Below are positions 1-64,000 of a stretch of 64,000 nucleotides of DNA, piece by piece. The position numbers and the translations under genes are program-made. How positions within the stretch are numbered: the first letter of the stretch is position 1; every line of letters starts with the position of its first letter. The DNA is from Symbiodinium sp. CCMP2592 (taxonomy: Eukaryota > Sar > Dinophyceae > Suessiales > Symbiodiniaceae), in assembly GCA_905221615.1 (NCBI GenBank), contig CAJNDT010003513.1:62001-126000 (forward strand), given 5' to 3'. Below the pieces are notes generated by a model. The model was not told where the DNA came from. It did no database searches and saw nothing but the letters and a program-made list of their open reading frames with translations.

Positions 1-59
1 TGGAATAACATTCGTTCGGGGATGGCGCCCACCCGCCACGTCACCACGCGAGGGAGGAA

Positions 60-735
60 GGCTTGGGTGACTGGCCACATGGCTGGCAGCGGCATGCGTC
101 GCAGACTCGCAACCAATACCATCGCGACCGCGCGCTGCTTCCATCCCTGTCACTGTACGATCAAGCTCTCCTACGTTCGCAAGGGGGCTCGCATGCTGGC
201 GTACGACTGACTGCTGTACCTTCCGAGCCAGCAATAGCCAGCGCTCATGCTACCCCCCTCGGAGATGCAGATCGCCTTGTTGCGGAGGCTGCGACTCCCA
301 CTTCCTTTGACACAATCCCGCTGTGGAGGTAGGGATCAACATGGACGCGGAAGGGAAATGGACCTTCCTGGTTGTCACGCGCCAACATGCCTGCCCGCTG
401 ACCGGCCTCTTATCTAAGCTTGTGGAGGATGCCTGGATCCAGGTGGCGCGGCAGTCGGACCGGAGGCCCACGTCGTCCCTCACTCGGCCGCACCACAGCT
501 CCCAACGTACACGCCGATGACCGCAAATGTTTCGACCTGGCTGTGTGCGGAGCGAAGGCTCACGATGGCGCCCTCGCTGTGACGCGAAACTGGATGGGCC
601 CCCGCACCCGCGAGCTGCCCATGCTGACGGCGCCGTCCACACTGCCGTAGAGCGTAAGCGGGGCACGTATCCGGAACTGATGCCGTCGGGGCCCGCAGAA
701 GCTCGTCGTGCTCGGGTCCGAGATAGGGGGCAAAT
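60..735 (+). pseudogene. R2-like LINE fragment, C-terminal region (copy 1)
   Basis: This is a decayed piece of a non-LTR retrotransposon polyprotein. The plus frames read GWQRHAS, then LLRSQGGSHAGVRLTAVP (about 180-235), and later KRGTYPEL (about 655-680). These are landmarks of the segment after the reverse transcriptase and of the endonuclease-like tail in this dinoflagellate family. The frame changes several times and stops intervene, so nothing here is translatable. The family assignment rests on the same landmarks recurring in ten other copies in this window. The reverse transcriptase part is absent. Confidence 0.6.
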
Positions 736-1459
736 GGAATGGGGATTTTTCCGCCTGCAATGTGATTTTGTTGCGTTTCAGCTGTTTGCCAGCACGAAGG
801 ATCTCATTGGAAGAAACGCCAGGTCAAACCTGAACGCCCAAAGGCTGCATTAGCCACTGTAGGGCTCAGGAAATCACGTAAACGGCGAGTTACTGTACAT
901 ACCAGGGGTCATGCATTTTTTTTAGTGTTTTGTGCTGGGAACATATAAAATATAATATGCAGTTGTGTGCCTTTCTCAAATCATCTCAATGCCTGGTACA
1001 ACGCGTCAAACGTATATAAATACATCGTCTCGCCATGTGCATCAGCGCACAAGGCCGTAACCTTGCTAGAAAGCCCGGTGCGGGATCTTCGGCAACTTGG
1101 GTTCATTTTGGATGCGATTATAACGAAAGCGTTGACGACGGAAGCACAAGATGCACAAGCACCCTCACATTTGTTCATTCTTGGAGGAGAACCCATATTA
1201 CTCTTAGCATGGGAACGGTGCCATAGATTGCACGGGTGCATTTTTTGTCCCGCGCCTCTTTTCGAACAGTAACCGCGGTCCGAGTGCACGTGAAGGCTGC
1301 GGGCTACAGGCTGGTTCGGTTCAGGGCGGCGGCAGGCGGCTAGCGGGAGTGAACGCGTCCGACACTCTTGTGAACTATTTTTTTTTAAACCTCTTTTGCA
1401 CCTGCATGGTCTGGGTTCCTGCTGCATGCTTTGTGATCTTTGTGCGCGGAGCAGCTGTT
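736..1459. other. No recognisable gene
   Basis: I see no coding or structured feature here. An A/T-rich patch (about 905-965, TATAAAATATAATATG) and a T-run at 1,378-1,386 stand out from the GC-rich surroundings. Confidence 0.5.
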
Positions 1460-1985
1460 TACACTACGACACTTCATCCATACTGGCCGCGAAGCGGCAG
1501 ACGGCTCGGCCCCGCCACGGGGCCGATGGTTGGCTCGCGCGGAGCGGTGCGGGCCAAGCTGACCCAAGCGCTGTGCTTGTGACGGCCTGTTGGACCAACA
1601 CTGCCAGCATGGCCCACCAACGCCTGGCCCATGCCGTCCATGCAGCACGTCGCATGGCTGGTGGAGCTCGTCGGGCATGGACGCGGACCAGATCCCGGAG
1701 CAGCTGCCGCGCACCGGCATTCCAGCATCCCCCAACCTCGCTCCCCAACACGACGAGCTGTTGCGGGCCACCGGCTCTCAGCTCCGGGTAGGCGGCTCGC
1801 TTGCGGCGCTCCGCGACGCGCAGGACTGCACCGTCATGCTGAGCTGCACAAGGCTGCGGCAAGCCCGTGCGCGACAGCGGCGAAACCAGCGTCGCGTCGC
1901 AGCAAAGAGCCCCGCCAAGAGGCGTCGCGCCGTAGATGACGAGGTCCAGGCGGCGCCGGTCGTCGGAGCGGACGTTGGGTGCGGT
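1460..1985 (-). pseudogene. R2-like LINE fragment, endonuclease-like C-terminus (copy 2)
   Basis: The minus strand reads VAERRKRAAYPELRAGGP, then VVLGSEVGGCWNAGARQLL and WARRWWAML. These match the RRRKxxYPEL, LVVLAxEVGGRWS and WxxRWxxxL landmarks of the C-terminal domain seen in the other copies. The N-terminal side of the fragment is at the high-coordinate end, and the similarity stops within a few bases of the telomeric repeat at 1,992. It is a fragment with no start and no upstream domains. Confidence 0.7.
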
Positions 1986-1991
1986 TGTGTG

Positions 1992-2018
1992 CCCTAAACC
2001 CTAAACCCTAAACCCTAA
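1992..2018. repeat. Interstitial telomere-type repeat (CCCTAAA)n
   Basis: Three full CCCTAAA units plus a fourth partial unit run without error. TTTAGGG is the telomere repeat known from dinoflagellates and plants. The run is too short and too internal to be a working telomere. It lies between a truncated LINE fragment and a large inverted repeat. Confidence 0.9.
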
Positions 2019-2072
2019 GCTATTTGTTCCCGCTCGCGCCGCCGAAGTTGCGACGCTGCTGGGGAACAACCG

Positions 2073-3535
2073 AGGTGTTGCGCGTCTCGTTCATCCCCCA
2101 ACTATGCAAGCCACAGGCAGGGCAACCGCACCATTCTTCCTGTTGAAGAAGATCGCGCGCCGCTACCGCCACTTCGCGACGGCATGCAGCTTCCCAATTG
2201 CGGCCTTCGAGTGCTGCGAGGGAATCGGGGCGCGTGATGGCCTGTGCGCCCTGCGGACTGCAAGCCCAGCCTGCCATGCACGGCGAGCAATGTGGCGATG
2301 GACCAGGCGTGGTGCGATTCTGCCTCGCGAAGTCGCCCATACAGGACCGCAAAGTCTTCCAAATGCCTGCATCATGTGCTTGCGCGTGCCCTCGCGCTTA
2401 GGACGGAGGCAACGTGCGAACCATGGTTCGCTGGAGGGGCCGCACCCACTCCACTCCGACACGCGTTCCGCCCGCTACTTCACGAAGTCGGGGTGCCAGC
2501 TTTCCATACCAAAGCAAAACATTCACAAACCAGCTGCAGCGAGTGAGCATCAGACAAATTCTTGAGCCAGCTGATACCTGCTACATTTATTGTATACACG
2601 GTGAGCACTTGAGTACCGTGTCTCTTGTTGACCCAGCTCTGACACAGTGAGCGCTTGAAGACCACTTTCGCGTGGTCTTTGGCTGGCCCCTGGACTGACA
2701 CCGAAGTTTGCGGCCCTTTGTCACAGCGCCTGAGAGTTCTACGACGTAGGTGCCTAATGCGCACCATCTGCGCTGCAACAAAAAACGCTTGTAGCTCTTT
2801 GTAGGTCGGTTATCTACAAGCGTTTTTTGTTGCAGCGCAGATGGTGCGCATTAGGCACCTACGTCGTAGAACTCTCAGGCGCTGTGACAAAGGGCCGCAA
2901 ACTTCGGTGTCAGTCCAGGGGCCAGCCAAAGACCACGCGAAAGTGGTCTTCAAGCGCTCACTGTGTCAGAGCTGGGTCAACAAGAGACACGGTACTCAAG
3001 TGCTCACCGTGTATACAATAAATGTAGCAGGTATCAGCTGGCTGAAGAATTTGTCTGATGCTCACTCGCTGCAGCTGGTTTGTGAATGTTTTGCTTTGGT
3101 ATGGAAAGCTGGCACCCCGACTTCGTGAAGTAGCGGGCGGAACGCGTGTCGGAGTGGAGTGGGTGCGGCCCCTCCAGCGAACCATGGTTCGCACGTTGCC
3201 TCCGTCCTAGGCGCGAGGGCACGCGCAAGCACATGATGCAGGCATTTGGAAGACTTTGCGGTCCTGTATGGGCGACTTCGCGAGGCAGAATCGCACCACG
3301 CCTGGTCCATCGCCACATTGCTCGCCGTGCATGGCAGGCTGGGCTTGCAGTCCGCAGGGCGCACAGGCCATCACGCGCCCCGATTCCCTCGCAGCACTCG
3401 AAGGCCGCAATTGGGAAGCTGCATGCCGTCGCGAAGTGGCGGTAGCGGCGCGCGATCTTCTTCAACAGGAAGAATGGTGCGGTTGCCCTGCCTGTGGCTT
3501 GCATAGTTGGGGGATGAACGAGACGCGCAACACCT
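2073..3535. repeat. Near-perfect 722-bp inverted repeat with 19-nt loop
   Basis: The left arm (2,073-2,794) is the reverse complement of the right arm (2,814-3,535). Pairing positions sum to 5,608 throughout. I noticed only isolated substitutions: one near 2,400/3,208 and one near 2,564/3,044. The 19-nt spacer is 2,795-2,813, and the arms adjoining it pair as AACGCTTGTAG with CTACAAGCGTT. Beyond 3,535 and below 2,073 the flanks are unrelated. I recognise no protein family in either arm. A transcript across it would fold into one long hairpin. An assembly or amplification artefact could give the same picture. Confidence 0.9.
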
Positions 3536-3750
3536 ACTTTCGCGAATGCGTGCTACAACTGGACATGTCGTCCTGTTTTTTTCCCAATTGTCAGGTGCTT
3601 CTGCGGTCCCATGCAGGGCCAGGCGATCCCAACAGCTCCCAACACAACCGGCCACGACGCATCACGACGCTACCGCCTGCCGGGATGCAAACCCTGTGCA
3701 AACCGCATCACGCTCGGTCGCAGCTCACTTCCGCCAGATGTTGCCAACAG

Positions 3751-3862
3751 ATGTGCGAAATCCCTAAGCCTTTGCTTAACGCGGTATTTACAAGCTTTTT
3801 GAGCCGATGTGTGAAATCCCTAGCCCTTGGTCTAACGCGGTATTTACAGGCTTTCTGCTCGG
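3751..3862. repeat. Imperfect 56-bp tandem duplication
   Basis: ATGTG(C/T)GAAATCCCTA followed by TAACGCGGTATTTACA occurs at 3,751 and again at 3,807. A weaker third echo of the flanking CGCCA..TTGCCAACA.ATG lies near 3,870-3,893. Confidence 0.75.
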
Positions 3863-4059
3863 TTCACTTGCGCCAAATTTTGCCAACATATGCGGTGGTG
3901 GGCTGGGATGGGGGCTGGGGCCCGCAAAGGGTGGACTTGAAAAATCAATCACGGATCCCTACCGCGTTGTCTATGGCGGTGCAGCAGGCCGTCGCTAGCC
4001 ATTGGCACAGGCGGCACTCACGGCTGAGCCGCAAGCCCCGCCAGTGTCGAGACTGCGAA

Positions 4060-4320
4060 GAACTTGTGAAGATTTTCACGGCTCGTTTCAGACCCGATGG
4101 CCGCCGCCGCACTACGGAGAGATCCGTCACCTCCTTCGTCCCTGAAGTTCCGGTCGTCTCGGACCATGCGACACCGTTCTCCAACCTTTGCCGGGCGCGC
4201 AAGGCCGCAGCACCGGGGCCGAGCGGATGCACGGCCGAAGCCCGCCGTTTGGTTTTCGATGAAGCACAGAAAACCGCTCGTTTTAGTGATGTCTCATGCC
4301 GGGCGGTTGCTGCCCTTACA
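4060..4320 (+). pseudogene. R2-like LINE fragment, start of reverse transcriptase (copy 3)
   Basis: The plus frame contains RARKAAAPGPSGCTAEA and then LVFDEAQKTARFSDVSCR. This corresponds to the xxRxGSAPGxSGxTxEH block at the beginning of the reverse transcriptase domain in this family (compare SKRGSAAGLSGATVELYK near 10,180). Palm motifs with catalytic aspartates are not present downstream. The frame runs through from inside the inverted repeat, but only this part shows family resemblance. Confidence 0.5.
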
Positions 4321-4679
4321 ATCAGTCTACTAGTTGCCATCTGGCACACGCGGCCTTGTGGTCGGGAACTTCTTGCGGCGCCATGCTTCCGGGCAACCTA
4401 TATCCCATCAGTTGGCGCCGCAATGCGCCGCATTTCCAGCCGCATTCTGAGAGACCTCTTCAAATGCCACGGTTTTGCATCAGGACGCCGCAGATGCAAA
4501 CAGAGTACAAAGCTCACAAGCAGGTGGTGCCGAAGAAAGAAGGCATAGCTCTACTTCGCAGGTGCATATGGCATACAAAGGTCTAGAATTTTTTAATTTT
4601 TTTTTTCCGCGCCTTTTTGCGTCTGCTCGAACTGTTCCAACGCCGTCTAAACTACCCCTCGGTCCCTAGTGCGTTGCAC

Positions 4680-5465
4680 TATCGGAGCGGCAGCCGACTG
4701 GGGGCGCTCGCATCCGCAAGATCAAGCACGTCGCCAAGTGGAAGCACGTCAGGCTCTCCAAGCGCAGAGCTGGCGACGGCTCGCTGCAGGGCTACCGACA
4801 GCACACTCCACCAGCGGCGTGCCCAGCCTTGGGCTGCGGAGGCTCGCAACGGCGGCGCGGCTCGTTGGACCCGGAGCCGGAGCAAAGTACGGAGGAACTG
4901 CTGACACTCGTCGCTCCAGCGCCCCCCGACTTCAGCAGCGAGGACAACGAGCCGTTGAGGCCCGCCACGGGTGAGCTCCGGGTAGCGCGCGAGTTTGCGT
5001 CGTCGCGCCGCAGCAAGTGCGACTCCCGCCCGCGCGTCAGCACCCGAGACGGGGCGACCAGCACGGGTAAGTGGGGACACCAGCGTGGCGTCGCAGCACA
5101 AGGCCTCGCCATTAGTCGTCGCTCCGTAGACAACGAAGTCGAGGCGGCGACGATCGTCGGCGTGGACTTGCGGCTGCGGCGCAGTAGTGCGCGCAAGCCA
5201 CTGCCCCGGGACAACCCGACCTTCCGGGCCAACAGCCTCGCGAGCGACCTGCACCCAGGCTCGCTCAACAACGAACCCGCGTCTTGGCAACAAGCCGGTC
5301 CGGGGGCAGGCGAGGTGATGGTCCCCGTAGGCATCGACTTCAGCTCCACAGCCATGGCGGCCTTCCGCGCCGCAGTGCCGGCCTGTTATGGGCAAGCGCA
5401 GCAGCAGGCGACGCCTCAGCGCGAGGTAGCACCAGCTTCACGGCAAATACGCGCTGGCTCTTAAG
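4680..5465 (-). pseudogene. R2-like LINE fragment, zinc motif and endonuclease-like domain (copy 4)
   Basis: About 238 codons are open on the minus strand (5,395-4,679), the best preserved copy of this domain here. In order: CGAEVDAYGDHHLACPRTG (zinc motif C...H-x3-C), a hydrophobic stretch, ALCCDATLVSPLTRAG (the conserved D of the endonuclease-like core), RRRKLARYPELTRGGP, VVLAAEVGGRWSDECQQFL and WARRWWSVL. R2-type LINEs use a CCHC knuckle followed by a restriction-like endonuclease to nick target DNA, and this matches that layout. The equivalence to that nuclease fold is inference. The reverse transcriptase is missing, so it is dead on arrival (5' truncated). Confidence 0.75.
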
Positions 5466-6150
5466 ATGCCGGAACGAGGGCAGGAGGCAGCGATGTGATC
5501 CCCCGACGGGTTCTGGCGAGCGTCAGTACCACAGACACCGCTTTGCCTATCAGTAATTTACGGAATTCAGTGGACGTGTAAGTTAAGTTATCTTGACTCC
5601 GATCAATTGGCTGGCCCCGCCGTGCTGGCAGTTTGCGCTCTGGTCACCCCCGCCCTGCCTTGACACGTTTTGTGTACTCGGGCCCCAAGCGGCCTGCCTT
5701 TATTTGCGACTGCTCGGGCCCAACGCGGAGGGCTATGGCCCCAACGACCAGACCCCAGCTTCGGCTTGCTCACACCGTCGTCGTCGTCGTCATCTGAGCA
5801 TTCGTCGTCTACATCTGAGCATTCTGAGCTGACACCACACAAACCTTTGAACCTGCAACCTAATGACACACATGCAATTTCTTCCACGCAGCTTCCCCTG
5901 TCGTGCTTCGGCTCTGGGAGGTTTGGACTCTTCGCAGCGCGGCGCCGCTTGCACCGGCCGCCTAGCGTGTACCTGGTCCGATGTGTTGCCTGTCATTACT
6001 TCCCCTGCGCGCGCTCTCGACATTCTGGAGGCCTGCACCAAAGGTCGCGCAGGTGGCGTCGGTATTTGCTCCGCCGGCATGGTCTGCGCTGTCGTATAAT
6101 GTTGTATACTCCGGCCCCGCATCCAGCCGATCAGGACGAAAATCCCCAAC
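5466..6150. other. No recognisable gene
   Basis: Only a short (GTC)n-like patch (about 5,780-5,800, CGTCGTCGTCGTCATC) is visible. No frame resembles a known family. Confidence 0.4.
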
Positions 6151-6154
6151 TCGA

Positions 6155-6400
6155 CACAATTTTTTTCACACGTGGCTGGCAGCGTCCTGCGTTTTCGGCT
6201 GTCGACGAGTTCTGTTTCCACTCCATCCCGGGAGTTTGATCCTCCCCGGCAAGCTTGCTCGTGGCCCGGATTTTCACTGCCAGGCCCACCTCTCCGGAAC
6301 TGTCGTTGGCACCTTCACTTGCGAGTGTTGCTGTTGCGGCACCTCCGGTTTCCTCTGCCGCGTGCCACATACGCTGCTTTGCTTAGCGGACTTGTAAGCT
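6155..6400 (+). pseudogene. R2-like LINE fragment (copy 5)
   Basis: The plus frames read GWQRPAFSAVDEFCFHSIP and shortly afterwards ARGPDFHCQAHLSG and CECCCCGTSG. This is a short, frame-broken equivalent of the GWQR...SQSGPHA...C-x-C stretch. The next copy (6,745) begins with the same GWQRPAS landmark, so the two may come from one duplicated insertion. Confidence 0.45.
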
Positions 6401-6744
6401 AGGACGTCAGGCAAGTTACATATTTAGCAACCTGTACTATCAGGTATGTTAGGCCGCATATAAGTTTGACACGTTTGCGTTGACGTATATGTGAGTGAGG
6501 CCACTTTGCCGGAGGTGACAAGTGAGTTGGGGTTTTAGCGTCCCAGACACATAGAAGGAACTTGAACTTAGCCTGTGACTTAGGATGGACATACAAACAA
6601 TTATTTTTTTTCACTTTTTTTGGTATGATTGCTGTCATCTCGGCAGGAGTTTTTGTGGTTGAGCTGCGGTCATGAATCCGCACGAAGTGCAGAATCCTGT
6701 GCTGAACGGATGGCCCTGGGCCGCTGCCTCACGCCCTAGCCGCC

Positions 6745-7835
6745 TTGAAGAATGCCACCGCATTTCTGCAGGCTGCAGGCTACCAGGCCCCCACGTGGGA
6801 TGCTGTGCTCTTAGAGCTGCCCCCTGTGTCGCTTGAGGACGATCCCGCCGATGTTACACGTGGGTGGCAGCGCCCCGCTTCACGCACAGTTGCTGAGTTC
6901 TGCCACCGTGCCATCCGCCGAGAGATTGATGCCCCAAGCCTTGCTTTGTTGGATTCACAGTCGGGCCCTCACGCCGCGAGTGTCTGCACTACTACACTGG
7001 TCTCGCCTAAGCTGTCCCTCAGCTCGCCGCTCTTCCGTGTGTTGCTCCTCCGCCGGCTTCGACTGCCCCTGCCCTTGACTTCGCCACGCTGCCGCTGCCG
7101 GCAACTGCTGCACGACCGTTTCGGGGACCTCGCTGTATGTCCTCGGTCGGGTGTCCTTCGCGCCAGGGGCGGGACTCTTGAGCCCGCTGCCGCCCGTATC
7201 TGCCGGTAAGCCGGAGCCACTGTTGCCCTCAACGTCCGGCTTCGCGACCTCAACGTTGATGTCGCCAGGCAGGATGAGCGCCGCATAGCGCCGCATCGAA
7301 GTCATTGCTAATGGACTTGCGCTCTGGGGAGGCTCGCAGCTCGCAGTCGACACTACGCTCGTGTGCCCTTTGACCTGTGCTGGTGCCTCTGCCCGATGCA
7401 ACCTCGTCGTTCTCGCTCTCGAGCTCGGTGGCCGCTGGAGCACTGAAGCTGCCACCTTTGTCAAAAACCTCGCGCGCCTCCGTGCGAGGGCCGTGCCTGC
7501 CTTCTCTCGCGGTCCCAGCATTTCTGCCTTCGCCTCTCGCTGGTCAGCCCTGCTTTCCTGTGCGGCTGCCCGCGGCCCCTGCACAGCCAACGCCGCGCTG
7601 TGCAGGCCGCATGGGTCCACCGCTGGAGTGGCATACTGTCTGTTGCTGCCCAGCGAGCTTTCGCCGCCTCTGCCGAGCTCGGTGCTGCTGGCGATCCGCC
7701 TGCCCTGCACGAGCTCCTCGCCGACGCCCGCTGGCTGCAGGCACCCGCCAACAGCCGCCTACCAGCGCGTCCCGCTTGAGCACCCCCCGTCCAATGCCCT
7801 GTAGTCGGACCTGGACTCCTCTTGCGCAGTCGCAA
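6745..7835 (+). pseudogene. R2-like LINE fragment, zinc motif and endonuclease-like domain (copy 6)
   Basis: The first 154 codons are open: GWQRPASRTVAEFCHRAIR, LLDSQSGPHAASV, FRVLLLRRLRLPLPL, then CRCRQLLHDRFGDLAVC (the motif H is replaced by L). After a frame change the plus strand continues with GSQLAVDTTLVCPLTCAG (about 7,330-7,385), LVVLALELGGRWSTEAATF and ASRWSALLSCAAARG (about 7,400-7,580). Landmark order agrees with copies 4 and 7. The loss of the zinc-motif histidine and the frameshifts mark it as inactive. Confidence 0.7.
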
Positions 7836-8440
7836 AAAGGTGCGTTAAAAAAAAAACATGTCGATGGCAAGTCCCCACTGCTGAGCGACATCCTCGCACA
7901 CTCCTCCATTGAGCCGCCCCTTGCAAGCCGCATGCCCTAGACGCCGTAGCGCGCAGCCGGCCTAGACTTGGGTCTGCACTGGGACTGCCAAGCTTGGAAC
8001 GCTGGTAAAAAGGCGCGTTGTACAAAGAAAATTGGCGACGGCAAGCTGATTGCTATGTACCTGTACCTGATGAGCAGCCGTGTGGCTCCTAGCTCGTGCG
8101 AGGAACTTGGCTTGAAGTTTCGGTACAAGCTTTGGCACTTGCACCTCCGAGCCCCTTCTCACCTCCTCTTTGTTTTCTTTTGCACCAACAAAAACATGCC
8201 GCCGCTCCATGTTTTTGAAATCTTTGTATGGACGGAAGATTTTGCATGCTCATAGTCTTGTCTGAAGGCAGAAATTCAATCACTTCCGCAGGGCGACCGT
8301 ATCCGAATACAAAAGCTTTCTCATCCAGCCTCTGGCTTAGAAATTTATAAATGCATTCTTTGTTTTCTCCACGCACCTTTTTGACGACTGCAAAACGTGA
8401 CGCCCGCGTCCCTGTGCTACCTGCGCACCACGGGCCAAGG
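7836..8440. other. No recognisable gene
   Basis: No coding family resemblance. Two similar short segments, GTCGCAAAAAGGTGCGTTAAAA (7,818, first part) and GTAAAAAGGCGCGTTGTACA (8,004), suggest a minor duplicated unit. Confidence 0.35.
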
Positions 8441-8444
8441 AAGC

Positions 8445-9200
8445 TTAGGGTAGGAGGGACTGCGCGCCTTCACCCCCGGCGCGCATCGGCAAGGACTTCA
8501 TGCAAGGCAGGCATGCAGGGCGGAGTTCGAGGAGCGTGGCTGCGTAGGCGCGCTGGGCAGCGACAGCAAACAGTCCGGACCAGCGGGCGACCCAGCAGGC
8601 GACTGCGTCGAACCGCAGGTGGGCCGGTGCCGACGCTGCCCGATGGCTAGCCAGGAGGCGCAGGAATTGTACCGCCTCGGTACCAAACCTGCCGCCAACT
8701 TCGACGCCGACGACGACTAGCCGACAGCGGCGCGCTTGGTCTATAGGTCTGGGTGCGCTTGCGGCGCGCGGCGGCGGCAACCGCGCAGCCGCTGGACGTC
8801 GGCGCGCGAGTGGGCCTCGCCGTGTCTGGTGAGGGGGGAGACGATGGTCGCATCGACGGCGAGCTGGGAGCCGTGCCAAAGGGGCTTGTGCCGCTCGTCG
8901 GAAACAGGAACATCAAGATTCATGTCTGCGAGCCGCACGTGGCGTGCGACCCTCGCGCCGGTTTCACGGTAGACGCGTGCGACGGCATGCTCCAAGGGCA
9001 GTGCGCGGGTGGCGAGCACGCCCGACGTCGCACAGGCGGTGCGGTGGTCGCCGAGCGGGTCGAGCACACCGTGGCAGCTGCATCTGCGCGGTGCGAGCGG
9101 GAGGGGGAGGCGCAAGCGCCGCAGCAAGAGGACACGGAACTGCGCACTGGGGATGGCCACGTCATCGCGGGTGGGCAGAACGTTCACGGCGCGGGAGGCG
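8445..9200 (-). pseudogene. R2-like LINE fragment, zinc motif and endonuclease-like domain (copy 7)
   Basis: The minus strand reads FRVLLLRRLRLPLPLA, then CSCHGVLDPLGDHRTACAT (complete C-x-C-x9-H-x3-C), PLEHAVARVYRETGARV, SQLAVDATIVSPLTRHGEA and, after a frame change near 8,790, VVVGVEVGGRFGTEAVQFL and VARWSGLFAVAAQRA. It is the most complete zinc motif among the copies. It lies head-to-head with copy 8, which starts about 150 bp away on the other strand. Confidence 0.75.
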
Positions 9201-9344
9201 AATTGCCTTGCCTGCGAAAGCAGCAGCGCGCGATCGGCAAGATGCGCTCATACGAGCGCTCATCGCACGCACGGGCAGCGACTCGCTGCCATCCCCGGAA
9301 CGGCCTGGGGTCGTCAGCACGGTTTTCTTGAATCTTGTATAATT

Positions 9345-11335
9345 TTTGCCGCACCCGCCCCCGACGCACCAGAAGGCGCACACGGTCACCACCTCACCGG
9401 AGCCCCGCGCAGACGGCGGGGCGGCCGCGGCAGAGGCAGGGGCGCGGCCACTTCGGCGCCTGGCCAGCCAGAGCAGGAGGCGGACCACGCTGCTTCAGCC
9501 AGCGACGGGGCTGAGGACACAGCGGCGGCCCCGCCTACAGCTCTTGCTAGCACCGCCGCTGCTCTCACCCGCGAGGCTGCGCGCTGGCTTGATGATATCG
9601 ACCTCCTCGCAGAATTTCGACACCCCGTTCCCACCCTCCAAACTGTGCCCCGGTTCCTCATCGCTGGTGTGCGACAAGCACTCGTGATTGCGCTTGAGGC
9701 GATCCGCGCTGCACAGGAAGGTCGTGATGAGGCAGCGCGAGTCCGGGCGTGGAAGCTCTTCCTCCTCTTGCCGAGATTGCTCCTTGCGCGCTCCGCTCAT
9801 TCCGGGTCCGAGGGCCGTGCAGCGCTTGTCCACCGGATCGAGCTGTTCCGCCAGAGCCGCTTCGAGGCGTTGCACGCCCAGTCTGTCGCCGCCCGCGCGC
9901 TAGCGAGGCCCCGGCGTGGGGGCGAGGACAGCGAGGAAACCCGCGCAGCTGCCGCCTGCGCCAAAGTCAGACGTGGCGAGTTGTCTCGCGCGCGTCAGAC
10001 TCTCACTGCGGCGGCCCTCGCCCCCGGGAATGCGGATACGCTGCGGGCGTTGACGGACCCGGCTCGGCGCCCGCCGGAGCCGCTGCGCGAGCCGGCCCCC
10101 GACGTCCTTCAGTTCCAACCTGCAGCGGAAGTTCACCTGTCGACGTACCAGGTTGGGGAGGCGTTGCGTACTTCCAAGCGCGGCTCCGCTGCGGGACTGT
10201 CTGGTGCCACCGTCGAGCTGTACAAGCTGCTCCTCGATGATGCTGATGCTCTCGAAGCCTTCGCTTTCGCGGCCAATGTCGCCGCCCGCGCGGAAGCACC
10301 TCAGATCGTGCTCGATGCCCTTGCCCTTTCGCGATCGGTCACCCCGACTTCGTTAAAGCTCAGGCCGCCGACCGCATTGAAGCTGAGACCGATCTGCTCA
10401 GCAAGCTCCGGCACCTCCCCGATCTTCAGAGTGCCTGGCTCTTGCTCGCTTTCTGCGCCGCGCCTCGAGCGCAGCATCTGATCCGAAATGTCCCTCCTGC
10501 AGACATCCTTCCGTATGCTCGCGCTCATGATGCTGCAGTCTGGGCCGTCGTTGCCTCTTTGCTGGGCGACCCGGGGCCCAGCGACGGCGACGACTGGGCA
10601 GCTGCGCGCCAGGTCGCTTTTCTGCCGCCGAGCCTCGCGGGGCTCGGCCTCTTCGCGGCTGAGCGGGTGTCGCCGGCTGCTTACTGGGCGGCGTGGGCAG
10701 ATGCACTCCCGGTATTGCACCAACGATACCCCGACGCAGCAGACAGGCTCGTGCGCGAACTCGAGGGCGAGCCGGTCTCGCCGTGCCTGCGTGCCGTCGC
10801 CGACGCAGCACGCCAGCTCACTGGCGTTGGCTGGGCGCGCAGACCGGACTGGGCTGCCTGCGTTCAAGGGGCCGTGGCCCCCACAACTGACGGCGAGCTA
10901 GGGCTTGGAGGGCCCGGCTGGCAGCGACAAGCGGCTCTCGCACTTCACACTTCCTTTCGAGACCACGACTTGCTCCCAGCCTTGACTCCTTCAGCTCGTG
11001 CCGTCCTTCACTCCCAGTCCGGTCCGCATGCGGGAATGTGGCTGGCGGCCATCCCTTCTGATGCGGCGACTACACTCACGCCCGACCTCATGCGCTGTCA
11101 CAACCAACCTCTTGGTGCGGGACCTCAATGTCGTCCCCTCCCGGCTTGCCACTGTGGGGAGGGGTCCACCTTGCGTTCGTGTGGCCGCCGACTGCAAACG
11201 GCAAGCCGCGGCATGAGGGCAGGCGTACTACCTTGCGCCACGTTCGCCGAGCCAAGGAGCGCATCTACCCAGAACTCTGCAATTCCGGCCATTGCCGCTT
11301 CGTGTTGGGCATAGAAACCGGCAGCAAAAGCTGCC
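9345..11335 (+). pseudogene. R2-like LINE with the reverse transcriptase core deleted (copy 8)
   Basis: This is the longest copy. The N-terminal part is open to about 10,330: a GRGRGRGA-rich leader, RAWKLFLLLPRLLLARS, then EALRTSKRGSAAGLSGATVE at the beginning of the RT domain and VLDALALSRS. The frame then passes directly into FVKAQAADRIEAETDLLSKL and LQSAWLLLAFCAAPRAQHL, which in this family lie after the RT palm. The catalytic palm with its aspartates, some hundreds of residues, is therefore missing. Downstream are LPPSLAGLGLFAAERVSPAA, GWQRQAALALHTSFRDHD, HSQSGPHAGMWLAAIP, CRPLPACHCGEGS and, at 11,245-11,290, AKERIYPEL. The deletion joint is near 10,335-10,350 with a frame change. Confidence 0.75.
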
Positions 11336-12050
11336 ACATGCTGCCACATTCCTCCGCCCGTTTGCCCGCTCCCGAGCCCGGTCTGTACCCCCACCATTGC
11401 AGAGTGCGGTGCATCTCTCAGTGCTTGCATGCTTCGGTGGTCCGCCATCCTAATGCCCGGCTCGTTTTGCCGCTGCCTGTGCTTTCGCAACCAGCCTCCT
11501 TTCCCTTTCTCTGCTGCTCTCTCACGCATCCCTCTCTGCCCAGCTCTGCTGGCCGACCCATCACCGCATGCCCTGACATCTCCGTACCGGCCCTGGATTC
11601 GGGCGACTAGCACTGGGGCCGCATGAATTGCAAACAGGTTCGTTGGGGCACTGTTAGGGCAGTTCGTTGTTCGAAGGCAGATGGGATGAGATCCGAAAGC
11701 CCTGTCGAAATCCAAAGTCCAATCATCCGCGTGGTAGACTTCGTAACATGCACCCGGACCTCGTGGATAGCGATCGACGTGCCATTCGATGGGAGCCGCT
11801 ATGCGATCCATGTCAGGTTAGGTTGATAAAAGGTGCTACTCTGCCAATGAAGATCGTACAGCTTCTTGAATGCCAGTTTTTCATCCCACGTGGGGGGGGG
11901 ATCCCACTGCAAAACACGTTTGATCCATCGATGGCCTGGTAGCAACGCAATGTACGAGGCAAGTCGCCAGTGCTGACGCAAGTACATTGTTGACCATGTC
12001 TTTTTTGCAACGGACTTTTCGAGCTGCCCAACGAAACAGCCTTTAGCCAC
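11336..12050. other. No confidently recognisable gene
   Basis: The minus strand has an open stretch 11,125-11,811, but it overlaps antisense of copy 8 and shows no family landmark. A segment at 11,848 (ATGAAGATCGTACAGC) recurs nearly unchanged at 14,313 (ATGAAGATCATACAGC), suggesting another dispersed repeat. Confidence 0.35.
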
Positions 12051-12059
12051 GGTCGCAGC

Positions 12060-12930
12060 TTACTAGTCTGTCTGACGGCCTACGGACTACGCTGTAGTCC
12101 CTCGCCAGGGCCGCAACGGCAGGCGGCTGAGGCCCGGGGGCCTCGTGGTGGAGCAAGGTGTCCAGCGGCGGGCCGTCACAGCCAAGAGTGCCGAGAGTTC
12201 CCCAAAGCGTGCCAGGCATGCAGCTCGCCGCGCAGGAGTCGGAGCTGTCCGTGGAGCCAACAGCCGAAAGCCCAACCGCTGCAGTCTCGGCCAGTGCCCT
12301 GTGGAGCAGCGTGCTCCATGCACCGCGTGAAAAGGCTGAGAAGCGTGCAAAGAAGGTTTGAGCACCCTCAAAGCCCCTGCAAGCCGGAACAACAGGAGAC
12401 GGGCAGGAATAAGAACAATTTCCATGCACGGATGGCCGCAAGGGGCCGTGGCGCATCAGGTGCATCGGCAGCGGACGAATCGCGAATGAGTTTGAGGGAA
12501 ACTTGGGGAGCTCGGCGAAGCTGGGGTTTGCGGAAGAAGGGGCTGCGGAACAAGCTGCAGCTTGGCAAGTGTGATAAGTGGAATGCAGGCTGTGCAGGCG
12601 GTTCTTGAGAAAATTTCGGGCCTGGAGGGCCTGCAGGGGCGGGCTGGTCCGCGGGGTGCGGCGCGAGGAATCCTGCCGGAGGGAAGCCGCCGCCCGCTCT
12701 CCCGTGTTCACCGGTAGAAGTGCCTCCTACGTGGTAGGCCGAGGCCGGGATATGGCTGTCAGGCAGCGCAGCGTCAGGCCCAGGGCAAGGGTACCAGGGT
12801 GTTGTTGGGCAATCGGCTGGATTCAGCAGCAAGCACGAGCAGGAGCCGTGCCTCCGGCACGGGCATGCAATGCTTGTCCATTTGCGGAAGCGAGCTGTTG
12901 CAACGTATGCCTTGCGTAAATCGTCATCCA
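12060..12930 (-). pseudogene. R2-like LINE fragment, N-terminal region (copy 9)
   Basis: The minus frame reads AAIRAWKLFLFLPVSCC (about 12,440-12,380), matching RAWKLFLLLPRLLLARS of copy 8. After a frame change it continues as ARLLLFRLAGALRVLKP. A proline-rich leader precedes it (12,640-12,830). Only the region before the reverse transcriptase is kept. Confidence 0.5.
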
Positions 12931-13129
12931 ACTAGCGGGTGCGATCTTGCTCAGCTGATTGCTCGATATCGAGCGTGAGCCACGTTCCATGACGCGGTCG
13001 TTGTTATTTTTCCCACGCACCTTTTTCGCCGTCCAACGCGCGGTGTACTTCCCGTCGTGCAAACCTGAAACCACAGCCACCGACTACAGTACGGGCAGGC
13101 TGCCAGGCGCAGCGCGCGGACACACCAGG

Positions 13130-13480
13130 CGGCTAGCAGGAGGAGGCAGCGAGGCGCAGTCGGCGAGCATGTCGCTCAATATCGCTCAATGGGGTAGCTC
13201 TCCATCGACATTCGCGGTGCCGGTGAGTGGGAAAGCGGAGATGGCCGCGCTCTCGAGGGCGGCGGAGGGGAGCGTGGTTTGCACCGCACAAGCTGTCGGA
13301 CGAAGGTGGCGGCCTCAGCACTGCTGCCGCCGACTTCGAGTGCCCGTCTTGCAGCTAGCAGCGGTGCGCCAGTTAGACGACTCCTGCCCGGCGTGGCAGG
13401 CCTGCGGCGGCGAGAAGGGACACCAGCGTAGTGTCGACAACCAGCTTGGCCCCACTATACCCCAAAGCGGCAGGCCATTG
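13130..13480 (-). pseudogene. R2-like LINE fragment, endonuclease-like tail (copy 10)
   Basis: The minus strand reads VVDTTLVSLLAAAGLP (about 13,440-13,390) and, in a second frame, LEVGGSSAEAATFVRQLVR. These match LAVDTTLVSPL and EVGGRWSxEAxxFLRxL of the other copies. It is broken by stops. Confidence 0.5.
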
Positions 13481-13649
13481 GCAAACTGTGTTATCCATGG
13501 TCTCGCTGGCTTGGAACAAGAAGCAGTTAAGCTGCTCTTTGCACCTTGCCCGTCCGAGTCAGAGACTACGGTCCTATCAGGACGTCACGTAAGCTGCCCT
13601 GAGCCTTATGTTTGCCTTAAATGGGCCGCCTACAATCACCAAGTTGACG

Positions 13650-14165
13650 TTTGATTTTTGCCCGCATCTCTACTATCATCACCCGCTTGCGCGTGCACGT
13701 GCCGCTGATGCGCCTGCCATTGGCAGCTCGACGCTCTGGGCGATCATTGTGCTGCCTGTGGGCCTCTCGAGCATGCCGTAGCGCGCGTACGGCGGCAACC
13801 CGGCGCATGGGTCGCCACGCAATGTTCGGTTGGCTGACATGGACCTCGATGTGCCAGGTGCGGATGAGTGGCACATCGAGGATCATCGAGGTCATTGATG
13901 CCGCCGTGGCATGGGGGGTTTCAGCTTGCCATTGATGCCACAAGTGTGTTCCTTGTCGCGCGGCGAGGCGAGGCCCATGCTACTAGGCTGCGCAGTCAAT
14001 GCAGCGGCACGGCACAAGCACAACAACACATATCCGACATATCCGGAGCTCGGCCATGCCAGGAGATAGCGCGTTCTCGTCCTTGGCGCTGCATGCAGTT
14101 GGCGGCAGGTTTGGCACCGAAGTTGTGCAGCCGTCCTGGCGCGAGGGTTGCACGTTGGTCCGGCT
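13650..14165 (+). pseudogene. R2-like LINE fragment, zinc/endonuclease region (copy 11)
   Basis: The plus strand reads NVRLADMDLDVPGADEWH, then FQLAIDATSVFLVARRGEA and GGRFGTEVVQPSW, in shifted frames. These correspond to VRLADMNLDVP, SQLAVDATIVSPLTRHGEA and VGGRFGTEAVQFL of copy 7, so copies 7 and 11 appear to belong to the same subfamily in opposite orientation. Confidence 0.55.
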
Positions 14166-14994
14166 GAGGACGCACATCAGTCTGCATGCCGGGAACTCTC
14201 GACGGGAACAGGCAACTGATTCGAGGTCAACCCTCAACGGCACACGCCTGGAATTGATGGAATTGATGCGCAACAGTGCTCCGACTGAAAAGTGCTGAGG
14301 TTGGTTTGTTTGGAATGAAGATCATACAGCGTCTCATGATGTCTCATGCATTGTTCTTCGCACATCTTGTGCCCCCTTCGCTTCGCGGCTCTGGTACATC
14401 CATGACAGTCTGAAAAGCACGACGAAGTCGAAACCTTGATTAGTAAGTAGCTTGCATGTTTGAGCCCCCAGCCCCCCCCCGCCTTACAATTATGCTCTCA
14501 CAGACAATGGCACGGCGCAACAGATCTGCACATGGGAATTGCTTAGGCATGTTTTCCTTTGAAGTCGTTCGTCGCTAGAAGCTTGACTTCGCCAAGCCTC
14601 ACTTGGTGATCCCATGAAAACTGACACTGGGACACCTGCATTATCTGCGAACGGTCGTAGAATTCCGCAAGTCAGTAAAAAACACCCCACACCGTTCGCT
14701 GCGCTTTGTGCTGCTATCTTTGAGCAGCTCTTGCAGGATCCGTCGTAGTCCGCATCCAAGCGCTCAAGAAGCCGGTCAACTCCCGAATGTCCCGTGCCGG
14801 CCAAAGGCCATGGCCTCGATCTGATCACCAACAAATTAAAGAAGTTCGGAAATGCTGAATAAGAATCACACTGTCCAACACAAGGCTGCACAGGAGTGAC
14901 ATGCTTGACTTGCCTTCCGTTGCTCGTCGGCTCGCTCCGACAGAACGGCTACGCCAACCACCCACACACCTCCGCTCATGCGGGGTTGCCAGGG
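14166..14994. other. No recognisable gene
   Basis: A minus-strand open stretch (14,490-14,891) shows no family resemblance. The only other mark is a C-run at 14,471-14,479. Confidence 0.35.
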
Positions 14995-15975
14995 TGTTGG
15001 GGTGGTTGGGGTGTGTGATGGTGCGTGGGTGTGTGGATGTGCGGGTGTGTGGGTTGCGGGCGCGTGGGTGTGTGATGGCGTGTGATGGTGTGTGATGGTG
15101 TGTGATGGTGTGTGATGGTCTGTGATGGTCTGTGATGGTGTGTGATGGTGGATGGTCTGTGATGGTGTGTGGGTGTGTGGGTGTGGGTGTGTGGGTGTGT
15201 GATGGTGTGTGGGTGCGTGATGGTGTGTGGGTGTGTGATGGTGTGTGATGGGTGTGGGTGTGTGATGGTGTGTGGTTGTGTGAGTGTGTGGGTGTGTGGG
15301 TGCGTGGGCGTGTGGGTGCGTGGGTGCGTGGGTGTGTGGGTGTCTGGGTGTCTGGGTGTGTGGGTGTGTGGGTGTCTGGGTGTGTGGGTGTGTGGGTGTG
15401 GGGGTGTGGGGGTGTGGGGGTGTGGGGGTGTGGTGTGGGGGTGTGTGGGTGTGGGGGCGTGTGGGTGTGTGATGGTGTGTGATGGTGTGTGATGATCCGT
15501 GATGGTCTGTGATGGTGTGTGCAGGTGGATGGTCTGTGATGGTGTGTGGGTGCGTGGGTCTCTGATGGTGTGTGGGTGTGTGATGGTGTGTGGGTGTGTG
15601 ATGGTGTGTGTGCGCGTGTGATGGTGTGTGGGTGTGTGATGGGTGTGGGTGTGTGATGGTGTGTGGGTGTGTGGGTGTGTGGGTGTGTGGGTGTGTGGGT
15701 GCGTGGGTGCGTGGGTGTGTGGGGGTGTGGGTGTGTGGGTGTGGTGGTGTGGGGGTGTGGGGGTGTGGGGGTGTGGGGGTGTGGGGGTGTGGGGGTGTGG
15801 GGGTGTGGGGGTGTGGGGGTGTGGGGGTGTGGTGTGTGGGTGTGGTGTGGGGGTGTGGGGGTGTGGGGGTGTGGGGGCGTGGGGGTGTGGGGGGTGTGGG
15901 GGTGTGGGGGTGTCGGGGGTGTGGGGGTGTGGGGGGGTGTGGGGGTGTGGGGGTTTGGGGGGGTGTGGGGGTGTA
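14995..15975. repeat. G/T-only minisatellite (GTGTGTGGG / GTGTGATG units)
   Basis: For about 980 bp the plus strand is nearly pure G and T with scattered A. It is built from GGTGTGTG, TGATGGTG and, toward the 3' end, GGGGGTGT units. The unit composition changes along the array, from GTGTGATG-rich to GGGGGTGT-rich, as in a drifting minisatellite. The strong strand bias and G-runs make quadruplex structures possible. Long open frames on both strands (poly His-Thr-Pro or Gly-Val-Cys) are repeat artefacts. Confidence 0.95.
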
Positions 15976-16098
15976 TAAACCTTAGCACTGCACGAACCAT
16001 AGTTGGATTCGATAAAGCTTGTACAAAAGAAGCTGCCAAGAACAAAATTGACAAACTCCGCCAGAAGTGTTGCCAACCAGATCGGTCAGGCCTGCAGA

Positions 16099-16242
16099 AA
16101 CTTCTGAAACCTCAACGGATCGCAAGCAAGCACCATCTTCCAGCCGCCAGTAGCAGATCCTGCCATCTCGCCCACCGCTCACGGCGAAGCCTGCACTGGG
16201 CAAGTCACGAGTGCACACCAACGCACGGCAACGAAGCTGCAA
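16099..16242 (-). CDS. Probable exon: WD40 repeat, 3'-most of the EF-hand/WD40 gene
   Basis: The minus frame reads FAVSGGRDGRICYWRLEDG, a clear WD40 blade (GGRDGRI..W), flanked by RALVCTRDLPSAG and LRSVEVSEVSAGLTDLV. WD40 blades form beta-propellers that serve as protein-interaction platforms. The other blades of probably the same gene are at 23.8-26.4 kb on the same strand, with the LINE at 17.9-22.8 kb between them. Edges are approximate. Confidence 0.6.
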
Positions 16243-16569
16243 GATCATGCACTTCGAGGAACTGTTGTGAAGTTTGTTCAGCTGCTGCCGTTTGAGCTGT
16301 TGTCGACTGGGGATAGAATAGATACCAGCAGCAATGCCACGCAAGGAGCAGATCCGACAGCTAGCGCCTTTCACGAAAGTATTATCACTACACTCTTGCA
16401 TGCAACATGCTTTGGCAACTCCATTTTGCTTCAAGCCTTTGCCGAAATGAAGGTTCTTGTTGGACTTGAGGGCCGCAGGCACGGAGAACGAAAGCTCGGC
16501 GGTAGTTTCGTCCGGTGCGGCGCGGCTGGTCAGGGGACTTTTATCCGCGGGAAGACAGTCGCCGCAATA

Positions 16570-16645
16570 TAATAGTAGTAGTAGTCGTCGTCGTCGTAGT
16601 TGTAGTTGTAGTTGTAGTTGTACCCGTAGCCGTAGCCGTAGCCGT

Positions 16646-16677
<32 letters not shown>

Positions 16678-16730
16678 TAGTAGTAGTAGCAGCGGTAGTA
16701 GCAGTCGTAGTGGTAGTAATAGTAGTAGTC

Positions 16731-16761
<31 letters not shown>

Positions 16762-16800
16762 CAGTAGTAGTAGCAGCGGTAGTAGGAGTAAGAGTAGCCG
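16570..16800. repeat. (GTA/GTC)n trinucleotide array
   Basis: A plus-strand run of GTA with GTC, GTT, GCC and GCA variants. It has the opposite orientation to the TAC array at 16,929. Confidence 0.95.
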
Positions 16801-16928
16801 CTAGCCGGCTCCCGTGAGCTGGTTTTAAAGCACCAAGAAGTCCAGGGTTCCTACTATTTTGAAGGAGCCCGGCCATTACTATGTACTACTTGAGAGGGCG
16901 GCGGACTACCATTGCTGCTTTTCAAGGG

Positions 16929-17024
16929 CGGGTACTACTACTACTACCACCACCACGACTACGACTACGACTACGACTACTGCTACTGCTACTGCTACTG
17001 CTACTGCTGCTGCTGCTGCTGCTG

Positions 17025-17078
<54 letters not shown>
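16929..17078. repeat. (TAC/TGC)n trinucleotide array
   Basis: A run of CTA/CCA/CGA/CTG triplets ending in a pure (CTA) stretch. It is the reverse complement of the GTA array 130 bp upstream, so the two could pair as a long imperfect stem. Confidence 0.95.
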
Positions 17079-17476
17079 TTCAATTGAACGCTGCGCGAGC
17101 GTGCTCTGCGCTTTGCGGGCGCCTTTGGTCCCGTGCACTCGTGAAACTGGTTATCTGCAAGCATTCATCGCTCAAAGTCCTCTCAAACTACTCAGTTGAC
17201 TAATGTTGCTTCTATGGCTTCCTCCTCCGTCACCTTGGTGTGAACAGACGCGTCCATCTGTGCACCTGTCCCAGCAATTAGGTCGTACTTCGTATGAAGC
17301 CGGCGCCTAGAGTATCCGTCTTGTGGCGTCCCACACGGATTACTCATGCTAGAGACAGAAGGCCGTAAGGGTCACGTGTGCGTACCTGCAGAGCTGAATG
17401 AATCAAACTGCTGACTGACCATATCGGCTCAGGCGAAGTGCAGTGACCTGCATTTTGCCTTGGCCAGCACGCTGCT

Positions 17477-17773
17477 CTACAGCTCCCGAAGAGATTTGCA
17501 AAAGCGTCGGAAGAGCACCGAATTCCCAGAGGCTGTGCCATACGGGATTTGAGGAGTCTGTGACATTGCCCTAAGTGGTGGTTCCTCAGAGGTGTCCATC
17601 GCTGGGGCGCCCTCGAACTCGGGTCCATTTCGGGAGCGCTTGTGCTCCGGGCTCTTTGCAGCAGCAGGCGAGGCAGTCATGACGGCCAAAGGGAGCTGGG
17701 GGGAAGCTGACGATATAAAAGAGCTGCTTGAGAGGAAGGAAATTACAGTGTGTGCATGTCCGCGTGCGCTCAT
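17477..17773 (-). other. Open frame of unknown origin downstream of the LINE
   Basis: The minus strand is open for 98 codons with a charged central part (SPEHKRSRNGPEFEG, then MDTSEEPPLRAMSQTP). Composition is protein-like, but I recognise no family. It lies about 80 bp beyond the end of the USP-like frame of the LINE. It may be a host exon or the first ORF of an adjacent element copy. Confidence 0.3.
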
Positions 17774-17853
17774 GACACACTTGGCCTTGACGTGAGGCCG
17801 CCTACGTCAACATGAAATTGACTATACAGGCTTCTCACGCACGGGCGCCCTGC

Positions 17854-18216
17854 TTAGCCCTGAGGGCCGAGGTTGGGCCGGAATGCATCGCCTGAAGCGA
17901 TGATGCTAACGAATTCGTTGCAAGAAAAGCATGTAGACGTTTGGGAAAGTGATTGAACCAAGGCCGCTGAGGCCCTCTCCGGAAGCTTGTAGTCGTCGCA
18001 AATCCACACCTGAGATCTCGCATCCGCGGGGTCCTCTGGCCAGAAGGCTCGGTAGTGCCCGGACGCTAGGGAGTCCCCAAAGTGGGCAACTCCCGCCAGG
18101 ACTTGGTAGGATCGTTGGGCAGTGTGCTCGCTGGATGTCCACACGGACACCATGGCACGGCCGGTCCAGGCGCACGGCTGGGTATTCTTGACCCCGTCTT
18201 GCCATCGGCAAATCAC
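17854..18216 (-). pseudogene. USP-like domain, C-terminal half (His and Asp boxes)
   Basis: This frame carries the second half of the protease. AHFGDSLASGHYRAFW (His about position 54, near 18,057) matches the USP His box (G-x-x-x-x-GHYxA), and WICDDYKLPE supplies the final Asp box. It is offset from the 18,222-21,731 frame by what looks like a one-base change near 18,225-18,240: the preceding frame ends TAA right after RWYGPQNS, while this frame reads PELLTVVICRWQ across the same place. The frame closes at 17,854. With the Cys box upstream the catalytic triad is complete at sequence level. Confidence 0.7.
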
Positions 18217-18221
18217 AACAG

Positions 18222-21200
18222 TTAGGAGTTCTGGGGCCCATACCAGCGCTCGACTAAAAGTTTGCGATTCCCAGAATCTTCTATAGGCAGGCTTGGAGAG
18301 ACAGAGGTCCCGTCGGAAGGGGAAGGAGAAGAGGACTGACTCCCATCCGACTCCTCAACGATTCCCCCAGTACGACCCTGCCACTGAGTGTGCTGAAGGG
18401 ATCCCATGGGCTTTTGCTGCAGATGGTGAAGAAATTCTGAGACATCGTGTTGCCTGCCATCCAGTCGCCAACCGGCAATGGCATGGCGAAATTCAAACAG
18501 GCCGAACAAGTTCAGAAGTCTGGGGGCACTCTCATCCCCGAGATGGCATAAGACAGATTGAAAAGCACCCAGATCATACCCAAAGCTCGATACTTGAAGC
18601 AAGGCCTGGAAGAGAGCGTTAGCGTAGCAGGAGTTTGCCGTGTTAGACAGTACACGTTTGTGTAAGCCTGTAGGCTGTGGCTCTGTGTTCCTGGGGGCCT
18701 GCGTCACAGACTCCTGGTTCGAGTCTGTTGTAGGATGACGAGCTGACGAGTTGGAGGCTGTGCCATTCGACCTAGGTCTAAAAAAGCTAGCCAACGACTT
18801 TGTCTGAGGCTTGGGAGGCGGGGCGACGGGATCGACGTCCGCGTCATGCTGCCCTCGCAGCCACTGCGTGCTTACCTGATAGAGCACCGGACACTGCTCC
18901 GGATGCAGTCTGCGGTCATAGACCTTGTAGCCACAGAAGGGACATGAGTGGCCCTTGGCTAACTGGGGCGAGTAGCCCTGACAGATATTGACAGCCCGCC
19001 TGTGTAGGCGTGACCAGTCCTTAGGATGCGCCTGACGAAAGTGCGACTTGACTTTGGTGTGGTCAAAAGTCCAGAAGTCACACGTTAAGCACCGAGGATT
19101 AAGGACCTTGGAATCCGCAGTCCTCGAGAGCTCCGCGATGCTGTGTTGTGGGAGCAGAGCAATGTCCTGTCTCAGCTGGAAGAGAGTCCTAATATCGGGA
19201 TGGCTGGACTGTTTGTCTGCTTCTTTTAGTGAACGTAGCTTCTGAGGTTCCGGACATGCCCCCGAAAGCAAGTGGTCACGTAGGCCTTTCCATTGATGGA
19301 ATTTACGCTTACATGCCGCACATTGCGGCATCCCATCCACAGCGTGGAGCTTTCTATCGAAGCTTGAAGGCACAAAGCGGTCAATGCTCGCCGGATGAAC
19401 CCTCGACTTATGCAAATGTAGTCCATTTGCTGTCTCAAATGAAGCCGCGCAGAGCGTGCACTCGTATGAGGTTACCGGATGTTCCTCGGGCTCAGGGAGT
19501 TGTGACAGGACCAACAGCTTATCTCGGATAACCTGCAGAACCGAGGGGTCTGTCGTGATGTCCGGGCTTTGCACTGCTCGTCGCTCCAGTTTGCGAAGCC
19601 GCTTCCTTAGCTTGGACTGCAGTGCGTGGACAGGGTCCTGGATGTTGTAGAGCTGGAAGAGATCCTTAGTGGTGATCCGAGTGGTGTGAGCCGGCAGGTT
19701 CAGCACCGATCGTACCTTGTAGGCGTGCCAGCTGCGAAGCTGTTTGGCCGACTCTTCGCTTAAACCGACGTCAGATAGGCCAGTCGTCAAGGTGCTCAGG
19801 ACAGTACTCTGCCACACCTTAAGGCGCGACATGGTACTTGCATATCTGCGGTTGTAGACGAATTGGCGAACTTGATGTAACTTTTGCTTCGCCTCCCCCA
19901 TCCGAAAATGCAGAGTCTGCAACTCGAAGTGGTTGTAGGAGATCATAACTCCTAAGTACTTGCTTGAGGAGACCCACTGGAAGGCAGGGAACGACTTGTT
20001 GGGCCCGATGCGCCACCCTCTGACCGGCTCTCCTTTAGGGTTGGTAATCCAGCAGCTGTGTTTGTTCATCACATTTTGTGCTTCTCTACCTGCCAGCTTT
20101 ACCAGAATGACGCACTTGCCGATGTTGACTCTGAGTCGATGTTTCCGGACCTCCTCCAACAGGGCAGCTATAAGTGCATGGATGGCCTTGAGGTCCTTCT
20201 CAGAACGAATAGTCCTATGAAGCATCAGGTCATCGGCATAGCCCGTCAAAAACTTCAGAACCTGTTCAGCACCGAACAGATCCACCATAGACCGGAAGAG
20301 GTCACCTGTGAGGAACGAGAATAGGGTGGGAGCGAGCTTACATCCTTGTTTAATGCCTGCTCTGGTTTCGATAGAAGTGGAATCGCCTTGGGCATGTAAG
20401 ACATATCTGGATCCGTCATGGGGAGCTTGAACGAGGTGGACTGTGTCCTGATCGGCTCCCTCACTCTGAAGGAGACGGATAATCTCTTGGCGAGAGACTG
20501 TGTCAAACGCCTGGCTTAGGTCTAAAGCAAAGGTCAGACCGCCTACTAGAGATGGCACCTGTGTGCCTTGCTGTATAGCATATCTCGTAGGATGAGCCTG
20601 CTCCAACAAAGACCGAGCCTCCCGCAGATGGCACACGACTCGTTCCAGCGCATCTGAAAGCCCACGACCAGGAAGGTAGGCAAACTGTGGCATGTGTTTT
20701 AGGAACGAGAGAGTCAGGGGTTGTAGCGCCTCTCTGGCCGCTCCAGCCAGTCCTTTAGCATCCGGTCTCAAAATGCCCAAAGGACGCAAGTTTGCTGGCT
20801 TGTCCGAAGGCTTGCCCGGTTTGGGGACTAGACACAGATCGGCGTCGATGAGATCAGATTCTAGTCCATCCTCTACTTGTTTAGCAGCCACATGTCGGGA
20901 AAGGACCGGTGCAATGACGTCACTGCAAAGTCTCCAAATGGCAGCAGGTGCAGCTCCGTCAGGCACAGCTTTATTAGGCTTGATGGAATGAATGTGAGCG
21001 GCTAATTTGGATGACTCCAAAACCGGAAAAGCTCCAGTCATTGGCCTCAGCGGGGGGTGAGCCGCGAAAACCTGGTTCGCGTACTCCCTGAGTGCCGCAA
21101 GCTCCTGCGCTGGGCCTAGAAGATGTCCTGTGCTGTCCTTGAGCTGAGCCCGACGCGCCGGCTGCCAAGGCTGCAGCTTTTTAAGGGTTTGAAACGAAAT

Positions 21201-21731
21201 ATGTTGGTCGCCCTCCGCTATGCTGGCGTCAACTTCCGCTATGAAACCCGCTATTCTGTCCTTTTTTGCTTGCTTCACAGCTTGTCTGTGCGCAACTTGC
21301 GCCAGCTCCACCTCAGTTTCCGGTTGAGGGAGTGTGTTCAACCCAGGAGGCTGTGCCATTGGTTGATGAGGCTCGATCAGCTGTGCTGAGGGAGCTGTGC
21401 TGTCTACCCTGCAAAGGGTCCTGGCCCTCCACATACGTCGAGTCTCGGATTCGAGCGGGATCAGTCGTCTTTTGGGGAGTTTGGGGAAGAAACGTTCTGC
21501 ACCCTCCAGCAGCAGTGCATTCCAATCCGAAGGGTCCTGACAGGACTCCATTCTGGATGCTACCCAACTATGCAGTGCCTTGGCTGCGTCGTCCTCCTCA
21601 CGGACGGCGGCCTGAAGAGCTAAGGAATCATAACGGCGTGTGCTTCCCTTGTGCGGTGGGAGTAACCAGTGGTGCTGGAGGGGGATTTCGGCCTTAATTG
21701 GGTAGTGCCCTCCCTTCTTCCAGCTACCCAA
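18222..21731 (-). CDS. Reverse transcriptase - zinc finger - USP-like fusion protein of the LINE
   Basis: An open frame of 1,169 codons from a nominal TTG. The true protein starts further upstream in the endonuclease, so this start is arbitrary. The beginning (GSWKKGGHYPI) is the end of the endonuclease domain. RT motifs: FALDLSQAFDTV (first catalytic D, residue about 404), AGIKQGCKLAPTLFSF (about 458-473) and GYADDLMLH (Y498-A-D-D). Zinc-finger motifs follow at C758/C761/H774/H779, C804/C807/H820/C826, C881/C884/H897/H902 and C930/C933/H943/C947. TKSLASFFRP (about 977-986) resembles a PCNA-binding PIP box. LSNTANSCYANALFQALL (Cys about 1035) is the Cys box of ubiquitin-specific proteases, and QHDVSEFLHHL (about 1094-1104) is the second USP motif. 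RT copies the element RNA at the nicked target. A USP would remove ubiquitin, presumably from the element's own proteins or nearby chromatin (inference). The continuous frame shows a true fusion. Confidence 0.85.
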   Translation of the reverse strand: MGSWKKGGHYPIKAEIPLQHHWLLPPHKGSTRRYDSLALQAAVREEDDAAKALHSWVASRMESCQDPSDWNALLLEGAERFFPKLPKRRLIPLESETRRMWRARTLCRVDSTAPSAQLIEPHQPMAQPPGLNTLPQPETEVELAQVAHRQAVKQAKKDRIAGFIAEVDASIAEGDQHISFQTLKKLQPWQPARRAQLKDSTGHLLGPAQELAALREYANQVFAAHPPLRPMTGAFPVLESSKLAAHIHSIKPNKAVPDGAAPAAIWRLCSDVIAPVLSRHVAAKQVEDGLESDLIDADLCLVPKPGKPSDKPANLRPLGILRPDAKGLAGAAREALQPLTLSFLKHMPQFAYLPGRGLSDALERVVCHLREARSLLEQAHPTRYAIQQGTQVPSLVGGLTFALDLSQAFDTVSRQEIIRLLQSEGADQDTVHLVQAPHDGSRYVLHAQGDSTSIETRAGIKQGCKLAPTLFSFLTGDLFRSMVDLFGAEQVLKFLTGYADDLMLHRTIRSEKDLKAIHALIAALLEEVRKHRLRVNIGKCVILVKLAGREAQNVMNKHSCWITNPKGEPVRGWRIGPNKSFPAFQWVSSSKYLGVMISYNHFELQTLHFRMGEAKQKLHQVRQFVYNRRYASTMSRLKVWQSTVLSTLTTGLSDVGLSEESAKQLRSWHAYKVRSVLNLPAHTTRITTKDLFQLYNIQDPVHALQSKLRKRLRKLERRAVQSPDITTDPSVLQVIRDKLLVLSQLPEPEEHPVTSYECTLCAASFETANGLHLHKSRVHPASIDRFVPSSFDRKLHAVDGMPQCAACKRKFHQWKGLRDHLLSGACPEPQKLRSLKEADKQSSHPDIRTLFQLRQDIALLPQHSIAELSRTADSKVLNPRCLTCDFWTFDHTKVKSHFRQAHPKDWSRLHRRAVNICQGYSPQLAKGHSCPFCGYKVYDRRLHPEQCPVLYQVSTQWLRGQHDADVDPVAPPPKPQTKSLASFFRPRSNGTASNSSARHPTTDSNQESVTQAPRNTEPQPTGLHKRVLSNTANSCYANALFQALLQVSSFGYDLGAFQSVLCHLGDESAPRLLNLFGLFEFRHAIAGWRLDGRQHDVSEFLHHLQQKPMGSLQHTQWQGRTGGIVEESDGSQSSSPSPSDGTSVSPSLPIEDSGNRKLLVERWYGPQNS

Positions 21732-21785
21732 CGGGCAGTCCGTCCAAGGGGCAGACCTTTTGGCCTTGCCTCCTGCAGTGGATTC

Positions 21786-22778
21786 CTAAGTAAGGACAAA
21801 ATCGATTTGCGACTCCACGCCACCTTGAGCAAAGGTGGCAATGTTGTCACAGTGCCAGGTATTAACAGTGCCAGGTATTAAGGGCCACCAATCGCAACCT
21901 TAGCAGCAGATTGGACAAGTGGGATTCGTCAGGACGATCCTCCGTGGGCTGCTTCACGTGTGTACCCACCAATGGAGGGCACGACCGCAGGGAGGTATTA
22001 AAGTCGCCTGCCACGACTAGAGAATCCCGCTTGGGCACCTGCTTGACCACCTTAGACATGACTGACAGTACATAAGCACGGTCGTCCTTGTTAGACTGGA
22101 TGGACTTGGCCGAGGACCAAGCATGTTGATACACAGCAACAATGACCAGCCTAGTACCTGCCATGTCTGCACGAGCTTCAAGGACCCTGCCTGGACTCCA
22201 CTCCTTCCAGCGAAGGCTCTTGGCTGTAAACTTGGGTGAGAAGAGAATCATGACGCCATCCGCCCGGGTCGTGGATGGTGCCGCTTTCGGTTCCTGCCTA
22301 GTCTTGCGCTTCGCACCCTGCTTCTGCTGGGTGTGGTGCTACGTTTGGCAGACTCCGAGGCCGAAGAGATGCAATGCCAACCTGAAACACTGAACTCGCT
22401 AGTCTCCGTCCAGTGCGTCTCCTGTAGGATAAGGACGTCGCAGTGGTGGGAGGCTTCAGCCGCCAGCCACGTTTGTAGTTCTCCCCATTGCTGTTGACCT
22501 AGGTGCCCCGCGTTCCAAGAGACTACCCGAATGGATCTTTCTAGCCGTCCTGCCCTGCGGGAGGCTGTGCCATATGCAGGGGAGCCGTCAGTCTGTGACT
22601 GTAGCTCTCTTCTAGTGGGTGGGGGCCGGACCCCCAGCTGGTTTACCAGGGTGGGTGTCAGGACCTGCCCGCGGTATGGCACGGGCCCGTCACTTCGTAC
22701 TGTCCGTCTACATGCTGTCTTGAACGAATTCTTGCGAAGAGATGCAAAGTTTTGTGAGTGCACTGGTAGTTGCGCCAT
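21786..22778 (-). pseudogene. LINE endonuclease domain (EEP fold), broken
   Basis: Two frames together give an AP-endonuclease-like domain. IRVVSWNAGHLGQQQW (N of the first motif) and VLILQETHWTET (catalytic E) lie in the frame 22,248-22,778. VIVAVYQHAWS, SLVVAGDFNTSLRSCPP (D-x-N) and NTWHC lie in 21,862-22,251. The final SQIDFVLT lies in the frame leading into the RT protein. Damage: a frame change near 22,270-22,340; an exact 16-bp tandem duplication (21,849-21,864 and 21,865-21,880) that shifts the frame; and a TAG at 21,786-21,788. The nuclease normally nicks target DNA to prime reverse transcription. Confidence 0.8.
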
Positions 22779-22800
22779 CCGCTACTTTCGTCAAGAGACA

Positions 22801-23069
22801 GAAGCCTAATGACTCCCTCCACTGCGCGGAAGTGGAAACCCTACCGCCTACCCAGTGTTGCAATGTTTTAAACAGAGTCTGGGCCCAGGAATTGGGACCT
22901 GGCGGCTCAAAGCAGCTCCTGCGAGAAAAGGGAGAGGACCATGGCGTAGAAAGGAGGCGCAAACCTTTACTGTTCAGAAAAGGGCCCAGTAGGAGCCTCT
23001 AGCACAGCAGTTGCGCCCCAAGCCTGTTCGAAACCTCTCATCCAGCGCGGCCGCTTGAGCACTTGTGGC
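22801..23069. other. 5' flank of the LINE, no clear gene
   Basis: Minus-strand open stretch 22,708-22,962 overlaps the start of the endonuclease frame and may be element leader sequence. No domain is recognisable. Confidence 0.3.
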
Positions 23070-23160
23070 GGCTACTACTACTACTACTACTACTGCCACT
23101 ACTGCCACTACTGCCACCACTACCACTACCACTACCTCTACCACTACGACCACGACTGAA
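23070..23160. repeat. (CTA/CCA)n trinucleotide array
   Basis: CTACTACTA changing to TGCCACTA and CCACTAC units on the plus strand. Confidence 0.9.
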
Positions 23161-23814
23161 CTCGTGTGATCCGTTCAACTTACACCCCCCCAACCCCACC
23201 CACCCAAATTGATATTTACCATCAACAATACGAGCAAGACTAAACAGCACGACGGTTTGGCAAAATCGGAAGGTATGCTTTTCCGCTCCCGAAAGGCGCA
23301 GGTCTGCTGCAAACTGGGGCATACGGTCTGTTGCCCCTCAAACGGTGGGGGGGCGACGCTGCTAAAATCCTGCTGGAGCTAAGAGAGTCTATCGAATAAC
23401 AATGCTTGCCCCGCTGACTGCACAACTGAACACGACACAAAGTCTTGACATGTCCTCACAGCCTCTGATAGTATGTGGGCCGCCGCATGTCTAGGTTACC
23501 ATCATCGACAAACAACCGATGGCACAAAAGAAGCTTCAATGACAGAAGGCTGTCATGTTTGCAACATCATACATGATGTCAGTCATGACGCACATCCCAG
23601 TCCAGCCCAATGTCAAGGCTTTCTCGCCTGTGTGGGCCTGGGAGATGCACAGCACGCCGTCCTTGGACAGACATATATGGCCCAGTCGAGTAATGATTTT
23701 GCATATATAAGTTGGTGGGTCTTTTGCGACGTTGGAGCGAGAAACCCCTGTGCAGAGCCGTGAATGTGTGTGGCGCAGTGGAGATGTCGAATCAGTGGTT
23801 CCACAGAAAGCGTC

Positions 23815-23915
23815 GATAAGCCCCTGGCCGTGTGGGCAGACATCTTCCTCTCAACCTTTCCAGACTTGGTGTCCCAAATCTGAATGTGGCCATTCTCGTC
23901 GCCGGCCAGCACTGA
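23815..23915 (-). CDS. Probable exon: WD40 blade
   Basis: The minus frame reads VLAGDENGHIQIWDTKSG then KVERKMSAHTARGL, a textbook WD40 blade ending in IWD followed by the next GH-like turn. It is the last blade exon before the LINE; the next recognisable one lies beyond it at 16.1-16.2 kb. Confidence 0.75.
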
Positions 23916-24010
23916 TACAGCTGGACTGGACGGGCTTGAAAGGCACCTGTCAGATCACTGAAAGTAACATGAAGCATCATCAACTTGAAAGTGCCCGGCA
24001 ATCCCCGGCA

Positions 24011-24105
24011 GCACCTGATTTGTGCATCTCCTACTGGGAAGGTTTCGAGAAGTACCGCATCTCGGAGATTCCACCTCCGCAAAGTTTTATCCTCGGATTG
24101 ACGTT
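24011..24105 (-). CDS. Probable exon: WD40 blade
   Basis: SEDKTLRRWNLRDAVLLETF followed by PVGDAQIRC. The D-K-T-L-R-x-W pattern is the WD40 signature. It would follow directly on the exon ending VDWAEQIMVSAS (25,175), since a blade typically reads VSAS-x-DKTLRxW across that joint. Confidence 0.75.
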
Positions 24106-25174
24106 GCGGGTCTAACGGTGCAAGCAAGGTCAAGTGCGACAGGAGCTAGCAACAAGATAAATCTCGCCCGCTAGCGGCGGCAGGCGCTGCCCGGGTGGAG
24201 GTGAAGACATTTTAAGCCCTTAGGCGATGAGATCGACCTCGCTTTCGCCTGTCCCCATTAAGGCCCTAGATCTCGTTCCGATGCACCGAGGTGCAGGATG
24301 TCCTCGAATTGGCTTCCTTCTTGGGTGCTTTGTTGCTATGTGCACGATTTACACTATTTACAGAAGGACAAACCATGGACGCCTTAGAAGCGTTCATTAG
24401 CCAGGACTTTGAGTCACACTGCTTTGCGGACGCGCAACACTTGCAGTCTTCAGGTTGCAAGCCGCTTCCGACCGATTTAGCTTCTATTCATGTCCGAGTA
24501 GAGAAGAATGTCGGAGGTGCAGGATAGGCATCTTAGATTGTACTTTCGCAGAGGTACGCCTGCAAAAAGCAGATTTCTCCACTCCGCTCACGATAAACAA
24601 CACAAAAACCAGACGCGCGAAAATGCTAAAATGTAGACGGAACCGCCACACTTCTCCAGCAGGCACAGCCTTGGGACCACCAATCTGGATTGCTCCTGCG
24701 CTTCTGGGCTGGGCCCTGCCTCTTGAAGTGATCAGTTTCAGGTAAACGAACCCTCAGTTCCGTGAATCTGTCAGTCAAAGTGACATCTGGTACACTCAAT
24801 GAAAGGCTCTTAAAGGCGAAGCGCATCTGTGTCTTTCTGGAATTTTCTGGAACCGATACGCACTATGAAAAAACATCTGATTGGCAGCCGCAGCTGCAGA
24901 CGCAGAGGAAACGAGCAAAAAATCTCTTCAGCCTCCGCCGGTTTCTTTTGCTGTTGGACTTGCGGCTTCGCCCATGCCCTGTATGTGCGTTCAAGATGGG
25001 TTCTGACTCCAAAGACATCTCCTGGCTCTCACGAATCCCCAAGATGACGGGTAAGCAACTATGCTGTCCGGAACCAACACGCTGTGTCAAAACATGTGCA
25101 AGTCGTGAAGCTACAGACAGAGGCTGGGCCCTAAACTGCAGCTTTCGGGCTGACAGTCGACTGAGGTTGCAACC

Positions 25175-25257
25175 GCGGAAGCAGAGACCATGATCTGCTC
25201 GGCCCAATCGACTTGAAGCGAAAGTACTGGAGCAGAGTGCCCCGTGAATGTAGCCAT
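25175..25257 (-). CDS. Probable exon: WD40 blade (GH part)
   Basis: ATFTGHSAPVLSLQVDWAEQ then IMVSAS: the first half of a WD40 blade (GH dipeptide then hydrophobic strand). The remaining D-K-T-W strand is on the next exon. Upstream sequence SSKSNSAENPAQQ may also be coding. Confidence 0.65.
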
Positions 25258-25879
25258 CTGCTGTGCCGGATTTTCGGCACTGTTGCTTTTGGAAGATATG
25301 TCCCACCTATCATGTTCGTACGAGAGAAGCACCTCCCGTGTGAAATAGCATTATGTCTGGACAATTTGGACGTTGCAGCCAGGATGCAGTTCGATCAGCT
25401 TGCCACAGCCACAAGCTGCCCGGTGCATCTTCCAATTAACAACGAGGCATCCGACTCCACCGGGTCCTGCGCCGATCGAGCCGTCGATTTGAGCATGTCC
25501 CTTCGAAGCACTGGGATTCTGCCGCCTTCAGATTCGCCCCTGTACAGACTTCGATATTTCTTGCTGCTTTCGATAACAACACATGTCCGACTTGCTAGTG
25601 TCCATTCTTGCGGATAGTTTTTCTCGCAAATGGCTTTCTCAAAACTGTCTTGCAGCAGTGCCTGATCCAGCGAAGGAACGCAGCGGAGTCGAGCTGTCCA
25701 GTCTCCACATCTTCAAGTCGGATCCCAAGCTCCCGCTGATCATGCGGTGATTTTTCCAGTCAACGTCAACGCACCTGTAACTGGATGTCAGCTAACAGTA
25801 GCATGTGACTCCCCCAGTTGCTGTGATCACATCCGTGTCATTCACTAGTGTCGGACTGTTTTTTGCATCTAAGTCGCAA
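25258..25879. other. Intron-like, no clear exon
   Basis: No frame here resembles the neighbouring propeller exons. It is read as intron sequence of the WD40 gene. Confidence 0.4.
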
Positions 25880-26075
25880 GACTTCTGATGGATGTCCAGC
25901 ATAGGTCCGCAGCACATTGCCGTAAAAATTCCACATCTTCAGCGTGTGGTCAGCTGATGCCGTCACCACATTCCTCACGGCAGATCTGGCAGTCTGCCAT
26001 GTCAGATGAGAAGCAACAGCCGGTGCAAGCCTCGAGGACCAATCCACAGCGAAGCAATTGAGGTTCAGCTTGTGC
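25880..26075 (-). CDS. Probable exon(s): WD40 blade
   Basis: The minus frame reads LNLNCFAVDWSSRL and, after a possible short intron, NVVTASADHTLKMWNFYG then VLRTYAGHPSEV. This gives one full blade (TASADHTLKMW) and the GH start of the next. The coding stretch between L and N may contain an intron (GC donor after SSRL). Confidence 0.7.
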
Positions 26076-26357
26076 GGGTCCTCTGCCAGGCGTAGCAAGC
26101 TGCCACGTAACAGGCCCCCGCCCCAGATGCCCCGGCCTTCACCTTCTCCAAGTGCCTGATATCCTCAGCGCAACACCACAGCCACAGCTGCTTGCAACAC
26201 ACCAGGTCTTAGCTAAGAGCATGGCATCCTCGACACTGGTATATCCTCAGCTTCAACTTCAACGGAGCATGTCAGCTGCAAGAAATCGCGAGATGCATCG
26301 AACCTCTCTGCACATCTGTCTGCGGTTCATGGAGCTCTGGTTGTGCGGTGTCCGCAC

Positions 26358-26407
26358 CCCCATCGCCTCCAGAACGCTACCGCTTTTGTCGAACTGTTTG
26401 ATCTCGC
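26358..26407 (-). CDS. Probable short exon: WD40 strand
   Basis: A 50-bp exon reading GEIKQFDKSGSVLEAMG between an AG acceptor (CGACAG) and a GTGCGG donor. The strand-turn pattern G-x-I-K-x-F-D fits a WD40 blade end. Confidence 0.5.
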
Positions 26408-26469
26408 CTGTCGAGGAAAGTGGAACTCAGCTCCACCGAGGGGGAGACAGCACAGCTTCGCGACTAATT

Positions 26470-26640
26470 CAGCATTTTCATGTCTTCGCTGCCTGTATAG
26501 GTAACAGCCATGACAGCATCAAAGGGGATTGCTGCCACGGCTGCAGCCTCTGATTGGCTTCTTTCCAGCGCGGCTTGCAGATCGGGCACAAGGGATGTCT
26601 GCTTCTTCTTGGCGAGGGTTTTCTTTCCGCCCTGTGTCCA
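26470..26640 (-). CDS. Possible exon: helical linker of the EF-hand/WD40 gene
   Basis: The minus frame reads KKTLAKKKQTSLVPDLQAAL then ERSQSEAAAVAAIPFDAVMA. It is helix-prone and charged, between the EF-hand and WD40 exons. No family assignment. Confidence 0.4.
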
Positions 26641-26765
26641 AGCCACGAACTCATTGTAATCTATCGCACCTCAGCGCAGCAAAGTGCAGCAACCGGCGTG
26701 CATTAAGTGTGGCGCCACGGCAGCCGTGATCCCAAACCACCAGCACAAGTGATTTGGAGGCCCTG

Positions 26766-26767
<2 letters not shown>

Positions 26768-26792
<25 letters not shown>
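26768..26792. repeat. (CA)n microsatellite
   Basis: An uninterrupted CACACA run of about 25 bp. Confidence 0.9.
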
Positions 26793-26798
<6 letters not shown>

Positions 26799-26989
26799 CT
26801 TGCACACAAACAGGCCCTGAGAACACATGTCACCAGAAATGCACATCAGCGGCCAGCGGAATCACACAAGATGTACTGTAGACAGTCGGCACAAATGCCA
26901 AGTTCGAAACTTCAGCGTGCGCCCAAAGTATGCAAGCGATGTCAACATTCAGCCAGGTGATATGTTGTAGCACCGCTCGGAAAAGCAGA

Positions 26990-27190
26990 ACCCCAGTGCG
27001 GACGCTTAACCTTGAGATGGTTTCCTGGAGCTCGGAAGCGTGCCAGGTCCGATGCGGACTTGCTGCAACCCAGAGTGGACGCTTAACCGGCTGATGTTTC
27101 GTAAAAGGCTGGACACATGCAATGCCTGATAGTCCCTAAATGCCAAACGCCAGTGTGGACGCTCAACCGGTACATGCTTTGCAGCAGCTT
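26990..27190. repeat. Degenerate ~78-bp tandem unit
   Basis: The core CCAGTG(T/C)GGACGCT(T/C)AACC appears at about 26,991, 27,069 and 27,148, each followed by a related TGATGTTT/TACATGCTTT segment. Confidence 0.7.
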
Positions 27191-27469
27191 GGCCGCGTGC
27201 CAGGCCCGGTTCCGAAATGCAGATACCACCGCGTGCTCACAAGCTGTGTGCACACAGCGGGCCGATTGATCGATCAAGTGTGTTGCAACAGCACATGCTC
27301 CGTAAATGAGACTGACAATCGCTGTAAGCATTGTGTGTATGTGTGTGTGAATTTATTCATTACTTATTTATCTATTTATATGCATGCGTTCGCAAAGACA
27401 TACCCTCGAGTTTTGAACCTTCAAGATGTCTGGCAACTGCTGGCACAAGGATGTTGTATCTTCATCAAG

Positions 27470-27556
27470 GTACCATCATTGTTGGTGTCGACTTCACGGA
27501 GGATTTGCCCGATTTCAGCGACGGTGATGTCCTTGTTGATCCATGTGAGCACATTC
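27470..27556 (-). CDS. Probable exon: EF-hand (second)
   Basis: After a CTGCAG acceptor the minus frame reads NVLTWINKDITVAEIGQIL then REVDTNNDG. This is the E-helix and the first six residues of a calcium-binding loop (D-T-N-N-D-G). The exon appears to end inside the loop at a GTACC donor. EF-hands bind Ca2+ and switch partner binding. Together with the WD40 exons downstream it suggests an EF-hand plus WD40 regulatory protein. Confidence 0.65.
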
Positions 27557-27642
27557 TGCAGCTCGGATGCTGATATCCTGGTACACGATCAGACACTCGC
27601 TACAGTGCGGAGCATTCAGCATTGCTCGTGTCCCATGCCTTC

Positions 27643-27722
27643 CATTCCCATCTTTGTCGAACTTTTTGAACAGCTCCTGCAGCCGAGAAAGCTCAAGGAT
27701 ATCAGAGGGGCTGAGACCGAGG
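27643..27722 (-). CDS. Probable exon: EF-hand (first)
   Basis: The minus frame reads SDILELSRLQELFKKFDKDG then NG, i.e. helix plus the loop start D-K-D-G-N-G. Like the second EF-hand exon it stops within the loop, so the introns sit at equivalent positions in the two hands. The intron between them is about 85 bp. Confidence 0.65.
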
Positions 27723-28130
27723 CGTCCTGGATCTGCGATGCAGACATGTCAGCAGCGCGAAATTTGAGAACGTATTCAGAACTGTGTGCTGTCTGCAGGG
27801 GATAGGCGTGCAGTGCCGAGTTGTGTGGGTTCTACACATGCCGTGGGCGATGTTTTCGCCTTGGGGCAATCATTGGAGCCTAAATGTGCTCAAGATGGTA
27901 CGGTTGCTTCCCCGACGTCATGAAGATCTCTCCTCGCTCCTTCGATTGTCGTAGATACTTCAAGTGAGCTCAACAGAAGGTTTGCACAAATCTCTTTTCT
28001 TGCCGCACAGGCGCAAGCACATCTGTGCATGTTGAGCTTGAGCTCATCCTACCTCAGTCATCGTCTGCTTCCTCCTCTTCCTCCTCGTCTCACAGTCGCT
28101 GACACTGGCGCAGTACAGGCGATGCAGTGA
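27723..28130. other. Mostly intron-like; one possible basic exon
   Basis: Around 28,045-28,100 the minus strand reads SDCETRRKRRKQTMTE before a GTAGG donor. It is a possible small exon with a nuclear-localisation-like basic patch, weakly supported. Confidence 0.3.
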
Positions 28131-28179
28131 TGTTAGCTATGGGCCAACGGGGTGGCTGAGAGTGTTGTTATGTGTGCAG

Positions 28180-28370
28180 TCCTCTTCTTCCGAATCGTCT
28201 CCTCCTTCGTCAAGGTTGAAATGCAGCAGGCAACAAATCGAGCTGTGAGTCAGGTAGTCTGCATGTAATGCAATTAGGGCTTCTCCTGCATTCTGACTGG
28301 CTGTAAAGCTCACCGGCAACCCGAGAGCCGCCATCTGCTTCATCTCTTCCGATAAAGCTTCCTTGTCCAT
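28180..28370 (-). CDS. Possible 5' exons of an unknown gene (MDKEALSEEMKQM...)
   Basis: An ATG at 28,370 begins MDKEALSEEMKQMAALGLPV then SFTASQ. Further on, EGGDDSEEED (about 28,205-28,180) may belong to a following exon. The E-M-x-x-M/L-G-L-P-x-S-F start followed by acidic sequence occurs at the N-terminus of several nuclear RNA-related eukaryotic proteins. I cannot name the family. Confidence 0.4.
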
Positions 28371-28429
28371 TCAGGTTGATGCTCGTCGACATGCCACCCC
28401 TAAAACTTTCTCAATGCTCCTGCGGCTGG

Positions 28430-28625
28430 CCTTTTGATGCAGCAGGCGCCTTGGCCGAGCAGGCTAGGCTGGAGCCGATCTTCTCGGGAAGCCGTACTCC
28501 GAACCTGGCCTTCTTCGTCTGCACTTCATCCTCTTCTTCCTCTTCCTCGTCGCTGTCGCTGTCGTCGAGCTGCGGTTTGCGGACTTGTGGAACCTGGCGG
28601 AATGAAGTTGACCAGCATTTCCAGC
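28430..28625 (-). CDS. Possible exon with acidic tract
   Basis: The minus frame reads VPQVRKPQLDDSDSDEEEEE then EDEVQTKKARFGVRLPEKIG. The acidic run followed by a basic segment looks like a nuclear or chaperone-type linker. The frame closes at 28,411, only 41 bp before the ATG of the neighbouring candidate. It is either an upstream gene's last exon or one split by an intron. Confidence 0.4.
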
Positions 28626-29129
28626 CTCTCATTTCGACGGCGAGTTGCCTTGGAAGCCGCTGCTTTCCCAGCCTTACCTTTTCCGCCCTTACCACCTGAG
28701 AACAGGCCAAGAGGCGCAGCACAAGGGCGCGAACAAAACCTATGTCACGGGCACACTGAAAACACCTTGGGAACAGACCTTCCTGCCCGGATCCTTTCCG
28801 AGCTTCGCCCTTTCCAGTCTTCCCACCGCTCTTTCCTTCACCCTTTCCTCCCAAGAAATTGCCAGTGCATCGCGCTACATGGCAGTCCCACGGCAGTGCT
28901 GGCACTGAGCAATGGCTTTTCTGGCTGCAGAGCGTAGTCCGCAGGTAAGCTGCTCCATGGCCAACGACTAGATTCACTGGATCAACTGTTCGCCAATATG
29001 GTGGCAGCTATGGTGATGCTACCAAGAACAGCTGATGTTCATGCTGGCTTGAAGTCTGGTGGCGATGTTCCTCATCTATAAGTGTAACCTGCCTAAGTCT
29101 AATGAATCTTGCGATATTGTAGTTATGCA

Positions 29130-29240
29130 AGGATAAAAACTCTCATGGTGATGATGCTGATGCTGATGGTGACGATGGCGATGGCAGTGATGACGGCGAT
29201 GATGACGGTGGCGATGATTGGATGGGTCAGCGGGGGTGCC
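29130..29240. repeat. (GATG/GACG)n simple repeat
   Basis: Imperfect triplet and hexamer repeats, GATGATGCTGATGCTGATGG then GACGATGGCGATGGCAGTG. Confidence 0.8.
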
Positions 29241-29657
29241 GTGCCCTCAATGCTCTTGCAGCGGAGTCGTCTTGACGATCTGAGAACTGAGACCGTGCCG
29301 TCGCGGCTGATGCTCGACGCACCTCGACGCTGGCCCACGTCAAGCTTGACGTCTCCGCTCAGGGCCGAAGAGCGCGCGCAGATCCTGCTCGCAGGACGGC
29401 CCAAAAGCAGTTTCATAACTGTCTTTAACTGCAAGCGGCGGCGCCGATGGTGCAAACGCAGGGAGCAGAAAGGGTTGTGGTTGTTTCGGCATGGGGTTGT
29501 GGGGCGTGGGCTTGTTGGGTGGGGTGGGGTGAGTGGACAGGCAAAACACGGACACACGGAGAAAAAAACAGCAACAACGTATATGCCCTTCACCTTGTCT
29601 GTCTTGTCATCGATGGCTCGGCCCTGACCGTCGCAACACTCATCGCCGCTTCTGTCT

Positions 29658-29722
29658 CTATATATATATATATATATATATATTTTTTTTGTTTATTTAT
29701 ATAATTTATATATATATATATA
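29658..29722. repeat. (TA)n microsatellite
   Basis: Two TA runs separated by T(8)GTTTATTTATATAAT. A possible helix-unwinding site. Confidence 0.9.
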
Positions 29723-30960
29723 TTTACCTCTCGACCCGCCTGCATAGTGAGCCGGATGCACTTCCTTCAAAACCTTGCCATGCGGTCAATACAGAAACAT
29801 GCATCCAGGCATGTTCAAGTGCAGCTGCTCTGCATCATGACTACAATCCCAGTTCCATGCGCTGACGCTTTTCATCTCCAGTGTTGTTGAGATTGTGCGC
29901 CGCGAGCACTCTACTGCGCAGGTTCATCAAAAACAAGAGCAGCATCTCCGCTTTACGACAAACACTGGCCTGGCAGTATGATTTCAGACTGGACGTTTCG
30001 AGCTTTTGGCGAAGTTGATGCCGACGTTCACTTGGAGTGACCCGAGCCGAAGCACTGCCTCTGTGATGCCGGAAGTGCTCGACTGAGCACAGCGCAGGAT
30101 TTGCCGGTCATGGCGTCGCATCTTTCTGCTCGGAGTACACCAGGTCGCTGTAGTAGCATGTGTGCTTCTGCGCTGCAAGATTGATCGCAGGGATTGAGCG
30201 AAACAAGATACGATTGATGCAGCGATGCGGGACAGCACACCGCGTCACAACTATTGGCCTTCCACGGAAAGCGATCGCGGCATTTGTTTACGTTCCCGTT
30301 CAAATCCTCAAAGACCTGGCAAGCAGATCTGCCCGTGCGGCATGCGGCTGTTCATGAGTGTGGCGAGAGATGCGCGGCAACGAGAGCGTGGGAGATGCTT
30401 GAGAGCATACGAGGTGCGGGTCTAGAGAAGCTGGAATGACATCAGATGATCCAGATATATCCAGATGCTTAATGGCAGCACGGCGGGCCAAGCGCGGGAG
30501 CCAGCCTGGGGCCAAGACCTCAGTATACCAGCAGGTGCCTCAACAATGGCAATGATGCATCCGAGCAGCCCGCTCACTTCCGTGGAGTAAAGTTGGTGTT
30601 TCAATTGTGGACTTTTGCGGGGCTTTCAACGCAACACCAATGCTGTTAAGACAAAACCTGAGAACAAAAGCCGGTCCTACACCTTGCCAACTTGCTGAGA
30701 GTTCCACTGCATCGGCCCGAGGGTACAGGAAGAAAGGCGTGGAGATGCGATGCTGGCATGTGGAGAGCATCATGAGCCCGAACATCAGAAGAACAGGAGC
30801 AAGGCTCTATACCGCTCTCCATGCAGGTCCCCGTGCAGCCTCCATCGATGAAGCAGCGGAGCCTTGATAGGCTGGATATGGCCATATCTTCTGAGCAGCC
30901 AGCCCATGACAACTGAGGCAAATACTGCCTCTGCATACAGCCGGCCTGTGAGAGTGCGTG
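29723..30960. other. No confidently recognisable exon
   Basis: Several short open frames occur on both strands without protein-family resemblance. Treated as intron or intergenic. Confidence 0.35.
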
Positions 30961-30964
30961 AAAC

Positions 30965-31115
30965 CCCGACACTGGACAAATTCTTCTCGAAGCATCTCAA
31001 AGCATTGTTGCATCAATGATTCGACAACTTTCACAAAAAATACTGGATCTCGAAAGCTCGTCGACACCCAGTCACTGGTAGCATCAAGACAATCCTGTCG
31101 CAAGTCGCAGCCCCG
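30965..31115 (-). CDS. Possible exon: helical-repeat-like
   Basis: The minus frame reads DLRQDCLDATSDWVSTSFRD then PVFFVKVVESLMQQCFEML and REEFVQC. It is alternating hydrophobic and helix-rich like HEAT-type repeats, and the composition is convincingly protein-like. No family assigned. It lies downstream of the oxygenase exons on the same strand. Confidence 0.45.
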
Positions 31116-31274
31116 GTGAAGATTCTGCATCTGCCAAGTGCACACAGCTGCAAGAACGGTCTCGATCACTTCTTATATATACCCTCGCAATTAGCGCAAA
31201 ACATCCCCCACAAACGACCTCTGAGAACTTGTGACATTGAAACCTTCCTCTACCAAAGCAACGGCAGGCACTCA

Positions 31275-31310
31275 CAGTCTTGCCTGTGCATCAAGGCAGG
31301 ATACCTGTGG
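31275..31310 (-). CDS. Probable exon: oxygenase distal His
   Basis: The minus strand reads RYPALMHRQDC. In the isopenicillin-synthase-like oxygenases a late H-R dipeptide supplies the third iron ligand (T-x-H-R-V). This short exon is in the expected order after GEALLFVGDPL. Confidence 0.45.
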
Positions 31311-31394
31311 CCAGAAGCATAGTCCTGGCACCGAGAACCGTCCAGGTATCATGCCGGGACTGCACCAGCGAGCGCTGCTACCAAAGACTTTCAG

Positions 31395-31455
31395 CCGGGG
31401 ACCAACGGGTCTCCGACAAAGAGAAGTGCTTCACCATCATTCAACAAGTCCTCGT
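31395..31455 (-). CDS. Probable exon: oxygenase core strand
   Basis: HEDLLNDGEALLFVGDPL on the minus strand corresponds to the strand with NVGD-L in 2-oxoglutarate oxygenases, placed between the HxD and HR exons. Confidence 0.5.
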
Positions 31456-31513
31456 GCGGGAAACCAACATATGTTGGAATTGAAGTCGTGGATGCGATGC
31501 AAACATCAGGTAA

Positions 31514-31553
31514 CCTCGATATTGAACCACTCGCCGGTCTGGAGATCCTTCAC
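31514..31553 (-). CDS. Probable 40-bp exon: oxygenase strand
   Basis: Between acceptor CAGCAG and donor GTTACC the minus strand reads VKDLQTGEWFNIE. It joins in phase to GLE of the previous exon, giving GLEVKDLQTGEWFNIE, a typical L-Q-V-x-D-x-x-T-G-E-W stretch of 2-oxoglutarate/Fe(II) oxygenases. Confidence 0.65.
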
Positions 31554-31611
31554 CTGCTGCCGAACTCACCGACATTGCACAATGAAGGTCCATCACGCGA
31601 TCACTAGGTCA

Positions 31612-31710
31612 CTAGGAACCTCCAACCCGGGTGCAGAACTCTTCGGTGCGACTGTTATCAAGGATGAGTCCGTATGGGCTGGATACCTTGGCTCAAACAG
31701 CGTCTTGTAC
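31612..31710 (-). CDS. Probable exon: 2-oxoglutarate/Fe(II) oxygenase, HxD motif
   Basis: The minus frame reads RYKTLFEPRYPAHTDSSLIT then VAPKSSAPGLE. H-T-D (His near 31,676) is the first two iron ligands, and the S-x-L-T...P-G-L pattern matches the isopenicillin-N-synthase-like superfamily. These enzymes couple oxidation of a substrate to 2-oxoglutarate decarboxylation. The substrate cannot be told. The acceptor is TATGCAG and the donor GTTCCT. The N-terminal exons upstream are not identified with confidence. Confidence 0.7.
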
Positions 31711-32179
31711 CGCCTGCATACACCACGCGATTCAAGCGCCGCACATCCCAGGAGAATCAGGACGAAGCATGCGAAGCTTGTCCTATCTGGTAGGCGCAAC
31801 ACGAGAGATTTAAAAAAAAACACGCTTAAAGACACAAGCCGGGGCCCCGGCCATTCCCACGGTAATTGATTTGCCGCCTCTGGCACTCAGAATCGCCTGC
31901 AGAGAAGTCCGTGCAACGAGAAACTGACAAACTGAACCAGTGGCCCAGCGCCCTTGGCCAGCTTCACTCTCAAAAAACAAAAAACAAGCTCAAGTTAGCA
32001 AGATGCGACATGGATAGATGCCAGATTGCGCGTGAGTCTGTTCACGACCCTGCAGAATCCGAATCCTGCGCTCTGCGCTCAGTGTTTTTTGCACAGGCAG
32101 TTGTTGACACAACCCCAATATTCCTGCTTCTGCTTCCAGGATCGAAGAGGCTTGACTACGGCACGGATATGGACGGACA

Positions 32180-32478
32180 CTGCATGACGGTCGGGAACAA
32201 ATTGCGCAACAAGAGCGGTACCACCGGCAATGAGCAGAACCGCCATGCTTGTTGTAGCGCCGTGCTGATAGGACATACCGTCAGCAAGTCTGCGCTTCTG
32301 TCGGTGTGCAAAGGAGCCGCACCCCCATCGGGACCAAAGTTTGAAGTCCTCGAGTTTTCTTTTGAAGGGTTTGTTTACCGATGTTTACTGCATGCCGCAG
32401 GTGCTGTCGTTCTGTGATTTTCGATGCCAAAGAAGGAACTGTGGCCAAGTGCTTCAACAGTCGTCGGCCATCTGCAAA
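32180..32478. repeat. Exact 299-bp direct repeat, copy A
   Basis: Identical base for base to 32,536-32,834 (offset 356), as far as I can read. It contains a minus-strand coding-like segment (ADGRRLLKHLATVPSLASKI). Confidence 0.95.
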
Positions 32479-32535
32479 CCAGCTTGGCAAACAACGGAAA
32501 GCGCGCTCTCGTCTGTCGAGGAGCCGTTGAAGTCC

Positions 32536-32834
32536 CTGCATGACGGTCGGGAACAAATTGCGCAACAAGAGCGGTACCACCGGCAATGAGCAGAACCGCC
32601 ATGCTTGTTGTAGCGCCGTGCTGATAGGACATACCGTCAGCAAGTCTGCGCTTCTGTCGGTGTGCAAAGGAGCCGCACCCCCATCGGGACCAAAGTTTGA
32701 AGTCCTCGAGTTTTCTTTTGAAGGGTTTGTTTACCGATGTTTACTGCATGCCGCAGGTGCTGTCGTTCTGTGATTTTCGATGCCAAAGAAGGAACTGTGG
32801 CCAAGTGCTTCAACAGTCGTCGGCCATCTGCAAA
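32536..32834. repeat. Exact 299-bp direct repeat, copy B
   Basis: Second copy of the 32,180-32,478 repeat; 57 bp of different sequence separates the two. Both copies carry the same candidate exon on the minus strand, so the event may have duplicated an exon. Confidence 0.95.
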
Positions 32835-33004
32835 TCTGTGGCATTGTGCCTCCAGCCTTGATAGCATTTTGCAGCACTCGGCCCCGGGTGCGAAGCAGCC
32901 CAGGGTGTCGCCGCCGGTGCACGAGAGGCCATCTCTCACTGATCGGACTTGTGGGCTGCACCGGCTTCGGACGTCAGAGGTGGCTGCGAAAGCCACATGA
33001 TCCA

Positions 33005-33140
33005 GCCCTTTGGATCGCTACTGTCTCCGAACCCTGCAAGCTCTGCAGAATGTCCCTGTTGTCACCGAAAGCTGTATGAAACTCCGTCACAAACTCCCTG
33101 GCCAAGCACATGTCTCGAATCCTTGCCTTGCCTCTTCTCA
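33005..33140 (-). CDS. Possible exon, unknown
   Basis: The minus frame reads KARIRDMCLAREFVTEFHTA then FGDNRDILQSLQGSETVAI. Charged and helix-prone with protein-like composition; family unknown. Confidence 0.4.
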
Positions 33141-33339
33141 ACACAGTGATTTCAAGTGAATGCCAGGTAGGAGGTGGCCTAAGCAGCCGGAGGACCCTAG
33201 TCCAGGCCACCAGGGGGTAGGGGGTGGAACCCCACGTGAAGGATTGATTTAGAAGTTATAAGACATGACCGCCCTGAGAGTGCTTGCAGACACAAAGTCT
33301 ATAGTTGATGAAAGACAACTCTCGCAAGCTCCGGAAGAG

Positions 33340-33480
33340 CTTTGGTGAACGAAGTGAAACAAAAGAGAACGGGGCGGTAGCTCGAGCAGAGAGGCAGAGC
33401 TGGCCTCCGGTGCCCCGGCCAGCGACACTTCGAAGCCAGCCTCGTCCATACCAGTCACCGTGCCCTGCAGCCGCGCACCA
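33340..33480 (-). CDS. Possible exon, small beta-domain-like
   Basis: The minus frame reads ARLQGTVTGMDEAGFEVSLA then GAPEASSASLLELPPRSLLF. The G-T-V-x-G-x-D-x-x-G-F-E-V-S-L pattern resembles Tudor/SH3-like barrels. Weak assignment. Confidence 0.4.
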
Positions 33481-34189
33481 AAGCCGTCACATGCCGTCTT
33501 GTGCCAGGCATCCTGCCTTGAGCCCATTCAGAGCGACCTCACCACCTTGCAGATTTACCAGCCGCACCTGACCAGGCTCTGACTCCGTTGCTTGAGCGTC
33601 TCTGGGAAAGAAAGAATTACGGCTCTTGCCCAACCTCCGCTCCCATAGCTATGCGTTGGCCGGTCACCTGGAGCATGAATCACGGATAGCTAGCAGTTGA
33701 CTCTCCTTCTGTCCCACGGGTCCTCGGGCAAGTCTGCAGCACCCCTACTCTCAAGAGGGCGATCGTAGTGTATACACCTCGGCGATAGAATGCGAAAACT
33801 AGCGTGACATGAATGCCATCTTCAGCACAGCTACTGTAAACCCAGCCTGTAGTGCAGCCAAATCACCGCATGGTTGATGAGGTGTCGCTTGGCATCTTCT
33901 GCAGACCAACGCCGATGTCGCAACCAATCTGATTCATTTGCGACCCACAGGCATGACAACTGAAGCTCCTCCCTTCTGCACCTTGTGCATAAACGCTCAA
34001 CACCAAATTGTCTGAAGTTCTGCAGAGACACCAGGATCACTTGGAACAACAAACTGCCATAGCGAGGCTAGAAAACTGAGGAGCTCGGCCCTTTCCCTTT
34101 CAGCTATCTTCGACCATGGTCCACTCCAAGCGTCGTCTCGAGTAGCGTGCCAGTGCAGAACGTGCCAACGTAACTAGAGAGGGAAGCTT

Positions 34190-34440
34190 ACTTTTCGTTG
34201 CGACTCTGCACTGCACTGGCGATAGCATTAAGGACTGTCGCGCAACTTGAAGGCCAAAGCAAATGTAACGCAATCTGGATGAAATCGTTTCCCTGCGGAG
34301 GGGAGACGAATATTGCACTGGCCTGTGTGGCAAAATCCAGTGCCAGCTTCTCCAACACGGCAAAGGCTTCCATGGCCTGCAAGCGTAAGACATCAAACAG
34401 ATGTCCTTGCATATCGTGCAATCTTGAAACTGTGCGATGG
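34190..34440 (-). CDS. Possible exon, helical
   Basis: The minus frame reads LHDMQGHLFDVLRLQAMEAF then AVLEKLALDFATQASAIFVS and IALHLLWPSSCATVLNAIAS, ending at a good GTAAGC donor (34,190). It is amphipathic helices like those of ARM/HEAT solenoids. Confidence 0.5.
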
Positions 34441-35184
34441 ATGACCTTCCTCCCGTTCCATTTCGTGCGACGGGCGACCCGACAATTTCGGAAAGCTTGA
34501 GCTCGACTTCGATCCGGCACGATTAAACACTCGACTCTTTTCTCCTCATGTCGATCTCAGTCTTGCGGTGCTGCAATTGCACCTTTCAGCAAGGCTGCCA
34601 GCCGATCAACCTCGCAGGCAGGGCTGTGCGAAGACAGATTCGTGTTGCCTGTCCCGCCCTGCCCCAGAAACTATGTTTGCACGCGGGTCTGAGGGTCTGA
34701 GCAGTGCGGTCAGTGCTTGCCGAACTCGCAGCCTTGAGCCAAGAATTCATGGTCGATACCTCAGAGAGTACATGGGCATGGGCACCAGGAACAGAACAAT
34801 CATACAATGCGCGGCACCAATGAAGTGCCGAGCAAGATGCCTGCGCAGATTCCTGCAATTGGGCAGAGGCTTTCCCCATGCGAGCAGGGGGTTACAGAAG
34901 TTTCAAACTGTCAGGGGATGGAGCACACACTGCTGTGCGCACCTGCTGAACCTGCTGCAGACTTGCACGAAGAGCTTTGCCTGCAGGTGCCTTCAGGAAG
35001 CCCCCACTGCAATTAGTTGTTTATGGCCAGTCTCGTCGCACCCGGGTAGGCACAGTCAACACGCCATCTCGTAAATCAATCAAGCGACATGCGCAGAAGG
35101 TATCCAGGATCCGGCAGCCGGTATCTGTGCCGCAGAGAGGTCAGCATCCTCGGCCATATACGAAGCGCTCTGGACAGGAAGACC

Positions 35185-35310
35185 GGTCACAGCATTCTCG
35201 ACTCCGCCTCGTCCTTGGTCAGTGTTGCATCCACGTTGATGGTGCAGCTGGAGCCTTGCCAGCCAGCCTCGCACTCGCACATGCCTGCCTGACAGGTCAC
35301 GGAAGCACAA
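35185..35310 (-). CDS. Probable exon: EGF-like module
   Basis: The minus frame reads CASVTCQAGMCECEAGWQG then SSCTINVDATLTKDEAES. The cysteine spacing C-x-C-x2-G-W-x-G-x2-C is the second half of an EGF module. It is one of several such exons on this strand between 35 and 38.6 kb. Confidence 0.65.
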
Positions 35311-35424
35311 ATGCGGCAGTGCCAACCGATTCTTCATGCCACACCAAGAACTGCAGGCAGTCTGTCCATGCCCTCGCTAGCAGCTCAAAGACTCGGCGTC
35401 AAAGCAGCCAATAGCATACTCTCA

Positions 35425-35485
35425 ACTCCTGGCCGCCTGGCACTTGCCATGGCCACTGCATCCTCCCGGACACATCAGAGCAAGC
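35425..35485 (-). CDS. Probable exon: EGF-like module, first half
   Basis: ALMCPGGCSGHGKCQAARS on the minus strand: C-P-x-x-C-S-G-H-G-x-C is the classical EGF (tenascin-type) beginning. The second half (C-x-C-x-x-G-W) would come from the next exon at 35,310. Confidence 0.65.
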
Positions 35486-36999
35486 TCTTCGTCCTCTTTG
35501 GTGACCTGGCAGCTTGAACGCCAAACTCACACGCCTCAGCCCTGCTGTCAGTGAACCTAGAAAATTCACCCGAGGCCTGCAAGCTGGAAAGCTAGATCGG
35601 GAGCGGAGATGTCTGATGTGCTTGTCACATCCATGCTCAGGCTGAATGTTGCTATATAGACGAAGAAGGATGCACTCGCGTTGCGGCTTCTGCTGAAGTA
35701 CAATGTTTGAGCATGCACCCAACATCAACCGACCGTTTACACACCTCGGGTACACGCCCAACCCGAACACTCCATCGAGAACCGCACCTGCTAAACGGAC
35801 ACATGACAAGTCAGACAGACAGTCAGTCAGTCAGTCGTATCTCAGCAGAAAACGCAAATTGCAGTGACACCGGATGTGAGATACAAGTGCCAGCATGACC
35901 TGAAAGATCTATGAAGAAGCTCGGCACATGGACGATCAAGAAAGAGAACAGTTCTTTGCCAACTTTGACATCCCCCAGGTTTAGCCTGCTGAAGCTGCAG
36001 CTGCAAAGGCGCAGACTTAGCCGCGGAGGTACCCATCAGCTCACATGCCTGGACAATAACATTGCAGCTGTCGGGCTGCTAAGTCCTAAGAGGCACATTC
36101 GCAGCACTCATCCGGGCTTCCAAAACGGCCTCTCCACGAAAACCTTCTTGACATTTGCATTGGCCGAGCCTCGAAGCCAGCAGGTATGGCAGGATTTGCA
36201 TCCGTCATGGTATGGTCTTGGGCACTCGCCGGCACACACCTTTGCCGGAGCAGGTCGGATCTGCGCAGCTTCTCGTGTATGCCTGGATGAGTGGAAGGAG
36301 GAGTGCCGGCTCTTCCAGTCGACTGCACTGTACCAGATATCCTGCCCATAGGAAATACAACGACTTTAAGGGCGCAGCCTGCCTAGAGCAACTTTGGGCA
36401 AAGAGACAATGACGGATTCACAACAAGCAGCACCCGAAAACACACAAGCACGGCGTTGTGACAAGATCTCATATTGCACCGACATGTCCAGAGCGCAGCA
36501 AAGTCCAGAGTTGTCTGACGAGATCCTGGAGAATGCATCCATGAGCAACAGGAAGCGGGCACACAAGCCAAATTCCTGCAGCCAGCCTTTAAATCAGGAC
36601 TTGAAAGATTTTGAAAAGCAGTCTCTCTTGCACTTCAAGGTGTTCAGTGCGATTCGATCTGCCAGGGCCCCTACTGGATAATGGCTCGAAAATGTGACGG
36701 TCAGCGAAGTCAGAAAACCCCACATTTACGTGCGTGTGGCTCGCAGAACCGCAAGCCCGGAATATGCCTGAGCTCTAACTAATGTAGCATCTTTCTTGCG
36801 GCCTGCAAAACCCAAATGGGGAACAGTGGACACACACGGAGTTGGTCGCTGCTGGCCTGAGTGAGGTCGAGTCTCGGCTTGGAAACAGGTTGAAGGTAGT
36901 CCTCACGCACACAAGTCACGACATGAAAACTCCTCCGAGTGGAGACAGAGATTGGCATACCCCCACACACACACACAGAGACAGGCCGACCCAAGTCCT

Positions 37000-37085
37000 G
37001 ACATGCCGGTCCCGTCCAACCGTCGTGGCATATGCATGTACCCTCACGGCAGTCTCCACGGTTGTCGCAGTTCAGCGGACAAGCC
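37000..37085 (-). CDS. Probable exon: EGF-like module
   Basis: ACPLNCDNRGDCREGTCICH then DGWTGPACQD: a complete six-cysteine EGF module of tenascin type. These modules occur in secreted or surface adhesion proteins. Confidence 0.8.
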
Positions 37086-37139
37086 TGCAGCTGCAAAAGC
37101 TTGCTGAGACAAAGCGATCGGAACAAGCTGGAAGTCGCC

Positions 37140-37380
37140 TTCTTCTGCTTCACCTCACTCTGCTCACTCTGCCTTGCAAGCTCCTCTTTCTCAGCTGCCA
37201 GACCTGCACAACACGATGCAACATCAGCAAGGCGACATCTGCACTCTGCTTTGATCCGCCTCGGCTGAGGATCGAGGCCAGCGAAAAGGGCTTTTCCAGG
37301 AGTTGAGAGCAATCCTGCAGCTGCTTTCCGAATGTTCTCACACTCCCCACCACTGCATCCCACACATCCCTCCGGCATTC
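37140..37380 (-). CDS. Probable exon(s): helical spacer of the EGF-repeat gene
   Basis: The minus strand reads RRDVWDAVVGSVRTFGKQLQ then DCSQLLEKPFSLASILS in one frame, and LAAEKEELARQSEQSEVKQK in another nearer the next EGF. These are helix and coiled-coil-prone stretches between EGF modules, as after the first module. An intron with frame change lies between them. Confidence 0.5.
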
Positions 37381-37539
37381 TGGGTTGAACGATCCAGGAA
37401 TGACACGCACTATGTTTTGAAATTGGTGGCAGCATATGTGAAGACAGGAACTGCTGCAAGCGCCCCCACCAGAGCTTCGTGACAAATGAGGAGGTATCTC
37501 AGAATTGTTCTCCAGATGCCTCTCCACCGAACTTCTCCG

Positions 37540-37665
37540 AGCACAGACATCGACCTGCACCGTTCGGAAGCGTGCAGCAACCTTTGATCGTTGCAGCGGA
37601 TTCGCATAGCTGGGCCTACATGGCACTGTCCGTTTCCGCTGCAGTCATTGAGGCACCGCTTATGC
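37540..37665 (-). CDS. Probable exons: EGF-like module
   Basis: RCLNDCSGNGQCHV (37,660-37,618) then, after a short intron, GAGRCLCSEKFGGEASGEQF (about 37,560-37,500): first and second halves of one EGF module split by an intron. Confidence 0.55.
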
Positions 37666-37739
37666 TCACCTACAGAGCACGTCCAGAGAAAATTTGGAGA
37701 TGAACTTCTTCCTCATCTTCAGTCGGGCTGCAAGATTGG

Positions 37740-37825
37740 CCGTAGTAGCCCTGTCTGCAGAGACACTTGCCAGCCAAGCAAATGCCCTGGCTGCTGCAGT
37801 CCAGGCTGCAGCTCCGGGTTCCAGC
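37740..37825 (-). CDS. Probable exon: EGF-like module
   Basis: CSLDCSSQGICLAGKCLCRQ then GYYGQSC: a complete EGF module with six cysteines in canonical spacing. It continues as SPTEDEEEVHLQ. Confidence 0.8.
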
Positions 37826-38009
37826 CTGCCACCAACCCGACCCAGCAATGCTCAACATGAAAGGCACGTCGGACAGTCTGGCTGGGATCGAGGCTGTAGA
37901 CGATGCCTGCAGAACACATCGGCACAGCAGCCGTGCATGTGACAGGTGACATAAGCTCGGCCGAGCCTGCAATCCACGGAATTCGTGACCAGGGATTACA
38001 TCCTACAGG

Positions 38010-38150
38010 GACGAGCATAGACTCCGACCGTGTCACCATGTCGGATGTCGGACACTGCACGAAGCGTGGGCTCCTTCTTGCTACGGGCCTTTCCGACGGC
38101 ACGTGCAAGTGTTTCTGATGCTTCACGCTCATTCTCCATCTTCGCTGCCG
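38010..38150 (-). CDS. Probable exon: charged helical spacer of the EGF-repeat gene
   Basis: After an AG acceptor (CTGTAG) the minus frame reads LFAAAKMENEREASETLARA then VGKARSKKEPTLRAVSDIRH and GDTVGVYARP, ending at a GTAGGATG donor. It continues the helical region begun in the first exon (DVVAQNFAQSRRAAESAW). Confidence 0.55.
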
Positions 38151-38189
38151 CAAACAGCCTACAGTTCTGCAGTCAGACGGCACAGGCAT

Positions 38190-38541
38190 CTGAATCCTTT
38201 ACAGTCTGGGATCCGCGCTTGTCTGCGGTTGCCCACGCGCTTTCTGCCGCTCGTCGTGACTGCGCAAAGTTCTGAGCCACCACGTCGTTGAACTTCACTT
38301 CGGCTCGTCCCCCGGTGGACGAGAGAACCGCGGGGTCCGAATCCAACGAGTTTGTCGCCAAGTCTTTGTCTGACACTTCGGCGTCCATTGAAAGCTGGAA
38401 GCTGCAGTCACGTCCTGCCCAGGTGCCTTCACAGATGCATGTCCCGAGCAGACCACAGGATCCATGACCGGAGCAACCATTTCGGCATACCGCATCCACT
38501 GGCAGTAGCAAAGCCCCCAGCAGCGCCAGAGGCGCCAGCAT
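38190..38541 (-). CDS. First exon of a secreted EGF-repeat protein
   Basis: The ATG at 38,541 starts MLAPLALLGALLLPVDAVC, a convincing signal peptide with likely cleavage near D-A. It runs straight into an EGF module (RNGCSGHGSCGLLGTCICEG then TWAGRDC). This is followed by a charged spacer (VSDKDLATNSLDSDPAVL, VKFNDVVAQNFAQSRRAAES). The start is chosen because it is the only Met placing the hydrophobic segment at the N-terminus. The exon ends around ..ADKRGSQT at GTAAAG. Later EGF exons follow at 37.8, 37.6, 37.05, 35.45 and 35.3 kb, giving at least five modules. The protein is probably exported or on the cell surface, with interaction partners unknown. Confidence 0.7.
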
Positions 38542-39099
38542 GACCCGACTTGCAGTTCCCGTTGTTGGTCTAACAGGAACCTCGGCCTGGGTCACAAGCA
38601 CCGCAAGCGATGCCCGCCTGATCAGTACGCTAACGGTCAGAAATTTTTCGAGTAAGAGCCATAGGGCTGGCTGCGGCAAGGCCAGCGTTGCTCAAGCTTG
38701 CATCACGACAAGAACCTTCGCATAGCGAACTACAACTGCAAACACTGACAGCAACCCTGAAGGAGTGCCAACACAAATGCACCTGCCATTAAAGGCAGCG
38801 GGAAAACCCTACTGCAATTTGAATTGCAATGCTGCTAAGGTTCCCAACGAGCTTGGATTGCCCGATTGAACCCCCCGTTTGCACTTGCAAGTTGTCCCGA
38901 AAAAATTGTGGCACGTAGCGGTTGTTGAAGTAAGCAGAGCGCTGGCACCAAGACGGCCAGTAAGCGATTGTATCAATTCTCACCCACAGTCATCAGCCGC
39001 AGCATCATAGAGCATGCATAGACATGCATGGAAACTCAGAGAGATGAACTCCTTCCCGCATTCATACACTCAGGCTTACGTTTGCAGGAAACCGCATGT

Positions 39100-39300
39100 A
39101 TGAACATTTTTATACATGCCACATGTTTTTGTATGCATGCACACATACAGACATAGCAACAGACAGACAGACTGACAGACAGACAGACAGACGGACAGAC
39201 CGATTGACAGACCTACCAGTACAAGTTCAAGCATGCATACATACATGCATGCACACATACACACGCGCGCATGCGTACGCACGCGCACACACACACACAC
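39100..39300. repeat. CATA / ACAG / CA simple repeats
   Basis: ACAGACAG runs at 39,160-39,200 and CACACACACA at 39,284-39,300, with CATACATA and GCATGCAC between. Confidence 0.85.
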
Positions 39301-39419
39301 AGGCCTGACACCAATGCATCTCAAGTCTCAAACCATGCACTGCAGAAAAACTAGAAGACAATTGGCCCGAAAGCATCATCAGCGAAGAGTGTTGCGCTAT
39401 GTCATAGAATCCAGTGTAT

Positions 39420-39690
39420 AGGGTCATAGAGTCACCGAGTCAAAAGCACGGAGTCACAGAGTCGGAGTGTCACATATAGTCAAGAGTCGTACAAGTCATA
39501 GTTCATAGAGTCATCGAGAAATAGAGTCGAGTACATGTCAAGCACAAGTCATAGTTCAAAGAGTCATAGAGTCATATAGAGTCATAGAGTCACAGTTAGA
39601 CAGAATCATAGAGTCATAGTGTTATAGAGTCATAGCGTCAGAGTGAGAAAGAGTCATAGAGTCATGGAGTCATCTATGTACCACGCACTT
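39420..39690. repeat. (GAGTCATA)n degenerate repeat
   Basis: Many AGAGTCATA/AGAGTCACA units with drift. Confidence 0.85.
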
Positions 39691-39861
39691 GACTTGATGT
39701 AGTTCACTCTATGAACACTAATGTTCAGGTTTAGCGGTTTTAGGGTATAGTCCAACATGACGCAGAAGTCTTCCTTTCCTAGCTCCGGAACCTCACTATA
39801 TAGACATCCCTGTTACTGTGGTTTCAACGTGACTCTATGACTCTATGCATGGTCACTTTAT

Positions 39862-40150
39862 GTCGCAGCAGTAGTAGTAGTAGTAGTAGTTGTAGTTGTT
39901 GTTGTGGTACTAGTAGTAGTAGTAGTAGTAGCAGTAGTAGTAGTAGCAGTAGCAGTAGTAGTGGTAATAGTAGTGGTAGTAATAGTAGTAGTAGTAGTAG
40001 TAGTAGTAGTACTAGTAGTAGTAGCAGTAGTAGTAGTAGTAGTAGCAGTAGTAGTAGTAGTAGTAGTATTCTTTTGTAGTAGTGGTAGTAGTAGCAGTAG
40101 TAGTAGTAATAATAGTTGTAGTAGTGGTAGTGGTAGTAGTAGTACTAGTA
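39862..40150. repeat. (GTA)n array
   Basis: A long GTAGTAGTA run with GTT, GCA and CTA variants. Same orientation as the 16,570 array. Confidence 0.95.
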
Positions 40151-40154
40151 CTAG

Positions 40155-41350
40155 TTCGAACACTCGACAAGGCCAATCTCTGTGAAGGGTTGCAAGTTTC
40201 ACTTCAATGCACATCAAAAGTAATAACTTTACCTCGCGTTCGAACACTCGACAACGCCAATCTGTGTGAAGGGTTGCAAAATTCATGTCAATGCACATCA
40301 AAAATTGCAACTTTACTTCGCGTTCGAACACTCGACCACGCCAATCCCTGTGAAGGGTTGCAAAATTCATCTCAATGCACATCAAAAAATGCAACTTTGC
40401 CTCGCGTTCGAACACTCGACCACGCCAATCCCTGTGAAGGGTTGCAAAATTCATCTCAATGCACATCAAAAATTGCAACTTTACCTCGCGTTCGAACACT
40501 CGACCACGCCAATCCCTTGTGAAGGGTTGCAAAATTCATCTCAATGCACATAAAAATTGCAACTTTACCTCGCGTTCGAACACTCGACCACGCCAATCCC
40601 TGTGAAGGGTTGCAAAATTCATTTCAATGCACATCAAAAAATGCAACTTTACCTAGCGTTCGTGCATTCGACCATGCCAATCCCTGTGAAGGGTTGCAAA
40701 ATGCCAATCCCTGTGAAGGGTTGCAAAATGCAATTGAGCTGCGCCCAAACCCTGTGAAGGGTTGCGCGGCGCCCGCAAAATGTGTAACTTTACCTCGCGT
40801 TTGAACACCCGAGGAGGCGAATCCCTGTGAAGGGTTCACGGCGCCCGAAAAAAGTGTAACTTTACCTCGCGTTTGAACGCCCGAGGCAGCGAATCCCTGG
40901 GAAGGGTTGCGCGGTGCGCCTAAAATGTGTCACTTTACCTAGCGTTTGAACGCCCGAGGCAGCGAATCCCTGGGAAGGGTTGCGCCGGGCGCCTAAAATG
41001 TGTCACTTTACCTAGCGTTTGAACGCCCGAGGCAGCGAATCCCTGGGAAGGGTTGCGCGGTGCGCCTAAAATGTGTAACTTTACCTCGCGTTTGAACGCC
41101 CGAGGAGGCGAATCCCTGGGAAGGGTGCGAAGCGCACATAAAAATGTGTAACTTTACCTCGCGTTTGAACGCCCGAGGAGGCGAATCCCTGGGAAGGGTG
41201 CGAAGCGCACATAAAAATGTGTAACTTTACCTCGCGTTTGGGCGCCCGAGGAGGCGAATCCCTGGGAAGGGTTGCGCCGAACGCCTAAAATGTGTACCTT
41301 TACCTAGCGTTTGGGCGCTCGAGGTGGCCAATCCCTGTGAAGGGTTGCAT
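40155..41350. repeat. Two-part satellite: 84-bp then ~73-bp tandem units
   Basis: CCAATC(C)CTGTGAAGGGTTGC occurs at exactly 84-bp steps (40,173; 40,257; 40,341; 40,425; 40,509; 40,593; 40,677), then in short units, then at 72-73-bp steps (40,819; 40,891; 40,964; 41,037; 41,110 onward) as GAATCCCTGGGAAGGGT. In all about 17 copies of the GAAGGGT core. Each unit also has ACTTTACCTCGCGTT(C/T)GAAC. CCCTGTGAAGGG can form a small hairpin (CCCT/AGGG) and GTTCGAAC is a palindrome. Confidence 0.95.
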
Positions 41351-41409
41351 TCCCGATGGACGACGACGACGGTGCCACCCCTGGCTTTAGAAGAGAGATT
41401 AGATACCGA

Positions 41410-41640
41410 GATGTAGAGAGTAAGTCAGAGAGTAAGTCAGAGAGTAAGTCACAGAGTAAGTCAGAGAGTAAGTCAGAGAGTAAGTCAGAGAGAAAGTCAC
41501 AGAGTAAGTCATAAGTCAGAGAGTAAGTCAGAGAGTAAGTCACAGAGTAAGTCACAGAGTAAGTCACAGAGTAAGTCGAGAGTAAGTCACAGAGTAAGTC
41601 ACAGAGTAAGTCACAGAGTAAGTCACAGAGTCATAGAGTA
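41410..41640. repeat. (GAGTAAGTCACA)n repeat
   Basis: 12- to 13-bp units AGAGTAAGTCAGAG / AGAGTAAGTCACAG, then AGTCATAGAGTAGTCAAG variants to about 41,760. Confidence 0.9.
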
Positions 41641-41758
41641 GTCAAGTGAGTAAGTCACAGAGTCCTCAAGTTCATAGAGTCATAGAGTCATAGAGTAGTC
41701 AAGAGTAGTCAAGTTCGGTCTTAGAGTCATAGAGTCATAGGGTCATAGAGTCGTAGAC

Positions 41759-41866
41759 TCAAGTGTCAAGTCATAAGGTCATGTGCTCGATTCTATGTTT
41801 GTCATCTATGTATCAAGTGTCAAGTCATAAGGTCATGTGCTCGATTCTATGTTTGTCATCTATGTA
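41759..41866. repeat. Exact 54-bp tandem duplication
   Basis: TCAAGTGTCAAGTCATAAGG... begins at 41,759 and again at 41,813, ending GTCATCTATGTA each time. Confidence 0.9.
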
Positions 41867-41869
41867 CTT

Positions 41870-43075
41870 GTCTACCCGGCTCCGCACGGAAGAACCCTTC
41901 GCGACGCTTTCGGGAACACTGGTTGCGCTCATTGATGTTGTTGGTGATGACGGGACCAAGAATTCCAGACATAATGAATGGCATACAAAAACAAGATGAA
42001 ATCATACATGACGGTATGGGTATTGCCCTCGCTGTGTAAGACCGTCGTGAACCACACAGCACGAGTGAGATGAAGATAAGAATGGAAACGAGCGCCCGCC
42101 TGCCGTTTCTCAGGACCTAGGTCGATCGCAGTATGTTTGCCTGGAGAAAGCGGGGAGTTTCGTTGGACACAGATCCTCTCCCCCTGGAGCTCTGTTGCTA
42201 TTTACATCATGAGTCGTGCCTAAAGTTGAGACATTGGACAGATACACGATGATACACGAATGAGCAACATTTGTGGCTGATTTGCCAGCTCGCAAGCTTT
42301 CTAGCTGACGCCATTCGTATTTGTGCTTGCTTGTGTGTGTGTCTCTATTCGTGCATCGATTTCTCTCGCTGTGTTTATCCATGTTTCTCCATCAATGTGT
42401 CCATGGTGTACGTGTGCAACCATGTTGTGTGTACCTATGCACACACGCACACAAGTCAGTGCGTGTTGGACCCAGATGCGTGACAGGTATGTGCAAAATG
42501 TATGCGCGCAGTGTAGTGCAATACACTGTAATATCATGCCATGTAATGGAATGTACTCGAATGGTGCAAGGTAGGGCAAGGTAATGCGATGTCATGCAAT
42601 GCAATCTAGTTTGATGTAATGTAATGTAATTTAAAGCAACGTACCGTTGAAAACAATAGTATGCACCTTGACGAGGCACTTGTGCGTGGTTGCAGTGTTT
42701 TTGTGCTCTTCGTTTGTTTGTATTAGTGACTGCAGAGGTTTCAGGTGCAAGGTGTTGTTACTAATCATGTTTGTTGCCAGTTTGTACGTACCTCGAAGAG
42801 TGAGTCGACCCCAGCATGGGGGGATCGAGATCGCAGGGGGACAAGCGGTTACGCGGACTTTCTCAACCCCGTGGCCTGACGAAGCTCTGCAGGACAACCT
42901 GGCAACCCTCGACGGAGCTCGAAAATCTGGCGCAAGCTAGCTCTTGAACCCGGATCAGTCTTCATGATTCTCAGCTGAACTCTGGCAGCGGTTGTGTCGG
43001 CCTCATAGGTACCCGGAAATGGAGTCATATAACCGCCAGGAATCGGAAAGTATTTGAAGCCCTCCTCTCACAGAA
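41870..43075. other. No recognisable gene
   Basis: Contains AATGTAATG-like repeats (42,590-42,640) and GT-rich sequence. No frame resembles a known protein. Confidence 0.35.
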
Positions 43076-43079
43076 ACGC

Positions 43080-43290
43080 ATGCAGTAGAGTTGGAGAATA
43101 ACGGGCCAATGGCTCCTTGTACGCAGAAGGATTGCTGAAGAACTTGCGGCTGTAGTGGTACAGATCGTTCAAGCGGGCTTGCTCCTGCAGCTTGTGGAAA
43201 GACTCCGGAGATGCGCGCTGTGGCGACTGCGAAGCCTCGTTGCTGAACTTGAGGATAACATACCTCATCTGGGGTGGATTCTTCATTGCA
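43080..43290 (-). CDS. Possible exon, unknown
   Basis: The minus frame reads PPQMRYVILKFSNEASQSPQ then SFHKLQEQARLNDLYHYSRK and FFSNPSAYKEPLARYSPTLL. Protein-like composition with mixed charge, no family recognised. Confidence 0.4.
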
Positions 43291-43539
43291 TTGTTCTCTG
43301 GAGATTTCACAAGGCATGTCCACACACACCTGCTGAAAACTTGCCGGGTGGACCCTTTTGCCTGTAGTGCATCCAGTGCCTGCAGTGTCGATCCGTGCGA
43401 AGGGAGGTTGATGCACATTGCCACCAGCATCCAGTTTCACGACGGCGCAACAAGCTCTTGTAGAGTTGAGTCTGGTGCCCACTTCGGATGCTCGCTGCAG
43501 CAACCGTGCATGCGCAAGCAAGGGGGAGGAACACTCGGC

Positions 43540-43650
43540 AGGAACCTGGCAATAGACCACTTGAGTCCCAGATGTTTCTGCTCTGCCGTGGCCTTGATCT
43601 CTGAGTCGACCATGTCAGGCGACATCTCTTCCTTGGATCCCACTGGAAGC
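43540..43650 (-). CDS. Possible exon, unknown
   Basis: The minus frame reads GSKEEMSPDMVDSEIKATAE then QKHLGLKWSIARFLP. Same strand and probably the same gene as 43,080-43,290. Confidence 0.4.
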
Positions 43651-44084
43651 CAAGTCTAGCAATGCAACGAGATCAGTTGCTAAAAGATAAGCACAGTAAG
43701 ACCGACCCATGGCGACACGAAGCACAGATCCTCCTCATGGCATGTTTCAATGAACTCTGGGCTTCAGTTGCCGTCCCGTCTTCATATGTACCTCCACGCG
43801 CAAACGCATGCTACCAGATTGGCCGCGATGTGAGTTGATCGTTCGCATAGCAGGGGAACCCGCAGAATGAAAGCCAAATGGGGTTTTTCAGAGACATGGT
43901 TGAGCTTGACGTCGCGCCGACAGTGACGGACAGCCGCCACCGCACATTCCGGAAGCCGCGTTATTCCGCACTGCGTTATTTGGCACCACTGCAGTCGCGA
44001 AACTGGACAAAACCATTTTGCCAAGGCAAGACGGACTTCCGGAGCTTGCAGGACGGATATGGAAGAAGCGCAGATGTAGCGTCT

Positions 44085-45110
44085 GGCGTTGCCAGCCCCC
44101 CCCCCAATGGTATGGTCTGCTAGGGGTGGGGGGGGGAAGGCTGGCTTGTGCAGAAAGGGGTCGAGGCCATTGGAGCTGCCACTGGATGGTGGGATGGTGC
44201 TGGCGGCCAGGGCTCACACGCAAGCCCTTCGCAAGCAAGCCGTAAACCCTATAACGCAGCGCGTGCCCCTGTTTTGAGTAACCTTAACTTGTACTTCAAA
44301 CCCTACACCCAACTCTTAACCCCACCTAGCTGCAGGCTCTAAGCCTAGAGCAGAACATACACGGCAAATCCTCCTAAAGCCCTTGTCGACTCGAAGCCCA
44401 ACACTCAAAAGCTCAAGCTAAACCCTAAACCCCAAAACCCCACAACCACCACAACAGGGGGCAGACGGATCCCACACCCCACACCACAGGGGAGGGGGGG
44501 TCCCACCCTATATCCGGACCATTGACCTGTTGGGGGGGAGGGGGGGGAGGGGGGGTGGGAGCGGGGGGGCCGTGGAGCGTGACCAATATGGTCACGCGCT
44601 CCGCAGCCCCCCCCCCCTCCCCCCCAAAGGTCAATGGTCCGGATATAGGGTGGGGCCCCCCCCCTCCCCTATGGTGTGGGGTGTGGGGTTCCTCTTCCTC
44701 CTGTGGGGTGGTTGTGGGGTTTTGGGGTTTAGGGTTTAGCTTAAGCTTTTGAGCTTTGGATTTACGGTTATAAGTTATAAGGTATAAGGCTTCGAGTCGA
44801 CAAGGGCTTAGGGAGGATTTGCGGTGTATGCTCTGCTTTAGGCTTAGAGCCTGCAGTTAGGTGGGGTTTAGGTTGGGTCCAGCGTTTTAAATACAAGTTA
44901 AGGTTGCTCAAAACGGGGGCACGCGCTGCGTTGTAGGGTTTACGGCTTGCTTGCGAAGGGCTTGCGCGTGAGCCCTGGCCGCCAGCACCATCCCACCATC
45001 CAGTGGCAGCTCCAACAGCCCCCAACCCCTTTCCGCACACGCCAGGCCCCCCCCCCCCACCCCTATCAGACCATACCATTGGGAGGGGGGGGGGGGGGGC
45101 TGGGAACGCT
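44085..45110. repeat. ~1-kb foldback (inverted repeat) with G/C tracts and telomere-like motifs
   Basis: The left arm (from CCAATGGTATGGTCTG at about 44,104) is mirrored in the right arm to about 45,072. The arms meet at GCGTGACCAATATGGTCACGC (44,577-44,597), a near-perfect 21-bp palindrome. Arm contents in order: poly-G/C, GTGGGATGGTGCTGGCGGCC, TGCAGGCTCTAAGCC, AAGCCCTTGTCGACTCGAAG, AAACCCTAAACCCC, more G runs, CGGACCATTGACC. Arms differ by scattered substitutions and small indels. A partial extra end (AAAGGTCAAGGTCCGG) recurs at 45,124-45,140. No coding capacity is evident. It resembles foldback-type elements. Confidence 0.85.
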
Positions 45111-46069
45111 CACGCGCTCCCCCTAAAGGTCAAGGTCCGGAAAAAGGGTGGGGCCCCCCCCTCCTCAGGCAGGCAGGTAGGGATGTTGGACAAGGTTTCG
45201 TGTTGAATTTGTTCGTGTCACGTGCACTTCTTACAACTGCTGTTATTGGGGAAGGGGCCTGTGGGCCTTTTGGGGCCTGGACCGCAACAACACCAAGCAC
45301 TGCGTCAAAACATGGACTCTAGCAAGAAAGACATCAGGCTGTGAATGCAACATATCCAAGGCAGTGACGGGATAAGTCTGGGAAGTTGAGTGACTACCCA
45401 AATCTAAGATTGACAGAATCTCAGGATTCTAGTCACAGGTTCACCAGTTTTTGCCTAGCTGTTGAATTTGAAAGCAATGAGGAGACGAGCAAGGAAAGGA
45501 GCCGCAGAACCGATGCACTTGCAATGCCAGGAATAGTTTCTGGAAGAAGCAATCAGATTCCACCACGTTCCTGCCATGCTTCCAGCCGAAATGTCGAGCA
45601 CAGCCGAAAGTCGGACTCTTGTGGCCTGAAGGGAACCCACCGGGACAAGCGACAAGAGCTAGGCAAGGCCGTTCTCAGAAGCTGACTCGGGAATGGCTGC
45701 TGCCTCTGATGCCTCGTCTCACACCCCGGCCAACTAAATGGAGGCATGCAGGGCTGTGGCGGCGGTGTGCAATTTCGCCGCTGTCTCATGCGTTTGCTCT
45801 TCAGGTCAGCGTACACTATCATCTGCTCTGAGGAAGCTCTATCTAAGCGTGTCGCTTGAAAGAAAAAGTCTTTTCGTTATTCTGCAGCTGAGGTTTCAGC
45901 CAGCTGCTCCCAGCAGCGCATGCTTGCATCGCTGACGATGGCACGCTGGACTTCCTAATACGAAGTTCCTCATGCATGCTAGAGTGCCATTCTCGGCGCC
46001 AGCTTTCATGCATGAGGCTTCTCTTGAGGGTTACACTTGAGCTTCAAACGTCTTCAGCCGGTGGCTGCT

Positions 46070-46190
46070 CTCAACAACTTGGGACACCAAACATTGGAGG
46101 TGAGACGGCAAAGTCTACTCCCAATATCTGTGCAGGTCCTGAGACTGCGCCTTTGGCTCCCCTGACTTGTCTCAGTTTCACCTTCGGCGG
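46070..46190 (-). CDS. Possible exon, unknown
   Basis: The minus frame reads SPPKVKLRQVRGAKGAVSGP then AQILGVDFAVSPPMFGVPS. Protein-like; probably in the same gene as the RRM exons upstream at 47.0-47.3 kb, but not proven. Confidence 0.35.
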
Positions 46191-46464
46191 GCTGACACAT
46201 CACCGCATGGAAGCCGAGACTCGAAAACACTCCAGCTAAAGGAATGAGTAACGGTTGCGGAGTTGACTGTCTGGCTGGGTGGATGGGACATAGGACTGTG
46301 GAGCCGGGCGAAGAAGTCAGTTTCACCCATTATCCTCGCCGGGTCAATAAGCCAACCCAGAGGCTCAAAGATTCACTGCGCTGCTGGTGAATTCACCCAA
46401 GGAAAACCTCCTGAGGAATCTCTCATCATCTCTCCCGTCAAGTCTGCGGAATTGTTTGCTCATG

Positions 46465-46575
46465 CTAGGCCGACGTCAGCTGATGCGGGCAGATCTCTTC
46501 AACTCCAAGCTGAAGAGCCTCGACGGTTTTGCCATGGATTTGCTGTGTGGCACCTGAGCTCAAGACCTCAGTGAT
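46465..46575 (-). CDS. Possible exon, unknown
   Basis: The minus frame reads TEVLSSGATQQIHGKTVEAL then QLGVEEICPHQ. Protein-like stretch between the RRM exons and the 46.1-kb candidate. Confidence 0.35.
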   Translation of the reverse strand: MTEVLSSGATQQIHGKTVEALQLGVEEICPHQLTSA

Positions 46576-47026
46576 CCAAGTGAGTTGCGGCACGGCAGGA
46601 CGGGAAGAAAGAAGTGTGGGACAACGACACCTGCTCTGCAAACTTTGTGCTATTCCCAAGTCGCATCTGCCCTGTGCTGTTTGGCGATACGAGTAGTTTG
46701 ACCAATGTCTGCACATCCAACCCAAACAGAAGCAAAAACAGGGTGCTGATCAACCTGTCGACCTGCAGAGTGGGTTATGCGAGTTGCGCTGGCCAAGACC
46801 TCCTCGGAAACGTTTCACCCTTCCATGACACGGAAATCGTTGGCAATCCAGACTGTTCACGAGCACAGCTTGTAGGTTTTGTCCACAGAGCGGGTCAGCT
46901 GGAATGTCCGACCACAGTACTTGAACGACTGCATGGGCTTGGCATTGCTCTCATTAGTCGCTCGGTACAGCTCACTGCGATGAAGAAGAACATGCAATGT
47001 CACAGCCGGGCGCAACACTTTTTCTC

Positions 47027-47063
47027 TCGCACCCGGTTCCTTGAACTCCACAAAGCCGAAGCC
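47027..47063 (-). CDS. Probable exon: RRM, RNP1 motif
   Basis: After a CTCCAG acceptor the minus strand reads GFGFVEFKEPG, the RNP1 signature (K/R-G-F-G-F-V-x-F) of RNA-recognition motifs. A GGTGCGAG donor follows. Confidence 0.7.
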
Positions 47064-47109
47064 CTGGAGTGTTCGACAGGTTTATCTGTCTGACAGACCG
47101 CCACTCCTG

Positions 47110-47153
47110 CCTTGGGCTTCCCTGTCTTTTGGTTCATGACCACTGTGGCATCC
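47110..47153 (-). CDS. Probable exon: RRM loop 3 region
   Basis: DATVVMNQKTGKPK on the minus strand, after a GAAGCAG acceptor. It is followed by AAG|GCAGGA, a GC donor if real. The sequence is the V-V-x-N-x-x-T-G-K-x-K strand and loop that precedes RNP1, and joins in order with the next exon. Confidence 0.65.
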
Positions 47154-47219
47154 TGCTTCCGTCTGGAAATTGTGGCGCCCACCGCTGGCGAATGAGGCTG
47201 TCCGTACACTGTTACACTT

Positions 47220-47300
47220 CGAGATGTCCTGGACAGTGCCGAACTGCTCAAAGTGTTTGCGCAGCTCCTTGTCGTCCACCCTGATGTGACAGCTGACAAA
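47220..47300 (-). CDS. Probable exon: RRM, first half
   Basis: The minus frame reads HIRVDDKELRKHFEQFGTVQ then DIS. This is the first helix of an RRM (D-x-x-L-R-x-x-F-x-x-F-G-x-V-x-D). With the next two exons it gives most of one RRM spread over three exons of under 90 bp. RRMs bind single-stranded RNA, typical of splicing or translation factors. The remainder of the protein is not resolved. Confidence 0.7.
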
Positions 47301-47399
47301 TCCGCACAGAAAACGCATGCCCGGAAAGATCACTGCTTGACTCATCCATGCGGATAAGCATGTGACGAGGTTGGCAGCCCGCCGACAAAAATCCCACGA

Positions 47400-48540
47400 C
47401 CCTCGTCCTGTCAGCAGTCACCGCTTGCAGGAGCGATGATGTGCCCCAGAGGTGTGCCTTGCCGTTACCATTGCTCGGCACACCTGCCATGTGTGGTTGA
47501 ACTCCCCTCCCCCGCTCGGCCTTGCAAAATGAAACAAAGAAAGTGGCACTCTTACAAGCAAGTGCGAGCCTTCCCCCCCCATGTTGTAACTGTCTGGTGG
47601 TTTGGCAGATCACACACCCGCCCTCTCGCCCACGTTATCAGGATTTGATGGTCGCACCTCACCTCACCCGTCCCTCCATCTTGTAAGGAGCCATTCTCTT
47701 TGTAGTGGACGCCGCCCTGCATTCAGGACGCGAGACTAGAGTCTAGCGGCGGGGTTTCAGGGAGTTGTCGTGTACTTATCGACAATGGATCGCGCGCTTG
47801 GGCAAGAGTCTCCCTGAGGATGGTCGTTGTTTGCCTGAAACCCTAGCCGGCCCTAGCAGCAAAAAAACAACTTCTCGTACCGGGGCAATTTCGTTCGGAG
47901 TGACCCCTGCTGAGGCCCCAGAATGCTAAATTTCCCCAAAATCCGACGCCCAAAAGACGACTACAAGCCCGTTCTGAAAGCACTCTAAGGAAACAATGGT
48001 CGTACCGGGGCCAGTTTTGGAATGGGGGGTTCAGGGTATATAGACGAATCCTTTATACGATGGGGTGCGTGACTACGCCTGGGAAGAACCTCCATGTTGT
48101 AAGCCTAAATTGGGCTGAAACCCAACATGTGCTAGAAAATGAGGGGGTAATCCCACATGGGAAGGGGGATGTTCAACCGGCAAGCACACGACTGCCTGTC
48201 GGAGGATCAATGAACGGTCCCTTCGAAGGCAGTCAAATCATTAGCCATCTTCGATGTTTTACATCGCCCGGTCAAGCAACCCAGATTGAAAGCCGCGCAC
48301 TCTGGACTTCTATGTGCTCGAGCAACTACCTACCTCGCTTCGGTTGACGCGTTATTTCCCGTGCATTGACGTGAACCCGTTGACTCCGCGAACCCAGGCC
48401 GTGACCTAAAGCCTGAACACGTTGACGTCTTTACGTCGTCGTTCCCGGCTTCATGTTGTCACGCTGTCGCTCAACACATGTGCACACCCCCCTTGAACAT
48501 GAATAGAGATTCTGTCACTGCGAGAAGTGAAAGCAATCTG
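47400..48540. other. No recognisable gene
   Basis: Neither strand carries a convincing exon. No repeat structure was noticed apart from a C-run at 47,572-47,580. Confidence 0.35.
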
Positions 48541-48549
48541 GACGTCGGC

Positions 48550-48690
48550 CACCATCTGTGCATGTTGCGAGCGCAAGGGCCTTCGCCTTGTGGCAGCTCT
48601 GGAAGCGAGGCAGTGCAGCAGTGGAATGTATCATTTGCGTCAAAAGTCTAGCCATGGCTAGGGGCGCGGCAGCTTCGACTGCCTGGCCAC
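48550..48690 (-). CDS. Possible exon, helical-repeat-like
   Basis: The minus frame reads QAVEAAAPLAMARLLTQMIH then STAALPRFQSCHKAKALALA. It has the pattern of an armadillo-type helix pair. Weak assignment. Confidence 0.4.
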
Positions 48691-49164
48691 GGAGATGCCG
48701 ACAAACGCACGCTGAACGAAACTGCGTCTCAGTCTCATTTCGAGAGAAGGACAGGCCGGGGCTGTAGAGCTGTGATGTGGAAAAGGTTCCATCACTGTTC
48801 CGTCTGACGGTCTCGAAATGAATTACATGATGACATGGTGTTGCCGAGTGCCACCGACTTCGAGCCATTTCGATCATGCTTCGAAGTTTCATCTGGAGTA
48901 TACTGTAGATTCGTCATGACGAAGTGCCCAAGCCCAGACCTTTGGTGGAATGCTCCCAATAGTGTTCAAGTGGCTCAGGAGCTGAGAGACTGTCTGCAAG
49001 CCTATCATAAGTGTGGCCAGCCCTGATGCGAACCCGTTGGCTCGCAACTCTGCGAAGTTGTCACAACGGAGCGTCTAGTTCACACGGCCACAGCAGTAGG
49101 ACAAGGAAGCAGCAGTGAGCAACCACAATGCACACATGCTGGCCTACATAACCAAGTTTCCTGC

Positions 49165-49350
49165 ACCTTGTCAGCATCGCCCTTCTCGGGATCGGGTTGC
49201 CATCCTCTCGCACTGCACAGCTCAGAAATGACACGAAGAAGCGGCAAGATCCCTTGATCCGTGCCTAGAGCCATGACCTCGGAAAGCCGGTCAGGCTGCC
49301 ATGTCAGGGCCCTCAACACAACGACAAAAACGCCCAAGGCCAGCGCGGGT
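49165..49350 (-). CDS. Possible exon, ARM/HEAT-like
   Basis: The minus frame reads ALALGVFVVVLRALTWQPDR then LSEVMALGTDQGILPLLRVI and SELCSARGWQPDPEKGDADK. It is amphipathic helices in solenoid style. Probably one gene with the 48.6, 49.6, 50.1 and 50.5 kb candidates on the same strand. Confidence 0.5.
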
Positions 49351-49529
49351 GCAGGCACCGGGCTCCCCTTCAGCCTGCAAGGTACTGTAGCGAACCCCAA
49401 AACTCCATGTCATTTCATGGGTGATTCACTTTCAACTGCCTCTTGTTCCCTCCGTGTCCAGGCAAGTCTGCCTTAAGTCAACGAGATGGCAAAAAAATAC
49501 AGCATGGTGTCAGTATGTTCCGTATGCCA

Positions 49530-49800
49530 TGTGAGGCTGCATGCTCATATTTAGCTTCGGCGTTCGAGGAGTAGACTTGGTGCCTCTTCTGTGAGCCTTG
49601 AGAAGGCTCCACCTCACACCAGTCTGTCTCAGAGTTCTCTTCCGGCCCGAAGTGCTTAAATGATCAGCATCCTGGATTCCTGGATCTCGGGCTGCAGCTC
49701 CAGCAGAGTCCAACGCCTCCACGTCCACGACCTGTCGCACGAAGCCGAGTGGCTCAAGCTTGCTGCTACAGAACATGACAAACCTCATCGTCTCTGAGGA
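49530..49800 (-). CDS. Possible exon, unknown
   Basis: The minus frame is open through MRFVMFCSSKLEPLGFVRQV then VDVEALDSAGAAARDPGIQD and GVRWSLLKAHRRGTKSTPRT. Protein-like and fairly long for this region. No family. Confidence 0.4.
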
Positions 49801-50049
49801 CTTCTCGCACCTGCCCGGGGGCTCCACTTAAGTGTCCGCAAAGTGCAGTGGTCGGTGTGCTGTCATGCTTTCTGAGCCTGCACTGGCTGCCCAAAATCTC
49901 TCTTGCAACATGCGAAGTGGCTGCAACCCACAGTGAACGAAGGATTGGAACACGAACTCTCCTGAAAGCAATGGCCCACTGCAAACCCCGAAATCCTTTG
50001 CACACGAAGCGCCGGAAATCCTTGAATCAGAGCCGTGGCTTCTGAACAA

Positions 50050-50205
50050 CATGTGGTTGATATCGAGCACATCAGCACACTTCGGTGCGAGTTTGCTCAT
50101 GCCAGTTTCGTTAAGTAGACGATGCGAGATTTGATGTAAGAACTGATGTGCCTTGGACTGTGAGGAAACAAGCCACTTCCATTGACTTGCGCATTGGACC
50201 TCCTC
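50050..50205 (-). CDS. Possible exon, helical
   Basis: The minus frame reads QCASQWKWLVSSQSKAHQFL then HQISHRLLNETGMSKLAPKC and ADVLDINHMLF. Helix-rich; part of the 48.5-51.8 kb minus-strand exon cluster. Confidence 0.4.
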
Positions 50206-50394
50206 ATCATGTGGCACCATGAAGCCATCGAGCCTCAGCGACCATTACGGCCTTACAGCTTCATCAAGCTTCGCGCACTAAAGCTATGCATGCGCCTGGT
50301 GTAGATCATACGTGCTCCCGTTCAAACCCGTCTTGCAGCCACTCGAAAATCGCTGAGGCTCATTGCATGCACTCACAACATATTCTACAGGAGC

Positions 50395-50545
50395 TGCGAA
50401 AATTCATCATAAACACGGGATCCGGCAAGATCTGCGGAAGCTCGGCATTGCCACCATGGAGGTTCAGCTCTGCCAGGATGCAAACAGCTGAAGGTTCAAC
50501 GGAATCAGCGAAAGTTGCATCAGACATCACAAACAAGGTCTGAGC
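50395..50545 (-). CDS. Possible exon, leucine-rich
   Basis: The minus frame reads TLFVMSDATFADSVEPSAVC then ILAELNLHGGNAELPQILPD and PVFMMNF. The L-x-E-L-x-L-x-G-G stretch is protein-like. No family assigned. Confidence 0.4.
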
Positions 50546-51279
50546 GCTGCAAGGCGAAGGATCACAGATGCACTGCCCGCAAGAATGCCAGAATGAATCC
50601 CCTAAACACGTGTGACGTGTCAAACTTTGACGGAAGCTCAAACTCTTTGGGGTAATCAGACTGACGTTTTGCTGGCACGGTACGCTCTACAACGACCAGT
50701 CCACTTCAAAGTCTCAGACGACAACAGGTTTCGAAACCCGATCTTGCCTGGAGCACAGTTGTCGCACAGTCGGCAATTGGAGGCATGCAATGTCAACAGG
50801 CACTGGCACAATCACATGCACCTCGTGGCGCTGTCACTCCAGTTTCGAGAGGCTCTACGAAACTAGCTGAGCTGAGTTTTGCAGGACCCTTATCCTCGAC
50901 TGTCTCTAAGGTGCTCTAGACGTTTGATGTAGCGCCAGGTCTGATTTTCAAGATACAATGAATCAAAATCCGGCTTCGCTCTTCGACATGTACCATGAGG
51001 ACAATGGAGGTCTCCCAAATGACATAAGATGGCACAAGCCGACGGTTTGCATGGAAAATCCAATGATCATGCAGAGCTCGATGTCGCGGCTGAGAATTGG
51101 AGGCAGCAGCCAAGTCTCGCATGCGATACAAACATGTGGACACACAATGTTTGGAGTTGTGACCCAACTTCGGACACTCTGAATACTCTTCATGGCAGCA
51201 GATTTGTAAGCTTCGGTGTTCAACATTCCATAACAGCACGTTCGAGGAGGCGGTAGATCTGGACATGGATCGGCAATAC

Positions 51280-51440
51280 TGCAGAATGTTCCGAAGAGAA
51301 AGGCAGAAGAAAAAACTCAACCTGGCGAACTTGCTGGTTGCACGATCGAAGTTTGCGAACTTGTGCAGACAGGCCTTGACGCGTCTTGTGAAGAAGTTAA
51401 ACTTGTCAACAGGCCCGTCAGCGATTTCGGGCCGAAGTGG
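51280..51440 (-). CDS. Possible exon, unknown
   Basis: The minus frame reads RPEIADGPVDKFNFFTRRVK then ACLHKFANFDRATSKFARLS. Basic and aromatic; family unknown. Confidence 0.35.
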
Positions 51441-51609
51441 CATTTCGCATGTCCTCCTTGGTCACGATTCAACCCGCAAATCGTGAGCATCGGGCTTTTA
51501 GCTTTAAAATCGTAGATAAACTCGTGGTTGGGCCAAGTGCTTGTGGAGTTGGCTTGTAGAGACTGCTGTTCGGATTCACTGGAACTATGGATCGATGCAG
51601 ACAAACAAC

Positions 51610-51786
51610 TGGGTTAAATTCCCACACAAACGAAGCCGACGAAGCTCGGGCAAGTTCGGAGAGGCGCTGGTGTTTCTGAGACAGTCGCTGTTGAGCCTTC
51701 CGCGCTGATGTCAATTCGGGCTCCGTGCAGCTGTCATCATCGACGGGCACAAGCCAAGAAATAGCCCAATCTGAATCTGTTGGCAT
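51610..51786 (-). CDS. Possible exon, unknown
   Basis: The minus frame reads DSDWAISWLVPVDDDSCTEP then ELTSARKAQQRLSQKHQRLS and ELARASSASFVWEFNPVVC. Protein-like with a helical middle. Most upstream member of the 48.5-51.8 kb cluster. Confidence 0.4.
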
Positions 51787-52194
51787 GAGAAGCAGCGAAC
51801 AGGATAGGCTTCTGCAGCCTGTCGAGGTCAGAGGTGAAGAGGGAAGGACTCAATAAGATCAGTAGCTGAGTGTCCCCCATGTCTTCAATTTCGATGCAGA
51901 GCGCCCTCGCATTCGGGCGGGGCAAAGAACATTAGAAGATGAAAGTGGGGACAGTGAAAACAGTCCAAAGCGGGTCGTTGCAGAAGGTTAAGGATGTACT
52001 GCCTGCTGCTCGTGCTGTTGCAACTTTTGGCTGTGAGACCAAACACTGTGTAGAGTAATTAATCCGCCGAGGCCAGAGGCCCAGGCGTCTTGGGGATTCC
52101 TGACCTCAGGAACTCCTCCCGCAGTCCAAATGTTTGGGGACACCCGCTTTTTGCGTTCGTTTGCCACCCCCTTGCCCGGCTTCCCCTCATTTTA

Positions 52195-52285
52195 CCTGAT
52201 TTGTCGGCCCCCCCCCCCCCCTCCCAGGCCCATCGCACCCCCACCCCCCCTCCCCCCCCCCCCTTCCCCCTCCCCCCTGTGTGCC
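52195..52285. repeat. C-tract cluster
   Basis: Runs of 10 to 13 C separated by short CT/CA segments (52,209-52,278). G-rich on the minus strand, so it could form quadruplexes in the transcribed RNA of the element upstream. Confidence 0.85.
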
Positions 52286-52289
52286 GATA

Positions 52290-52827
52290 CACCCAAAGGA
52301 ATACTCCTTGTTAGGAGGTGTATGACCAGTTATTCCCTAAGGATCAAAGGGCAGCGCCCTGCACACGGACAGTAGTTGTTTTGTCTTGCTACGCAAGGAG
52401 AGCTTGTCTTGTCTCAATATGGTAAAACCACTGTGAGCCAATGGGCAGCGGAATGTATATGTATGAGCATGCAGCCATTGCTGTAGGTACCTGTTAGAGC
52501 TACCCCTTTAGAGGTTTATGGTTTCAAACAGACACTAATTTTCTTTTACCGGAAGCATGGCCGCACATTCACACATATACTATTATGCCCACTGTCACAG
52601 TTGCGGAGTCTGGACTCATGATGAAAACAGCATATTATTTAAGCTAGGTATAGCACTGAAGTACACTGCTGAGGACACTCCTTTTGCACACACTCATGCA
52701 TGTTGGTCAGAGAGATCGTCTGTACAAGATCATGTCTGGTGATATTTTCTACATCGAATTATGCAGCCCTTCACTTTGCTCTTGTTAGAGCTTTGTGAGT
52801 CACTGTTGTGAAACTCTGAGATTTTCC
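52290..52827. other. 3' flank of the accessory reading frames
   Basis: No gene. This would be the 3' untranslated part or LTR of the element if it ends here, but the matching 5' LTR would lie outside the window. Confidence 0.35.
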
Positions 52828-55800
52828 TTATCTCAGATTTGGATCCAGGTTTGGATCATAGGCTCGAGCGTAGACGTTCGGATGTGGCTCATCCGGGTCT
52901 GAGTGATCTTCTTCGGAACTTGAATAAATTCCGAGTAGTCTGTTCTCAGCCCTGGTGAAGGCGGCGTCTGCAGTATCATATCCATGGTTGGATGTTGTCG
53001 CCTTTGGCTCGGCCTTTGGCGCAGCTTGTGAGCTGACTGGAGTTGCCTTGGCTTTAGCCGGTTGTGGCTGCTTAGCCTTTGCCCGTTCAGCCCTTCTTCT
53101 TTCAAGCTGTCCGTCTGAGGACGCCCATGATCTTTCACTTTCATCTCCTGAAGGAGATAAGGCGTGGGCATAAAGGCTATTCCAGTACTGTGCTGCAGAA
53201 GGAGTTAGGACTTCTTCATTGTCAGATTCTGACTGGTCTTCCTCAGAGCTTTGGTCGTCAAAGAGTGTCTCGAGGACATTTTTGAGATTGTTATTTCTTC
53301 GCTCTATCTCTAGTGAGGAATGGACCAATTGGTTAAAGACTGTCCTTGAGTCCTTCAGTGCTGTTAGAAGGATTTCCACTCTGGATAGAGTATCTTGGAT
53401 GGTGTCAAGATGTTCCTTCCTTTCCTCCTTGTCTCTCTGGATAGAGCTTCGCAATGATTGTGCGATTCTGAGGAGGTCTGTGTATTTCGTAAGAGGCATA
53501 GTTACCGTTTGATTGTCATGTATGACAGTTGTTTCGTCGCCGCTTAAGTTCCTGAATAGGACTTCCACGACTGGTAGAAACTCCGTGCTCCACGGTTCCT
53601 CTTCATCATATGTTTCTACGTGCTGTAGCACGCGTTGTGTAAACTGATCGGCTGCTTCTACCGTTGCATCGATAGAGCTGACGTGTCTTGCTGCCATGTT
53701 TCGGCACGTAATGTTAATTGCCTGGCCTTGATTGGCTTCGTTAAGTGCAGCGTCTGCATAGGTGCAGAGTCCACTGTTGTGGGCTTCTCTGGCTGCCTTT
53801 CGTTGAATGCGCCGATTTTGACCTCCTCTTCTGGTAGGACCTTTTGGTCTCGGAGGATCTGAAGGTACTGTTCCTTTCGCCTTTGGCGGAGGACTCTTAG
53901 GTGGAGGTGACATGTTTGCCTTGTTAGGCACTGGTGGCATTGCCTTGGGCGCTGACGACGATGCGGCACTTGAGAGTGCAGATGTACCTTTGGCTTTTGC
54001 CGAGGATCCCTTGGGGATCGATGTATAGGTAATCTGCATGGCTTCTTCGGCCATTTGTGCATGCAATGCATCTTTGAATAATTGCGTCATATGAGGAGTG
54101 GTACTTGCATCATCGTAGGTCTGGAAGCGCTCAATGTCTCTTTCGGTGCCACGTGGACGTGTATCACCTCTTTGAAAAGGATCGTTCCTGCGAATCTCCG
54201 CAACTTGTACTGCATGGAGGCAGTTTTTGCACAGCACCTTCCTGCAAACATCTCTTGCTTGCTTGAGCTGGTAACAGCTGTCTGAGAGATGGTAGACTTC
54301 GCTTCGGGAAGTATGCCAGATAGGTCGCAGATCAGTTGTTTCTCCGGAATTGACCCTGTTGGGTCCTAAAGGTTCACGCGTCTGCGGTTCATCCTCGGGT
54401 TCGAGGAATGGAACTCTTTGGTTCGCTGCTGCTTTTGATTTTGGTTGTTGGCGCTCCATACATCTGATAGGAGGCCTGGTAATCTGCTTCCACATCCAGT
54501 GTAAGCCCATTAGCAGCAGAAACACATTCCACGCGATGCTGAAGACGGAGAAGTCCTGCTCACTGGTTAGTGAGTTTGGAAGTGAAGTTTCATCAGTCTT
54601 GATAGACTCTGCGTTCGCTCCACCTTGGTTGCGGTGTCCGAACCAGCCCGACAACCCCGCTGCTGTAGCAGCTGTTCTGAGTGCCTTGCCGCTCGGAGCA
54701 GACGGTGGACGCGATGCCTTCCTTCTTCTCCTCCGGCTGGAGGATTCGTCCTCTTGTTCCTCTTCATCTCTCTGAGCAGACATCAAGTTTGATGTTTCTC
54801 TTTCGTGTTCTTCGATGTCACTTTTTGTTGGTGACGGTTCCTCTTCTAGTCCATCCAGCTCTTCCAAAGACATGTTGAGCTTGTCAACAATATTGGTTCT
54901 TTGAGGCCTGGACCTTGATCTTGGTAGATCTTGTTGTGAAGAGGACGATGATTCCTGGTTCCTTCTTGGAGGAGGACCTTCAGGCTCGCTGGGACGTTCA
55001 GGCTGTGGCCATTCCCAGAATCTTCCGTATCTGTGATGGCTACCTGATGGTTGCGATCTGTCGTACCAGCTGTTGCCGGATGAGTAAACGAATGAATCTT
55101 TGTAACCCCAGTATTCAGCATTACGCTGCTTGAAAGCCTTTCGCTTGTCAGCGATCTTCTGAACCTGGGCATCTGACCGGTTGTGTTTCCCTTTTGTAAG
55201 GATTGGTTGTATCGTGAAGCCCAAAGGGCTGTGCCAATCTTTGTCAGAGGGACTCAACCATAGGTCAAGGTTAGAAAAAGTTGAATAGTACTGCTTGACT
55301 GAGACAAACAGACGGATATCAATATCCCTGTTATTGTTCATGTCCTGCCACATATCTGAGATTCGCTCCCAGTATGTTCTTTCGGCGGCAGGTGTAACAT
55401 CTCTTGGACTAGGTGACGCCGTGTGCGGCGTTTTACTCCAGTCAAGGATATAACTGTTGATACAGTCAAGGTCAGCAACTTTCTTCGCCGGGTCCGCCGG
55501 TAGACGATCTGCACGTGCCAGTCTGTGCTGGTCGGAGTTGTTCAAGCAAAGATGTCGCACTTGTGAGTGCCTTCCTGCTATTTTGTTGAATGCTGCAAGT
55601 TTCTTCTCCAGGTATAGAGAAAACAAACTGTTTCGCGGGTGAACGTCTCCACCTTTTAAGGTGAGCCTCGACGCAATATTATTGAGATCTCCCGCTATTA
55701 CATCCGGTTTAAAAGGGAGAATCTCGTTGAGGAACGCGTTCACCAGTTCGCGTCTCTGTTCTTCCTTATGAGTCATGTATGAGTTGAAATGGACGATCGC

Positions 55801-56185
55801 GATGGTGATGACCTTGTAAGGCCCTTTTGTACACCACATCTCGTCAAGATCGTTCGATGCTTCTTGTGAGAAGATCTCTGCGTATGACTCAAAGTCTTCC
55901 TCTGGTGGCTCATCACCCTCGACATGGCCGTTCCATTCACAGAGAACCGGCGAGGGGTCGAGGTTCGACAGTGTCAGGCACGCCTCTGGTGAGAGGTAAG
56001 AGCCATCAGTGGGTCCATCCTTGTCAGGATTTTTGCCCTTGAGTGGGTCATATCCGATAATCTGCATGAACTCGTCTCTCGTCATCCTTTGGCCAGAATA
56101 TGGGTGGACCCATTCTTTTGCCTCTGGATGGTACTGTGGTACCCAAAGGTGAGGCGGCATACCGCACCGTGGCATGCCCACAGTC
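52828..56185 (-). CDS. Accessory frame 4: EEP-like nuclease C-half, TM segment, zinc-like motif, coiled coil
   Basis: 1,117 codons are open from an ATG at 56,181; the real entry is probably by frame change from the preceding frame near 56,185. The first 250 residues complete a nuclease-like domain: VITIAIVHFNSYM (H131, N133), KPDVIAGDLNNIA (D165, N167) and VADLDCINSYILDWS, matching the D-x-N and late Asp motifs of endonuclease/exonuclease/phosphatase proteins. Then come a low-complexity R/S/E stretch (400-500), a hydrophobic segment DFSVFSIAWNVFLLLMGLHW (543-563, likely membrane-spanning), VYHLSDSCYQL...CKNC (H631, C636, C651, C654), P/A/K-rich linkers, a helical stretch (895-975) and an acidic tail with SDPDEPHP. 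No intron signs. The whole looks like a retroelement-encoded accessory protein; its role is unknown. Confidence 0.6.
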
Positions 56186-57885
56186 GCTTCTTGGGACCAC
56201 CATTCTTAGGCTTCATTGTTCGATGACGGTAAAAGTGGTGGACGAGAGCGATGTCTGTTGTTGGGTCACCCTTGACTCCAATATACATCGAGGGTGCCTC
56301 AGGCTCCTTGGGAGGAGAATGGATTAGCATCCCCCTGTATTCATGTTGTCGCATGGTTGCGATCGAATACTCTGACGCAAGTGCTCCTGCCTCGAGTACG
56401 AGGGTAATATGAGCTGAATTGTTGAAGCACATGTCAATAAGAGGGTGATAATCGAATCCCTTCTCAGGTTTGAGCTTCTTTTTGGGATTCCCTGCGGGCA
56501 CCGGCGCTCGATCCATATTTCCCCAGTTGAATACCACTAGGTTTAGCGATACGCTGTCTGGGTTTGAGCCTTCAATGTATTCTCTCTTCTCGTTAACACC
56601 GGCCATCCTATTGCGAACTATCTCGTAATGTGCGTCGAGCACCAGTTTGTCTTCGTAGCCAGTAAGAGAGAGAAAAGAAGCCGGGTGGCTTGTTCTAGAG
56701 TCCTTGATATTGATGTGACTCTTGTTAATGCTCTTGTATTCCTCCAGGGTTGGAGCCTCTGTGGAGCTGTCATACGTATTCGGAGGATTGTTCCTAATAT
56801 CATCAAGGCTGCATGGATCAACGCCTGGATGGTCCTTCTCGAACAGATTTCTTGCGTGGTCGCAATACATGTTGATTTTCTGGACTGCCAAATCTACGTC
56901 CTCATGTGTGAGGATGGCCTCGTATAAAAACTGACGCTCTTCTGAGGTCATTCCTGCTGACACTTTAGAGGTCTCGAGGCAATCGATTGGCAAGACGCAC
57001 TCGCACATCCGTTGTTTACCCTGTGGGGTAAGTCGACAGTCTGCACATACAATCGTACCACAGGAATAGCAAAAATAGCCTGTAGGCTGTTTGCAGAGAT
57101 CGCAGAGAGGATTGTCTGGTCGAGGCAACATCCGTATCCTTTGGTTAAGGCTCATGGCTGTCCTGCGTACTCCTACAAATCTCTCCTTGGTAGGAGGTGC
57201 AGAGGAGGAAGATGCCGACTCTCTGGGTCTGTCCCACTCCTCTTCGTCAGGAGCCTCAGAATCTTTGATCATGAGTGGACTTCGGATTTTTCGATTCCAT
57301 CGACTAACCCAGATTCTCTCTTGCATTTCCTGTTGCATAGCCGGGTTAGACGATGACTTCGAGATTCGGTGCTTGCGATTTTCTCGAATTCGAGCGCTGA
57401 TGCGCTCATGTTCTCTTACGAGGTCTTCCTCATCAGCAGGCTCCTCGTATTCGAGGTTGAGCTTGCTTCTGTTGACTCGATAATAAGTTTCTGTTTCAGG
57501 ATCGAAGAGAACTAGGAATTTTTCCTTCTCCTTTTTAGGAGATTTTGGTTTCCTTGGCTCTTCGTCTGAACTCTGAACATATTCTGTTTCAGGCTTTGGT
57601 TGGTCAAGTTTGACCTTCTCAAGTTTCTCTGTGATCTCTTCCGTGGGAGATTCTTTCTTCTCCTCTGACGCTGCAGGTGCAGAGTTCGTCTTGTGAGACG
57701 GATTAACATCAACTCGGAGTTCTGAGGATGACGAAGATTTTGAGCTCTTTTCGCTCTTTTCGCTCTTTTCGCTTGATGCCGACTCAACGTCTGATTCTTC
57801 GTCACAATCCTGGTTAGGATCTGGTTCCTCAGGTTCCGTCTCTGTTCCAGAAGATTCTTCCTTGGGAGGAACTACGTTGGTTGGC
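56082..57885 (-). CDS. Accessory frame 3: acidic leader, cysteine cluster, EEP-like nuclease N-half
   Basis: The frame is open from about 57,885; the first ATG is only at 57,338. Upstream of it the frame reads EESSGTETEPEEPDPNQD, SEKSEKSEKSSKSSSSSE and ETETYYRVNRSKLNLEYEEP, so the ATG is probably internal. After the ATG: a cysteine cluster PLCDLCKQPTGYFCYSCG then TIVCADC (C79, C82, C90, C93, C98, C101; later C112, C114), resembling B-box or ZnF-type binding. Then LNLVVFNWGNMDRAP (N271, N274) and ITLVLEAGALAS (E316), which look like the first two motifs of an endonuclease/exonuclease/phosphatase domain. The remaining motifs are in the next frame, entered near 56,185 (codon about 384). Confidence 0.55.
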
Positions 57886-59090
57886 AGAAGTATCCTGAAC
57901 AGGTTCTGGAGGTTTGTGACCTGTCGTTATCTTAAGAACTTCAGTGGCGCTTCTGGTGCCGTCGGAGTTCCAGAGCTGTCCCATAAGACTGTCCGGATCC
58001 TTGTCTGCCTCGGCCTGCCGGGCGAGCTTGGATCTCGGATGGATGTCCTTTGTAGTAGTCTCCGTTTTCGGAGGTACCTCACCTGCAGAAGCGGTTTGCT
58101 CCAGGTTTGGAGCTGTGTCAGCCTCTGTATTTGGCAGAAAGAAAGACTTCTTGTGAGAAGATCTAGCCTTGGGAGGCTCTGGAGGCAGATTTCGCTTTGA
58201 CACCTTCCGAAGTGTCGATTCGATCTCTTGGCCGTAATTTGCGCACCATTTCTTCGACTCGTAAGTCGCTGACGGCATCTGTTCGGAGCAGTGGTCTGCC
58301 CACCATGGTCCGATGCTCTTGAGCTCATCGTATTGCGATGATACCCAGAGTGGTTCAGAGGGTGCGAATACGGCGCTAAGAGTACGGGCATGCACTACCT
58401 CTGGTGTAGCAAACATCCCTGCTTGCGACTGCCACATGTTTGTGACTTCGTTCACTACGTTATTTGCGTCGAATACTAGAAGCAGTGCCTTGTTGGCACG
58501 CAACATGGTCGGATTAGGATTCGCCAGGTCTAGCGTTGAAAACTGAACAGTGTCCCTGTTGGAACGACTGTTTTCATTCACGAGAGCTTGAAGACCTGGT
58601 GATGTAACCACCTGCGATAGGAGGTTTGATGGTACCAGACCGTGCCTCAGGATTGAGGATAATGCCTGTAGGTCCGTGGCATGCATGATGTAACAAGGGT
58701 TGTTCTGTCGAACAAAATCCTCCATGCCTACGGGTCTCGGCGCGTTAGTGGAGAGACGCTGTGCACGGGACTGCACTGGATTGCTGCCCGTTGCCATGAA
58801 GTCTGAGATGGTCATGTGTGACCTTGGCCTCTCTTCTTCAGGATCTGGTTCTTCAACTCTTGGTAGAGTTCGTCGTGAACCGTGTCCTCCCACTGCCGAG
58901 AGGAAAACTTTGGTCATGGTCAGCACATTTGCATCCGGTGGGATGGTAACGGCGGCATCTGTGGTTTCGGCCTTGCCATCTTGGTTATAAACCATAGTGA
59001 CCACGAACCTGGACTTAGTGTTGAGGAGGACACCAAGCGCGATCTCTTGCTGTATACTGCATCGGCCAACTTGAACATGTCCAGAAGATA
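57829..59090 (-). CDS. Accessory frame 2: Tpt1/ADP-ribosyltransferase-like C-lobe
   Basis: The nominal frame is 59,196-57,829 (455 codons), but continuity with the previous frame suggests entry near 59,070. After IALGVLLNTKSRFVVTMVYN and an acidic linker it reads NPCYIMHATDLQALSSILRH then GLVPS (residues 167-190). This matches the H-G-T-x-x-x-x-W-x-x-I-L-x-x-G-L signature that opens the catalytic lobe of Tpt1/KptA 2'-phosphotransferases and related ADP-ribosyltransferases. NKALLLVFDANNVVNEVTNM (236-255) fits the following strand. Tpt1 removes the 2'-phosphate left by tRNA ligation using NAD+; some relatives ADP-ribosylate nucleic-acid ends. The tail is acidic and leaves frame near 57,880. Confidence 0.5.
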
Positions 59091-59741
59091 ATTGTGTTGG
59101 CCAGCAAAGAGATCTGGGCGCTGGTTCTGAAGGTGTCTTGTTGAGTGTGCCAACCACCTTCCGACTCTGTTGGTCTTGGAAAGAATGTGGAAGCACATCT
59201 CTGGTGAGAGACCTGTTACCTCTGCCAGTCTTGGCACTGAGGAGGAATAGTCATATTCTCCGGATGCATCAAGACTCACACATTGTTTTACCTCCGGTGG
59301 GAGGCCTGTCTGAAGGTGATGTGCAAGCATCGTACAAAACTGGCGTGGATCACGAGCGTGATTACCCACGTTGTTATCCCAGTATACAAGGGGACTGTTG
59401 TCCCATGGTCCTTGAAGGACTCCTTCGTAGAGCCTGACTCCATGTCTGGAGATTGGAGTGAGCCTTGCTCGACTCGCATGGCCACATCGTGAGATCAGTT
59501 CAGCAAGATCTCTTGGATGCGGATTGAACACCTGTTGGTGACCCATGTAAATGTATGGAGGCTCGTGATTTTTCTCACGTTTGTGAAATCGGTGTCCACC
59601 GTGTTCGGTGTGTCGACGTGATGCTTCCCGACGAGACTCGGGGTACGAGCTATCCATGTGTGGATGTCGCTCATGGTACGCCTGTACTGCCCTGGGTAGG
59701 GCGTGTCCATCACGGCTACGGAAGTTTGATCGTGTGCTCAT
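59050..59741 (-). CDS. Accessory frame 1: leader and Tpt1-like N-lobe
   Basis: The ATG at 59,741 begins MSTRSNFRSRDGHALPRAV. An H/R-rich leader follows, then FCTMLAHHLQTGLPPEVKQC, VSLDASGEYDYSSSVPRLAE and MCFHILSKTNRVGRWLA (residues 135-200). This order (L-x-x-x-L-x-x-G, D-x-x-G, L, then I-x-x-x-N-R-x-G-R-x-L) follows the winged-helix N-lobe of Tpt1 proteins (LRH, DG-V, V-x-x-x-D-K-x-R-F). The Arg of the LRH catalytic motif is replaced (HHLQTG), so activity is doubtful. The frame changes to frame 2 near AVYSK at about 59,070. Start chosen as the first ATG after the pol stop. Confidence 0.5.
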
Positions 59742-59965
59742 TACGGCACGATGACCAAACAGGATCAGGAATGCTTGGTTAGCTCAAAAGGCTGATTGCT
59801 GTGAGGCTCGAGGCTGAAAGCGGCTGCGGATGATACAGAACATATAGTTCTCATGAACATGTCCGATCTTGATGAAAACGCAGCCTGCAGACACAAATTT
59901 TCTTTTAGACGGAAAACAGTCTAAATAGAAAATCCAGCACATGGTTGTGCTACCAGCAAACAAGA
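59742..59965. other. Spacer between pol and accessory frames
   Basis: 224 bp with no long frame except a 63-codon overlap of pol in another frame (59,975-59,784). An A/T-rich ATTTTCTATTTAGACTG stretch (minus) is present. Could hold an internal promoter, ribosome re-entry site or the pol 3' end. Confidence 0.35.
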
Positions 59966-62900
59966 CTACCACCATGTTCCTTGGCAGTAAAATAATCGGT
60001 AAATCTCTGTTGAGACATCAATTCCAAGGAAGGCTACCGCTGTAGCGGCATTCTTAAGGTTGTCTATGATCCACCGAACAGTGAAAGCTTTATGTTGAAG
60101 AAGTTCACGGAAGGGTGGATGAATGTCTGTTTCTGGTAAATTTCCTGTTTCCAGAGCCTTGATAAGCTCATCAGGTTGCGCCGAATGCTTTGTTAATGCA
60201 TCAGCTAGGCAGTACTTCGAGCTTACATGAGCTAGGTCATCTAAAGATCCAGAGTTGGATTCCTTACGAAGCATCTGTATAAGATGGTGAGTTTCCTTCT
60301 GCTCTGGAAGGTGTGTCGTGCCTGCTGTTGTCACAAGATTGTTCGCATCTGTTCTGATATGTATAGGTACGGTCTCTGATGAGAGATCTGCCCAAAGTCC
60401 CTTGAGGAACAGGCAGGTACCAAAGCAACGCATCAGTGCGTTAAGCTCTGCCACTGTTGTGGACATTGTGGTTGTCGTAATCTTGTGAGACTCATAATCC
60501 ACCAGGCTACCTCTCGAGGATGTTTCCTTAATAGAGGATTCAGAGAAATCGTTCTTCTTGGAAGAAGCAGCTGCTGCTGATTGTTTCATTCCCTTTAGCT
60601 TTGGATTTCGATCTTCAGCAAGGAAAATAACATGTGCTCTCTGAGATGATTTGTCATCATTGTTCCTGTAGGAAGCATCAGGGTAACCGAGGATTCTGAG
60701 ATTTCCTTTCAGCGGCCAAAAACGCAATTCTACTTCGGTAGACTTCAAAATCCTAACAAGCTTGTTCAATTCTCGAATATCACCGATAGTAGGCTTGGCA
60801 GCCTTGCTCGCACACCGACTGAAGCGATAACAGATGTGAGCTTGAGTCCGGCTTTGTAGCCAGTTGATCTGTCCTAAAACACTTCTATAAGCAGTGTGCT
60901 GCTGTGGTGTGCATTGTTGCTCATTGTTGAGCTTCTTATCAAAAACAATTTCTTCTAGAGCTTCAACAGCTAGGTTCTGATTTACTGAGATATGTGCTGG
61001 CACTGATGCTGTAGCATCCTTCCAGACTAATCTCTGTCCTACAAACATGATATCATTCGTGTCTTCAGAACCTACTGCAAACTCCTTTTTGATCGATTCA
61101 ATCACGGCCTTACGAAAGGTGTCATCACCGGCCATGCACAGGTCATCTACATGCAAACAGACTACTCCATGTACCTGTCTACCCTTGGCATTGTTGCCTG
61201 CTATGGGATCTAGGAGATAGTCAATCGCTGATTCCATGGTCTTTGGCTGAGACTTCTTGAGCTCAGCATCTGCTGTTGCAGACTTCTTACCATACAGAAC
61301 ATATGTACAGCGATCCGCACGGGTTGGCACCAGGCCATAAGACAGGAGTGCCTTATCAACGATGTTCCACCATCTTCGAGGTGCATCGTTAAGTCCATAA
61401 GCGGGTTTCTTCATCCTCGCTGCAATGTAGGGAGGATAACCTGCTTCAGGAGGAATCTGACAGATTATGTCTCTCGACTCATCATAGGCTTCACCCTGCA
61501 GGAAAGCAGTCTTTAGGTCGATGTGTGTCAGATTCCACAGCTTGTTAGCTGCTAGTTGAATCGCTAAGCGGAAACCTGGGCGACTCGCAGCAGGACTATC
61601 AGTTTGCTGAATGTCCTTCTGTCGATCCTGGAAACCTCTCAGGACCCATCGGGCCTTGCACTTAAGGAAGTTTCCGTCCTTGTCTCTTTTTAGAGTCAGG
61701 ACCCATCGACCAGTGACATAATTTCGGATGTTTCCGAGTTTCCGTGTATCGACGAGCTCAAAGACATCATTGTCTAGCCAGCTCTGATATTCTGCTGCTT
61801 TCGCTTCATCAAACTGTTTCTTCATCTCACGCTTTTCCTTGGCGGTTGCCTCCTTCCGTTGTGCCTTCTGGGTCAGATTCGCTGAGTTCCTGGGGGAACT
61901 TAGGGATAAGGCCTTGTCCTCTTCCGTGAGAAGATCGTACTCTTCACGAATGTCAGATCGGAACCTTTTGGTGGGTTTATACCGTGTTCGGTCTGACCTC
62001 ACTCTTGATGTTACCTCTCTGATGTCTACGGGTCCGCCATGCATGTACCGAGGCATGGAGAAAGAACCTGTGTTACTGCACAGTTTCTGTTCTTCTGTGA
62101 GAAGGACCCAGTCCTTCTCATCTACGACCAAGTCACCTTCCTCATCAGAGTAATACCTTGTGTTTTCTGACTCGGCATCGCTCTCCGGTTCTGGTGAACC
62201 AGAAGTGTGAGGAGGAGCGGACGGTTGTCCGGGGTCGTCTGGGACCAGTTCTTCTTCAGTGTCTTCTTCATCTTGTTGTAACGGAAGAATGGGTCCCTGT
62301 GGATGTGCCTTCGGTTTAGGTTTTGGTGTCGGCACCTGTGAAGGTGATTTCTGTTTGTGCGGCGAAACTTTCCTTTCCGATGAAGACCTTGGCGACACAT
62401 CACCCCCCAGACGCCGAGGAGACGGAACGCGAGGAGGCGGATGCACGCGAGGCTTAGCCCGAGCAGGAGCCACGGGCTCATCGGAGGAAACGGCCGGTAG
62501 TCGCGGTGGAGGTATGGGAGGAGGAGGACGCGACGGCGGCGTGCCGGGAGGCATCGGCTGATCTGGTTCCGGCATAGAGACATCGTCAGATGTGATCCGT
62601 GAGCGATTAGTGCTCATTGGTTCTGACGGGTCTGACGGCGAAACCTCTTCGTCCGACATGATTACATCCGGCGGTGTTCGCACGGACGGTGAAGTCTTGC
62701 CGCCTGTCATCTGGAATAGCACCCCCGAGAAGGTTGATGGGTGTACCTTGTTCCAGGAAACCTGGTGCGGCAAGCAACACGTCATAGTCGAATTGGGCTT
62801 CTTCTTGTTCCAAAAGACAAGAACGCCATCAGTTACACTGGTGAGTGCTTTGACTGTTCCAAATGTACCTCTGTATAGAGTACACTGTTCGAAACCAGAC

Positions 62901-64000
62901 CCTGGTAAGAGTCTTGATCTAAGGCGAGTAATGTCTGACACCAAGGCATCAAGGGACGGTGATGGTTTGGAATGATGCAATGGTAATTCAGTTTTACTCG
63001 ATAAGGAATTTACTCTAGCAACAAGTGATCTGATTTTCGGATCTTGCAGGAGTTTTGAATCCTTGAGAGGATTTGTTGTCAAAAGTGAATACTCCTGATC
63101 AAGAAGTTCCGAAAGTCCCTGGAGGCATTCATCTCCAGAGTATTCTAGTATGTCTGTGACCAAAGACAGATGAGATGCATACGCATCTCGCTTCAGGAAT
63201 CTTGCCAAACACGAGGCAAAGGTCTCACAGAATTCATAAGGATACACTTGTGCGAGTTTCGTTTTAAGACCGTAGCCTTGAATACCCTTTTCGTCTCCTG
63301 GTGGAGATGTTGGAGATTTCGTTTTGGCAGAATGCCTCTGGAGAGGAATTAAAACTTGCGGTGGCAGGTTGTGCATAAAAATCGAGGATTTCGATTCATA
63401 GTATCCTTTTGGATCTTTCATGCCATAGGCCTGTAGGTTACAGACCTCATAGCTGATCTTATGATTAGAAAACAGGCGTTTTGCTTCTGGTGAAGACCAG
63501 AGCCTGCTGTAGTATGGGTTCTCAAGAACAAAGTAACGTCCGAGCTTCATTTGGTGGTCTGCGACCGATTCACAGAATTTTAAAACAGAAAGTCTCTTGG
63601 CAGAGCCTTTCTTCCACTGTGAGTACCAGCTAGACCACTGAGAATGGTCCGGTGACATAACAATAATAGTAGGTTCTTGTTCCTTGATGATCCTAAGAAG
63701 ATTGGAGCGACCTTGCGGTTGCTCAAGATCTAGACCGCTACGCAAATCGACTGGCTGACCTACTCGCAGACCTGACAGGGCAGCTTTGTGACTCATGCGG
63801 GGAGATCCGCCGTAGAGTTCTAGGAAGTCAATCTTCCCAGTGCTGGTGACCTGCCAGTGACACTCTTGATGTGGAACCGTTAGGTCTGTCGACTGCAGGG
63901 AAGCATCGAAGGTGACCATGCAACTTGCGTGGTCAGAACCTTCTGACGTCAGAGTTTCCTCATCAGGCGCGAGAGGAATCTCCACATCAGATGTTATGTC
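59966..64000 (-). CDS. Ty1/copia-type Pol: methyltransferase-like domain, reverse transcriptase, RNase H (5' end outside window)
   Basis: Open for 1,339 codons from a nominal GTG at 63,985 and still open to the window edge, so it is 5'-partial. Residue numbers count from that GTG. Domain 1 (about 53-265): KIDFLELYGGSPRMSHKA, VMSPDHSQWSSW (109-120) and FVLENPYYSRLW (152-163), resembling motifs I, IV and VI of cytosine methyltransferases but without the PC catalytic Cys. A P/S/acidic linker follows (430-625). RT: YVTGRWVLTLKRDKDG (756), HIDLKTAFLQGEA (catalytic D823), PAYGLNDAPRRWW (861) and CLHVDDLCMAG (D947, D948), the classical copia set. RNase H: LGYPDASYRNND (D1103), TVAELNALMR (E1180), HIRTDANNLV (D1213) and LADALTKHSAQ (D1262), all four acids present. 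No stop or frameshift, so RT could be active. Integrase should lie upstream. Confidence 0.9.
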   Translation of the reverse strand, partial: DITSDVEIPLAPDEETLTSEGSDHASCMVTFDASLQSTDLTVPHQECHWQVTSTGKIDFLELYGGSPRMSHKAALSGLRVGQPVDLRSGLDLEQPQGRSNLLRIIKEQEPTIIVMSPDHSQWSSWYSQWKKGSAKRLSVLKFCESVADHQMKLGRYFVLENPYYSRLWSSPEAKRLFSNHKISYEVCNLQAYGMKDPKGYYESKSSIFMHNLPPQVLIPLQRHSAKTKSPTSPPGDEKGIQGYGLKTKLAQVYPYEFCETFASCLARFLKRDAYASHLSLVTDILEYSGDECLQGLSELLDQEYSLLTTNPLKDSKLLQDPKIRSLVARVNSLSSKTELPLHHSKPSPSLDALVSDITRLRSRLLPGSGFEQCTLYRGTFGTVKALTSVTDGVLVFWNKKKPNSTMTCCLPHQVSWNKVHPSTFSGVLFQMTGGKTSPSVRTPPDVIMSDEEVSPSDPSEPMSTNRSRITSDDVSMPEPDQPMPPGTPPSRPPPPIPPPRLPAVSSDEPVAPARAKPRVHPPPRVPSPRRLGGDVSPRSSSERKVSPHKQKSPSQVPTPKPKPKAHPQGPILPLQQDEEDTEEELVPDDPGQPSAPPHTSGSPEPESDAESENTRYYSDEEGDLVVDEKDWVLLTEEQKLCSNTGSFSMPRYMHGGPVDIREVTSRVRSDRTRYKPTKRFRSDIREEYDLLTEEDKALSLSSPRNSANLTQKAQRKEATAKEKREMKKQFDEAKAAEYQSWLDNDVFELVDTRKLGNIRNYVTGRWVLTLKRDKDGNFLKCKARWVLRGFQDRQKDIQQTDSPAASRPGFRLAIQLAANKLWNLTHIDLKTAFLQGEAYDESRDIICQIPPEAGYPPYIAARMKKPAYGLNDAPRRWWNIVDKALLSYGLVPTRADRCTYVLYGKKSATADAELKKSQPKTMESAIDYLLDPIAGNNAKGRQVHGVVCLHVDDLCMAGDDTFRKAVIESIKKEFAVGSEDTNDIMFVGQRLVWKDATASVPAHISVNQNLAVEALEEIVFDKKLNNEQQCTPQQHTAYRSVLGQINWLQSRTQAHICYRFSRCASKAAKPTIGDIRELNKLVRILKSTEVELRFWPLKGNLRILGYPDASYRNNDDKSSQRAHVIFLAEDRNPKLKGMKQSAAAASSKKNDFSESSIKETSSRGSLVDYESHKITTTTMSTTVAELNALMRCFGTCLFLKGLWADLSSETVPIHIRTDANNLVTTAGTTHLPEQKETHHLIQMLRKESNSGSLDDLAHVSSKYCLADALTKHSAQPDELIKALETGNLPETDIHPPFRELLQHKAFTVRWIIDNLKNAATAVAFLGIDVSTEIYRLFYCQGTWW

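Follow-up and report, generated by a model that had tools for sequence, protein, structure and literature searches.

The window analysed here is a stretch of 64,000 nt from Symbiodinium sp. CCMP2592 (assembly GCA_905221615.1, contig CAJNDT010003513.1, positions 62,001-126,000 of the forward strand). On its minus strand, an open frame at 21,785-18,222 encodes a pre-RT region, a reverse transcriptase (RT), zinc fingers and the N-terminal half of a ubiquitin-specific protease (USP) domain. An earlier note, made from the sequence alone, had described a single long frame with RT, zinc fingers and the first two boxes of a USP. This frame is present, with a Cys box and a Q-x-D-x-x-E-F box in it; the length of 1,169 codons given in the note is right when counted from 21,731, while the frame has 1,187 codons from stop to stop. 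The RT domain, which carries the motif GYADDLMLH, lies at 19,944-20,825 (converted from residues 321-614; Pfam RVT_1, E = 2.9e-21). Four zinc fingers, as had been proposed, lie at 18,888-19,469 (about residues 773-966). Pfam zinc-finger matches in the main frame are weak; when the frame was aligned with P0001, the nearest relative, and others, four Cys/His sets were invariant in 13 aligned relatives, and all four are found in the window frame.

The stretch first noted is real, and the element is longer than was thought, since the endonuclease continues upstream in further frames to 22,781. The N-terminal part of the protein and the first part of this AP-type endonuclease occupy a frame of their own (22,248-22,781, minus), of which 22,781-22,353 matches residues 2-136 of P0017 in tblastn. 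The second endonuclease part is in another frame (21,862-22,338, minus), where 22,314-21,868 matches residues 105-253 of P0001 with 65% identity. Taken alone, the two frames gave Pfam Exo_endo_phos E values of 0.083 and 0.1, respectively. The end of the endonuclease (21,786-21,866, minus; the tblastn match to P0001 starts at 21,866) is in the main frame and, in the translation, is separated from the long open frame by an in-frame stop. The USP domain is divided in the same way. Its N-terminal half (18,366-18,659, minus) holds the Cys box, with the catalytic Cys codon at 18,629-18,627, and the QHDVSEF box. Its C-terminal half (17,941-18,276, minus) has the His box SGHYRAFW (His codon at 18,057-18,055) and CDDY (Asp pair at 17,997-17,992), not in the main frame but in the frame from 18,354 to 17,854; the earlier note, too, had placed them after a frame change.

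Using 77 relatives as tblastn queries, we found one element copy in the window; its four pieces lie at 22,781-22,353, 22,314-21,868, 21,866-18,354 and 18,276-17,941. These pieces and the stop show that the copy is broken, by two frame changes in the endonuclease, one inside the USP domain and one in-frame stop. The window element is therefore a decayed (dead) LINE copy. Its catalytic Cys, His and Asp codons and its Gln box are all retained, split over two frames. The window contained no match to a spliced-leader relic at up to 3 mismatches, and scans of viral contigs and genome contigs confirmed no further DNA copies of the element.

To score the two halves, we built a USP profile of 256 positions from domains taken from 15 proteins of other elements, leaving out P0001. 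The N-terminal half scored 72.0 bits at profile positions 6-105 and the C-terminal half 76.4 bits at 138-239, in the correct order, compared with best scores of 5.6 and 6.3 bits, respectively, among 500 shuffled sequences per half. A possible last USP strand, NVYMLFLQR, is tentatively placed at 17,915-17,941 (minus) in a third frame (17,906-18,253), where it reached -1.9 bits at positions 245-253. Pfam UCH gave E = 0.1 (profile 3-27) for the N-terminal half alone and E = 0.0094 (profile 148-220) for the C-terminal half alone, neither of which reaches the curated cut-off; in the PDB, the N-terminal half alone had no significant match (best USP35, E = 1). Pfam alone is thus too weak to decide on the window halves. 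Among the relatives, UCH (PF00443) was found at E<=0.01 in all 16 selected domains (best 5.4e-13). In whole-protein scans the UCH cut-off was passed by six of ten relatives (P0002, P0031, P0034, P0042, P0050 and P0063) and missed by P0030, P0033, P0062 and P0080; P0001 scored 21.7 bits, under the cut-off of 23.9. NCBIfam matched none of the 16 USP domains. Compared with solved structures in the PDB, the relatives' sequence profile was closest to USP46 (2.6e-17), and USP46 and USP12 led the ranking by about 14 bits over the next, with USP1 further down. In animals, USP46, USP12 and USP1 are nuclear USPs that are related to one another.

When 5.8 billion proteins were searched with the N-terminal USP half, P0001 was the sole protein found (E = 1.1e-32; 63% identity over 66% of the query). 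P0001 also matches the C-terminal half (40% identity over 113 aa, P0001 residues 1460-1572) and the main frame (59% identity over 1,167 aa), and has endonuclease, RT, zinc fingers and USP all in one frame of 1,585 aa. Searching with P0001, with scoring limited to the 8,000 candidates that had the most words in common with it, gave at least 77 proteins including itself; P0069 gave 11, 10 of them new, for a total of at least 87 relatives. With a complete USP domain defined as at least 200 of 239 profile positions, 40 of the 87 have a complete domain, 11 a partial one and 36 no USP match. Endonuclease and RT accompany the complete domain in 29 proteins, and RT in the other 11; those with endonuclease, RT and USP are 1,534 to 2,714 aa long. 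For P0002 (an entry with 104 member sequences) and others, the precomputed domain annotation likewise combines PF00443, PF00078 and PF03372. The occurrence of PF03372 and PF00078 together places an AP endonuclease and an RT in one protein, and the RT of P0001 has as its nearest PDB matches the RNA-directed DNA polymerase 8c8j and LINE-1 ORF2p (E about 2e-11). The element is an APE-type LINE (non-LTR retrotransposon).

The 36 USP-less relatives are predicted proteins, of which 24 end before the end region of the zinc fingers. The other 12 reach that region, with 16 to 134 residues left in six of them and 198 to 403 in the rest, so the USP may be absent from a few lineages. P0041 and P0043 (Symbiodinium natans) form a paired lineage with 281-324 residues past the zinc fingers and no USP match, which possibly reflects loss of the USP, its replacement, or a USP-free branch. 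Among the 40 relatives whose USP is complete, 18 have 282-527 residues between the last zinc-finger match and the USP; these are deep lineages (e.g. P0050, P0062, P0063 and P0080), and whole-protein scans of these four gave no Pfam match above cut-off between zinc fingers and USP. Where a source is named, it fits the dinoflagellate origin guessed earlier: the four named USP-similar relatives come from algae that live as coral symbionts, namely Symbiodinium microadriaticum (P0024 and P0026, partial USP), Symbiodinium sp. CCMP2456 (P0021, partial) and Cladocopium goreaui (P0084, complete). The remaining named relatives are also Symbiodinium, except P0077, a weak frog RT match without USP. Public Symbiodinium annotation calls the element proteins P0021 and P0025 RXLR78, a misleading name.

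The predicted structure of the element domain is a USP fold; the lack of such a fold, which the earlier note had named as a refutation, was not seen. In structural comparison USP30, USP46 and USP12 tie, and the matches include USP18 with ISG15. The element domain has in common with the solved structures of USP12, USP46 and USP30 the fold and the Cys, Gln, His and Asp boxes, whereas sequence identity to them is 18-21% and the domain is compact, at about 240 aa. The distance from the Gln box to the RF strand is 58 profile positions, roughly half of the 113 residues in USP46. This stretch, the usual site of the fingers subdomain, has 0-5 Cys per relative, none conserved; a fingers subdomain is usual in USPs, not obligatory. 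Together, the 29 one-frame relatives, the UCH matches in 16 of 16 selected domains, the profile match to USP46 and the predicted fold bear out the earlier proposal of a LINE with a USP domain, and we consider it nearly certain that these elements form a family of LINEs with a genuine USP domain.

Across the 40 complete domains the catalytic Cys is kept in 39, the His in 39, Asp or Asn in 37 and the Gln in 37. P0083 and P0084 have Glu in place of the catalytic Asp. P0067 has lost Cys, His and Gln, a dead USP domain within an otherwise similar protein. One could take P0067, without Cys and His, as a sign that the domain has lost cleavage and serves only to bind ubiquitin or to dock the element protein, but with Cys and His each retained in 39 of 40 relatives such a role is very improbable. 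The domain might alternatively cut another ubiquitin-like modifier, such as SUMO, NEDD8 or a dinoflagellate one. USP18 with ISG15 among the structural matches agrees with this idea, as do the preference of USPL1 for SUMO given in the available text of PMC8983731 and the Ulp1-type enzymes among the LINE and transposon proteases described in the available parts of PMC4640811 and PMC2836005; by both sequence and fold, however, the domain falls among USPs solved with ubiquitin, and we regard another modifier as unlikely. A role of the domain in processing the polyprotein of the element itself, like that of retroviral proteases, is also quite improbable: the position at the end of long single proteins would suit it, but members of the USP fold cut after ubiquitin-like tails. 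Self-processing at a ubiquitin-like tail was rejected, the motif L[RK]GG being absent from all seven relatives checked.

To examine the history of the fusion, we compared the RT and USP domains of the relatives. RT and USP distances correlate at 0.89 among 32 proteins and at 0.80 among 21 less similar ones, and none of 2,000 permutations reached either value. Of the 12 USP-tree nodes with support >=0.9, 11 recur in the RT tree and none is contradicted by it; when nodes of any support are counted, the RT tree shares 18 of 28 and has 9 that conflict. Between P0001 and P0002, identity is 0.61 in the endonuclease, 0.57 in RT, 0.53 in the zinc fingers, 0.45 in the USP and 0.19 in the linker. For USP and linker, seven further pairs gave 0.29-0.67 and 0.00-0.22, respectively. 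The USP is less conserved than RT in all eight pairs, by 0.04 to 0.19. In the RT tree, whose sampling near the root includes no outgroup free of a USP, many USP-less proteins are fragments nested among USP-bearing ones, and some branches (such as P0041 with P0043) are not nested. The simplest reading of these trees is a single old capture of the USP followed by vertical inheritance, and the fusion, as judged from them, is an old, conserved part of an element family. A chance fusion of a single copy with a host USP gene, for which the frame break inside the window USP domain and nothing else could be cited, is ruled out by the one-frame relatives and the congruent RT and USP trees, with practically no probability left to it; nor do the sister copies, 40 of 87 with a complete USP domain, bear out a frame that ends before the Cys box. 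From the sequences compared, we describe the family as old APE-type LINEs of symbiodiniacean dinoflagellates, with a predicted single protein in the order endonuclease, RT, four zinc fingers and compact USP.

The earlier note mentions non-LTR elements with OTU-type cysteine proteases. The available text of PMC4640811 describes an Ulp1-like protease in NeSL and Utopia non-LTR retrotransposons, which resemble our element in that a LINE protein bears a cysteine protease of the ubiquitin/SUMO pathway. NeSL and Utopia have an Ulp1-like protease, which is N-terminal in the nematode members, and a restriction-like endonuclease, whereas our element has a C-terminal USP (C19) and an AP-type endonuclease and falls outside that group. 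SymbioLINE-Dnmt of Symbiodinium shares the kind of host, Exo_endo_phos with RVT_1 and the presence of an accessory domain, which in SymbioLINE-Dnmt is under purifying selection; it differs in that this domain is a cytosine methyltransferase in ORF1 (PMC5890265, available text). The main text of PMC5890265, as available, lacks the words ubiquitin, UCH, PF00443, protease and peptidase. Upstream of the element, where a SymbioLINE-Dnmt would have its ORF1, the minus strand has no ORF above 200 aa between 22,782 and 32,000, with ORFs judged by length in a decayed copy.

Among other mobile elements, the available text of PMC2836005 reports Ginger1 transposases with a C-terminal OTU or Ulp1 domain and a Trichomonas protein that joins transposase_11 to peptidase C19. 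These mobile elements, too, bear a deubiquitinase or a protease related to one, in Trichomonas even of the C19 type, but they are DNA transposons with no RT. Helentrons also combine an AP endonuclease with a deubiquitinase-type protease; they are rolling-circle elements, in contrast, with an OTU cysteine protease and an additional ORF (PMC4067079, available text). The word ubiquitin is absent from the available main text of PMC8045281, which describes Symbiodiniaceae LINEs as old and highly diverged, and likewise from that of the review PMC11453091. A LINE with a ubiquitin-pathway protease is already known. None of the papers listed in our literature searches describes a LINE with a USP (best-ranked 2-25 papers per search, judged by titles and starts of abstracts, with most subscription journals and bioRxiv preprints outside the scope), and within that literature the USP class is new.

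Beyond the established domain order, predicted USP fold, conserved catalytic residues and joint descent of RT and USP, membership in the USP family suggests that the element domain is a putative active deubiquitinase that would cleave ubiquitin. Tethered to the protein to which element RNA and target DNA would bind, the USP would probably act on the element ribonucleoprotein or on target-site proteins. The earlier note had suggested, as possible roles, defence of the element's proteins against ubiquitin-mediated clearance or the editing of histone ubiquitin. We propose that the predicted USP strips ubiquitin from the element ribonucleoprotein and its close partners, so that the RT would escape the proteasome for as long as target-primed reverse transcription requires. 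We give this full mechanism, in which an active USP protects the element protein, about an even chance.

It is possible, if rather doubtful, that the USP acts instead on host proteins at the insertion site (a ubiquitinated clamp, repair proteins or histones), which would aid second-strand synthesis or hide the nick from repair. USP, endonuclease and zinc fingers sit in one protein, and USP46 and USP12 are the nearest solved structures by sequence profile; profile rank, however, says nothing firm on substrate, and by structure USP30 ties with these two. Dinoflagellates package their DNA with few histones, so histone ubiquitin is a less likely target. A repair role after transposition has been proposed for the OTU and Ulp1 domains of Ginger (PMC2836005, available text). 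We think protection of the element protein somewhat more likely than action on host factors at the nick. Still more doubtful is that these elements form a deep LINE clade with deubiquitination as an obligatory step of retrotransposition, the USP working on ubiquitinated host factors at the nicked target; if so, target-primed reverse transcription would depend on the element's own deubiquitinase.

The finding concerns an element family rather than one odd copy, and is larger than the earlier note could see. LINEs occupy 74 to 171 Mb of Symbiodinium genomes (PMC8045281, available text). A conserved USP in one family suggests that a deubiquitinase was captured, apparently once, and its active site kept over long divergence. 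With one cysteine to mutate, the role of ubiquitin in limiting or serving retrotransposition becomes directly testable. Some USP genes counted in Symbiodinium genomes may be element proteins.

Elsewhere in the window, a 1,344-codon open frame at 59,966-64,000 (minus) encodes a copia-type RT (RVT_2, E = 1.9e-17) and runs past the window end. Downstream of it, at 52,828-59,783 (minus), lie four long overlapping open frames. Three of the four were scanned with Pfam: the frame at 56,082-57,926 has a B-box zinc finger just over the cut-off, and the other two gave no match. Long open frames, spread over several overlapping reading frames, are also found at 14,825-17,203, and the translations of 15,982-17,203 are largely low-complexity repeats.
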